Of a stretch of DNA of 47,279 nt, positions 1 to 47,279 are shown piece by piece. The notes under the pieces were generated by a model. That model searched no databases, was not told the origin of the DNA, and saw nothing but the letters and a program-made list of their open reading frames with translations. This DNA is from Chitinophagaceae bacterium (lineage in GTDB: Bacteria; Bacteroidota; Bacteroidia; Cytophagales; JASGCU01). Made by a program: the position numbers and the translations under genes. Within the stretch, counting starts at the first letter, position 1; the number at the start of each line of letters is the position of its first letter. The stretch spans positions 3,667 through 50,945 of the forward strand of contig JASGCU010000008.1 of the NCBI GenBank assembly GCA_030053935.1, written 5' to 3'.

Positions 1-263
1 GGGACTTCAACAAACAGGACATAGACCATATGAACAGCGTATTGTAGCCAACGCAGGGACAGTGCTAACTTGACAGGACAATACTTCAAAAAAGAACTAC
101 CGGTAACAAGGGGTTTGCGATAGCGAGGGTTCAGTGCTTCGCAGACACATTTGTGCAAGGTGGAGGTTCAGTTCTCCGAATGAAGTTTGGTGCTAAAAAT
201 CCCCGCCATCGCAAACCCCCGAAACGTTGGCAGTAATTATAACAGACACTACAAATAAAACAT
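1..263. other. Gene-free left edge upstream of the TIR gene
   Basis: I see no supportable gene here. A short open stretch at the very left edge ends in a stop near position 47 and could be the tail of a preceding cassette gene, but it is too short to identify. The segment is visibly richer in G and C than the rest of the window, and its main content is the palindromic attC-like element at about 101-236. Composition and structure both suggest horizontally acquired DNA. Confidence 0.5.
101..236 (+). repeat. attC-like palindromic element, copy 1
   Basis: An imperfect long palindrome. A perfect 12-bp arm, GGGGTTTGCGAT at 110-121, pairs with ATCGCAAACCCC at 208-219. Outside the arms are CGGTAACAAGG on the left and GAAACGTTGGCAG on the right, in the places where integron attC sites carry their R'' (ending AAC) and R' (starting GTT) boxes. 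The same outer words, AACAAGG and AAACGTTRGC, recur in the element at 1291-1389, so the two are one family. They do not match the strict RYYYAAC/GTTRRRY consensus, and no integrase gene is present, so attC is an inference from architecture. Confidence 0.5.
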
Positions 264-1287
264 ATGGCAGACAATATAGAAAATCAACAAGACAACAAAA
301 ATGAACAACCACCAAGAGGGACAAAACCTTTGGTGTTTATAAAGTCACGACACGAGAGACGCTGAACTTGCAGAACGATTTAGTAAACTTTTAAGTTCTG
401 TCAGTGCAGGAGTGTTAAAGTCTTTTCGCTCATCAGACAAAAGAGGAAATCAAGGCATAGCTTATGGCGTTGAATGGTATCCAGAAATTATGAAGAAATT
501 AGGCGATGCATCTGATGTTGTTGCTTTGCTGACACATAATAGCGTTGACAGACCTTGGATACTTTATGAAGCAGGTGTAGCTAAAGGTAAATTAGACACA
601 CCATTGTTAGGAATAGCAATTGGAATTCCTTTAAACAAAGCCAATAATGGTCCATTTGCTCAATTCCAAAATTCAGGTGACGACATAGACTCTCTAACTA
701 AATTATTAGTTCAATTGATAAATAGAATTCCAAATTCTGAACCTGACACAGCAGTAATTAAAATGCAAGTTGAAGCATTTAAAAAACAGGCAGAAGAAAT
801 ATTAAAGAAACAACCAGCACCTGAAAATAAAGAAGGGGAATTAATGGAGGATTCTTCAGTAGCCAAACTTTTTGAAGAAGTCAAAATTATGTTCCAAGAT
901 TTACCAACAAGAATTGAAAGAAATATTGACCCAAGTTTCAAAAAGAGACGATACAGATTTCACCCAAAAATGTTGGACGAAATAATGTTTATGTCAAAAG
1001 AATCAGAAGATTCATCCTTTGGCTTTTTAGTTATGATAAGTATGTACAGAGACGATATGCCTTGGATTTATGAAATTGGTAAAGAGACTTACGAAATTCT
1101 AAAATCAAACAAAAGTATATCTGTTAAAGAAAAGGCTCTTTCAGATTTTAGACGACTAATTAAAAATTCATTTAGACATCCTATTTTAATGGAAATGGGT
1201 GGTTCGAAAGACAATATGATGATGATGGAAGATATGATGTATTTTACCGACAAGTTTATGGACAGAATGATACACCACAAAGAATAA
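264..1287 (+). pseudogene. TIR-domain protein, frameshifted near the N-terminus
   Basis: From the ATG at 264 the frame opens as an N-terminus rich in Asn, Gln and Glu, reaches KPLVFI, then hits TGA at 363. Dropping one A from the AAA at 341-343 restores VFISHDTRDAELAERFSKLL, a canonical TIR strand A and helix, which runs into the long open frame to 1287. The restored protein is about 340 residues. TIR hallmarks follow: the DASDVVALL strand, then RPWILYEAG, whose Glu (codon 568-570, about residue 102) fits the catalytic Glu of NAD-cleaving TIR domains. The C-terminal half (from about 850 on) is a helical, Met-rich domain that I do not recognise. Bacterial TIR proteins are often anti-phage NADases, but that role is inference here. 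An internal start at 412 would lack the first TIR strand. The break may be real decay or a sequencing error. Confidence 0.72.
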
Positions 1288-1290
1288 CTA

Positions 1291-1389
1291 CTGCCAACAA
1301 GGTATTGCCAAAAGTGGGGCAGAAGTGGTAAATTGAAAATCTGTACTTCTATTTCTCCAACTTCGCAAAGCTGCAAAACGTTAGCTGCT
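1291..1389 (+). repeat. attC-like palindromic element, copy 2
   Basis: It begins four bases after the TIR stop codon with CTGCCAACAAGG and ends with CTGCAAAACGTTAGCTGC. Internal inverted words AGAAGT and ACTTCT (about 1321-1350) and TTCGCAAAG near the right end parallel copy 1. Cassette arrays place attC directly after the stop of the cassette gene, with the next start soon after the preceding site. Both hold here: 4 bp after the stop, and about 35 bp from the copy 1 R'-like box to the ATG at 264. The unit from about 227 to 1381 would therefore be one gene cassette. Confidence 0.5.
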
Positions 1390-1396
1390 ATGTTAT

Positions 1397-1671
1397 GAAA
1401 CTGCACAAGGAATTAGTTTCGGCACGATGTATTCAGATGATTGGGATGCATTTAAAAAAGCATTTTGTAATGATAATCATGTTATTAACAAAAAATACAC
1501 CGTAGGTATAGAAGGAAATCATTGTCGATTCAGACATCGAATGAGACTATCTGTTAGAAAAACTTGTTGTTTTTCAAAAAAAATGTTTAATCACATGAAA
1601 GCCTTTTGTTTAGCAATTTTTTATATTAATTGGGGCTTTATTTAATCTATCATACTTTTTGAATCACCACC
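1397..1671 (+). mobile_element. IS1-family transposase C-terminal fragment with possible right end
   Basis: Open frame 1397-1645 encodes the last 80 or so residues of an IS1-family (InsB-like) transposase. It shows an SFGTMYSDDWDAF strand with a catalytic-type Asp, then VGIEGNHCRFRHR carrying the final Glu of the DDE triad, then a basic tail RKTCCFSKKMFNH. The N-terminal zinc-binding half (InsA-like) is missing, so this is a dead fragment. Shortly after the stop, TTTTGAATCACCACC (about 1657-1671) looks like an IS1-type right inverted repeat, whose outer end is GGTG in the reverse direction. The fragment starts within about 15-25 bp of the attC-like element, so the two abut. Confidence 0.65.
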
Positions 1672-1685
1672 GATTTTCAAATATT

Positions 1686-1703
1686 TAATTTTTAGAACTC
1701 CCC
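1686..1703. repeat. Solitary end of the 94-bp (A) repeat family
   Basis: The word AATTTTTAGAACTCCCC matches the right terminal inverted repeat of the 94-bp elements at 12987-13080 and 39030-39123. No matching left end is visible nearby, so this is either a truncated copy or chance similarity in AT-rich DNA. Confidence 0.3.
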
Positions 1704-1716
1704 TTTAGTAACTATT

Positions 1717-1850
1717 AATGTTTGCAAGAAAACTCCTAATTTTGAATCCGCTCCGAAAAATCGTTTTTATAAAAATAATGAGTTTATAAACTATTGATAA
1801 TCAAACAGTTACAAAACTATACATGTGTCAAAAGTGATTTTTTGGACACT
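1717..1850. repeat. 134-bp MITE-like (B) repeat, copy 1
   Basis: A non-coding unit of exactly 134 bp with degenerate terminal inverted repeats: AATGTTTGCAAGAAAA on the left and TTTTTTGGACACT on the right, the latter reading AGTGTCCAAAAAA in reverse. Its left third (GCAAGAAAACTCCTA, then GAATCCGCTCCGAAAA) aligns with the copy at 4362-4495, which has the same length and the same end word GGACACTCTC. It lies between the IS1 fragment and the aguB stop codon. No coding capacity. Confidence 0.55.
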
Positions 1851-1920
1851 CTCATTTACGACAGTATGATTATTACATTATTATTATAATTTTATCTTTT
1901 CGAGATTGTAATCATACTAC

Positions 1921-2814
1921 TTATAACTCATCATTCCTTTTTTCTATCCAGCGTTTGAGAATATCGTTATAGGCATCTATTCTCCTATCCCTGAGAAAGG
2001 GCCATATATTTCGGACTTCGCTTGTTCTTTGCGTATCTATGTCTATTACGTGTATTGCTTCTTTTGATGAATCAGCGGTATAGAGCAGTTCTCCCTGAGC
2101 ACCTACTACCATACTATTTCCCCAAAAAACAATGCCGCTTGTCCGCTTGCTTTCATCCTCTTCTTTTCCTACTCTATTTACAGATATCACGGGTATTCCA
2201 TTTGCTATCGCATGCGACCTTTGAATAGTTATCCACGCTTCCTGCTGTCTTTTTTGTTCTTCTAAAGAATCATTTTTATCCCATCCTATTGCTGTTGGAT
2301 AAATAAGCATATCTGCACCTGCAAGGGTCATCAAACGTGCCGCTTCAGGATACCATTGGTCCCAACAGATGAGAACTCCTAAATTACCTACGGAAGTTTT
2401 TATGGGAGTAAAACCCGTATCACCTGGTGTAAAGTAAAATTTCTCATAAAAACCAGGATCATCGGGTATATGCATCTTTCTGTAAATTCCTTGTATCTCT
2501 CCCGTCTTTTCTAATACTACTGCGGTGTTATGGTATAATCCCGGCGCTCTTTTTTCAAATAAAGAAAGGACTATCACTATGGATAATTCCTTTGCTACTT
2601 TGCCAAAGAGAGTGGTAGAAGCACCAGGTATCGTCTCCGCAAGTGAAAAATATCGGACATCTTCACACTGACAAAAATATCTACTATTATGTAACTCTGA
2701 TAAAATCACTAATTCCGCTCCTTCGGATGCACATTGTCTTATTTTTTTTATTACAGATGTAGTATTTGTAGATGTATCTTGTGCAAAAAAAGTTTGTACA
2801 GTTCCTATTTTCAT
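1921..2814 (-). CDS. aguB: N-carbamoylputrescine amidase
   Basis: A carbon-nitrogen hydrolase of the nitrilase superfamily, 297 residues, typical for AguB. It hydrolyses N-carbamoylputrescine to putrescine, CO2 and ammonia in the arginine-agmatine route to polyamines. The catalytic triad is readable: Glu40 in LVILSELHN, Lys113 in YRKMHIPDDPGFYEKF, and Cys150 in LICWDQWYPEAAR. The segment YRKMHIPDDPG...FTPGDTGF is characteristic of this subfamily rather than of beta-ureidopropionase. It is the last gene of a tight minus-strand run after pdxJ and an alpha/beta hydrolase, 12 bp from the latter. The partner agmatine deiminase (aguA) is not in the window. Another amide substrate is possible but less likely. 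Confidence 0.88.
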   Translation of the reverse strand: MKIGTVQTFFAQDTSTNTTSVIKKIRQCASEGAELVILSELHNSRYFCQCEDVRYFSLAETIPGASTTLFGKVAKELSIVIVLSLFEKRAPGLYHNTAVVLEKTGEIQGIYRKMHIPDDPGFYEKFYFTPGDTGFTPIKTSVGNLGVLICWDQWYPEAARLMTLAGADMLIYPTAIGWDKNDSLEEQKRQQEAWITIQRSHAIANGIPVISVNRVGKEEDESKRTSGIVFWGNSMVVGAQGELLYTADSSKEAIHVIDIDTQRTSEVRNIWPFLRDRRIDAYNDILKRWIEKRNDEL

Positions 2815-2826
2815 TGTTTTTAAAAT

Positions 2827-3597
2827 TTATTGTGAATTTAAAAAAAGAAGGATTTCTTTGATAAACTCTTCAGGTTTAGTCGCATGAATCCAATGGTCTG
2901 CTCCCTCTATTGTCTTAATAGTAGCGTCTAAAAACATTGTTTGTATATGAGCAATATCCTCATCTCGGACATAATCAGAAAGTTCTCCCCTCAAAAAAAG
3001 AGTAGGATTGGGAAAAGGACCAGAGAATGGTAATGCTGCGGACATATTGTCTAAATGTTTTTCTAATGCTTCTATATTTAATTTCCATTGAAAACGATTT
3101 TCTTTGAAATATATATTTTTTAAAAGAAATTGCCTCACTTTTACATCAAAAAGAAAGCGGGACAGAATATCATCTGCTGTTTTTCGGGAATCTAATGTCT
3201 GTAAATCAATACTTTTCAGAGCATCAATGGTAGCATAGTGCTGTATTGCATATTTTCTCGGGGTCATATCCACCACTATCAGCTTATCTAATAGTTTTGG
3301 AAAGTCAAGAGCAAATCGCATAGCCACCTTTCCACCCATAGAATGTCCAATTATATGAGGAAAAGAAATACTCTGATCAGATATTAAACGAAAAATATCC
3401 CCTGCCATAGATTCTATGGTATGTTCGGTATGATGAAAAGATTGCCCATGGTTTCTCATATCGGGAATTATGAGTTGATAGTTATGATCTAACAATGGCT
3501 TTGTGACCGTGAGCCAATTATCAGAAGATCCAAACAGACCATGCAGAATAATAATAGGTTTACCCGTTCCTATACTTCTAAAAAAAAGAGGTTCCAT
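2827..3597 (-). CDS. Alpha/beta hydrolase, YbfF-like esterase
   Basis: A 256-residue alpha/beta hydrolase fold protein. It has the oxyanion-hole segment ILHGLFGSSDNW (residues 17-28), the nucleophile elbow GHSMGG with Ser86, an acid candidate near Asp208, and the catalytic His235 in EGADHWIH. The PDMRNHGQS segment and the GLFGSSDNW pattern match the YbfF / ABHD11 group of short acyl esterases. There is no signal peptide, so it is cytoplasmic. It sits 9 bp after pdxJ and 12 bp before aguB, so the three are probably co-transcribed. The physiological substrate cannot be read from sequence. Confidence 0.85.
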   Translation of the reverse strand: MEPLFFRSIGTGKPIIILHGLFGSSDNWLTVTKPLLDHNYQLIIPDMRNHGQSFHHTEHTIESMAGDIFRLISDQSISFPHIIGHSMGGKVAMRFALDFPKLLDKLIVVDMTPRKYAIQHYATIDALKSIDLQTLDSRKTADDILSRFLFDVKVRQFLLKNIYFKENRFQWKLNIEALEKHLDNMSAALPFSGPFPNPTLFLRGELSDYVRDEDIAHIQTMFLDATIKTIEGADHWIHATKPEEFIKEILLFLNSQ

Positions 3598-3606
3598 TGG
3601 TGTAGT

Positions 3607-4323
3607 TTATTTTTGAAGTTGATTTAAATAGAGAGCGATAGTATTTTCTAATCCCAAATACAAGGCATCACAGATAAGCGCATGCCCTATAGAAACTTCC
3701 TGTATAAAAGGTATCTCAGTTACTAAAAAATGAAGGTTTTGCAGATTCAAATCATGCCCCGCATTGATTTGAATTCCTAATTTCTTTGCCATTTCCGATG
3801 CAACTTTATAAGGTTTTATAGCATTGTATTTATCTTGGATAAAAAAATGAGCATATCTTTCTGTATATAGCTCTATTCTATCTGTTCCAATCGCCGCAGC
3901 TCCTTTTACCATTGTTTCTAAGGGATCTACAAAGAGGGAAGTTCTGATTTTTGCATCTTTCAAACGAGTAATGATAGGAATTAAAAACTCTTTATTCTCA
4001 AGAGTATCCCAACCTGCATTGGAAGTAATAGCATCGGGGGGGTCAGGTACCAATGTCACCTGATGGGGCTTTACTTGTAGCACCAAATCCAAAAATCTCT
4101 CACTCGGATACCCTTCAATATTAAATTCAATCCTCGTATGTTTTTGTAATTCTAACACATCAGAATACCGAATATGCCTTTCATCTGGACGGGGATGCAC
4201 AGTAATACCATCTGCTCCAAATCTTTCACAATCTCTGGCTACTGCTATGAGGTCAGGATTATTTCCCCCTCTTGCATTTCTTAAAGTTGCTATTTTATTG
4301 ATATTTACACTGAGCTTAGTCAT
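3607..4323 (-). CDS. pdxJ: Pyridoxine 5'-phosphate synthase
   Basis: PdxJ condenses 1-deoxy-D-xylulose 5-phosphate with 3-amino-2-oxopropyl phosphate to give pyridoxine 5'-phosphate, the ring-closing step of the DXP-dependent vitamin B6 route. At 238 residues it is full length for this TIM-barrel family. Signature segments are [15 protein letters not shown] at the N-terminus, [15 protein letters not shown] (residues 37-51, His43), EFNIEGYP with Glu70, and INAGHDLN late in the chain. The start gives a standard N-terminus with no extension. First gene of the run pdxJ / esterase / aguB. Confidence 0.96.
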
Positions 4324-4621
4324 ATAATTATTATGTGAAATGAATGAAATAATACATAAATAGTGTCTGCAAAAAAAATCTTATTTTTGATTCTGTACCG
4401 AAAAGTTCTTTTTGATACACCTGTAATTTTGTAATTATTTGATTATCAATAAGTTTAACACTCAATATTTGTATAAAAAGGAATTTTCGGACACTCTCTT
4501 TTATTATAAAAAAACTCTAAAAAATATGAATAAAATTTAAAAATGAAGAGTTTTCTTGCGGATACTATATAACAAAATAAGAACGTTGTGTGAGCTTATA
4601 TACATAATTTTTTAGCCACCT
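4324..4621. other. Intergenic gap between pdxJ and the TonB-dependent receptor gene
   Basis: About 300 bp without a gene. Most of it is the 134-bp repeat at 4362-4495. The remainder is AT-rich and should hold the pdxJ promoter (minus strand), but no clear TAnnTTTG box stands out. No convincing terminator hairpin for the receptor gene was found. Confidence 0.5.
4362..4495. repeat. 134-bp MITE-like (B) repeat, copy 2
   Basis: Terminal inverted repeats AGTGTCTGCAAA on the left and TTTTCGGACACT on the right match at 10 of 12 positions when one is reversed. The internal word GATTCTGTACCGAAAAG parallels GAATCCGCTCCGAAAA in the copy at 1717-1850, and both copies measure 134 bp end to end. Non-coding. 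The structure suggests a non-autonomous transposable element, but no cognate transposase is in the window. Confidence 0.6.
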
Positions 4622-6790
4622 TTAAAAAATATCTGTAAAAAGAGATATATAATACAATCTCCCTGGTATGTTGGGTATATACAGAGGATCTTTATAGTCA
4701 AATATATTTTCTACTCCTGCTTGTATTTTTATGTATTTGTTTATGCGTTGAGATGCCGAAAAATTGGTAAGAAAATATGCTTTTACAAAAATATCATAAT
4801 TATCTAACACTCCATTTCCTGTGATATCGGAGGTAGGGATAGTTCTACCAGCTATATTTCCTTGCAGAGGGGGTATTCCATATTTACCTCTGAAAAGAAA
4901 TCTAAGAGAAACATCTGTTTTTGTTTTTTTATTTTCATATACCATTTTGATATTTCCTTGATGCCGAGATCTATTGTAAAGCCCCCAGTAGTCATTTGTT
5001 TGTAATTGTGCAACTGCTTTGGTTTCAGGTATTCTGTAATAGATTTCTTTATTTTCTATTTTTTGTAAGACATTTTTATCTTTGGCAATGAGGAGTTGGT
5101 ATCCCGCTGATATTTGAAAATTTTTGAAGAAAGAGTATTGGGTATTTATTTCTATGCCTTGTGTGTATACTTTTGAGATGTTATTGTAAGTATAGATAGG
5201 GTGTGCGTCTTTGGTATAGGCGATGATTTGCGTTTCTATAAGATTATGGAGGTCATTGTGAAAGAAATGTGCATCTATGGAAATTTTTTGGTTGGGTTTG
5301 AGGGTTATTCCCGCATTAAAGGCGTAAGATTGCTCGGGTTTCAGGTCTTGGAGCAGAGCAATATCGTAAAAAAATTGACTTATTTGCCCTTTAGATTGGA
5401 GGTCTTGGAGTATTTCTGAGGCTACCTGTGTTCCTAATATGCTGTATCCCGCCGCCATATTATTAAAATTGAAGTAGGTTTGTCGGAAGTCGGGTGCTTT
5501 AAATCCTACACCAAAGGAAGCTTTTATGCTTATTTTTTTGTGTAGTTGTATTTGAGAGGATATTTTTGGGCTTAGTTGCCCTCTGTAGAGAGAGTTGTGG
5601 TCATATCGGAGTCCGAATACCAATTTCCAAGGAACAAAAGGATCCCATTCGTGTTGGATGAATATATAAGAAGTTTCTTGGGTCTTATTTTCCCCTGCTC
5701 CATAGCGTGAAGTTTGCACTATCTCACTTACATTGCCTGCCCCGAGAGTGGTAGTATGTTTTTTATTAAAAAAATATTCTGCATTTACTTCTGGGCGAAT
5801 AAAATATTGAGAAAAGGCATCTTCGTAAAAAGAGGTTCTCTGTATATTTCCGGTATCTAATCGAGTGTTGGTTTCATAACGGGTAATATAGAAACGGTAG
5901 GTCATTTTGAATAATGAGGTTACATTCCAAAAGAGAGTGGTATTTATATTCACATCATTAATAGTCCCTTTTCCAAAAGAATTTATATTTTTATTCTGTG
6001 ACACTACACTATAATCGAAAGTTTGCTGTTCAGCGAACCAACGAGCAGAAAGTTTGAATTGTATATTGCGGGCTATTTGATAATTCCATTTGGAAGTTAT
6101 GGTGTAATTAAAAAAAGGAGATACTGTTTTTCCCAAAGAATCCGCAAAAAGACGGTATCCATTCGTAGAATAGTAGTTTGAGAAGAGAGAAAACGCATGT
6201 TTTTTTTTGGTAAATCCCCATTGTCCCGTGATGTCTGCGGTGTTATTGGTACCATATCTTCCATACAAGTGAAGTTGTTTGTTTTGTGGGGATTCGGTGA
6301 TAATATTTATGACCCCCGCAAGGGCTTCGGATCCATATAAACTGGAGGAGGGACCTTTTATGATTTCTATTTGTTGTATATTTCCTACGGTTACCCTGTT
6401 GAGTTCCAATCCTCCCGTGTTTCTCCCAATAAGTGGTTCCCCATCTACTAAAATAAGAGTATAAGCAGGATCCATGCCTTGTATTTGAATTCCATTTCCT
6501 TGTCCGTTTACCTGAGGAACTATCACTAAACCTGTTTGTTCTGTTAAAACATCTGTTAATCTCAAGAATCCGTTTTTTTGAATCTGTAATTTTGATATGA
6601 GATGCACAGGAATAGTTATGTTATCTATGCTTTTTTCGTTTTTAGTAGCAGTTATAACTACCCCATCTAATTTTTTTGTGTAATTGTTATAAACACTATC
6701 TTGTGCTAATACCATTTGTGTGTTTAAAAAAAGAAAAAAAAAGATGAGTTTTTTTTTGAGAAAAGGGAGCATTGTTTTCTTATTATTCAT
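4622..6790 (-). CDS. TonB-dependent outer membrane receptor
   Basis: A 722-residue outer-membrane active transporter. The signal peptide has a Lys-rich start, a FFFLFLNTQ core and a cut after VLAQ (about residue 30). A plug domain follows (about 40-155), with VVITATKNEKSI near the TonB box and the hallmark IEIIKGPSSSLYGSEALAGVINIIT. The rest is an aromatic-rich beta-barrel ending in Phe, as expected for BAM-dependent insertion. It lacks the carboxypeptidase-like N-terminal extension of SusC proteins and resembles the ferri-siderophore, haem or cobalamin receptor class. The substrate cannot be told. No substrate-binding or ABC genes adjoin. Bases 6809-6816 carry a TAATTTTG box on the minus strand, a candidate -7 element. 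Confidence 0.9.
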   Translation of the reverse strand: MNNKKTMLPFLKKKLIFFFLFLNTQMVLAQDSVYNNYTKKLDGVVITATKNEKSIDNITIPVHLISKLQIQKNGFLRLTDVLTEQTGLVIVPQVNGQGNGIQIQGMDPAYTLILVDGEPLIGRNTGGLELNRVTVGNIQQIEIIKGPSSSLYGSEALAGVINIITESPQNKQLHLYGRYGTNNTADITGQWGFTKKKHAFSLFSNYYSTNGYRLFADSLGKTVSPFFNYTITSKWNYQIARNIQFKLSARWFAEQQTFDYSVVSQNKNINSFGKGTINDVNINTTLFWNVTSLFKMTYRFYITRYETNTRLDTGNIQRTSFYEDAFSQYFIRPEVNAEYFFNKKHTTTLGAGNVSEIVQTSRYGAGENKTQETSYIFIQHEWDPFVPWKLVFGLRYDHNSLYRGQLSPKISSQIQLHKKISIKASFGVGFKAPDFRQTYFNFNNMAAGYSILGTQVASEILQDLQSKGQISQFFYDIALLQDLKPEQSYAFNAGITLKPNQKISIDAHFFHNDLHNLIETQIIAYTKDAHPIYTYNNISKVYTQGIEINTQYSFFKNFQISAGYQLLIAKDKNVLQKIENKEIYYRIPETKAVAQLQTNDYWGLYNRSRHQGNIKMVYENKKTKTDVSLRFLFRGKYGIPPLQGNIAGRTIPTSDITGNGVLDNYDIFVKAYFLTNFSASQRINKYIKIQAGVENIFDYKDPLYIPNIPGRLYYISLFTDIF

Positions 6791-6808
6791 AATAGAGAGT
6801 TTTTCTGC

Positions 6809-6816
6809 AAAATTAC
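6809..6816 (-). promoter_or_regulatory. Candidate -7 promoter box for the TonB-dependent receptor
   Basis: On the minus strand this reads TAATTTTG, matching the Bacteroidota -7 consensus TAnnTTTG. It lies about 20 bp upstream of the receptor ATG, which implies a leader of only about a dozen bases. I see no clean TTG-type -33 box at the expected distance, so support is moderate at best. Confidence 0.3.
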
Positions 6817-6879
6817 ACTTATTATTCTATAAAAATAGCCCGATGAGTATAATTTATGCCCCAAAAATAATTATTACAT

Positions 6880-7917
6880 CTACTGAGTATGAATTACATA
6901 TTTTTCCCATTTTTGTAAGACAGATGCAAAATCATTCGGGATCTCCGATTCAAAAAACATTTTTTCATGGGTAATAGGATGTATAAATCCTAATGTTTTT
7001 GCGTGAAGAGATTGACGTGGGATTATTTGAAAGCAGTTCTCCACAAATTGTTTATATTTAGAAAACACGGTTCCCTTTAATATTTCACTCCCTCCATAGA
7101 GAGCATCATTAAAAATAGGATGTCCTAAAAACTTGAGATGGGCTCTTATTTGATGGGTTCTCCCTGTTTCTAAATTACATTGTAAGAGAGAAACATACCG
7201 AAGGTCTTTCAAAACCTCGTAATGTGTAATGGCTTTTTTTCCAAAATCACCATCAGGAAATGCTGTAGTTATACGTCTATCTTTCATACTACGTCCTAAA
7301 TGGATATCTATAGTTCCCTTAGGAGTATCGGGAACGCCCCAAACCAAAGCCCAGTAAGTTCTTTCTATTTGATGAGTAAAAAATTGTTTTGCTAAAAAAT
7401 TCATAGATTCTTCTGTCTTTGCTATCACTAAAAGACCGCTGGTATCTTTATCTATTCTATGGACTAATCCCGGTCTCCCCTCATTATTTTGCATTTGGGG
7501 AAGGTTTTGAAAATAATATACTAAAGCATTTACTAATGTTCCGCTCCAATTATTATATGCGGGATGTACTACCATTCCTGCGGGTTTATTAATAATGAGT
7601 AGGTATTCGTCTTCATATACAATAGAAAGGGGGATATTTTCGGGGATAACGTCTTTTAATCGGGGTGGTTCAGGAAAAGAAACGGTGATTATATCAGCAG
7701 GACGGACTTTGTAATTGGCTTTAATAGGGAATCCATTGACCTTTACAAATTCCGTTTTTATACCATCTTGTACCTTGTTACGTGTCACGTTCTTTAAGCG
7801 ACCCATCAAGTATTTATCTATTCTTATGGGAGATTGAGATGGATCCACTTTTATAGTGTGATGCACAAATATATCTTCTTTTTCTTCTTCCTCATCTGAC
7901 AAAAAAATATTTTCCAT
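6880..7917 (-). CDS. rluD: RluA/RluD-family 23S rRNA pseudouridine synthase
   Basis: 345 residues. An S4-like RNA-binding domain (about 30-85, SPIRIDKYLMGRLK...NGFPIKANYKV) precedes the catalytic domain. The catalytic motif HRIDKDTSGLLV contains Asp156, and GRTHQIRAHLKFLGHPI is present near residue 245. These are features of the RluA/C/D family that isomerises uridines in 23S rRNA. RluD is the best guess because the S4 domain is present and this form is common in Bacteroidota. RluC-type specificity is not excluded. It lies 15 bp downstream of a small lipoprotein gene and is probably co-transcribed with it. Confidence 0.88.
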   Translation of the reverse strand: MENIFLSDEEEEKEDIFVHHTIKVDPSQSPIRIDKYLMGRLKNVTRNKVQDGIKTEFVKVNGFPIKANYKVRPADIITVSFPEPPRLKDVIPENIPLSIVYEDEYLLIINKPAGMVVHPAYNNWSGTLVNALVYYFQNLPQMQNNEGRPGLVHRIDKDTSGLLVIAKTEESMNFLAKQFFTHQIERTYWALVWGVPDTPKGTIDIHLGRSMKDRRITTAFPDGDFGKKAITHYEVLKDLRYVSLLQCNLETGRTHQIRAHLKFLGHPIFNDALYGGSEILKGTVFSKYKQFVENCFQIIPRQSLHAKTLGFIHPITHEKMFFESEIPNDFASVLQKWEKYVIHTQ

Positions 7918-7932
7918 CTATAGTTAATGATA

Positions 7933-8544
7933 CTAAAAGCAGTTATTTATACACAGAGCATCTATGTGATATGTTGTTTTTTCTAAGAAAATAACTTTTT
8001 CATATCCAGCTATAGTATAATGAGTCATGATGGGAGTTTTGCGGGATGGGGTAAATGTTACCTGTAACTTCTTTTCATGTGTGTATAAAAAATTTGTTTT
8101 TAAAAAAAGTGCCTCCGCAAAAGTTATTTTTTTGTTTTTTGTGAATTGTAATACCAGTGAACGAAGAGGGAATTCCCTATCTGGTTTTTGTTGATATGTA
8201 ATAGTATACCCTTCTTTTGTAGATTCTATGAGAGAATCATAATTTCCCAAATACGCGGGTTTATTTATCTGTATATCGTGAAACAGAATAAGCTCTTTTT
8301 TCCATTGTTCGGAATGCAAATGGAGTGTTTGTGTGTCTCTCTTATTTTGAAACGTGCTTTTTTTCAAAAATACTTGATTATTCTCATATAAAAGATTCGG
8401 TTGTTGTTCTAACAATTCGTGTATATCATAATACATCCTTTGCTTTTTTACTGTTGCATTATCTTTGCAAGCACTCAAGAAAAAGAGAGAGAAGAGAGTT
8501 ATAAATATACTTGTGTGGGAATGGAAAAAAAAGAATGGTATCAA
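7933..8544 (-). CDS. Putative lipoprotein of unknown function
   Basis: 203 residues with a signal peptide and lipobox LSAC (Cys26) followed by Lys-Asp. I do not recognise the family. The mature part is hydrophilic with many beta-prone stretches, and a C-terminal region with several aromatic residues ends in CINNCF, giving two late Cys. Being followed after 15 bp by rluD suggests shared transcription rather than shared function. The start at 8544 gives a Phe-rich but plausible signal sequence. Real gene: likely, from lipobox and spacing. Confidence 0.7.
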   Translation of the reverse strand: MIPFFFFHSHTSIFITLFSLFFLSACKDNATVKKQRMYYDIHELLEQQPNLLYENNQVFLKKSTFQNKRDTQTLHLHSEQWKKELILFHDIQINKPAYLGNYDSLIESTKEGYTITYQQKPDREFPLRSLVLQFTKNKKITFAEALFLKTNFLYTHEKKLQVTFTPSRKTPIMTHYTIAGYEKVIFLEKTTYHIDALCINNCF

Positions 8545-8666
8545 GGTATGAGGTTTTAGTGTGAAATATGTTTTATGAGGGTAGTAAAAAAAGCAGACAA
8601 AAAGTCCGTAGTTTTTTTTGATGATGTGTATATGCTTTTCTACAACCCCAAAGTATTTGTTGGGAC

Positions 8667-9080
8667 TTATTTTTTTATATGAGCATACATTTCTTTTTTC
8701 AATGCTTCCATGTCGGCTTGTTTATGGGATGATTTACTATTTATATTAGTAATTAAAAAATATAATGCTTGTTTTGTGTATCCCATATTTTGGGATATTT
8801 TAGCACAGAACTCCATTTCTTCGGGAAATAGTATTCCATCTACTTTCATCATCTGTACTAAATTATAGAGCATATTAAATTTTTCATCATCGGATAAATT
8901 TACAACATTTTTTGTGTCATCTATTCTATCGAATAGTAGGTTTATTTCCTCGTCGGATAAATTATTTAATTTTCCTAATCGCATAATCATGTCTATTTCT
9001 TCCTGGGATATTATTCCGTCAATTTTCGCAAGTTGTATGAGTATATTGATGAAATAATGTGGTTCTTTTATTTTGAGCAT
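8667..9080 (-). CDS. TerB-like protein
   Basis: 137 residues with two copies of the acidic helical repeat typical of the TerB fold: LAKIDGIISQEEIDMIMRL (about 18-36) and MMKVDGILFPEEMEFCAKI (about 77-95). Each carries an Asp-Gly-x-hydrophobic-x-x-x-Glu-Glu pattern. TerB-like domains occur in tellurite-resistance operons but also alone as possible metal-binding or membrane-stress proteins. No other ter genes adjoin, so resistance to tellurite should not be assumed. No signal peptide, so cytoplasmic. Confidence 0.75.
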   Translation of the reverse strand: MLKIKEPHYFINILIQLAKIDGIISQEEIDMIMRLGKLNNLSDEEINLLFDRIDDTKNVVNLSDDEKFNMLYNLVQMMKVDGILFPEEMEFCAKISQNMGYTKQALYFLITNINSKSSHKQADMEALKKEMYAHIKK

Positions 9081-9130
9081 ATTTAAATAAGGTTTATATT
9101 GATATGTATATTGTAATAATGAATAATATA

Positions 9131-10435
9131 TTAATTTCCAAAATCGTCAAATCTAATATTTTCTTTAGGAACTCCCATATCATCTAACATTTTGAGAACA
9201 GCACTATTCATCATTGGTGGTCCGCACAGGTAGTATTCTATGTCCTCTACTTCATTGTGTTTAGATAGATAATTATCATACAATACTTTATGTATAAATC
9301 CTATATAACCATCGCCTGTTGTATCGTCTAATGATTTTTTTATTTTCCAGTTATCTTCTTCTAATGGTTCAGACAATCCTATATAGAATTTAAAATGAGG
9401 AAATTCTTTTTCTATTTTTCTAAAATGTTCTGTATAGAATAGTTCTCTTTTAGATCTTCCACCGTACCAATAAGATACTTTCCTTTTTGTTTTTTCTGTA
9501 TGAAATAGGTGAAATATATGTGAACGAAGTGGTGCCATTCCTGCTCCTCCACCTACATATACCATTTCTCTTTGTGTTGGTTGTATAAAAAATTCTCCAT
9601 ACGGACCTGATATATCTACTAAATCTCCTGGTTTGCGAGAAAAGATATAAGAAGAGCATATTCCCGGATTTACACCTTTCCAATTATTTGTTGCTCTATC
9701 CCAAGGCGGAGTGTTTATTCTGATATTGAGCATTATTTTATTCCCTTCAGCGGGATGATTTGCCATAGAATACGCTCTAAAAAGAGGTTCTTTGTTTGCC
9801 ATTTTTAAATCCCACATTTTAAATTTATCCCAATCAGATTGGTAGATTTTTGAATCGTGTTTTAAATCGGGATGAGGAGTAATGTCTATGTTTTTAAAAT
9901 CTACATAAGTAGGAGGAACGTCTATTTGTATATATCCTCCCGATTCAAATTCTAAATGTTCATTTTCAGGGAGTTTTACTACAAATTCTTTAATAAATGT
10001 AGAGACATTATAATTAGAGACAACTTCGCATTTCCATTTTTTTATTCCAAAAATTTCTTCAGGAATTTCTATATTGAGGTCATTTTTTACTTTTACTTGG
10101 CAGGCAAGTCGCATATGATTTTTTTGTTCAGATCTGCTGAGATGTCCTTGTTCTGTAGGAAGTATATCGCCCCCTCCGTCTAATACTTTACATCTGCACA
10201 TAGCACAGGTTCCTCCTCCTCCGCATGCGGAAGGCAAGAATATTTTTTGATTTCCTAATGCAGATAGTAAGCTAGACCCTGCTGGCACTACTATTGCTTC
10301 TTCTTTTTTCCCATTGATTATAATTTTTACATTTCCTTGTTGTACTAAGTTCGCATGGGCTACTAATAACAATCCTATTAATAAAAGTATGGTTATTGTA
10401 AAAGATAAAATAGAGGTTATTATAATAAAAATCAT
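9131..10435 (-). CDS. nqrF: Na+-translocating NADH:quinone reductase subunit F
   Basis: 434 residues, slightly longer than the Vibrio protein. NqrF takes electrons from NADH through FAD to a 2Fe-2S cluster and starts the Na+-pumping chain. One N-terminal membrane helix (residues 1-27) is followed by a ferredoxin domain with ligands Cys71, Cys77, Cys80 and Cys112, then an FNR-like domain with the flavin motif RAYS (220-223) and the NADH motif [12 protein letters not shown] (295-306). It is last in the minus-strand run GNAT / yicC / nqrF, 22 bp after yicC. It is separated from nqrBCDE, which lie on the other strand starting at 16861. In most genomes nqrF closes the nqrABCDEF operon, so this arrangement is rearranged. 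Confidence 0.97.
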
Positions 10436-10457
10436 TTTTTTGTAAATAGATTATAGT

Positions 10458-11336
10458 TTATATGATATTAAGTAACTGTTCTTTTATTTTTTCTACTTCG
10501 TCTTTCATTTCTACAACACTATGTTGAATTTTATAATCATTTGCTTTGGAACTCATAGTGTTTATTTCTCTTCCTATTTCTTGGGAGATAAAAGAAAGTT
10601 TTTTCCCTTGAGATGTGTTTTGTCCTTGTACCTCTTTAAAAAAATGTATGTGTTGTGATAACCTAGATTTTTCTTCGGTTATATCTAATTTTTCTAAATA
10701 ATATATCATTTCTTGTTCTAGTCTGTCTTGATTTATTTTTTCTGATGGTATCACTTGGGTTATTTTTTGAGTTATTTTTTGTCTGATATCTTGTAACCGC
10801 ATTCCATCTAATTTTTCTACATTTTCTAATGCATCATCTATTTTTTGTAAAGATTGATTTATTTTTTCGTTTATAGATGATCCTTCTTTTATTCTGTGTT
10901 CTTTGCATTCTTGCAGGGCTTGCTTACATAAAATAAAAAATTCTTCTTTTGGTATTTTTTTTTTATGTTCCGATTCTATAAATTTTATGACATTGGGTAA
11001 TTTGATTATTTCTGCAAAAACAGGTGTATGTGTTTCGTTTAAAGAGGTCGCTATTGATTTTATATTACTATAATAATATTTAAACAGTTCTTCATCTATT
11101 TTTACGTGAGTGCCAATGGGACCTTTTGATGTATAGAATATGTTAAAATGTATTTTTCCTCTTTCTAAAAAAATACTTATAATATTTCTTATTTCTGTTT
11201 CATATTCTATAAATTCTGATGGTGTTTTTAACGATATATCCAAGCTTCTCGAATTTATGGTTCTTATTTCTATTTGTATTTTATATTCTTCGGTTTCTTT
11301 GAGAGAAGAACCGAATCCGGTCATAGATTCTATCAT
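10458..11336 (-). CDS. yicC: YicC-family endoribonuclease
   Basis: 292 residues. The N-terminal YicC domain has SMTGFG at residues 4-9 and IRTINSRSLDISLKTP. The C-terminal DUF1732 domain has SFISQEIGREINTMSSKAND and ends in a helix (EMKDEVEKIKEQL). E. coli YicC is an endoribonuclease implicated in small-RNA turnover. In many bacteria the gene precedes gmk, but here it is followed by nqrF. It begins 6 bp after the GNAT gene stop, so it is in an operon with it. Confidence 0.92.
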   Translation of the reverse strand: MIESMTGFGSSLKETEEYKIQIEIRTINSRSLDISLKTPSEFIEYETEIRNIISIFLERGKIHFNIFYTSKGPIGTHVKIDEELFKYYYSNIKSIATSLNETHTPVFAEIIKLPNVIKFIESEHKKKIPKEEFFILCKQALQECKEHRIKEGSSINEKINQSLQKIDDALENVEKLDGMRLQDIRQKITQKITQVIPSEKINQDRLEQEMIYYLEKLDITEEKSRLSQHIHFFKEVQGQNTSQGKKLSFISQEIGREINTMSSKANDYKIQHSVVEMKDEVEKIKEQLLNII

Positions 11337-11342
11337 TCTGAA

Positions 11343-11795
11343 TTATTTTAAGTATTCGTATACTTGATAATGTTCTCCATTCATTCCTATTTTTGTATAA
11401 ACTTCTTGTGCAGTTTTGTTTGTTTTATTTACGTACAGTCGTATTCCCATAATTTTTGGGTCGTTTTGAATGGTATCTAATAGAAATTGATACATTTTTT
11501 TAAAAATTCCTTTTTTTCTATAATGTTTTTTCACATAGAGAGATTGTATCCACCAGACGTTTCCGTTTCTCCAGTCGCTCCATTCAAAAGTAATCAGGAG
11601 AGATGCTATTATGGTGTCTTCTAAAACAGTGACGTAATACATTCCTTTTTTAGTATCTTCAAAAACAGATTTTACCCCTCTTTCTACGGTAGTTCTGTCT
11701 AGTTTTGTATTTTCTGTTTCTAATGCCATCTGTATTTGAAAATCTACAATATACAAATAATCATTTATTTCCGCTTTTCTCATCAAGAAGTTCAT
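11343..11795 (-). CDS. GNAT-family N-acetyltransferase
   Basis: 150 residues with the GNAT fold: an N-terminal IRKA-like strand (MRKAEINDYLYIVDF), the central strand WWIQSLYVKKHYRKKGIFKKMYQ with the acetyl-CoA pyrophosphate loop in R/Q-x-x-G-x-G/A position (YRKKGI), and the late Asn-x-x-A-x-x-x-Y motif (NKTAQEVYTKIGM). The acceptor substrate is unknown. An alternative start at the fifth codon would put Met directly at MRKAE and is equally plausible. First gene of the run with yicC and nqrF. Confidence 0.85.
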   Translation of the reverse strand: MNFLMRKAEINDYLYIVDFQIQMALETENTKLDRTTVERGVKSVFEDTKKGMYYVTVLEDTIIASLLITFEWSDWRNGNVWWIQSLYVKKHYRKKGIFKKMYQFLLDTIQNDPKIMGIRLYVNKTNKTAQEVYTKIGMNGEHYQVYEYLK

Positions 11796-11864
11796 TTTTT
11801 CAAAAGATAAAACTGTGATTTTTGGATAAGATAAAAAATCACACTGTTTAAATATAGGGTTTAT

Positions 11865-12560
11865 TTATTCGTCTTTCATTCCTATATATTGTAATATATA
11901 GTAAATAAGAGTGGTGAGAGATGCTATAGCGGCTACTACGTATGTCATAGCTGCCCATTTAAGTGCGTCTTTTGCTATTTCGTGTTCTTGAGTAGTTACT
12001 ATTCCTTTTTGATTAATCCAAGCGAGTGCTCTGCTACTAGCATCAAATTCTACGGGTAATGTTATGAGTGATACGAGTGTCACTATAAAATGGCATCCTA
12101 TAACAATCAAAAGAATTGTTGGTAAAGAAGACATTCCTGTCAATGCTATTCCTCCAAAAAGAGTCACAAAAAATATTATGTTGAGTATTCTGGCACTTAC
12201 ATTTTGAATGGGAACCATCATAGATCTTATTTGTAAAAAAGAGTAAGCGGTTGCGTGTTGCACTGCATGTCCACATTCGTGAGAGGCTACTGCTGCTGCT
12301 GCTACCGAACGACTTTCGTATACATCAAGGCTCAAATTTACAGTTTTATCTAATGGATTATAATGATCGGTGAGCTCCCCTTCTACGCATATAACTTTTA
12401 CATCGTAGATGCCGTGGTCTATGAGCATTTTTTCTGCTATTTCTTTTCCTGACATATTGGAATAGAGTCGTATTTGAGAATACTCTTTAAATTTATTTTT
12501 CAGCTTGTTGCTTACGAGCCAGCTGACTATCATAAAAAAAATTCCTATTATGAATATCAT
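11865..12560 (-). CDS. YugP-like zinc metallopeptidase
   Basis: 231 residues of the neutral zinc metallopeptidase family (PF04298, B. subtilis YugP type). The zinc motif HECGH lies at 94-98 with a further His102, in the context AAVASHECGHAVQHA. An N-terminal membrane anchor (residues 1-17) is followed by three C-terminal membrane helices around 123-150, 155-170 and 200-225. Membrane protease of unknown substrate. Stand-alone gene; its upstream region holds the long gene-poor stretch 12561-13220. Confidence 0.9.
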   Translation of the reverse strand: MIFIIGIFFMIVSWLVSNKLKNKFKEYSQIRLYSNMSGKEIAEKMLIDHGIYDVKVICVEGELTDHYNPLDKTVNLSLDVYESRSVAAAAVASHECGHAVQHATAYSFLQIRSMMVPIQNVSARILNIIFFVTLFGGIALTGMSSLPTILLIVIGCHFIVTLVSLITLPVEFDASSRALAWINQKGIVTTQEHEIAKDALKWAAMTYVVAAIASLTTLIYYILQYIGMKDE

Positions 12561-12840
12561 ATAATTTTAAGTTTACAGTTTAATGAAATATATTTTTTTT
12601 AATTGTTGTTACGATTTTTTTAGATGTGTAGATAATACTTATTTTAATTATACTCATAAATGTATATTACAATTCTTTACCTATTTTTTATTTTTTATAT
12701 ATAATTATAATAATTTTTTTATTCTTTTATAACAAAAAATATAAAAAACATTGTTTTTATACCCAAATTAATTTGCATTTATGAAAAGTAAATTTTTCTA
12801 AATCCATCCATTCAGTTATTTTGGAACAAATGAAAATGTA

Positions 12841-12866
12841 ATGTCAACAAACTTTTTAGTTGACAT
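12841..12866. terminator. Possible intergenic hairpin or terminator
   Basis: ATGTCAAC and GTTGACAT form a perfect 8-bp stem with a 10-base loop. A short T-rich tail follows on the plus strand (GCATAGTTTTTA). It lies far from any stop codon, so a role as terminator is uncertain; it could also be an operator-like palindrome. Confidence 0.25.
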
Positions 12867-12986
12867 GCATAGTTTTTAATATTTTTGAAAAAGTATAAAA
12901 GAGAGCTTCTCTAATATATTCTTTTTTTCTATAGGATCTGTTGTTTATTACTATTTTTCGCATACACTTCCATAATCTTTCTATAG

Positions 12987-13080
12987 AGGGGTTCTAAAAA
13001 TGCAAGTCCTAAAACGGTATCCCTTAAAAACCAATACTAACCAACACTTTTTTTGAAGGCATCAATTTTTAGAACTCATC
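12987..13080. repeat. 94-bp MITE-like (A) repeat, copy 1
   Basis: Begins AGGGGTTCTAAAAATGCAA and ends ATCAATTTTTAGAACTCATC, so the ends are inverted copies (GRGTTCTAAAAATTG). A second copy of equal length is at 39030-39123, alignable across its whole length with scattered substitutions and a small gap. Inside, the words GTCCTAAAAC and CCCTTAAAAACCAAT repeat the end motif in direct orientation at roughly 17-bp steps. Non-coding. The structure fits a non-autonomous element or paired IS ends. Confidence 0.6.
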
Positions 13081-13220
13081 TTTTAAAAATTTTAAATCTT
13101 TTTCCGATATAACTATTTTCAATAACGGTTTCATTTTTTAATAAAATATTATTGTATTGTAATTTTTATTATTTTTCAAATTAATTTCTATTTTTTTAAT
13201 GGAATGAGTATACTTCTTAT

Positions 13221-14552
13221 TTATCCAGGATAAGTATTTTCTATAAAATGTATATCCTCATTTTCGAGTTCTTTCATGAGGGGAGCGTATATTTCTTTTA
13301 TAGTGGGAATGAATACACCTGTTATATTAATAGTACCTGAAAGGATTAATTTTGCTGTATAGGCAAGTGGGAGACCTACTGTTTTGGACATAGCGGTTTT
13401 GAGAGCATTTTCTCCTTTTATTACGAGATGAGAATTGATTTTTTGCATCTTTTGTGAGGCATCTTTGAACTGGAATTTATGAATCATAACTATCATATCT
13501 TTTTCATTTGGCAACATGGTCCATTTTTTCATCAATATATGCTCTAATATCTGTGCGGGGCTTCCTCTTTTCAGTCCTATTATTTCATCATCAAAAATAC
13601 CTATCCATTTTAGTTTATATAACTCTGTTTTTCCTACATATTTAGGCATATAATGGCGTAAACTGGGCGCTCTTTTGTAAAAACCAGATGGGATAAACAT
13701 ATCTAAAAACTGCCCATGTGTTATGTTTTCAATGTCTTCTAATATATAAGAATCATCGGTTAGTCCTAATTGGACGAAAATATTCCATGCTTTACAAAAA
13801 CCATATCTTCGAAGAGTTCCTCTGTAAATAGTTTTTGCTTCCATTATATTATATTCGGAAAGATATGCGAGAGAATCTCTATTAGCATACCCTTCAAAGG
13901 TGCCGTGTTCAGGTATATTTATTATTTCTGTTCTTTCAAACAGGCGATTGTAAGGAATGTATTTTTTCTTATCATTTTTTTGGAAAACAGAAGTTCCTTG
14001 CCCTGCAAGGACTACATTTCGGGGATTCCAAGTGAATTTATAATCCCAAGGATTGTTCTTTTCGGCAAGTAAACCCCCTGTAAATGATTCAAAACTGTGA
14101 ATAGTGCCTCCATCGTTCTTGATTCTATCAATAATACTCATAGCAGATATATGGTCTAAACCAGGATCCAATCCCAATTCCATTATTATACAAGAATTAT
14201 TTGCCTTCACAATGGGTTCTAAACTTTTTATTTCAGCACTCATATACGAAGCGGTTATAAGCGGGATTCCTTTATTGGCGCATGTCTTTGCTACCAAAAT
14301 ATGAAATTTTACAGGAAGCAGAGAAATAACCAGGTTTGCATCTGAAATCTCAAGTTCCCTTTGTTCGTCATTATTTACATCAAAAATAAGGCTTTGTGTT
14401 TTGTATTTTCCCTTAAATTCTGTGTGAATCCACTCTGTATTTAAGTCCCCAATCCAAACATTCCATCCTTCTTTCTCTTGATTTTTTAACAGGTATTCTA
14501 TTAAAAAATAAGAAGAACGTCCTGCTCCTAGCAATAGTATTTTTTTTTGCAT
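13221..14552 (-). CDS. Saccharopine dehydrogenase-like oxidoreductase
   Basis: 443 residues. The N-terminal Rossmann segment KKILLLGAGRSSYFLIEYL (residues 3-21) binds NAD(P). Later segments NLVISLLPVKFH, ITASYMS, ELGLDPGLDHISAM and FTGGLL...PWDYKFTWNP are typical of saccharopine reductase/dehydrogenase (glutamate-forming) in the LYS9/AASS family. In bacteria this enzyme is usually part of lysine degradation through saccharopine to aminoadipate semialdehyde. The partner lysine-ketoglutarate reductase is not in the window. Preceded after 21 bp by a small exported protein gene, possibly co-transcribed. Confidence 0.88.
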   Translation of the reverse strand: MQKKILLLGAGRSSYFLIEYLLKNQEKEGWNVWIGDLNTEWIHTEFKGKYKTQSLIFDVNNDEQRELEISDANLVISLLPVKFHILVAKTCANKGIPLITASYMSAEIKSLEPIVKANNSCIIMELGLDPGLDHISAMSIIDRIKNDGGTIHSFESFTGGLLAEKNNPWDYKFTWNPRNVVLAGQGTSVFQKNDKKKYIPYNRLFERTEIINIPEHGTFEGYANRDSLAYLSEYNIMEAKTIYRGTLRRYGFCKAWNIFVQLGLTDDSYILEDIENITHGQFLDMFIPSGFYKRAPSLRHYMPKYVGKTELYKLKWIGIFDDEIIGLKRGSPAQILEHILMKKWTMLPNEKDMIVMIHKFQFKDASQKMQKINSHLVIKGENALKTAMSKTVGLPLAYTAKLILSGTINITGVFIPTIKEIYAPLMKELENEDIHFIENTYPG

Positions 14553-14573
14553 ATTAATAAAAATAAATGAGAT

Positions 14574-15122
14574 TTAATATTCTAAATAGTGCATGTGTGC
14601 TTTTAAATGATCTATAGATTTTGTGATGTGGTTCATGTATTTTTTGAGTTCTAACTCTAATAGAATTTCTTCCTCATCGCCGCTTGCCTCACCAATGTCA
14701 TTATTTTTCTTGTCTCTATCCACTTCTCTTTTATTGGAGCATTCTTTTTTGAGTGTTCTGATAAAATTTTTAGAATTGTATTCTTTTTCTACTTTTTTTA
14801 TTTCTAAAAGAATCTTTTCAATTTTTTTATCGAGAGATTCATTATATTTTTCTTCCAATTTAAAAAAAAGCATACTATCGTATTTATGAATAGAAATAAG
14901 CGTTTTTTCTAACTCTGTTTGATATTTCTTATTATTACAATAATTTCCTACACCTGCTACTGTTGATAATTCTTTTGAATATTGGGTATCCCAATTTTCT
15001 ACTATTTTTTCAAAGTTCTCTCGTATTTTTGAAAAATCACTTTCTTTTCCCTGTGCAAATGCACAATTACAAACCCCTACATAAAAAATAAAAAAAACTA
15101 CTTTTCTCTTTTGGTAAAACAT
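14574..15122 (-). CDS. Small exported coiled-coil protein, unknown
   Basis: 182 residues from the ATG at 15122, chosen because it begins a good signal peptide (MFYQKRKVVFFIFYVGVCNC then AFAQ cleavage). A longer frame from 15197 would add an unlikely hydrophobic leader. The mature part is highly charged and helical, rich in Lys and Glu, and is probably coiled coil (about 50-110), with an acidic stretch GEASGDEEE before a C-terminal helix with several His. I do not recognise a family. It sits 21 bp before the saccharopine dehydrogenase gene. Confidence 0.6.
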   Translation of the reverse strand: MFYQKRKVVFFIFYVGVCNCAFAQGKESDFSKIRENFEKIVENWDTQYSKELSTVAGVGNYCNNKKYQTELEKTLISIHKYDSMLFFKLEEKYNESLDKKIEKILLEIKKVEKEYNSKNFIRTLKKECSNKREVDRDKKNNDIGEASGDEEEILLELELKKYMNHITKSIDHLKAHMHYLEY

Positions 15123-15335
15123 AAAAATGAATGGTAATTGGTTAAAGTATACTATATATAGAACGGTAAAAATTAAAAAAATAATTATATTATACAATTT
15201 ATCTACAACATTATATAAAAATAATTAAAATAAAAATCAAAACCAATAAAAATCAAAATATATATCTTAATTATATATCTTGCTAATTATAAAAAATATA
15301 AAATCACATTATAATAATTTATTTGAGAATAGAGT

Positions 15336-16037
15336 ATGAGATGCATTATTTTCGGATTAGGAAATTTTGGAAGCACCCTTTGTAAAACATTAACCATAAT
15401 GGGACACGAAGTGGTAGGAGTAGATAAAAAAATGGATAAAGTAGAACTCCATAAAGAATATATAACTCACACAGTATGCTTAGATTCTACCGATAAACAA
15501 GCAATTAATACACTTCCGATAGATGATGCGGATATTGTTATGGTTACTATTGGAGAAGACGAAGGAGCATCCATTCTTACTACCGCATTAGCGAAGCAGA
15601 TGAAAGCAAAACGAATCATTGTAAGAGTATTAAGCCCCGTTCAAAAAGCCGTTATGGAAGCAATGGATGTAAAAGAATTTATTATGCCCGAGCAAGATTC
15701 CGCAGAACGACTCGCAAGAAATCTTGATTTCACTGGAATAATAAATAATATAGAAATAACCGACGAATACAGCGTAGTAGAAGTAATAGTTCCCAAAAAA
15801 TACGAAGGAATGGCTCTCAAAGAAATACCCATCCATAAAAAATATGGTATTAATATATTAGCTATTATTGAATACGATAAAGAATCCAATAATCCCTTTG
15901 AAGAAAATATTACAGGTGAAAGAAAACACATCAGAAATATTTTATCCGCAGATGAAAAAATCCAAAAGGATACCCATTTACTCTTATTCGGAAATACATC
16001 ACAAATCAAAAAAATGTTAGAAAGCACTACAGAATAA
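15336..16037 (+). CDS. TrkA/KtrA-like potassium uptake regulatory subunit
   Basis: 233 residues: one RCK_N nucleotide-binding domain (GLGNFG at 7-12, acidic end of strand 2 at Asp30 in GVDKK) and an RCK_C domain (about 145-225, SVVEVIVPKKYEGMALKEI). A single-RCK protein of this length resembles KtrA or a half-size TrkA, the cytosolic ring that gates a Trk/Ktr K+ channel in response to nucleotides. No membrane subunit adjoins. It is followed after 16 bp by a TPR protein gene and then by nqrB. Confidence 0.9.
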   Translation: MRCIIFGLGNFGSTLCKTLTIMGHEVVGVDKKMDKVELHKEYITHTVCLDSTDKQAINTLPIDDADIVMVTIGEDEGASILTTALAKQMKAKRIIVRVLSPVQKAVMEAMDVKEFIMPEQDSAERLARNLDFTGIINNIEITDEYSVVEVIVPKKYEGMALKEIPIHKKYGINILAIIEYDKESNNPFEENITGERKHIRNILSADEKIQKDTHLLLFGNTSQIKKMLESTTE

Positions 16038-16053
16038 TAATAAAACAAATAAC

Positions 16054-16734
16054 ATGAAAAAACAAATTTTTATAGCCCCCATCATCTTAACAATACTTTC
16101 TTCTGTATATGCACAAGCACAAGATTATGTACAACAGCAAAGACAAGTATTTGAAATGGCAAAAGCCTTTAATGATCCGTTAGTGGCAAGAACCGCTCTC
16201 TATAATATCATCACATTAGAAAAAAACTCATTGTTATTAGACACTCTTGCCCTCTATTATTACCAATACCAAAATTATACCTCATCTCTTTTAGTTGCAC
16301 AAGAAGCACTAAAGTATAATACAGATAACAATCTTATGAGAGAACTCCTAGCCATCAGCTACGAAGAATTAGGAGTAAAAGACAAAGCACTTGCAGAATA
16401 CGAAACACTCTATCTCAAAAACAACTCATTTTCTACTCTTTATAAAATTGCTTTCTTACAATACCAATTAAAAAGATATGTAGAAGCATCTACTTCCTTA
16501 GATATTTTATTTCAAAAAAAAGAAACTAAAGAAGAAAAAATGATATTTACCAAGTTAGACAAAACAACTCAAGAAGTCCATTTTCATTCGGTTCTGCATT
16601 ATATAAAAGGACTTATTGCATCAGAACAAAATAAAATTCAGGAAGCGAAGCAAATATTTTTAAAATCTTTAGAAATAACACCTCAATTTGAACAAGCTCA
16701 AATATCTCTGCGAGAATTACAACAAAAAAAATAA
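16054..16734 (+). CDS. Exported TPR-repeat protein
   Basis: 226 residues. A signal peptide (MKKQIFIAPIILTILSSVYA, cut near AQA) is followed by tandem tetratricopeptide-like helices across 35-220, for example TDNNLMRELLAISYEELGVK and the closing AKQIFLKSLEITPQFEQA. TPR units are protein-binding scaffolds. The partner is unknown. It lies 16 bp after the TrkA-like gene and 126 bp before nqrB. Confidence 0.85.
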   Translation: MKKQIFIAPIILTILSSVYAQAQDYVQQQRQVFEMAKAFNDPLVARTALYNIITLEKNSLLLDTLALYYYQYQNYTSSLLVAQEALKYNTDNNLMRELLAISYEELGVKDKALAEYETLYLKNNSFSTLYKIAFLQYQLKRYVEASTSLDILFQKKETKEEKMIFTKLDKTTQEVHFHSVLHYIKGLIASEQNKIQEAKQIFLKSLEITPQFEQAQISLRELQQKK

Positions 16735-16739
16735 TTTTG

Positions 16740-16790
16740 TAAAAAATCATTTGAATTTTATAAATTTCAATCGTTTTTTGGAAAAACACT
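16740..16790 (+). terminator. Weak candidate terminator after the TPR gene
   Basis: An imperfect palindrome around TTGAATTTTATAAATTTCAA is flanked by AAAAAA on the left and TTTTTT on the right, shortly after the TPR stop. The stem is AT-only and has mismatches, so strength is doubtful. If real, it would separate the TrkA/TPR pair from nqrBCDE. Confidence 0.3.
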
Positions 16791-16860
16791 AAAAATATTT
16801 TTAAAATAATAAAATTACTAAAAACTACATTTTATTACACAATTATTATCTATCAATTGA

Positions 16861-18057
16861 ATGAACCTATTAAAAAACATTTTCCATAAGTTTAAACCGC
16901 ATTTTGAAAAAGGAGGAAAATATGAAAAATATTATTACCTTTTTGAAGCGATAGAGAGTTTTACTTTTTCTCCTGCAACAGTTACTGGAAAAAAAGGAGC
17001 TCATGTGAGAGACGCTATAAATCTAAAACGCCTTATGATGACAGTAGTGATAGCAATGCTTCCATGTACATTTTTTGGAATGTGGAATGTAGGGCATCAA
17101 CATACTTTAGCTACAGGATTTTTCCTCTCAGAAATAGAAAAATTTTACTTGGGAGTACAAATTGTTCTCCCCATTATTTTAGTATCTTATACCGCAGGAG
17201 GAATCGTAGAGGTAGTATTTGCCATTATACGAAAACATCCCATCAATGAGGGTTTTTTAGTAACAGGATTACTCATCCCCTTAGTAATGCCTCCAACAGT
17301 CCCTTTATGGCAAGTAGCTTTGGCTACAATCTTTGCAGTAGTTCTTGCAAAAGAAGCATTTGGCGGAACAGGTATGAACGTAGTGAACGTAGCTTTAGTA
17401 GCAAGAGCATTTTTATATTTCGCCTACCCATCACAACTTTCAGGTGAAGTATGGACTTACTTAGGAGACCAGCAAACAGTAGTAGGATATTCAGGAGCCA
17501 CTCCGCTTGCAATCGCTGCTACCGCTGTAGGAAATAACCAATCTCTTCCTGTAATCTCTCTCTTTGATAATACATGGATATATAACTTGTATTCTCTTAA
17601 AAATCTATTTATAGGAGATATTCCAGGTTCCATAGGGGAAACTTCTACTCTCATGTGCCTTATAGGTGCTTTTATTTTAATAGCAACGGGTGTAGGAAGT
17701 TGGAAAATTATAGCGAGTGTATTTTTGGGTGCATATAGCATGGGACTCATTTTCAATGGTATAGGAAGTAACGAATTTATGCTATTACCCGCTCATTATC
17801 ATTTAGTTATGGGAGGATTAGCATTCGGTGCTGTTTTTATGGCAACTGACCCTGTTACAGCGGCACAAACAGAAATAGGAAAATATTTTTATGGTTTTTT
17901 CATAGGATTATTTACCGTTCTTATACGTGTATTAAATCCCGCATACCCCGAAGGAATTATGATGGCAATACTTCTTATGAACATATTTGCACCACTTATA
18001 GATTATTTTGTTATTAGTATTCATAAAAAAAGAAGATTACAACATGCAACAGTCTAG
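16861..18057 (+). CDS. nqrB: Na+-translocating NADH:quinone reductase subunit B
   Basis: 398 residues, close to the family length of about 410. NqrB is the largest membrane subunit, carries covalent FMN and riboflavin and forms the main Na+ path. The FMN-attachment motif SGAT is visible at 211-214 (GYSGATPLA, Thr214). Multiple membrane helices, including TFFGMWNVGHQ and GFLVTGLLIPLVMPP, match the family. It opens the run nqrB-C-D-E. nqrA, which normally precedes it, is absent: the 126 bp upstream are non-coding and then a TPR gene follows. Confidence 0.98.
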   Translation: MNLLKNIFHKFKPHFEKGGKYEKYYYLFEAIESFTFSPATVTGKKGAHVRDAINLKRLMMTVVIAMLPCTFFGMWNVGHQHTLATGFFLSEIEKFYLGVQIVLPIILVSYTAGGIVEVVFAIIRKHPINEGFLVTGLLIPLVMPPTVPLWQVALATIFAVVLAKEAFGGTGMNVVNVALVARAFLYFAYPSQLSGEVWTYLGDQQTVVGYSGATPLAIAATAVGNNQSLPVISLFDNTWIYNLYSLKNLFIGDIPGSIGETSTLMCLIGAFILIATGVGSWKIIASVFLGAYSMGLIFNGIGSNEFMLLPAHYHLVMGGLAFGAVFMATDPVTAAQTEIGKYFYGFFIGLFTVLIRVLNPAYPEGIMMAILLMNIFAPLIDYFVISIHKKRRLQHATV

Positions 18058-18751
18058 AATATATATACTGGCATACTCTGCCATACTTACCATTATCTGC
18101 GGTGGCTTGCTTGCCTTTGCATCCGAAGCACTCAAAGAAAAACAACAAGCAAATATAGAAATGGAAAAAAAATCCAATATACTTTCTTGTGTTATGAACC
18201 TGAAAGAAGGTGACGATATAGAAAAATTATACTCTACAAAAGTTCAGTCTTATATAATAGATTATAACGGAAATAAAAGAACTGATATGGGAATCAATGA
18301 TATAAAAATAGAAAAAGAATACAAAAAAAAACATACAGAACGATTATTACCCATTTATGAATTTAAAAATACAGAAGGAACTTTAGAGTATATCGTAGTC
18401 CCCGTTTATGGATATGGGCTTTGGAATAATATTTGGGGATATGTAGCCCTCAAATCGGATTGTAATACCATTCAAGGGATAAAATTTCAGCATGCGGGAG
18501 AAACTCCCGGATTAGGAGCAAGAATAGAAAGTGAGGAAATTCAAAACAGATTTAAAAACAAAACCTTATTTGAAGCCGATGAACTCATTTCTGTCATGAT
18601 GCAAAAAGGAGAAAACCAAGATTATTCAAAAGACCCCCACAAAGTAGATGGTATGTCAGGCGCCACTCTTACCGCAAAAGGAGTTAATAACATGCTCAAA
18701 GAATATTTTCAATGTTATCAAAATTATTTCAAAAAAAATATACATAATTAA
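18044..18751 (+). CDS. nqrC: Na+-translocating NADH:quinone reductase subunit C
   Basis: 235 residues from the ATG at 18044, which overlaps the nqrB stop by 14 bp. The longer frame from 18008 lies inside nqrB and would put a charged tail before the membrane helix, so I reject it. One N-terminal helix ([20 protein letters not shown]) precedes a periplasmic FMN-binding domain, with GAIGVHGE-like glycines ([10 protein letters not shown]) and the covalent FMN motif SGAT at 205-208 (Thr208). Confidence 0.97.
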
Positions 18752-18753
18752 AT

Positions 18754-19425
18754 ATGAACACAGAAGTTTTAGATTCACCAAAAGTAATAGAAAACAAGTC
18801 AGAACCTTTATTTTCTAAAAAAAACAAAAAACTCATTACCAACCCATTAGATTTAGATAACCCCGTAACAGTACAGATATTAGGTATTTGTTCATCCCTT
18901 GCTGTTACTACACAGATGAAACCCGCAATAGTGATGTCCATAGGATTAACTATTGTTACCGCTTCTTCTAATTTCGCTATCTCTCTCATTAGAAATACTA
19001 TTCCATCCCGAATACGTATAATAGTGCAACTCGCTATAGTATCTCTTTGGGTAATATTAGTAGACCAAGTTTTAAAAGCATACGTGTATGATGTTTCCAA
19101 ACAATTATCTGTTTTTGTAGGATTGATAATTACCAATTGTATAGTTATGGGACGTTTAGAAGCATACGCAATGGCAAATAAACCATGGCCTTCCTTTTTA
19201 GATGGAATAGGAAATGGTTTAGGATATGGGATTATTCTCATCGCAGTAGCATTTTGTAGAGAGCTATTAGGAGCAGGTTCTCTTTTTGGATTTAAGGTTT
19301 TTCAAACATTAGGAATTCCTTACCAAGGAAACGGACTACTCCTTCTTCCCGCGGGAGCATGTTTTGTAATAGGTATTATTATTTGGATTCAAAGATATAT
19401 CAACGGTTATAGAGAAAAACATTAA
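18754..19425 (+). CDS. nqrD: Na+-translocating NADH:quinone reductase subunit D
   Basis: 223 residues, six-helix membrane subunit. It pairs with NqrE around an intramembrane iron centre, and the expected cysteines are present at Cys46 (LGICSSLA) and Cys129 (ITNCIVMGR). The conserved loops EAYAMA and [16 protein letters not shown] are intact. It has a hydrophilic N-terminal extension of roughly 15-20 residues compared with the Vibrio protein. The start is 2 bp after the nqrC stop. Confidence 0.97.
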
Positions 19426-19431
19426 AAAATT

Positions 19432-20046
19432 ATGGAAAATATAATAAATATAGGTATTCGGTCAATTTTTATTGATAATATGATTTTTGCATATTTTTTA
19501 GGAATGTGCTCTTTTTTAGCTATTTCTAAAAAAGTTTCTACTGCTTTTGGATTAGGAATCGCTGTTATTTTTGTTTTAGGAATAACAGTTCCTATCAACT
19601 GGCTCATTCAAGCATATATTTTAAGTCCTGGTGCTTTAGCATGGATCAGCCCAGAATTTGTATCAGTAGACCTCAATTTTTTACAATTTATTGTGTTCAT
19701 TTCTGTTATTTCAGCATTTGTGCAGCTTACAGAAATGGCTGTAGAAAAATTTTCTCCCTCTTTATATAATACCTTGGGGATATTTTTACCTCTTATCGCT
19801 GTGAATTGTGCTATATTGGGAGCAGCATTATTTATGGTAGGGAGACCCTATAATTTAGCAGAAGCAACCACATTTGGAATTGGTTCTGGTATAGGTTGGT
19901 TACTTGCCATAGTAGCTCTCGCAGGAGTACGAGAAAAAATGAAATATTCTAACGTTCCCGGACCTTTAAAAGGACTAGGTATTACTTTTATTTTAGTCGG
20001 GTTGATGTCATTAGGTTTTTTGAGTTTCTTAGGTTTTTCAATTTAA
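19432..20046 (+). CDS. nqrE: Na+-translocating NADH:quinone reductase subunit E
   Basis: 204 residues, the inverted-topology partner of NqrD. The iron-ligand cysteines Cys26 (LGMCSFLA) and Cys126 (AVNCAILG) are present, and [25 protein letters not shown] is the family signature. It begins 6 bp after nqrD. A hairpin with a T-run follows the stop, so the run nqrBCDE ends here and nqrF is encoded elsewhere. Confidence 0.97.
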
Positions 20047-20076
20047 TGGTTTATAGCAATAAACGAACCATTTTTT
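20046..20076 (+). terminator. Probable rho-independent terminator of nqrBCDE
   Basis: ATGGTT (20046-20051) pairs with AACCAT (20066-20071), with a few further pairs across a small bulge. It is followed directly by TTTTTT. It overlaps the nqrE stop codon, as compact terminators often do. Confidence 0.55.
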
Positions 20077-20106
20077 AAGGTATCCGACATTAAAAATTCT
20101 CAAAAT

Positions 20107-20874
20107 ATGCAAATAAAAGAAAAAGTGTTTGTAGTAAGTGGAGGTGTATCAGGTTTAGGAAAAGCAGTTGTATCTATGATAATCGAAAATAGCGGAAAGG
20201 TTATTATCTTAGATAAAGACGCACAAGGAGGATATACAACAAAACAAACCTTTGGAAATGCAGTATTTTTTATGGAAACAGATGTTGCAAATTTTGAGAA
20301 TGTAGAAATTTCTATCAGAAAAGGATATGAATATTTTGGAAATATTCACGGTGCAATAACCTGTGCGGGCTTAGCTCCAGCTGAAAAAATTATAAAAAAA
20401 GAAGGTTTTCCTGATATAAACACATTTAACAGAACTATTACTACTAACCTTTGCGGCACCTTTTATGTTCTCACCGCATCACTCAAATATATGAAAGAAA
20501 ACAGTATAGGAGAATCGGGAGAAAGAGGGGTACTCATCACTACCTCTTCAGTAGCTGCCTTTGAAGGGCAAATAGGGCAGAGTGCCTACGCAGCTTCTAA
20601 AGGTGGGGTCATTTCTATGACACTACCAATAGCAAGAGAAATAGCAAAACATAAAATGAGGATTATGTCCATCGCCCCCGGAATTTTTGATACTCCCCTG
20701 ATGGAAAAAATGAATCAAGATGTCCGAGATTCTCTTACACAACAGATACCTTTTCCCTCTCGATTTGGAAAACCCAAAGAATACGCTGACACCGTTAAAT
20801 ATATAATAGAAAATCAAATGCTCAACGGAAGTGTCATAAGATTAGACGGAGCTGTAAGAATGAACAGTAAATAA
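20107..20874 (+). CDS. Short-chain dehydrogenase, type II 3-hydroxyacyl-CoA dehydrogenase (HSD10-like)
   Basis: 255 residues. The NAD motif SGGVSGLG is at 11-18 and Asp36 at the end of strand 2 favours NAD over NADP. The catalytic set is Ser148, Tyr161 and Lys165 (SAYAASKGG). Long stretches follow human HSD17B10 closely in pattern: RGVLITTSSVAAFEGQIGQ, MTLPIAREIA, IAPGIFDTPLM, PFPSRFG and a C-terminus with VIRLDGAVRM. That family oxidises 3-hydroxyacyl-CoA, including branched-chain intermediates of isoleucine breakdown. It is 15 bp before an OsmC gene. Confidence 0.88.
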   Translation: MQIKEKVFVVSGGVSGLGKAVVSMIIENSGKVIILDKDAQGGYTTKQTFGNAVFFMETDVANFENVEISIRKGYEYFGNIHGAITCAGLAPAEKIIKKEGFPDINTFNRTITTNLCGTFYVLTASLKYMKENSIGESGERGVLITTSSVAAFEGQIGQSAYAASKGGVISMTLPIAREIAKHKMRIMSIAPGIFDTPLMEKMNQDVRDSLTQQIPFPSRFGKPKEYADTVKYIIENQMLNGSVIRLDGAVRMNSK

Positions 20875-20888
20875 CATAAAACAAAACC

Positions 20889-21302
20889 ATGAAAATAGAA
20901 CTGAGAACAATATCTGAAAAAGAATATGAAGTAAAAAATGAAAGTGGAAATATACTTTGTATAGATATGTATGAGCAAGCAGAAAAAAAACATTTTTCTC
21001 CCATGCAACTACTCCTTTCAGCAGCTGTTTCTTGTGCAGCAGTAGACATAGTCACTATGATGAAAAAAAAAAGAAAAAACATACACGACCTCCAAGCAAC
21101 CGTATTAGGTGACAGGAGAGAAGAATATCCCCAAAAATTTACATCCATATCTATCAATTATATTCTTTTCTCAACCGATGCAACACAAGAAGAATCTCAA
21201 AAAACAATGGATTTAGCTGTTAAAAAATATTGTAGTGTTATAGCAAGCCTTAATACAGATATAGAAATACAATATTCCATAAGTGTAGTAGATAAGTATT
21301 AA
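20889..21302 (+). CDS. OsmC-family protein
   Basis: 137 residues. The two redox cysteines are present: Cys49 in the helix SAAVSCAAVDIVTMM and Cys115 in KKYCSVIASL, with the preceding FSPMQLLL segment typical of the family. OsmC/Ohr-like proteins reduce hydroperoxides or act on related thiol chemistry. This one belongs to the general OsmC/YhfA-like branch rather than clear Ohr. It starts 14 bp after the SDR gene, suggesting one transcript. Confidence 0.88.
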   Translation: MKIELRTISEKEYEVKNESGNILCIDMYEQAEKKHFSPMQLLLSAAVSCAAVDIVTMMKKKRKNIHDLQATVLGDRREEYPQKFTSISINYILFSTDATQEESQKTMDLAVKKYCSVIASLNTDIEIQYSISVVDKY

Positions 21303-21388
21303 AAGATACTTTCATTTCCAACATCATCTATAGCTCAATAACAAGTAATACTTTATTACAAATACAAAATTTTTCAACTCATTCAACT

Positions 21389-22156
21389 ATGAAAACATAT
21401 ATTTATATTTTTATCTCTATTATGCTTATGAGCTGCGCAACAAAAAACCAAAAAGAAAATTTGGAAAATAATATTCCAGCCTCATTACAAAAATGTTTAG
21501 ATTACTACGGTGGGGTTTCTACTTGGAAATCTTTTAAATCTGTTGAATTTGATATAGAAAAAGAGCATCATATTATAGATTTAGAAACCAGAAAAGTATT
21601 CATCTCTACACACGACAGCTCTTATAGTATTGGATTTGATGGAAAAAATGTATGGGTATCTCCAAATATGCAAATATATGGAGGAACACACCCAAGGTTT
21701 TACCATAACCTTCATTTTTACTTCTTTTCCTTCCCTTTTATACTCACAGATCCAGGAATTAAGTATACTTCTTTACCTGAAAAAACATTCCAAAATACTC
21801 TTTATACTCCCGTATCTATAAAATACGAACATAATGTGGGTGACTCTCCTCAAGATGAATACATTCTCTATATACAAAAAGAAAATGGACAATTAGATTT
21901 TATAAACTATACCGCTACTTATTTTACACAAGAAGCATCTTCCCAATATAATGCCCTTGTATACGATACATGGCAAGAGATACAGAACATAAAAGTTCCT
22001 CGGAATTATACTTTTTATAAATGGAGTAACGACACTATTCAAGAATCTAGAGGATCTGTCCTCTTCGAAAATGTTATTTTTAAAAATACATACCCCGATA
22101 GCAATCTCTTTGTAAGACCAATGATTTCAGAATTAGATACAGTATTAAAAAAATAA
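21389..22156 (+). CDS. Lipoprotein, possibly DUF6503-like
   Basis: 255 residues with lipobox LMSC (Cys16). The mature protein starts with a helix around LQKCLDYYGGVSTWKSFKSV, followed by alternating beta strands, a pattern seen in Bacteroidota lipoproteins I recall as DUF6503. The assignment is from memory of pattern and not verified. The fold resembles outer-membrane lipoprotein carriers such as LolA, so lipid or hydrophobic ligand handling is one possibility. Single gene with about 85 bp upstream and 199 bp downstream. Confidence 0.7.
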   Translation: MKTYIYIFISIMLMSCATKNQKENLENNIPASLQKCLDYYGGVSTWKSFKSVEFDIEKEHHIIDLETRKVFISTHDSSYSIGFDGKNVWVSPNMQIYGGTHPRFYHNLHFYFFSFPFILTDPGIKYTSLPEKTFQNTLYTPVSIKYEHNVGDSPQDEYILYIQKENGQLDFINYTATYFTQEASSQYNALVYDTWQEIQNIKVPRNYTFYKWSNDTIQESRGSVLFENVIFKNTYPDSNLFVRPMISELDTVLKK

Positions 22157-22355
22157 CTGAATAAATATTACTATTGCATTGTATGTATTTCTTTAAATTT
22201 TAATTTTGATATATCTCGAAAATTCTCTTTTACAGAAATATTGAGTTTTCAAGCTGTATCAAAAGTGAATTTTCGGAGGGTTCAATTTTTTAGTAACAGT
22301 AAATAATTTCCTCGCAAGAGAAGATTTAATCTATATATTCATAATAAAAAAAATA
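22157..22355. other. Short intergenic stretch with a word resembling the B repeat
   Basis: About 200 bp, no gene. At 22259-22277 the text CAAAAGTGAATTTTCGGA closely matches the right end of the 134-bp B repeats (CAAAAGTGATTTTTTGGA in copy 1), but the terminal ACACT is changed to GGGTT and no left end is visible. It could be a decayed copy. The rmlA promoter should lie here, but I see no clear -7 box. Confidence 0.3.
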
Positions 22356-23216
22356 ATGAAAGGAATTATTCTATCAGGGGGTTCGGGAACCCGTTTATAT
22401 CCTATTACTATTGCTATCAGTAAACAAATAATACCCGTGTATGATAAGCCAATGATATATTATCCGCTTAGCACACTGATGTTAGCAGGTATAAGAGATA
22501 TATTAATCATTTCTACTCCATATGATATCGGAGTGTTTCAAAAATTATTAGGAAATGGAGAAAAATTAGGATGCCATTTTGAATATGCAGTGCAACCAAA
22601 CCCCGAAGGTTTAGCACAAGCATTTATTATTGGAGAGCCATTTATAGGAAAAGAAAAAGTTGCTCTTATATTGGGAGATAATATATTTTACGGATCAGGA
22701 ATGTCAAAAATGCTACAGGGACTAAATGACCCCGATGGAGGAATTATCTTTGCGCAACATGTAGAAGACCCTGAAAGATACGGAGTAGTGGAGTTTGATA
22801 AAAATAAAAAAGCAATCTCTATAGAAGAAAAACCTACAAACCCCAAATCCAATTTTGCGGTACCTGGTTTATATTTTTATGATAATTCTGTGATAGAAAT
22901 AGCCAAAAACCTCAAACCAAGCGCAAGAGGTGAAATGGAAATAACAGATGTAAACAAAAAATATTTAGAGATGAAAAAACTATCTATTGCCATATTAGAT
23001 AGAGGAACCGCATGGTTAGATACAGGCACCATTCAATCTCTTATGCAAGCAAGTCAGTTTGTACAAGTGATAGAAGAAAGACAAGGGCTTAAAATTGGAT
23101 GCATAGAAGAAGTGGCATTTAATATGGGATATATTGATTCCGTACAGCTTCAAAAATTAGCTATTCCATTGATTAAGAGTGGATACGGTAATTATTTAAT
23201 AAATATTTTAAAATGA
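22356..23216 (+). CDS. rmlA: Glucose-1-phosphate thymidylyltransferase
   Basis: 286 residues, full length. The first step of dTDP-sugar synthesis: glucose-1-phosphate plus dTTP gives dTDP-glucose. The nucleotide loop GGSGTRLYP is at 8-16, [17 protein letters not shown] follows, Asp108 sits in [10 protein letters not shown], and the late segment [10 protein letters not shown] is intact. Its stop overlaps the rmlC start by 4 bp (ATGA). rmlB and rmlD are not adjacent, so completion of dTDP-rhamnose depends on genes elsewhere. Confidence 0.96.
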
Positions 23217-23770
23217 TAATCCAAGAAACAGAATTTCCAGGTCTTTTTATTATAGAACCAAAAGTTTTTCATGATTCGAGGGGATATTTTTTTGAAAGTT
23301 TTCATCAAAATGTTCTTAAAAAACACACTGGGTCAGATTTTTTATTCGTGCAGCATAATCAATCGTATTCTCAAAAACACGTCCTCCGTGGCTTACATTT
23401 TCAAGTTCCTCCTATGGAGCAAACCAAACTTGTGCGAGTATTGAATGGCGAAATACAAGATATTGCCATTGATATAAGAGCAGGTTCCTCCACCTATGGT
23501 AAATACTTCAGTATTATCCTTTCTGCAACAAATAAAAAACAATTGCTTATCCCAAAAGGATTTGCCCATGGGTTTTTGGTTGTAAGTGATACAGCAGAAG
23601 TTTTTTATTTAGTAGATAATCTGTACTCTGCCACCCATGAATCAGGGATTCTTTTCAACGATACCGATTTACAAATTAAATGGGAAACCCAAATATCCCA
23701 ATGCATCGTCTCTGAAAAAGATAAATGTTTACATACTTTTGCAAAATTAGAAACACCATTTCACTTCTAA
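23213..23770 (+). CDS. rmlC: dTDP-4-dehydrorhamnose 3,5-epimerase
   Basis: 185 residues, cupin fold. Motifs are [12 protein letters not shown] (19-30), [17 protein letters not shown] with catalytic His62, and [14 protein letters not shown] (113-126). The enzyme epimerises C3 and C5 of dTDP-4-keto-6-deoxyglucose. Translationally coupled to rmlA through a 4-bp overlap. The following holA begins 15 bp later, so the three may share a transcript although holA is unrelated in function. Confidence 0.95.
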
Positions 23771-23785
23771 AAATAAGACAGAAAA

Positions 23786-24811
23786 ATGCTCCAAAACTAT
23801 GAATCCATTATACAGGACTGTAAAAAAAATAAGTTCGAAAACCTATACTGGCTCCAAGCAGAAGAACCTTATTTTATAGATTTTATCGCTTCCCTCATAG
23901 AAAAAATAGCAATCCCCGAAGAATACAAGTATACAAACCAAACGATACTGTATGGAAAAGAAGTAAAAATGATAGAAATCTTGGAACGAGCTAAATCATT
24001 CCCCATGATGGGAGAAAAAAAACTCCTCCTCATAAAAGAAGCACAAGAAATCTCCGACTTTGGAACAGAAAAAGCAGATGGCTATTTTGAAAAATATCTA
24101 AATAACCCCAACACTCAAACAATACTCGTCTTTTGTTATAAATACAAAACCCTAGACAAACGAAAGAACATTACAAAACTGATAGAAAAAAAGATGACAG
24201 TACTGGATGAAAAAAAAATATACGAAGACCAACTCCCTCTATGGATTCGTAAAATTGCCCAAGAACAAAACCTCAAAATTACAGACAAAGCTACACACAT
24301 ACTCGCAGAAAATATTGGCATAAACCTCACCAGAATAGATAACGAACTCGCTAAAATAAGAGTCAATATCCCATCAAATATTCCAATAAATGAAACCCAT
24401 ATACAAGAATATGTAGGCATCAATAAGGACTTTAATGAGTTTGAACTGCAAAAAGCAATTGCACAAAAAAACCACCTCAAAGCAAATCAAATTATTAATT
24501 ATTTGAGTGACGACCTAAAAAATCACTCCCTCATTATGCTCACTGCTCTCTTATTTAGTTTTTTCTGCAAAATGATGCTCTGCCATTACAATAGAAAGAA
24601 TGGAGACCAAGAACTTGCTAAAATTATGGGTATATCCCCTTACTTTCTCGCCGAATACAAAGCCGCATGTAACCGATATTCCTTTGAAAAAATAATACAA
24701 AATATTGATGTTTTGCACAAAACAGATATCAAAATGAAAGGGATATCAGGAGGCACAGCGGATGAGAGAGAAATGATGAAAGAACTCGTGTATAAACTTA
24801 TGAACGACTAG
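23786..24811 (+). CDS. holA: DNA polymerase III subunit delta
   Basis: 341 residues. HolA is the clamp-loader subunit that opens the sliding clamp. The N-terminus (YWLQAEEPYFIDFIASLIE) and the segment FPMMGEKKLLLIKEAQ match the delta family opening, FLRGEE- and RRLVVVR-like. The central stretch ILAENIGINLTRIDNELAKI and the C-terminal helical domain ending MKELVYKLM are also typical. Divergent sequence is normal for this subunit. Confidence 0.88.
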   Translation: MLQNYESIIQDCKKNKFENLYWLQAEEPYFIDFIASLIEKIAIPEEYKYTNQTILYGKEVKMIEILERAKSFPMMGEKKLLLIKEAQEISDFGTEKADGYFEKYLNNPNTQTILVFCYKYKTLDKRKNITKLIEKKMTVLDEKKIYEDQLPLWIRKIAQEQNLKITDKATHILAENIGINLTRIDNELAKIRVNIPSNIPINETHIQEYVGINKDFNEFELQKAIAQKNHLKANQIINYLSDDLKNHSLIMLTALLFSFFCKMMLCHYNRKNGDQELAKIMGISPYFLAEYKAACNRYSFEKIIQNIDVLHKTDIKMKGISGGTADEREMMKELVYKLMND

Positions 24812-24850
24812 TCATTTTTTTAGTATACCCCATCAAAACAACTTTGCATC

Positions 24851-24976
24851 TTAACCCCATTTTTTTTTCTTATTTGTAGAATACGGCATCTCATTTGAAT
24901 GATATGGAATATTACTTAATTGTTCTAAAATTATATTGTTTTCATAAAATAACTCCAAGATAGTAAAATAACTCAT
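24851..24976 (-). CDS. Possible small protein, 41 residues
   Basis: An ATG-started frame on the minus strand encodes MSYFTILELFYENNIILEQL at its start, then a hydrophilic stretch ending in a Lys run and WG. The composition is protein-like, with regularly spaced hydrophobics in the first half suggesting one helix. There is no family match I know, no visible promoter, and AT-rich DNA yields frames of this size by chance. Low confidence. Confidence 0.2.
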   Translation of the reverse strand: MSYFTILELFYENNIILEQLSNIPYHSNEMPYSTNKKKKWG

Positions 24977-25334
24977 GTTTTCCACCGGAATTTTTTATTA
25001 ATTATCCAATTTATTTTGTGAAAGATTAGAGGACTTACAAAAGTTTTTTGAAAGCAAATATATTTTTCTCTTTAAAACGTAATTAATGTACGTAACCATT
25101 TAACATTTTATGAAAAATTGTTATAAACAAAATAATAATTTAGTATATTTGTATAAATATTTAAAAAATAGAAACATCTGAAAATACATGAGATATAAAA
25201 GCATTCATTGCTCATTTTTTACAAAAAAATTCAGAATCTAAATTTGCTAAATAGGTACTATTTTTTGGTAAATAATAATAAATTTTTCAGAACTATATAA
25301 GTCGTTTATTATAAAAACAGAACCTCTCTTTACA

Positions 25335-25342
25335 TATATTTG
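25335..25342 (+). promoter_or_regulatory. -7 promoter box for tRNA-Thr
   Basis: TATATTTG matches the Bacteroidota -7 consensus TAnnTTTG and ends 7 bp before the first base of the tRNA, the right spacing for transcription to start at or just before the tRNA. A TTG-type -33 element is not obvious in the AT-rich upstream. Confidence 0.5.
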
Positions 25343-25349
25343 GGATAAT

Positions 25350-25422
25350 GCCTTCTTAGCTCAGATGGTAGAGCAACGCTTTCGTAAAGCGTAGGTCGCA
25401 AGTTCGATTCTTGTAGAGGGCT
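25350..25422 (+). tRNA. tRNA-Thr (anticodon CGU)
   Basis: A complete cloverleaf can be folded by hand. The acceptor stem is GCCTTCT with AGAGGGC (one G-U), the D arm lies around AGCTCAGATGGTAGAGC, the anticodon stem ACGCT/AGCGT has loop TTCGTAA and so anticodon CGT in DNA, the variable loop is AGGTC, and the T arm is GCAAG-TTCGATT-CTTGT. The discriminator is T. CCA is not encoded. sdaAB starts 19 bp downstream, so the tRNA may be processed from a shared transcript. Confidence 0.93.
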
Positions 25423-25441
25423 CTTCTATAAAAACAAAACA

Positions 25442-26116
25442 ATGAGTGAAAAAAGTAGTATATTTGATATGATAGGACCAATAATGATAGGACCTTCCAG
25501 CTCTCATACAGCAGGAGTAGTAAAGATAGGAATAGCGGCTATGAATGTATTAGGAAGTATTCCTCAAAAAGCCGAAATTACCTTTTATAATTCTTTTGCA
25601 CATACATACGAAGGGCATGGGAGCGATAAAGCCATTATAGCAGGGCTTATGGGATTTCACACTGATGATGCGAGAATAAAAAACTCCTATCAACTTGCTG
25701 AAGAAAAAGGTCTAAAATACACATTTAAAGCAATAGGAAATGCTCTCACATTTCATCCGAATACCATTAGATTAAATCTCACCCGAGAAGAAGAAAATGT
25801 GGAAGTTTTAGGAGAAAGTAGAGGAGGAGGAGTGATACGCATTACAGAAATAGACGGATTTAATGCAGATTTCTCTGCCAATCTTATTACCCTTATTATC
25901 AAGGCAGAAGATAAAAGAGGAAGTATCGCTTATATATCTGATATACTAGCACACGATGATTGCAATATCGCAACTATGACCGTATCTCGAAGAGGTAAGA
26001 ACGACCTTGCCTGTATCATCATTGAAATAGATACCCCTATGCGTCCCACCTCTTTAGAATACATAAAAAGTTTACATTGGGTTAAAAAAGTAATTGTTTT
26101 ATTCCCAACAATTTAA
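25442..26116 (+). CDS. sdaAB: L-serine ammonia-lyase, iron-sulfur type, beta subunit
   Basis: 224 residues. The enzyme deaminates serine to pyruvate and ammonia. The beta chain starts with the family signature IFDMIGPIMIGPSSSHTAG (residues 7-25) and ends with an ACT regulatory domain (about 150-224, RGSIAYISDILAHDDCNIATM). In split enzymes the alpha chain (sdaAA) carries the cluster cysteines and usually adjoins, but no alpha gene is in this window. The gene starts 19 bp after tRNA-Thr. Confidence 0.93.
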   Translation: MSEKSSIFDMIGPIMIGPSSSHTAGVVKIGIAAMNVLGSIPQKAEITFYNSFAHTYEGHGSDKAIIAGLMGFHTDDARIKNSYQLAEEKGLKYTFKAIGNALTFHPNTIRLNLTREEENVEVLGESRGGGVIRITEIDGFNADFSANLITLIIKAEDKRGSIAYISDILAHDDCNIATMTVSRRGKNDLACIIIEIDTPMRPTSLEYIKSLHWVKKVIVLFPTI

Positions 26117-26283
26117 AGTACAACAGATACATTCCATTTTTTTTATTAAAAATGAAATATTTTATCTTAAAAATAATTATTTGTAATAAATAAGTGTAAT
26201 AATATGGAATATATGTATATATTTATTGCAAAATAGATATACTAGCAACATTACAAATTACTTATTAAATCTCAAAATCTGAT

Positions 26284-27684
26284 ATGGAATACAGAATAGA
26301 AAAAGACACGATGGGTGATGTACAAGTCCCAAAAGATAAATATTGGGGTGCACAAACCCAAAGATCAAAAGATAATTTTAAAATTGGCGGCACCTCTGCT
26401 CTTATGCCTGATGAAGTAATACAGGCATTTGCTATTTTAAAAAAAGCAGCAGCATACACCAATCATTCTTTAGGAATACTTTCTTTAGAAAAAACAACCC
26501 TTATCTCTCGTGTATGCGATGAAATCATAGAAAGAAAACTCACCAATGAATTCCCATTAGTTATATGGCAAACAGGATCGGGAACACAAACAAACATGAA
26601 CCTCAATGAAGTAATAGCAAACCGAGCACATGTTATAAATGGAGGAAAACTCACCGATGAAAAAAAAATTATCCATCCCAATGATGATGTAAATAAATCA
26701 CAATCTTCTAATGATACTTTTCCGACAGCTATGCACATAGCTGCTTACAAATCTCTGCAAGAAAAAACTATTCCTGCTTTAGAAAACCTCCGAGAAACTT
26801 TCCACGAAAAGTCAAAAAAATTTATGACCATTGTAAAAGTAGGAAGGACCCACCTCATGGATGCCACTCCTCTTACCTTAGGACAAGAATTTTCAAGCTA
26901 TGTAGCCCAATTAGATTTTGCAATAAGGTCCATAAAAAATACGCTACCCCATCTTTCGGAATTAGCTTTAGGGGGAACAGCCGTAGGTACAGGATTAAAT
27001 GCTCCCAAAAACTATGCCGAATTAGTAGCAAAAAAAATAGCCGAACTTACAGGAATCCCTTTCATAACCGCTCCAAATAAATTTGAAGCCCTCGCTACCC
27101 ACGATGCTTTGGTAGAAACTTCAGGTGCCTTAAAGCAAACAGCTATAACATTAACAAAAATAGCGAACGATATACGACTTTTAGCATCGGGACCCAGAAG
27201 TGGAATCGGTGAAATTCTCATACCCGAAAACGAACCAGGTTCTTCCATAATGCCAGGGAAAGTAAACCCTACACAAAGCGAAGCACTTACAATGGTCTGT
27301 GCACAAGTAATAGGAAACGATACTGCAATTACTATTGGTGGAATGAACGGACACTTCCAACTCAATGTATTTAAACCTCTTATTATTGCTAATTTCTTAC
27401 ATTCTGCAAATTTACTTGCAGACGCATGCGTATCTTTTCAAGCACATTGTGCTATAGGAATAGAACCAAATATTCCTGAAATAAAAAATAAATTAGATCG
27501 CTCTCTTATGCTGGTAACCGCTTTAAATCCACATATAGGATATGAAAATGCAGCGAAAATAGCTAAAAAAGCACACAAAGAAAATAAAACATTAAAACAA
27601 GCAGCAATAGAACTTAACATCCTTACCGATAAAGAATTTGATACATGGGTTATCCCCCAAAATATGGTAGGAACTATCCATTGA
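26284..27684 (+). CDS. fumC: Class II fumarate hydratase
   Basis: 466 residues, full length. Oxygen-stable fumarase of the TCA cycle (fumarate to malate). Motifs are [12 protein letters not shown] (95-106), [14 protein letters not shown] (138-151), the base His190 in [16 protein letters not shown], and the mobile signature loop [11 protein letters not shown] at 319-329 with catalytic Ser321. The fumarase-type N-terminus ([16 protein letters not shown]) sets it apart from aspartase and argininosuccinate lyase. Stand-alone gene. Confidence 0.96.
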
Positions 27685-27751
27685 AATTAATAAATTTAAT
27701 ATATAATCAATTCATTACTTTTAACCAATATAAACATAAAAAATACAAACC

Positions 27752-28432
27752 ATGAGAAATATATTTATAGTAGTACTTTTATTTTTCACATTATCATCCT
27801 CTGAAATATTTGCTCAAAGCAAAAAAAATAAACAAGCAGAAAAAGCAGAAAGAAAAAAATGGGAAAAAGAAAAAGATAAAATGGATCCATTAAAATACAA
27901 AGAACTTATTAACAGAGTAAAAAACGCTGATGAATCCATAGCAGAATTAGAGAAATGTAAGCAAGAGCAATCTGTATACCAACAGCAAATGACAGATAAA
28001 GAAGCAGAATTAGAAACCTACAAGTCACAAATAGCTGAATGGAAATCTTTGATAGAGCAATTGCAAAAATCAGAATCGGATCTCAAATCAAAAAACCAAG
28101 AATTAGAAAATAGACCTATGGGAGGCGGATCTATTACACAAAGACCAGGTATGGTATTTTATGTACAAATAGGTGCATACGCATCTAAAGATATAACAGA
28201 AATCATCCAAAATCAACCATTTATTTTTTCTGATAAAAAAGACGAATCTATACAATATGTATTAGGAATATTTGGTGAAAAAGAATACGGAGGACTAAAA
28301 AATGCCTATTCAAATGCTGATAAACTCAAAAAGTATTTGAGACAAATGGGCGTAAAAAAAGCATGGATTGTTCCTTATAAAGATGGTCAGAGAGTAGATC
28401 TTAAAAATGTGATAGAGGGTGTTACAGAATAA
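27752..28432 (+). CDS. Exported coiled-coil protein with SPOR-like C-terminus
   Basis: 226 residues. A signal peptide (RNIFIVVLLFFTLSSSEIFA) is followed by a highly charged coiled coil (about 25-125, rich in Lys, Glu and Gln) and a globular C-terminal part beginning MVFYVQIGAYASKDITEI. That opening resembles SPOR peptidoglycan-binding domains, as does KYLRQMGVKKAWIVPYKDG near the end. Probable envelope protein that binds cell wall. Some Bacteroidota homologues are labelled Ezrin/radixin/moesin-like only because of the coiled coil. About 68 bp after fumC. Confidence 0.75.
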   Translation: MRNIFIVVLLFFTLSSSEIFAQSKKNKQAEKAERKKWEKEKDKMDPLKYKELINRVKNADESIAELEKCKQEQSVYQQQMTDKEAELETYKSQIAEWKSLIEQLQKSESDLKSKNQELENRPMGGGSITQRPGMVFYVQIGAYASKDITEIIQNQPFIFSDKKDESIQYVLGIFGEKEYGGLKNAYSNADKLKKYLRQMGVKKAWIVPYKDGQRVDLKNVIEGVTE

Positions 28433-28497
28433 TATATAAAACACCACTCATAATATAGTTGGTTTTTTCATTTAGAAAAACTAAAAATATCATATAG

Positions 28498-29000
28498 GTC
28501 TGGTCTATTCTACATGCTACTAAAAGTAAAGAAAATAATTTTTACAAAGATAACGTAGCAGTAGCCTATCAAAATCCAACGGATAAACGTATAAAACAGC
28601 GTATAGCGGAGGGACATTTAGGACGGATGCCTTACTCTTGGTTTTATTATGGTTTAGTTAAGAACGTTTCAAAAGAGAATACTTTTCATACTTGCCAAAT
28701 CCCATTAGATTTAGTAGAAATGCTTATTAAATCTTGTAGAATGGAAGAAGACGATGTTTTTATTTTATTTTGCGGTAGTGGTCTGAATTAGTACGGTGTA
28801 AGCAAATAAAAAGAAATTATATAAGTTGTGATCTATATTCTGAATATCATCAAATGATTGTAGATAGATTAGACAACAATGGAAAGATAAAAGACGAATA
28901 TAGATTAGAATTTATTCAACAAAAGAAACAAGAGGCAGGTTTTCAAGACATTTTCAGCCAAATGAGTAACCCAGTAGTAAATAACGAAATTTTGAGATAA
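28498..29000 (+). pseudogene. Decayed site-specific DNA methyltransferase (C-terminal part)
   Basis: The first open stretch, 28498-28791, reads WSILHATKSKENNFYKDNVA, later PYSWFYYGLVKNVSKENTFH and QIPLDLVEMLIKS, then FILFCGSG, a methyltransferase motif I (normally FGGSG or FAGSG). The frame ends at TAG 28789. Assuming one missing base near 28780-28782, translation continues in another frame as SELVRCKQIKRNYISCDLYS and so on to TAA at 29000. This is the tail of an N4/N6-type DNA methylase of the kind found in type II systems. The N-terminal part is absent (stop at 28495), so the gene is 5'-truncated and frameshifted. Confidence 0.75.
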
Positions 29001-29001
29001 A

Positions 29002-29309
29002 ATGGAACTAAACATTCAAAGACAGTATGAGTTGATGTATTCATTTTTTTTAAATTACAACTGAACCATTTACAGATTTAGATTGGGATGGTGATCCCTT
29101 TTCGTTCTATTTCAAAAACAGAAAAATTGAAGAATATAACTTTTCCGATTTAAAAGAGATAATTGAGGACTTTGGTTGAATGCGATTATAGAGAATAACC
29201 TTCTATTCTAAACGTGATTTTGACAAAAAAACCGAATTAAATTTTGACAGAAAAAAACAAAACTGGATTTTGAAAAAAGAAGTATCGGATTGAAGGCAGT
29301 GCAACCGGT
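29002..29309 (+). pseudogene. Decayed reading frames downstream of the methyltransferase remnant
   Basis: Short protein-like stretches lie in different frames. MELNIQRQYELMYSFF starts at 29002 and stops at 29064. EPFTDLDWDGDPFSFYFKNR occupies 29063-29179, and a charged Lys/Asp-rich stretch follows to about 29294. They look like one or two genes broken by frameshifts, possibly the former partner of the methyltransferase, but I do not recognise the family and cannot call it a restriction enzyme. Confidence 0.35.
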
Positions 29310-30788
29310 TTACATTGCAATTCCTACAAAAACATAAAAAATAAAAGCAATAAGAGCAGATATAAGGGCGTATGGCATCTGTGTTTTGACGTGGTCTATA
29401 TGATCACACGCAGATGCCATAGAGCTTATAAGAGTTGTATCTGAAATAGGTGAGCAGTGATCTCCAAAAACCCCACCACCTAAAACAGCCGCTACCACTA
29501 TATGTATATTTATGCCTAAGGAATTTGCTAAAGGGACTGCTATAGGTATCATAATGGCAAAAGTTCCCCAAGAAGTTCCTGTAGCAAAGGCAATTACACT
29601 CCCTACTCCAAAAATTATTGCAGGTAAAAATGCAGGAGAAATCCAGCTTTTCGTTATTTCCGCTACATAGATTCCCGTTCCTAATTCTTTACATACATTT
29701 CCTATGGTGAATGCTAATACCATCAATAATGCCATAGATATCATACCTCCCATTCCTTTAAAAGAAAGGTCTATCATCTCTTGGAAAGACATTATTTTTT
29801 GAAAGAGAGAGAGTATTACGGAGATTCCAATTGCTACGATAACAGCATATAAAACGGATGCGGAACCTGAACCATAAGAAATAATATCGAAAATAGAAAG
29901 AGAGGAAACTGCATTAGCTGGGGCATTTTTCATTCCCGTATAGAATAAAAATAGTGGCATAGAGATTACCATAACGAAGAGAGGCACTATCATATTATAT
30001 GCTTTATGAGTTTTTTTTTCTTGTGGAGTAATAATGGTTATTTCTTCAGATACCAATGGAGTAGATCCGTCTGCTATAATTTTTCCTTCTATTTTTACTC
30101 TTCGTTCTGCTTTTTTCATAGAAAGAATATCTTTATTTGTTATCACGACAATAACTAACATACAGAGAGTTATTATGGGATAAAAATTATAGATTATGGA
30201 TGTATAGAGTATTTCGAAGGGGTTTGTAAGTCCTTGTGCTATAAGTAAACTCATAATAAATGCCCCCCATGCATTAAATGGGATGAGGATACAGGAAGGC
30301 GCTGAGGTACTATCGCAGATATATGCTAATTTTTCTCGGGATATTTTTAATTTATCGAAGAGGGGGCGGAATAAAGTTCCTACCGTAAGAATAGAGATGT
30401 TTGACTCCACAAAAATAAGCATCCCTACTAAGACAGCAAATAATCTAACATACAAAGATTTTTTGTGTTCATCTTTTGATTTGATGGTATCTAATTTTTT
30501 ATTTATAAACAGGATAAATCCATTTACACCACCGGAGCGTTGGATATAAGCAATAAGAACACCTATCAAGAGAGTAAAGATAACTGTGCGTGTATTACCT
30601 GCATCTTTAAAAGTGTCTACTATTTTTTCTATGGAATCTAGAGTGCCTTGGAGGATATTTCCTTGGTGAATAATAATAAACCCTAAGAAGATTCCTACAA
30701 ACAATGACACAAAGACCTGCCTCGTCCATATCGCTAAAATAATCGCTACAATCGGTGGAACTACCGACCAAAAACTATAATGTTCCAT
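29310..30788 (-). CDS. nhaC: NhaC-family Na+/H+ antiporter
   Basis: 492 residues, a polytopic membrane protein with about 11-12 helices. Family segments are VFVSLFVGIFLGF, VGMLIFVESNISILTVGTLFRPL, STSAPSCILIPFNAWG, ATGTSWGTFAIMIPIAVPLA and GGGVFGDHCSPISDTTLISSMAS near the C-terminus. NhaC proteins exchange Na+ for H+ (some exchange malate/lactate). A hydrophilic loop lies around 225-265. Stand-alone gene. Together with the Na+-pumping NQR it suggests a sodium-based energy circuit, but the transport direction and substrate are inferred. Confidence 0.9.
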   Translation of the reverse strand: MEHYSFWSVVPPIVAIILAIWTRQVFVSLFVGIFLGFIIIHQGNILQGTLDSIEKIVDTFKDAGNTRTVIFTLLIGVLIAYIQRSGGVNGFILFINKKLDTIKSKDEHKKSLYVRLFAVLVGMLIFVESNISILTVGTLFRPLFDKLKISREKLAYICDSTSAPSCILIPFNAWGAFIMSLLIAQGLTNPFEILYTSIIYNFYPIITLCMLVIVVITNKDILSMKKAERRVKIEGKIIADGSTPLVSEEITIITPQEKKTHKAYNMIVPLFVMVISMPLFLFYTGMKNAPANAVSSLSIFDIISYGSGSASVLYAVIVAIGISVILSLFQKIMSFQEMIDLSFKGMGGMISMALLMVLAFTIGNVCKELGTGIYVAEITKSWISPAFLPAIIFGVGSVIAFATGTSWGTFAIMIPIAVPLANSLGINIHIVVAAVLGGGVFGDHCSPISDTTLISSMASACDHIDHVKTQMPYALISALIAFIFYVFVGIAM

Positions 30789-31802
30789 ATTTTTTTTTAT
30801 GTGTTTTTAATGATGATACAAAATCGAGACTGTTGCGAATTAAAACCGTAAAAAAACGAATATTTTATTTTACGAATACTATGGTCTTGAAGTTCATTTT
30901 ATTTGTTTTGAGAATATTTCTAAAAACAGGTTGTCTATTATAATAATTATCTAAATTATTACTATTTATCTGATAATTTTTATGTATGATCGTCTAAAAA
31001 ATGAATTTTTAGATACTAATGTGTGTTTTTTGTACAAGTTGTTTTTTTAATGCTTTTTAACAATAAGATTAGGTCTCTGCATAAATTACCCATCTTAGGC
31101 AAACATTATATTCAAAAAAATTATTGTAACATTTTTTAAAGGTAAAGGTATGAAATTTTATTATATTTTTGCGTAAGATGAGTTACCAAAATAAGCAAAT
31201 TTTATTTATTTTATATAATTGAGTCATTCTATGATTCATTTTTATAGAAATGAGTAGATTTTTTAATTTAGTTCCGCAACGGTCTTGTACTATCTTTATT
31301 AGTTAATTTTTTAATATATTTAGTTTGTGATAGCATCTATTTTTTAGTAGATGGCTCTATATCACAGGCATTAGTAAATGATTTGAGAAAATAGATACAA
31401 ATAAGCGGATAAAATAGAAGAATTAGAAGGAATAGATGAACTTCCAAAAACACCATATAGTATACAAACTGCAATAATATCCTTTCTCCCTGGTATTTAG
31501 ATATGTTCTTTCTCTCCCTTTTATAAAAACCACAAAGTATTGATGGGTTGTTCTCTTTTTTATTTCCATAAAGAGAGGAATGAAACCCCCATAGCCCATC
31601 AAACAAACATTTCACCAAAAGAAGAAAGCATGAAACTATGAGAAAATTTGCAAAACTCATACAAAAAAACAACATGGATACGGAGTAAGTACAACATTCT
31701 ATAGAAAATTGGAAAAATTAGTAAATTTGCCAAAAGAGTTAGGATAACAAGAAAATAATCTCTAAAAGCATATACACTACTTTTACATACACATAATCTT
31801 AT
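30789..31802. other. 1-kb gene-poor region between nhaC and manA
   Basis: No gene can be supported. A stem TCTAAAAA (30993-31000) / TTTTTAGA (31006-31013) echoes the end word of the 94-bp repeats. Near 31647-31746 a plus-strand stretch reads HGYGVSTTFYRKLEKLVNLP before a stop, which is protein-like and may be the tail of a decayed gene. A 112-codon minus-strand frame at 31337-31675 is dominated by Leu, Phe and Cys and looks like an AT-rich shadow. Confidence 0.4.
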
Positions 31803-32783
31803 ATGAATCGCTTATACCCATTGAAATTTAACCCCATATATAAAGAAAAGATATGGGGAGGAGAAAAAATAAAAAATATATTAAAAAAAGATGTTCCATC
31901 TATGCTCCATTGCGGAGAAAGCTGGGAAATATCAGCAATAGAAGGGAATGTTTCTACGGTTTTAGAAGGTAAGCTCCAAGGTAAAGATTTAAAAACGATC
32001 ATAATTCTCTATAAAGAGCAATTATTAGGGAAAAAAATATATAAAAAATATGGAGATGAGTTCCCTCTCCTCATAAAATTTATAGATGCAACGCAAGACC
32101 TTTCTTTACAGGTGCATCCCAATGATGAACTTGCTAAAAAGAGGCACAATGGATCAGGAAAATCAGAAATGTGGTATATAATGCAGGCGGATACCGATGC
32201 TAAAATAGTTACGGGCTTTAATAGAACGATGGATAAGGAAAAGTTTTTAGATTACTTTGAGAGGGGAAAAATAATGAGCGTCTTAAATACAGAACCCGTA
32301 CAAGAGGGTGACGTATTTTATTTACCCGCCGGGAGAATACACTATATTGGTGCGGGTTGTTTTCTTATAGAAATACAACAATCCTCTGATTATACATACA
32401 GAATTTATGATTTTGATAGAACAGATGAACATGGGAATAAAAGAGAACTGCATTTAGAAGAAGCATTAGAGGCGATGGATTACCAAACATATCCAACCTA
32501 TAAAACCCTCTACCAAAATAAACGAAATGAACCTATCCATCTTTTGAAAAGCTCTTATTTTACGGTGAATAAAATTCACAGTGACCAAAATATAGATAGA
32601 GATTATCATTATTTAGATAGTTTTGTGATATATGTATGTATGAGTGGTGATGGAAATCTTATTTGGGATGGAGGGGAACTTTATTTTAAAACAGGAGACG
32701 TGATACTTCTACCCGCTTGTATAAAAAAAATAACCTTAGAAACCACATGGGGGTTTTCTTTTTTGGAAACCTATATACAATAA
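31803..32783 (+). CDS. manA: Mannose-6-phosphate isomerase, class I
   Basis: 326 residues, cupin fold. It interconverts mannose-6-phosphate and fructose-6-phosphate and feeds GDP-mannose synthesis. Signature pieces are NPIYKEKIWGG (10-20), GESWEIS, SLQVHPND with zinc ligand His105, KSEMWYIM with Glu122, and PAGRIHYIGAG. The length matches the short bacterial type. First of the plus-strand series manA / lipB / response regulator / porZ. Confidence 0.94.
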   Translation: MNRLYPLKFNPIYKEKIWGGEKIKNILKKDVPSMLHCGESWEISAIEGNVSTVLEGKLQGKDLKTIIILYKEQLLGKKIYKKYGDEFPLLIKFIDATQDLSLQVHPNDELAKKRHNGSGKSEMWYIMQADTDAKIVTGFNRTMDKEKFLDYFERGKIMSVLNTEPVQEGDVFYLPAGRIHYIGAGCFLIEIQQSSDYTYRIYDFDRTDEHGNKRELHLEEALEAMDYQTYPTYKTLYQNKRNEPIHLLKSSYFTVNKIHSDQNIDRDYHYLDSFVIYVCMSGDGNLIWDGGELYFKTGDVILLPACIKKITLETTWGFSFLETYIQ

Positions 32784-32836
32784 TAATTTTAGTATATTGT
32801 TTTAAGAAGTACCGTATTACAAAATATCGCATCATA

Positions 32837-33541
32837 ATGCAACGCAATAAAAAAATACAAGTAATCGATTTAGGATGTATTGATTACAAAGAAGCTTGGG
32901 ATTTTCAAGAGAAAAAACTGAAAGAAATAACCGAGCAAAAAATAAAAAATAGAGACATGGATGAAAATCAAAAAGAACGGACTCCTAATTATTTACTATT
33001 CTGCTCACATCCCAATGTATATACATTAGGCACCAGCGGAAAGATAGAACATTTAAAAATACCTGAAAGTGCTTTACAAGAAAAAAATATAAGTTTTTAT
33101 AAAACAAATAGAGGAGGAGATATTACCTTTCACGGTGAAGGACAAATAGTAGTATATCCCATTTTAGATTTAGATAATTTTTTTACAGACATTCATAAAT
33201 ATATGAGAACTTTGGAAGAGTCGGTTATTAAAACACTGAAAGAATTTAACATTACTTCGGGAAGAATGGACAAATTTACAGGTGTTTGGACAGAACCAGA
33301 AAACCCTCTCAACAGTAAAAAAATATGTGCTATGGGAGTAAAACTCAGCAGATGGGTAACGATGCATGGGCTTGCCCTAAATGTAAATACTCATCTCGAG
33401 TATTTTCAACACATAATCCCTTGCGGTATTACTCATAGAGAAGTAACCTCTATGAAACAAGAACTGGGATATGAACTCAATATAATGGAAGTGCAACAAA
33501 GATTAGAAAAAAACATTATGTTTTTTTTTCAAACCGAATAA
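32837..33541 (+). CDS. lipB: Octanoyl-[acyl-carrier-protein]:protein N-octanoyltransferase
   Basis: 234 residues from the ATG at 32837. A frame open from 32717 overlaps the end of manA and adds 40 unlikely residues. LipB moves octanoyl from ACP onto lipoyl domains of 2-oxoacid dehydrogenases and GcvH. Motifs are RGGDITFHGEGQIVVYP (92-108), KICAMGVKLSRWVTMHGLALN with the conserved Lys162, and the nucleophile Cys196 in IIPCGI. lipA is not in the window. Confidence 0.94.
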   Translation: MQRNKKIQVIDLGCIDYKEAWDFQEKKLKEITEQKIKNRDMDENQKERTPNYLLFCSHPNVYTLGTSGKIEHLKIPESALQEKNISFYKTNRGGDITFHGEGQIVVYPILDLDNFFTDIHKYMRTLEESVIKTLKEFNITSGRMDKFTGVWTEPENPLNSKKICAMGVKLSRWVTMHGLALNVNTHLEYFQHIIPCGITHREVTSMKQELGYELNIMEVQQRLEKNIMFFFQTE

Positions 33542-33571
33542 TAAACAATATACAAATAATTTCTTCAACCA

Positions 33572-34303
33572 ATGAACGTAGAAGTAAAAAAAATCAATAT
33601 ATTGATAATAGAACAAGATAAAGAATTAGGGGGTAGTTTATCCCATTTTTTTCAAGAGAAAAATATGAACGTTACAATAGAACTCTCTGTGGGATTGCAG
33701 ATTCCCTCAATACTAAAAAACAACCATTTCGATATTATTTTAGTAGGGATCCCTTTGGAAGGAACGGATTTGGATACACTCATACAAAAAATACACAAGT
33801 CAAAAGAGCAAAAAACAACTCCTTTTATTTTATTAAGCCCTAAAGATACAAAAGACGACATAATCAAAGGACTAGAATTAGGGGCTGACGACTATATAAT
33901 AAAACCATACTCTATAGAGGAGGTATCTGCAAGAGTAAGAGCGGTTTTAAGACGATGTACCATTTCGGGAAGAATATTCAAGGAAAACGATGATGATTTA
34001 ATAAATTTTCCAGTAGGGGAATATATTCTTGATACCCAATTACAGATACTTCTGTACACGAAAACAAAAGAAAAAATACAACTTACCAACAAAGAAAACC
34101 TCATACTAAAATTTTTATGCCAAAACATAAATAGAAACATAGATAGAAAAGATATGCTTGCAAGAATATGGCGGAACGACAACCACCAATCATCAAGAAG
34201 TTTGGATGTCTTTATAACAAAAATTAGAAAATACCTCAAACACGATCCTAATGTAGCCATCATAAATAATCACAGTATTGGACATAAATTAGTTATAAAA
34301 TAA
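33572..34303 (+). CDS. RprY/OmpR-type response regulator lacking the phospho-acceptor Asp
   Basis: 243 residues: a receiver domain (about 8-125) and a winged-helix DNA-binding domain (about 150-243). The winged helix, with SLDVFITKIRKYLKHDPNV and HSIGHKLV, is close in pattern to Bacteroidota RprY. In the receiver, the strand that normally ends in Asp (as in VLDVMMP) reads FDIILVGIPLEG, so Gly59 replaces the phosphorylated Asp. The acidic pocket is IIEQDKE, with one Asp replaced by Gln, while the Ser (ILLSPK) and Lys (IIKPYS) switch residues remain. It is therefore probably not activated by conventional phosphorylation. No kinase gene adjoins. It ends 4 bp before porZ. Confidence 0.9.
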   Translation: MNVEVKKINILIIEQDKELGGSLSHFFQEKNMNVTIELSVGLQIPSILKNNHFDIILVGIPLEGTDLDTLIQKIHKSKEQKTTPFILLSPKDTKDDIIKGLELGADDYIIKPYSIEEVSARVRAVLRRCTISGRIFKENDDDLINFPVGEYILDTQLQILLYTKTKEKIQLTNKENLILKFLCQNINRNIDRKDMLARIWRNDNHQSSRSLDVFITKIRKYLKHDPNVAIINNHSIGHKLVIK

Positions 34304-34307
34304 TACT

Positions 34308-36536
34308 ATGCAATTATTTTTTTTTGTTTTTATACCAACATTCCTTTTTTTGTACACCGCATTGGGACAATCACAAACCTCCGCAATAGGAGAATGGCAA
34401 ACACATTACGACTTTAATCAATCTATCCATATAGAATACTCCCATAATCAAATAATAAGTAATGCATACCACGGTATCATTCTGTATGACGTGCTTTCTC
34501 AAAAAACAAACAATATCACAAAAAAAAATGGACTATCAGACTCTTATATAACATCTATCAACGTTTTGGATAATGTTCTTATTATAGGGTATGAAAGCGG
34601 AAACGTAGATTTTTTTTATACTCAACAAAATATTGAGAATTTTAGGGCTATTTTTGATTACCAAACCGAACCTTCAAAAAAAATAAATAGTATTTTTACA
34701 AACGAAACGTCTCTCTATTTTGCAACAGATTTTGGAATGGTAGAAATAGATAGAAAAACCCATGGATTAAAAAACACTTATAAAGAACTGGGAGAAAAAG
34801 GAGAAAAAATACCCGTACTGGCAGGAACTGTCCACTCAGATACTCTCTACCTTATTACTAACGAAGGACTCATATCTGCCTCTCTCAAAGATGGCTCCAA
34901 TCCTTTAGATTACAGGGTATGGAAACGAAACCCTGCTATGAAAAAAAAATTCCATTCTCTCACTATTTTTGATAATAAAATATATGTGGCAGGTGATACC
35001 ATAGGAGTTTTTTTCTATCAAAATGGAATAAATTGGAAAAAAGAACCTCGTTTTCCTAACACCATACAATTTCTCAAAACAACCGAAAACCTTTTATTTG
35101 CGGGAGCATACAATACTTATTATACCATCAACAAACAAAATGAATTATCCGTAAATACTATACAAGAAGATACTATAAAAGATATTGTAGAGGTCAATCG
35201 AAAGATTTTTTTTTCCTCCCCCTCAAATGGATTAACTGCAATAACAGAAAACAATACAAACGCTTTTGTATCTCAAAGAACTATCTTACCAAATATATGG
35301 AAATTTCATATTTCTGAAACAGGAACATTATTTTCTGTAAACGGTGCTTACAATGACGATATCCAACCTACCAATACACATGGGAAATTCTCCATTTTTG
35401 AAAATGGAAAATGGACATATTATGATTCTACTCTCACTACATTACCAAAAAATATTATACAAGTGACCGAAAATCAAGTCACAGGGGAAAGATGGATTTT
35501 TTCATTTCAAAAAGGGATATACGAAATCAAAAATGCTCAAGTATATCCCATTGTCATACCCGAAAATATCAAAAATCCCAATACACACCTAGCTATAACC
35601 TCTGCTATTGTAGATTCTTACGGCAATTGGATAATATCTACGTATGAAAACAATATCTATATAAAACGAGATACAAAAAAACAGTGGAGTGTTCTCAATT
35701 TTTTACCAAATGATAACATACACTCTGAAAAAATGTTGCTCTCTAAAAACGGATATATATGGGGAATAAACACATCTCGAATTATAGCTATAGATATAGA
35801 AAACCAAAGATCTCGTACATTTAAAAATAACACTCATATAGAATTGCCAAAATACGGCATACAAGACATAGCATTAGATGAAAACAATACTAACAGATAC
35901 AAAAACAAAATATACATAGTCGCCTCCCAAAAACTTCTCGCCGCTTCGGATATAGAGAGTGTATTTGAAAATACACCTATTTCTTTTACACCTGCTTCAT
36001 GGAACAATACAATAGAAATAGATCAATTTTCTACATATTCCATAGCAATAGACGCAGGCAATAAAAAATGGATAGGCACAGAAAACGGTGTATACCTTAT
36101 AGATGAAAACAATAGAGAGCAATTTTTACATTTTCAAACCACCAATTCTCCTCTTCTATCAAATAATGTATCTCAAATAGAAATAAATAATAACACAGGA
36201 GAAGTATTTTTTCTTTGCGATGGTCGTCTTGCGTCATACCGATCCGATGCTATAAGTCCCCAAAAAATACTTTCCAGTGTAAAAATATTTCCTAATCCCG
36301 TTCCTCCTCATTTCGAAGGAGTAGTAAGCATATCAAACCTCACAGAATCTGCTACCATCAAAATTACAGATAATACCGGGCGTTTGATATATGAAACTAT
36401 ATCCATAGGAGGTAATGTTTCTTGGAATAGAAAAGATATACAGAATAATACCGTAAAACCAGGGGTATATTTTGTATTCGTATCCTCACAAGATGAGAGT
36501 ACCGTACTCGTTGGCAAAATTGCTGTTATAGAATGA
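34308..36536 (+). CDS. porZ: PorZ-like type IX secretion protein with C-terminal sorting domain
   Basis: 742 residues. A signal peptide (to about 20, ending ALGQ) is followed by IGEWQTHYDFNQ, then beta-propeller repeats of the two-component-regulator type (NGLSDSYITSI, IIGYESGNVDFFY, WIGTENGVYLID) over about 25-650. The C-terminal sorting domain is from about 655, with SVKIFPNPVPP and a closing GVYFVFVSSQDESTVLVGKI. PorZ is a surface component of the type IX attachment complex that delivers anionic LPS to the sortase-like PorU. The four-bp gap to the regulator suggests joint transcription. A run of nine T spans codons 3-6. Confidence 0.82.
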   Translation: MQLFFFVFIPTFLFLYTALGQSQTSAIGEWQTHYDFNQSIHIEYSHNQIISNAYHGIILYDVLSQKTNNITKKNGLSDSYITSINVLDNVLIIGYESGNVDFFYTQQNIENFRAIFDYQTEPSKKINSIFTNETSLYFATDFGMVEIDRKTHGLKNTYKELGEKGEKIPVLAGTVHSDTLYLITNEGLISASLKDGSNPLDYRVWKRNPAMKKKFHSLTIFDNKIYVAGDTIGVFFYQNGINWKKEPRFPNTIQFLKTTENLLFAGAYNTYYTINKQNELSVNTIQEDTIKDIVEVNRKIFFSSPSNGLTAITENNTNAFVSQRTILPNIWKFHISETGTLFSVNGAYNDDIQPTNTHGKFSIFENGKWTYYDSTLTTLPKNIIQVTENQVTGERWIFSFQKGIYEIKNAQVYPIVIPENIKNPNTHLAITSAIVDSYGNWIISTYENNIYIKRDTKKQWSVLNFLPNDNIHSEKMLLSKNGYIWGINTSRIIAIDIENQRSRTFKNNTHIELPKYGIQDIALDENNTNRYKNKIYIVASQKLLAASDIESVFENTPISFTPASWNNTIEIDQFSTYSIAIDAGNKKWIGTENGVYLIDENNREQFLHFQTTNSPLLSNNVSQIEINNNTGEVFFLCDGRLASYRSDAISPQKILSSVKIFPNPVPPHFEGVVSISNLTESATIKITDNTGRLIYETISIGGNVSWNRKDIQNNTVKPGVYFVFVSSQDESTVLVGKIAVIE

Positions 36537-36571
36537 ATATTTTAATACAAAAACGAAACAATAAATAACGA

Positions 36572-37225
36572 TTATTTTCCATTTTGTAATTGTGAATAAT
36601 ACAGACAAATATCTTTTATACCACATTCATTACATTTAGGTTTTCGAGCAATGCAAGTATATCTACCATGTAAAATAAGCCAATGATGTGCTTGAGCAAG
36701 ATGCTCCACAGGAATATTGTTTACCAATTCTTTTTCTATCTGTAAGGGATTGCGAGCATTCGAAGAAACCAGACCTATTCTATGAGACAACCGAAGTATA
36801 TGAGTATCCACTGCCATGGTCGGCTCATCAAATAAGACAGACAAAATAACATTGGCAGTTTTCCTTCCCACCCCCGGCAACATCTCTAAAAGCTCTCTTG
36901 TCCTCGGTATTTCCCCTTGAAACTTTTCTACTAATATTTTACTCAAATCTCGTATGTGCTTTGTCTTGTTATGAGGATACGAAACACTCCTTATATACGG
37001 AAAAATATCATCATACGAAGCCATAGATAACGATTTCGCAGACGGATAAGCACGAAATAACGCAGGAACTACCTGATTTATACGCTTATCAGTGCATTGG
37101 GCACTGAGCACTACGGCTATGAGCAGTTCAAAACCATTAGTATACCTCAATTCTGTAGTCGCATTTGGCATAACATCCTTAAAATACTCACAAAATAAGG
37201 AGCATCGCTCTTGTTCATTCAACAT
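36572..37225 (-). CDS. nth: Endonuclease III
   Basis: 217 residues, base-excision repair DNA glycosylase/AP lyase for oxidised pyrimidines. The helix-hairpin-helix LPGVGRKTANVIL is at 116-128 with catalytic Lys122, Asp140 sits in VDTHILRLS, and the 4Fe-4S loop carries Cys191, Cys198, Cys201 and Cys207 in the usual C-x6-C-x2-C-x5-C spacing. YPHNKTKHI (83-91) is also typical. Convergent with porZ across 35 bp, with no obvious terminator. Confidence 0.96.
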   Translation of the reverse strand: MLNEQERCSLFCEYFKDVMPNATTELRYTNGFELLIAVVLSAQCTDKRINQVVPALFRAYPSAKSLSMASYDDIFPYIRSVSYPHNKTKHIRDLSKILVEKFQGEIPRTRELLEMLPGVGRKTANVILSVLFDEPTMAVDTHILRLSHRIGLVSSNARNPLQIEKELVNNIPVEHLAQAHHWLILHGRYTCIARKPKCNECGIKDICLYYSQLQNGK

Positions 37226-37309
37226 GGTTGGTTATTTATTTTTTTTGAGACGCTATTGTATTCTGTGTAACCTTGTGATGACTCATATGAGACAAAATAA
37301 AAAATATAT

Positions 37310-38662
37310 TTAAACAGATTCTCCGAGTAAAGTAGCGGTAGTACAACTTTTTATAAGAACATCTACATATTCACCTTTTATAAATTGTTTTTTAGGAAAA
37401 ACAACAACCTTATTTGCAGAAGTTCTTCCTTGTAAATACTCCTCAGATTTTTTAGAAGTACCTTCTACCAATACTTTTTCTGTCTTCCCTATTTCTTTTT
37501 TATTTTGTTCTAAAGAAATTTCATTCTGCTTCTGAATTATCTCTTGCAATCTTCTTTTTTTTATATCCAAAGGAATATCATCAGCATATTTTCTTGCAGC
37601 TAAAGTATTAGGTCTTTCAGAATAATAAAACATATATGAAAAATCGTATTTCACTATGTCCATAAGGGAAAGGGTTTCTCCATGCTCTGCTTCTGTCTCC
37701 GAGCAAAAACCTGTTATCATATCGGAAGAGATACCACATGCATCCCCTAAAATATGCTTAATAGATGCTATTCTTTCCAAATACCACTCCCTATTATAAG
37801 TTCTATTCATAAGGTTTAAGATGCGAGAACTTCCGCTCTGCACGGGTAGATGTATGTGTTTGCAAATATTTTCATATCTCCTCATAGTATGGAGCACCTC
37901 GTTTGTTATGTCTTTTGGATGAGATGTAGAAAATCTTACTCGGAGCAATGGATGTATTTGTGCTACCATTTCTAAAAGATGTGTAAAATTCACCTGAGCA
38001 GATCCATCATTTGTTTGCATGTCGGTGATCTCTGGTTCCCATTTATAAGAATCCACATTTTGACCCAAAAGGGTCACCTCTCTATATCCGTTTATAAAAA
38101 GCTTTTTCGCTTCTTGAATAATAGAATCGGGGTCTCTACTTCTTTCTCGCCCACGAGTAAAAGGAACAACACAGAACGAACACATATTATCACAGCCACG
38201 CATAATAGAAATAAACGCCGTCACTCCATTTGACCCCAAACGAACAGGTTCTATATCAGAATACGTCTCCTCGCGGGACAATAATGTATTTATACTTTTA
38301 TTCCCTTCACTCGCTTCTTTTATCAGAGAAGGCAATGTTCTATACGCATCGGGTCCCACCACAATATCTACAATCTTTTCTTCTTCCAAAAGTTTCGTTT
38401 TTAATCTTTCTGCCATACAACCAAGCATTCCAATGAGAAGCTCAGGGTTACGTCTTTTAAGTGGATGGAAATGAAGCAACCTATTTCTCACAGTTTGCTC
38501 GGCTTTCTCTCTAATAGAGCAAGTATTCAACAGAATAAGATCAGCATTTTGAAAATCCGAAACAGGTTCATACCCTTCTTTTGTCAATAAGGAAACCACT
38601 ATTTCACTATCAGAGAAATTCATTTGGCACCCGTAGCTTTCTATATACAGTTTTTTGTTCAT
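37310..38662 (-). CDS. miaB: tRNA-2-methylthio-N6-dimethylallyladenosine synthase
   Basis: 450 residues from the ATG at 38662. The frame is open for 27 further codons, but Met at 38662 ([15 protein letters not shown]) is the standard MiaB opening; the Met four codons upstream is an alternative. MiaB methylthiolates i6A37 of tRNAs. The N-terminal cluster cysteines are Cys12, Cys48 and Cys82. The radical-SAM cluster C-x3-C-x2-C is at Cys157, Cys161 and Cys164 ([19 protein letters not shown]). A C-terminal TRAM domain lies around 385-445. Confidence 0.96.
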
Positions 38663-38794
38663 TTTTACATACATAAGAAAATAATATTGGTAATGGTATT
38701 GATTGTCTTTTTCCGCAATATAAAAAACATTCCCAAAATACAATAATTATCCCACTTTATGCAAAAATATAATAAAAATAAGTGCATAGTAAGG

Positions 38795-38857
38795 CAAAAG
38801 ATATTAATCTTCAGGGAAAAGATATCAATCTTTAGGAAGAAGATGTATTCATTTTTA
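38795..38857. repeat. Degenerate 21-bp tandem repeat, three units
   Basis: Unit 1 CAAAAGATATTAATCTTCAG(G), unit 2 GAAAAGATATCAATCTTTAG(G), and a weaker unit 3 starting AAGAAGATGTATTCA. Units 1 and 2 match at 18 of 21 positions; unit 3 is more diverged. The function is unknown. It lies about 130 bp upstream of the miaB start. Confidence 0.5.
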
Positions 38858-38869
38858 AAATAGATTAAA

Positions 38870-39009
38870 AAATATGAAAGGATTTTGAATTTGAATCTGT
38901 ATCCGATTCGCTTTGGAAAGTTTTTTTTGTCCGAGATATCTTTTTTTTATTTCTCAAAAAAATAAATGATAATGAAAAAATGAAATAAAAAACAGAAAAA
39001 ATGAAAAAT
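38870..39009. repeat. D repeat, copy 1
   Basis: The core at about 38871-38920 (AATATGAAAGGATTTTGAAT, then TTGAATCTGTATCCGATTCG, then CTTTGGAAAG) matches the core at 47119-47168 with few differences. Similar A-rich tails ending in AAAAATGAAAAA follow in both copies. Total length is about 140-160 bp. Non-coding. Confidence 0.45.
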
Positions 39010-39029
39010 AATATGATAATATTCTTAAG

Positions 39030-39123
39030 AGGGGTCCTAAAAATTCAAATCCTAAAAACTGTGTCCCTTAAAAATCAATAGTTACAAACATTTTTTTGAA
39101 GAAATCAATTTTTAGAACCCACC
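39030..39123. repeat. 94-bp MITE-like (A) repeat, copy 2
   Basis: Begins AGGGGTCCTAAAAATTCAA and ends ATCAATTTTTAGAACCCACC, so terminal inverted repeats of about 15-17 bp are clear. It aligns over its full length with the copy at 12987-13080, and each is 94 bp. Non-coding. Confidence 0.6.
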
Positions 39124-39233
39124 TGTAATACAACATTACGAAAGATTTGATCCAAAAAATCATTTGCGCAGTATCAGTATCCTCTATTGATGAGAGTGTA
39201 TAAAAACTCTTGTAAAAGTAATAGAAAAAGAAT

Positions 39234-40196
39234 TTAATGCTTATATAACGAACTTATAGAAAGGTTATGAGCCACATTATGTATCGCTTTTGCAAAGATA
39301 TCTGCTACGGAAAAAACTTGTATTTTAGGAGATGGTTTTTTGAGAGGAACGGTATCCGTTACTATAAGTTCTTCAATTTCACTTTGTTCTATTTTCTCGT
39401 AAGCATCGGCTGAAGAGAGAATTGCGTGAGTGCAGATAGCACGAATGCTTTTGGATCCTTTCTTTTTAATAATAGAAGCGGCAGCGCAAAGTGTAGAACC
39501 CGTATCTATAATATCATCTACGATGATTATGTTTTTTCCTTTTACCTCACCGATGACTTGCATAGAATGGACTTCATTTGCTTTTATTCTTTGTTTATCA
39601 CAAATAACCATATCCGCCTGAAAATAATTTGCATAACTTCTATTACGTGTTACTCCTCCCATATCGGGCGAGACAAACACAAAATTTTCTAAACCTTTGG
39701 TTTTTTGCAGAGATTCTATATAAGGAATAAAAACACCATTGCTATCCAAATGGTCTACAGGAATGTTAAAAAATCCCTGTATTTGCCCTGAATGGAGATC
39801 CATTGTCATAATTCTGTGTGAACCGGCACAAGAAAGGATGTCAGCCATGAGTTTTGCGGCTATAGAAACTCTTGGTTCTTCTTTTCTATCTTGTCTCGCA
39901 TATCCAAAATATGGTATAACTACATTTATACAACGGGCGCTGGCTCTTTTAGCCGCATCTATCATAAAAAGTAGTTCCATAATATTATCAGATGGCGGAC
40001 AAGTAGATTGGACTAAAAAGATGTCGCATCCACGAATAGATTCATTGTAAGTAAAGCTCATTTCCCCATCGCTAAATCTTTTAAGGGAGTATTTCCCCAA
40101 AGATTGCCCATACGCCGCTCCAATTTTTTTTCCTAAATCTAAGGAATTATTACCTGCAAAAATTCCTATAGACGTTTTTTCTTTTTCTAATACCAT
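39234..40196 (-). CDS. prs: Ribose-phosphate pyrophosphokinase
   Basis: 320 residues, full length. It makes PRPP from ribose-5-phosphate and ATP for nucleotide, His and Trp synthesis. KRFSDGEMSF (39-48) is the N-terminal signature, YFGYARQDRKEEPRVSIAAKL (96-116) the flexible ATP region, TMDLHSGQIQGFF (131-143) the metal/ATP site, and the PRPP loop IIVDDIIDTGST is at 224-235. Class I enzyme. Single gene. Confidence 0.97.
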   Translation of the reverse strand: MVLEKEKTSIGIFAGNNSLDLGKKIGAAYGQSLGKYSLKRFSDGEMSFTYNESIRGCDIFLVQSTCPPSDNIMELLFMIDAAKRASARCINVVIPYFGYARQDRKEEPRVSIAAKLMADILSCAGSHRIMTMDLHSGQIQGFFNIPVDHLDSNGVFIPYIESLQKTKGLENFVFVSPDMGGVTRNRSYANYFQADMVICDKQRIKANEVHSMQVIGEVKGKNIIIVDDIIDTGSTLCAAASIIKKKGSKSIRAICTHAILSSADAYEKIEQSEIEELIVTDTVPLKKPSPKIQVFSVADIFAKAIHNVAHNLSISSLYKH

Positions 40197-40346
40197 ATAA
40201 GATGTATATTTTTTGAATACTGTATGCTATTTTATTTTTACACATACATAAATAAATGAATAGTGGTAATCCTTGCATCAAAGTCATAATAGTGATTACA
40301 TGCCAGAATTACTACCAAAATAATAAATAATAGCTTATTACACACT

Positions 40347-40808
40347 TCATAATGAGCAACAACCGCTATTAGGTAAACAAGAAGATGGTGCGGGTTGTTT
40401 CACTTTTTCAAATGTATGAGTACCGCATGAATCTATTGCCATACAAACCGTATTTTTGTTTGTAAGGTTAAATGCTCCGTTATTAAATACAACACCATAT
40501 TTCCCAATTGTTTCGCTTTGGTATTCTATTTCAATTTCGTGGTCTTCTATGCCTAACTTATCTTTTGCAAGGTTAATAATTGTGATAATTTTTTTGGGTT
40601 CTAATCTATGCCAAAAATCTACATTTTCCCAAAGTTGCATTGAAATCACGCTTTCGTTTCTTATAGTTCCCCCACAGTCCATAAATCGTTTATTGATTTG
40701 CCCTACTTCAGTAATATGAAAGTGTTTTGGGACGGGTGTGCCGTCTGGTTTTAAAAAAGTTACTTCTGTAACCGTTGTAAGTTTGTTTTTAAAATCTGAT
40801 AAAAGCAT
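40347..40808 (-). CDS. DUF6428-family protein
   Basis: 153 residues. The segment TFLKPDGTPVPKHFHITEVGQINKRFMDCGG followed by LWENVDFWHRL and IEIEYQSETIGKYGVVF matches Bacteroidota proteins I recall as DUF6428, which often sit beside arsR/arsenate-resistance genes. Here no ars gene is nearby. The protein is Cys-rich at the end (SSCLPNSGCCSL), with other Cys at CGG and SCGTH, suggesting metal or thiol chemistry, which is inference. Cytoplasmic. Divergently oriented to the OmpA/TPR gene. Confidence 0.78.
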   Translation of the reverse strand: MLLSDFKNKLTTVTEVTFLKPDGTPVPKHFHITEVGQINKRFMDCGGTIRNESVISMQLWENVDFWHRLEPKKIITIINLAKDKLGIEDHEIEIEYQSETIGKYGVVFNNGAFNLTNKNTVCMAIDSCGTHTFEKVKQPAPSSCLPNSGCCSL

Positions 40809-41024
40809 ATTGATAATTTTAATTTTTTAATTTTGGAATGGACTCTAATGATTAAAAATAAAATAATAAAAAGTTACGCATAATTATTTGATTTTTCGTT
40901 GAAATAGAAAAAAAAAAACAAAAAAAATATAATTAAAATAAAAATTACAATAATTATTTATTATTGCGTAAAGTTAAAAAATAAATATTAATTTAATAAA
41001 TTAAAATACAAATAAATAAAAATA
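40809..41024. promoter_or_regulatory. Divergent intergenic region with a spaced inverted repeat
   Basis: This 216-bp region separates the divergent DUF6428 and OmpA/TPR genes. TTACGCA at 40874-40880 and TGCGTAA at 40965-40971 are perfect inverted copies about 84 bp apart, each beside AATTATT-type text. They could be paired binding sites for a regulator or simply chance in AT-rich DNA, although the CG core makes chance less likely. Confidence 0.25.
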
Positions 41025-42821
41025 ATGATGCGATTAAAAAAAATTGTTGTATTAGGATTAATAGGGTTATTCTTTACCAGATGTGCGTCTTTAGATTCTA
41101 TGCTGGAAGCAGGAAAAAATAAACAAATATCAGTAAAGCCAAATCCTTTAGAGCTACATGGCGGTAAAGTATCTTTTGATATGTCTGTAATACTGCCACC
41201 TAAGCTCCTTCAAGCAGGAAAAGTATATAGTATAAGAACTTTTTATGATTATGGAAACAAGTCAGATGAACTCCTTCCTTTTGATTTTAAAGTAAGTGAT
41301 TACCCAGGATTAGAGTCCACATCTATTAAAAATTCTAAAAACTATGTTTTTGATTATACTCCTGAAAAAGAATATGGCACTCTTATGATTCAAGCAAGAG
41401 CTATTGATGCTACTAAAACTCCTCAGGCATATAAAGATGAGACGGGAAAAATAAAAATAGCAGATGGTATTATTACAACTCCCCTTTTGGTGCTAACGGA
41501 AATAAATGCCAATTTTGTTCACCATGGTTATAACGACCAAGATGAGTTAATACCTATAAATATAGATTTTTTCTTTGAACAGGGGAAAGCCGATCTCAGA
41601 GTATCAGAAAAAACTGGTGAAAGTGGAAAAAGATTAACAGCATTTATTGCAGAAAAAAATGTTACAAAAACTGTAACTATTATTGGCACACACTCTCCCG
41701 AAGGAACGGAAGCAAAGAACATAAAACTATCCGAAAATAGAGCAAAAGCAATAGAAAAATGGTACCGCGAAAACATGAAAAAATATGATTATAAGGGACT
41801 ATCTGATTCTATAAGATTTATTCTCAAACCAATTAGTTTAGATTGGGCAAATCTAAAAGAAGTATTAAAAACAACAACCCTCTTAGATGAAGCAACAAAA
41901 ACAAGTATAGTAAACATAATAAACGGATATGGAACGTTTGAAGAAAAAGAAAAAGCAATAGAACAACTTCCAAATTACAGATCTGATATATTAGGAAAGA
42001 TATATCCACTACTTCGGACAGCTAAAACAGAAATTCTTACTCTCAAATCTAAAAAGAGTTTACCAACGATTGCAGTAATGTCTAAGCAAATAGCACAAGG
42101 AGCAAATGCAGATTCACTCTCTTATGAAGAACTTTTATACGGAGCACACGTAAACCCAAGTATAGATGAACAAGAACTCATATACAAGGCATCTATAAGT
42201 AAAAAAGACTCATGGGAAGCACATAATAATTTAGGGAGTATTTATCTTTTAAAAGCAAAAGCAGCAACTACACAGGAGGAAAGAAACAACAACATAGAAC
42301 TTGCATTAACTCAGCTAGAGATAGCTAATAAACAAAAACTAAATACACCTGAGATATATACAAATTTTGCCAATATATATTTACTTCAAGGACAGGTTGA
42401 AAAAGCATACGATTTAGTAAATAAAGCATTTGAGGTAACAAACCCAAACGGGCAAGTTCTGAGAAATTTAAATACAATAAAAGGAATACTTGAGATAAAA
42501 TTAGGGATATATGATAAAGCAATAGCGTCTCTTTCACAAGCATCTGAAACAATGGAAACCAAATTTAATAGAGCTTTAGCTCAGCTTTTAAAAGGAGAAA
42601 CTACTAATGCTCAGCATACATTTGCCGATGCACTGAGTTTGAACTATCATAACGCTATCACTTATTACTTAATAGCTATTACTTATGCAAGATTAAATAA
42701 TGAATCCGAACTTATGATAAACCTCAAAAAAGCAATAGAAGAAAATCCCGAATTGAAAGAAAAAGCATTGAAAGATTTAGAGTTTAAAAACTACTCTTCA
42801 TCTCTTCGTAGCACTCTTTAA
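41025..42821 (+). CDS. OmpA-like/TPR outer-membrane protein
   Basis: 598 residues. The N-terminus (KKIVVLGLIGLFFTRCASLDS) looks like a lipoprotein signal with Cys20, but the residue before Cys is Arg, which is unusual for a lipobox. Strand-rich domains follow (about 35-180), then an OmpA-type peptidoglycan-binding region: INIDFFFEQGKADLR at about 180-200 and GTHSPEGTEAKNIKLSENRA at about 220-245. The usual C-terminal half is followed by an inserted helical region, and TPR-like repeats cover about 395-590 (DSWEAHNNLGSIYLLKAKAA). Probably an envelope scaffold linking the outer membrane and wall. Start at 41025 or the next codon. Confidence 0.78.
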   Translation: MMRLKKIVVLGLIGLFFTRCASLDSMLEAGKNKQISVKPNPLELHGGKVSFDMSVILPPKLLQAGKVYSIRTFYDYGNKSDELLPFDFKVSDYPGLESTSIKNSKNYVFDYTPEKEYGTLMIQARAIDATKTPQAYKDETGKIKIADGIITTPLLVLTEINANFVHHGYNDQDELIPINIDFFFEQGKADLRVSEKTGESGKRLTAFIAEKNVTKTVTIIGTHSPEGTEAKNIKLSENRAKAIEKWYRENMKKYDYKGLSDSIRFILKPISLDWANLKEVLKTTTLLDEATKTSIVNIINGYGTFEEKEKAIEQLPNYRSDILGKIYPLLRTAKTEILTLKSKKSLPTIAVMSKQIAQGANADSLSYEELLYGAHVNPSIDEQELIYKASISKKDSWEAHNNLGSIYLLKAKAATTQEERNNNIELALTQLEIANKQKLNTPEIYTNFANIYLLQGQVEKAYDLVNKAFEVTNPNGQVLRNLNTIKGILEIKLGIYDKAIASLSQASETMETKFNRALAQLLKGETTNAQHTFADALSLNYHNAITYYLIAITYARLNNESELMINLKKAIEENPELKEKALKDLEFKNYSSSLRSTL

Positions 42822-42860
42822 TTATTTACTTCTTTCAAAAATTATTTTTTAGAGATTATG

Positions 42861-42899
42861 GAACCCCCTACGAAAAAACAACCTTTTCGTAGGGGGTTC
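42861..42899. terminator. Strong rho-independent terminator hairpin
   Basis: A 16-bp perfect inverted repeat, GAACCCCCTACGAAAA (42861-42876) with TTTTCGTAGGGGGTTC (42884-42899), separated by a 7-base loop. The stem has a run of five G-C pairs near its base and lies 40 bp after the OmpA/TPR stop. The A-rich/T-rich tip makes it readable in both directions. Confidence 0.85.
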
Positions 42900-42929
42900 A
42901 TATTTATAAAAACAATACGTAACAATACT

Positions 42930-43395
42930 ATGGGTAGAACGTTAATAAATTTTGATTGGGGATGAAAAAGATGCTCAGAGATAAAGCAAATTTTGATATA
43001 CTAGAGGTTTTTTTAAGTGAATTATTGGAAATAGATATTACTATAGAAAATATCATAGAGAGAGGGCAATAAAGACAGCAAGGATAGTAAATATAATAAG
43101 GTAGATATTTTAGCAAAATCAACGAATGAGGAGCTTATTTTGATAGAATTGCAGCACAATTATGAGAATGACTATTTTCAAAGAATGATTTATGGAGTTT
43201 CTCAGTTAATAACGAGTTATATACATAATGGAGATACATATAGTAAGATTAAAAAAGCATATTCTATAAATATTATTTATTTTGATTTGGGCAATGGAAG
43301 TGATTATATTTATGAATATAAAGGAGATTTTATAGGGATGCATAAAAAAGACATTCTCTTAGCAACTTCTAAACAAAAACAAGATTATAAAATAG
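42930..43395 (+). pseudogene. Broken Rpn-family recombination-promoting nuclease
   Basis: Three consecutive frames together read as an Rpn (PD-(D/E)XK transposase-like nuclease) protein. MGRTLINFDW from 42930 stops at 42963. MKKMLRDKANFDILEVFLSE from 42962 stops at 43070. Then a third frame, open from about 43068, carries VDILAKSTNEELILIELQHN (the nuclease core) and later DYFQRMIYGVSQLITSYIHN, KAYSINIIYFDLG and MHKKDILLATSKQKQ. Two frameshifts are therefore needed. The C-terminal third of the usual ~290-residue protein is missing, because the frame runs into the nucleoside phosphorylase start. Rpn proteins are nucleases linked to recombination and phage defence. This copy is dead. Confidence 0.78.
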
Positions 43396-44259
43396 ATGCA
43401 AATAAAAAATACAGATCTTATATTAAATGCGGATGGGAGTATCTATCATTTACATCTCTTATCAGAGAATATAGCACGACTTATTTTGGTAGTAGGAGAT
43501 CCCAATAGGGTTTCGCAAATAAGTAAATACTTTGATAGGATAGAATTTCGAATGCAGAACCGAGAATTTATAACCCATACTGGGTATATAGGTAAAAAAA
43601 AAATAACCGCGCTCAGCTCAGGGATAGGAACAGATAATGTAGAAATAGTATTAAACGAATTAGATGCTTTAGTGAATATTGATCTATCTTCGGGTAATAT
43701 AAAAGCAGAAAAAACAACACTAGAAATTATCCGTATAGGGACATCAGGGGGTTTACAAAAAGATATTCCCGTAGAAAGTTTTTTAGTATCAGAATATGCT
43801 ATTGGTTTAGACACACTTGGCTTTTTTTATGATATACCTCAAATGGATTTTGAAAAACGATGGGCTGAGGATATGCGAGAAAAATTAGAAATTGGTTTTG
43901 TTCCATATATCGTAAAAGGAGATGATTCCTTTTTTAAAAAAATTTCTTCGTACTGCATACAAGGGAATACTATTACAGTACCTGGATTTTATAATCCTCA
44001 GGGGAGAGTTTTAAGAATACATAATAGATTTTCACACCTTGTCCCTTTTTTAGAAAAATACACTTTTGAAAATAAAAGAATGACCAATTTGGAAATGGAA
44101 ACAGCAGGTTATTACGGTATGAGTAGAATGATGGGACATAAAGCAATCAGCGTTAATGCTATCTTAGCAAATAGAGTATCAGATACATTTTCCAAAAATC
44201 CAGAAAAAACTATTGATACCCTTATACAAAAAACATTAGAGGTAATATCCACAGAATAA
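43396..44259 (+). CDS. Nucleoside phosphorylase, uridine phosphorylase family
   Basis: 287 residues. The N-terminus (NTDLILNADGSIYHLHLL) and GDPNRV (34-39) are typical of the family. RIGTSGGL at 113-120 is the phosphate-binding signature, and NLEMETAGYYG near residue 235 carries the ribose-binding Glu. It cleaves a nucleoside with phosphate to base and ribose-1-phosphate; uridine is the likely substrate, but purine use is not excluded. The start is directly at the end of the Rpn remnant, so its promoter must lie inside that remnant. 12 bp before the next gene. Confidence 0.88.
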   Translation: MQIKNTDLILNADGSIYHLHLLSENIARLILVVGDPNRVSQISKYFDRIEFRMQNREFITHTGYIGKKKITALSSGIGTDNVEIVLNELDALVNIDLSSGNIKAEKTTLEIIRIGTSGGLQKDIPVESFLVSEYAIGLDTLGFFYDIPQMDFEKRWAEDMREKLEIGFVPYIVKGDDSFFKKISSYCIQGNTITVPGFYNPQGRVLRIHNRFSHLVPFLEKYTFENKRMTNLEMETAGYYGMSRMMGHKAISVNAILANRVSDTFSKNPEKTIDTLIQKTLEVISTE

Positions 44260-44271
44260 AATTATAATGAT

Positions 44272-46971
44272 ATGAGAAGACGGAATATATCTATGGTTTT
44301 TATAGGAATAATATTTATTGTTGCAGGCGGAACATGGTATTATTGTAATCAAAATAATACTCAAAATGAATGGGATTTTGTTCCTAAAAATGCTTTTGTA
44401 GCGTATAAAAAACAAAATACACCAGCAGAATCAAGCATGCTATCTGATATACTGTCCGATACCTCGCTTAACAAAACCACATCCGAAAATAATATTCATT
44501 TTCTAAAAACGATTTATTCTTTTTTTGTAGACATTCCCGTTCTTATATCTTTCCATTATAATAATGATATTCTGTTTGATATAATGATTGTTTTTTCTGT
44601 TTCTCAGAAAGAGAGCGAAAAAAAAATATCTACTTTTTTGCAGGCGATCAAACAAAAAAAAGTTATCTCCCCCCATGAAAGAAAATTTCGAACTTACATT
44701 ATTAAAGAAATACAAGGAAGAGATAAGAACCATCCTTTTTTTTATAGTTATAAAGACGGTTTTTTTATAGGAAGTTTTGAATCATATTTAGTAGAAGAAG
44801 CACTTATTGTACATGAAAAAAAAGAGAGGTATATATATTCGCTTTCTCATAGTCCCTTACCCCCTGAGGACTATGTAATTATTAATACAAAAGAATTGCA
44901 AAATATATTTTCACATATATCTTTGAAAGACGAAAAAAAAATAGGTTTTACCCATCTATTTGAGCATCATATCCTATTGGAAAAAATGGAACATAATTCT
45001 CTTTTTACGGGATATATGTTTTTTGAAAAAGAAAATTATGCTCATTGGAACGGATTTAAAAATAATGTATCCACCCCACTTACCCTTCAAAAACTTATAC
45101 CACAGAGAAGTACCTCATTTCTTATTTTTAACTTTACATCAGGTGAACAATGGGGAATGCAAATGGAAGAATTTTGGAAAAATACTGCTCCTGATATACT
45201 TAAGAAACAAAAAGAATTAGAAGCACTTTATAAAATAGATTTAGAAGATATCCATAAAGAAATACAACATCAAGTGGCATTCATCTCTTTTTCTTCCAAT
45301 AATTCAACAACAACCCCCCTCGGACTTATTATAGAAGCAAAAAATAATTTCTTTTTCTCCAATAGTTTTGATAAGTTTAAAACTACTGATGAAGAACTTT
45401 ATCGGAACTTCACTCTCAAAAAAATAGAAGTAGCAGAACTCCCCGCCTTGTTATTCGGAGAAAAATTGAAAGGATTCCCTACCCTTCACTATACCTATTA
45501 CGATAATTATCTACTGGCGGCTAATAATATACTCACTCTCAAAGTAATGATAGAGGACATATCACAAGATAGAACCTTCAGCAACACTTACTCTTCCCAA
45601 AATATGCTCCCAAAAAATCTTGCTTCCGCAAATGTCCATTATTTTGTCAATATACCCCAAATATATGGAGAAATAAAAAACAAAATACAACAAAAATGGA
45701 AACAAAAATTCGATGCATTGTTTTCTCTTTTCTTTCAAAATACCGAAGCAATGTCTTTGCAAATGGATAATATTCAAGAAAAAAGTTACACAGTGCTTTC
45801 TCTTTTCTCAAAAGATACTGTAAAAAAAGAAGGAACAACAGACGCTACAGATACCTTTCAAATTCACTTTTCTGCTCCTCTCATAACTGCACCTACTCCC
45901 TTTCAAAGTACCGATGGAAGCATAGAATTTTTGACACAAGATTCTACATACATACTCCATAGCATATCAGATAATTATCAGGTGCTGTGGCAAGATTCTC
46001 TGGATAGTGAGGTAACAAGCCCTTTTTTTGAAGTAAATCATTTGCCCAATGAAAAAAAACAGTATGCTTTTACTACTCATAAATATATATATATCATAGA
46101 AAAAAACGGAACCTTTGTGCCACCATTCCCTATAAACGTTTCATATAACAACGATATAGAATATTTTCAGGTGATACAAAAAGATGCAGAATACCAATAT
46201 ATAGTGGTAGATAAAAGCGGATTAATTTTTTGCATCACACGAGATGGAAAAAATCAGCAAGATTGGACACCGCAAAAACTCCCTTATAAAATGAGTGCTG
46301 CTCCCGCAGGAGTTTTTGTAGAAAACAACCTCTATTTAGTCGCTACCACTATCACAGGGGAAATCCATATTTTGAACCAAAATAAAATAAAAATAAAAGG
46401 ATTCCCGATTTTTCTCAACACCACCATATCAAATCCTATTCATATCACAGATGGACAAAATGCAAGTAACACTTTTTTCTCTCTGCTAACAGATAACGGC
46501 ATACTCGTATCTGCAAATATGGAAGGAAAGATAGCATATCACAAAAATTTTTATAGAGGAACAAAACAGAATCGTTTTCAAACCATCACTGATAAAGTAA
46601 ATAATACTCTTCTGTATGCGAAAATAGAAAAAGACAATGTGACCCTTTTAGACCAACAAGAAAAAGCGGTTTTTGAAGCAAAACTACCCTTCTCTCAGGG
46701 TAATAATATGCATATTCGCTATTTCCATTTCCATACAGATATGGGTTTTCTAACCCTCAAAAACAAAGAAGAGAATATATCATATCTTATTCATCAAAAT
46801 ACAGGACTATTTTATAAATATGCTATTGAATCAAACACCGATATAGAGATTTTTGCTCAAAATAATGATGAATACATGGAATATTTTATGATATATGCAA
46901 AGGGAAGAGATGTGATTCTTCAAAAAATTCATCTCAAGGACTTTAGCAAAGACATTATAAAAAAGGAATAA
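44272..46971 (+). CDS. Large membrane-anchored protein with C-terminal propeller-like half
   Basis: 899 residues, unknown. One N-terminal membrane helix (ISMVFIGIIFIVAGGTWYYC, 6-25), then a long domain to about 530 with DUF3352-like character (substrate-free, secreted, alternating alpha/beta). A second half follows with repeats such as QYAFTTHKYIYIIEKNGTFV followed by PPFPI, and LVATTITGEIHILNQNKIKI followed by KGFPI. The Asn/Gly-x-hydrophobic-x-x-FPI pattern resembles the blades of PQQ- or WD-like beta-propellers. Probably faces the periplasm. No catalytic motif is visible. 12 bp after the phosphorylase gene, so probably co-transcribed. Confidence 0.72.
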   Translation: MRRRNISMVFIGIIFIVAGGTWYYCNQNNTQNEWDFVPKNAFVAYKKQNTPAESSMLSDILSDTSLNKTTSENNIHFLKTIYSFFVDIPVLISFHYNNDILFDIMIVFSVSQKESEKKISTFLQAIKQKKVISPHERKFRTYIIKEIQGRDKNHPFFYSYKDGFFIGSFESYLVEEALIVHEKKERYIYSLSHSPLPPEDYVIINTKELQNIFSHISLKDEKKIGFTHLFEHHILLEKMEHNSLFTGYMFFEKENYAHWNGFKNNVSTPLTLQKLIPQRSTSFLIFNFTSGEQWGMQMEEFWKNTAPDILKKQKELEALYKIDLEDIHKEIQHQVAFISFSSNNSTTTPLGLIIEAKNNFFFSNSFDKFKTTDEELYRNFTLKKIEVAELPALLFGEKLKGFPTLHYTYYDNYLLAANNILTLKVMIEDISQDRTFSNTYSSQNMLPKNLASANVHYFVNIPQIYGEIKNKIQQKWKQKFDALFSLFFQNTEAMSLQMDNIQEKSYTVLSLFSKDTVKKEGTTDATDTFQIHFSAPLITAPTPFQSTDGSIEFLTQDSTYILHSISDNYQVLWQDSLDSEVTSPFFEVNHLPNEKKQYAFTTHKYIYIIEKNGTFVPPFPINVSYNNDIEYFQVIQKDAEYQYIVVDKSGLIFCITRDGKNQQDWTPQKLPYKMSAAPAGVFVENNLYLVATTITGEIHILNQNKIKIKGFPIFLNTTISNPIHITDGQNASNTFFSLLTDNGILVSANMEGKIAYHKNFYRGTKQNRFQTITDKVNNTLLYAKIEKDNVTLLDQQEKAVFEAKLPFSQGNNMHIRYFHFHTDMGFLTLKNKEENISYLIHQNTGLFYKYAIESNTDIEIFAQNNDEYMEYFMIYAKGRDVILQKIHLKDFSKDIIKKE

Positions 46972-47072
46972 GATTACAAATCTGATAAACCACATTCTCC
47001 ATCAGTCAATAGAGTAAAAAAACATGCTGTAAAACGTGATTTTTTTATTTTATGTCCCAATGAGTAAAAAAT

Positions 47073-47102
47073 AGACATTATTTGCCAAATAATGTCTCCT
47101 TT
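47073..47102 (+). terminator. Terminator hairpin after the 899-residue gene
   Basis: AGACATTATTT (47073-47083) and AAATAATGTCT (47087-47097) form an 11-bp perfect stem with a 3-base loop, followed by CCTTTTTG. It lies 100 bp after the stop. Confidence 0.65.
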
Positions 47103-47117
47103 TTGAAAATGAATTCA

Positions 47118-47279
47118 AAAATATGAGGAAATTTTAAATTTGAATCTGTATTCGATTCGCTTTGAAGAGATTTTATAACTTTGGCAATATTTTTTTATTT
47201 GAGAGAATTTTTGTTTTATTTTTCAAAAAAAAAGATATTATGATAAAAAATTGCAAAAAAAAACAAAAAAAATGAAAAA
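47118..47279. repeat. D repeat, copy 2
   Basis: The core TTTGAATCTGTATTCGATTC then GCTTTGAAGAG matches the core of copy 1 at 38870-39009, and A-rich tails follow in both. The copy may continue past the right edge of the window. Confidence 0.45.

Follow-up and report, generated by a model that had tools for sequence, protein, structure and literature searches.

An RprY-family response regulator with a pseudo-receiver domain beside porZ in a Chitinophagaceae bacterium

The regulator gene and its receiver active site

The window analysed here, a stretch of 47,279 nucleotides from a Chitinophagaceae bacterium (assembly GCA_030053935.1, contig JASGCU010000008.1), contains a same-strand run that is headed by a mannose-6-phosphate isomerase (PMI) gene and leads through a lipB-like gene and a response regulator gene to porZ (Table 1). 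The frame of the regulator is unbroken, with 243 codons open, and is separated from porZ by the four bases TACT. This spacing had been given in the initial annotation, and the identity of porZ named there was upheld by the T9SS_PorZ model. From their strand and the 30-bp spacing, lipB and the regulator are probably expressed from one common transcript. A promoter scan returned 28 sites against 30.5 expected, which is no excess over chance, and the same scan returned 5 terminator-like sites against 2.5 expected, a result no better than chance.

Table 1. Positions in the window of the regulator, its domains, its active-site residues and the adjacent genes
Feature	Position	Strand	Basis
Mannose-6-phosphate isomerase, heads the same-strand run	31803..32783	+	Pfam PMI_typeI_cat
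lipB-like lipoyl transferase, 30 bp 5' of the regulator	32837..33541	+	Pfam LplA-B_cat
RprY-family OmpR/PhoB-type response regulator with pseudo-receiver, 243 aa	33572..34303	+	ORF, Pfam and NCBIfam
Receiver (pseudo-receiver) domain, residues 10-122	33599..33937	+	Pfam Response_reg, 56.2 bits (cut-off 30.2)
Gln15 (CAA); metal-binding Asp in 69/69 homologues	33614..33616	+	
Gly59 (GGG) at the phosphorylatable-Asp position; Asp in 69/69 homologues	33746..33748	+	
Ser89, switch residue; Thr in 67/68 and Ser in 1/68 alignable homologues	33836..33838	+	
Lys111, conserved switch Lys retained	33902..33904	+	
Winged-helix DNA-binding domain, residues 167-239	34070..34288	+	Pfam Trans_reg_C, 51.5 bits (cut-off 26.2)
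porZ, 742 aa, 4 bp 3' of the regulator	34308..36536	+	NCBIfam T9SS_PorZ, 375.6 bits (cut-off 260)

The receiver had initially been described as having Gly in place of the phospho-acceptor Asp and Gln in the acidic pocket, with the Lys and Ser switch residues kept. Reading the codons confirmed Gly59, Gln15, Ser89 and Lys111, but the acidic pocket has been lost in part only, with Glu14 and Asp16 still in place. Asp is found at both altered positions in all 68 alignable rows and in L126, which was read by eye. These 69 homologues comprise 51 best matches (29 from genomes of a first search, 21 from a set of 390 genomes, and L031) and 18 further sequences, made up of 11 second copies and 7 that are the top match in their genome. 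Because the change from an Asp codon to GGG takes two base changes, and because the same loop is also altered at M61P, P63E, G67L and F68D, a single-base error fails as the cause of Gly59, and a sequencing error at this codon is unlikely. These many linked changes also argue against a recent single mutation.

The domain is recognised as a receiver by Pfam yet carries both D59G and D15Q, as is characteristic of a pseudo-receiver. The Pro at D+4 and the Gly at D+8 are gone and the T+1 residue is altered, and these are among the trends listed for pseudo-receivers (PMC12632262; here, as throughout, papers are cited from extracts of their text). The share of Asp-less domains is put at about 4% for receivers as a whole and at 2% for OmpR-type architectures (PMC12632262, PMC4395418), and pseudo-receiver regulators are described as common, their on/off switching being called a mystery (PMC12632262). 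Asp-less receiver regulators are therefore already known as a kind, to which an Asp-less case in the RprY family can be added; no report of an Asp-less RprY was found in the extracts of the literature searched.

Another possibility is that the receiver responds to a signal other than phosphate, be it a ligand, lysine acetylation or a protein partner. In Porphyromonas gingivalis, where RprX has been lost, RprY is modulated by acetylation, which reduces its DNA binding (PMC6032018), and our regulator retains Tyr108 together with Ser89, a pair of the Tyr and Ser/Thr kind needed for Y-T coupling (PMC12632262). However, neither a ligand pocket nor an acetyltransferase neighbour was identified, the downstream gene being porZ and not pat, and we regard a replacement signal of this sort as unlikely.

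Family placement and the distribution of changes

The first search covered 58 relatives, all of which belong to the same order but to other families, although the search favours the genus and family; no genome of the same family was present among them, nor among the listed rows of the 390-genome set. A match at 1e-10 was obtained in 53 of the 59 genomes, our own included, and the best 29 loci show 34-42% identity by local alignment and 33-40% over the full alignment. In the wider set, 104 of the 390 genomes (again including our own) match at 1e-38, and sequences were read for 40 of the other 103. A scan for related loci contributed a single full-length relative (L031); the six others that it gave were weaker and were left out. 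The initial annotation had allowed that Gly59 could be a local mutation if close relatives kept the Asp, and that the linkage with porZ might not be conserved. The Asp is kept in 69 of 69 homologues and the linkage is not conserved in the loci examined, but the homologues come from the same order only, which answers the matter by half.

The regulator had been called RprY-like, and RprY (NF051850) indeed ranked first among the 59 NCBIfam models matched, with 177.1 bits; the next, Bacteroidetes PhoB, scored 138.2, which is 39 bits lower. The score is below the curated RprY cut-off of 370 bits, as are those of the eight best-match relatives (265.7-344.6 bits) and of four members of a sister group of RprY (246.8-268.9 bits), and for each of these 12 homologues, the sister-group members among them, RprY again ranked first. 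This sister group is found within the order, in some genomes together with RprY and in others without it, and some of its members have their own kinase. The regulator had also been set apart from PorX, which in this genome is a separate gene (779.6 bits); the T9SS_RR_PorX model was not among the 25 families listed of the 59 that the regulator matched.

In the best tree of the DNA-binding domain, built without L104 and L126, the RprY set forms a group that excludes the regulator (support 96/91), and the regulator joins the sister group with weak support (61/56). Holding it with RprY was not rejected by the AU test (p 0.417). Of 16 sites that discriminate between the two groups, 7 carry the RprY residue, 3 that of the sister group and 6 neither, and the log2 odds were -5.4 for the receiver (towards RprY) and +11.5 for the DNA-binding part (towards the sister group), both small beside the values of clear members. 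For these diagnostic sites L104, L126, L098, L105, L094 and L025 were excluded and L028 was placed in the sister group. As the trees, the AU test and the diagnostic sites do not settle the placement, we assign the regulator to the RprY family, within which it would be either RprY itself or a member of the sister group, and do not call it RprY.

To locate the changes, a column was treated as conserved when 80% or more of 30 relatives agreed in it, and each relative was left out in turn to obtain the ranges. At the phosphorylation site the regulator keeps 11 of 25 conserved columns, where the relatives keep 21-24 of 24-25. For the alpha4-beta5-alpha5 dimer face the figure is 18 of 24 (relatives 18-23 of 23-24), and for the DNA-binding part it is 28 of 40 (relatives 28-39 of 39-40). 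Only the phosphorylation site is outside the range of the relatives, the other two being at its low edge, and the beta3-alpha3 loop fares worst, with 2 of its 9 conserved columns retained. Comparison of the site with the rest gave a Fisher p of 0.026, which is indicative only, since the segments were drawn after the changes were seen, with borders taken from general knowledge of receivers. Mean identities follow the same pattern: the receiver, at 0.36 to the relatives, is a clear outlier from the 0.56-0.67 that they show among themselves, and the DNA-binding domain, at 0.46, is at the low edge of 0.46-0.68. At the level of sequence, the erosion is thus local to the phosphorylation site. An AlphaFold model based on two aligned rows was of poor quality (mean pLDDT 46.5) and was set aside.

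Asp106, Asp107, Glu117 and Arg121, at positions that form dimer salt bridges in PhoB, are also retained. The DNA-binding domain, described initially as intact, is recognisable by its Pfam score and retains the recognition region DVFITKIRKYL, but 12 of its 40 conserved columns are changed, including Y205H, F206Q and N207S near the recognition helix.

Such changes near the recognition helix would also be expected if the regulator were becoming a pseudogene, with its kinase lost, its receiver decaying and its DNA-binding domain still unbroken. The end branch of the regulator is the second longest in the full tree, at 5.31 changes per column (L092, a partial match, and L103, with a 10-base filler, were left out of this tree, and L126 is mis-framed in it), and a close relative that could show constraint is missing. 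However, a frame of 243 codons has stayed open at 33-40% identity to the relatives, change is concentrated at the phosphorylation site, the recognition region is retained, and this is the sole OmpR-type regulator found in the genome. Decay into a pseudogene is therefore a doubtful account, slightly more so than a replacement signal.

Two-component genes and the probable absence of an RprX-type kinase

The assembly (2.55 Mb in 156 contigs, 97.7% complete) contains two receivers, PorX and the regulator, and a single Trans_reg_C match at E 0.01, which is the regulator itself, making it the only OmpR-type regulator found. One HisKA kinase exceeded the cut-off, and a further, weak match did not reach it. 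The kinase over the cut-off has an HQLGTPLSSL box, which is of another kind than that of RprX-type kinases, and by elimination, and from the likeness of this box to one of a relative (L134), it is taken for a putative PorY. A kinase hidden among the other five HATPase matches was considered and rejected, as these were read as GyrB, MutL, HtpG, a second GyrB/ParE-type protein and a non-kinase ATPase. A query with the RprX-type kinase of a relative (L012) gave no match in the genome, in a search that had no positive control. Measured against the RprX/RprY pair, the genome therefore lacks a match to the kinase and has Gly59 in place of the phosphorylatable Asp. Among the 58 relatives, 50 have from 11 to at least 64 receivers, 64 being the scoring limit, and 8 have 0 to 5, all of the latter with genomes of 1.1-1.6 Mb.

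An RprX-type box was found directly 5' of the regulator in 22 of 30 relatives' loci and in the flank of 15 of 21 loci of a second set, counts that rest on a narrow motif by which some kinases may be missed. Ten loci of one family (f2: L002, L004, L005, L006, L108, L109, L113, L118, L119 with a shortened flank, and L123) have an RprY-type regulator that keeps its Asp, with no RprX-type box in the flank fetched. The lack of an adjacent kinase does not by itself bring about loss of the Asp, because these ten loci have kept it.

We consider it probable that this RprY-family regulator has outlived its lost kinase and, like CosR and HP1043, is active without being phosphorylated. The sensor kinase RprX would have been lost while the regulator stayed in the genome, and the phosphorylation pocket, with no kinase acting on it, would then have eroded under less constraint than the regions for dimerisation and DNA binding. 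The regulator is predicted to form a phosphorylation-independent dimer that binds its targets, and its output could be set by the amount of protein, perhaps from a PMI-lipB-regulator-porZ transcript, as has been proposed for HP1043 and CosR. Its retention would be explained by the finding that rprX/rprY is the only two-component pair called essential in Bacteroides fragilis (PMC4072883).

RprY of B. fragilis and P. gingivalis has the same two-domain layout. The P. gingivalis protein is without its kinase, as seems to be the case here, but has a putative phospho-acceptor, D55, and is phosphorylated on Phos-tag gels (PMC6032018). With its kinase probably lost and its Asp lost as well, our regulator would be one step beyond P. 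gingivalis RprY.

Close parallels also come from another phylum. CosR of Campylobacter jejuni is an OmpR-type regulator in which the losses of Asp and kinase are paired, as they would be in our regulator: Asp and the kinase CosS are both missing in thermotolerant species and both present in other campylobacters, and the C. jejuni protein may act without phosphate (PMC3938529). It is essential and has been studied there, whereas the role of our regulator would follow from comparison. HP1043 (HsrA) of Helicobacter pylori is likewise an orphan of the OmpR family with a highly degenerate receiver, and forms a dimer without phosphate (PMC5253667); a CosS orthologue is found in H. pullorum and is absent from H. 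pylori (PMC3938529). The dimer and the DNA sites have been shown for HP1043, whereas our regulator is known from its sequence. ChxR of Chlamydia trachomatis, from a different lineage, belongs to the OmpR/PhoB subfamily and dispenses with phosphorylation (PMC3960148), a likeness drawn from its description.

If confirmed, the regulator would place a joint loss of kinase and Asp in another phylum, beside CosR and HP1043, and in a family whose kinase-regulator pair is the one called essential in B. fragilis (PMC4072883). The genome would be a simple one in which to address the question, since one HisKA kinase and one OmpR-type regulator were found in it, and two receivers in all.

Proximity to porZ and other genes of the window

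The initial annotation had suggested a tie between the regulator and type IX secretion, and a dedicated T9SS regulator, its position before porZ serving the control of secretion, could be envisaged from the 4-bp distance and from the secretion genes of this genome (SprA, 2354 bits; PorX; 42 sorting-domain matches). However, the porZ loci of the relatives do not bear this out. Of 51 relatives with a porZ match, 30 were examined on the upstream side only, and in none did the flank of about 1.1-1.4 kb contain a gene homologous to the regulator, to lipB or to the isomerase. Conversely, flanks of 1.5 kb around the top-scoring homologues from 29 other genomes, and of 6 kb around that of L031, contained no porZ match; in 22 of 30 relatives the neighbour of the regulator is an RprX-type kinase. 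The genome also has the usual regulator, PorX, a separate protein of 518 aa encoded on contig C65. A conserved regulator-porZ linkage was therefore rejected, dedicated control of secretion is highly improbable, and the place of the regulator beside porZ looks local, with no conserved partnership.

Our preferred reading, a regulator acting without phosphate after loss of its kinase, could be extended to that of an essential two-component regulator turned into a constitutive, phosphorylation-free master regulator in a two-component-poor Bacteroidota lineage, its dose being tied to porZ and lipB through a common transcript. The capacity for envelope secretion and the RprY regulon would then rise and fall together. 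This extension is speculative and we think it improbable, if less so than dedicated control of secretion.

In one relative (L132, G018:C11:699000-708000), porZ is followed by a second gene, a stand-alone CheY-like frame (by reading) and then, on the opposite strand and some 1.3 kb past porZ, a sister-group regulator with its own kinase.

P. gingivalis RprY has been linked to NQR and sodium (PMC3646045), and two species of Porphyromonas have sodium exchangers next to RprX/RprY (PMC6032018). The window contains NQR-type subunits (NQR2_RnfD_RnfE and Rnf-Nqr, at 16861-18057 and 18754-19425), an NqrF-like 2Fe-2S/FAD/NAD protein (9131-10435) and a Na+/H+ antiporter (29310-30788), about 2.8 kb from the regulator. 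No RprY binding motif was found in the extracts of the literature searched; the targets known for the P. gingivalis protein include NQR and stress genes.

Two further frames were observed. One, at 44272-46971 in the window, encodes 899 aa and is without a Pfam match at 1e-5. The other lies outside the window on contig C1 of the same genome (G000), where a T9SS sorting-domain match of 30.1 bits (about 3669-3896, minus strand) is located in a stop-free frame of 14,741 aa, or about 44 kb, a candidate giant secreted protein.
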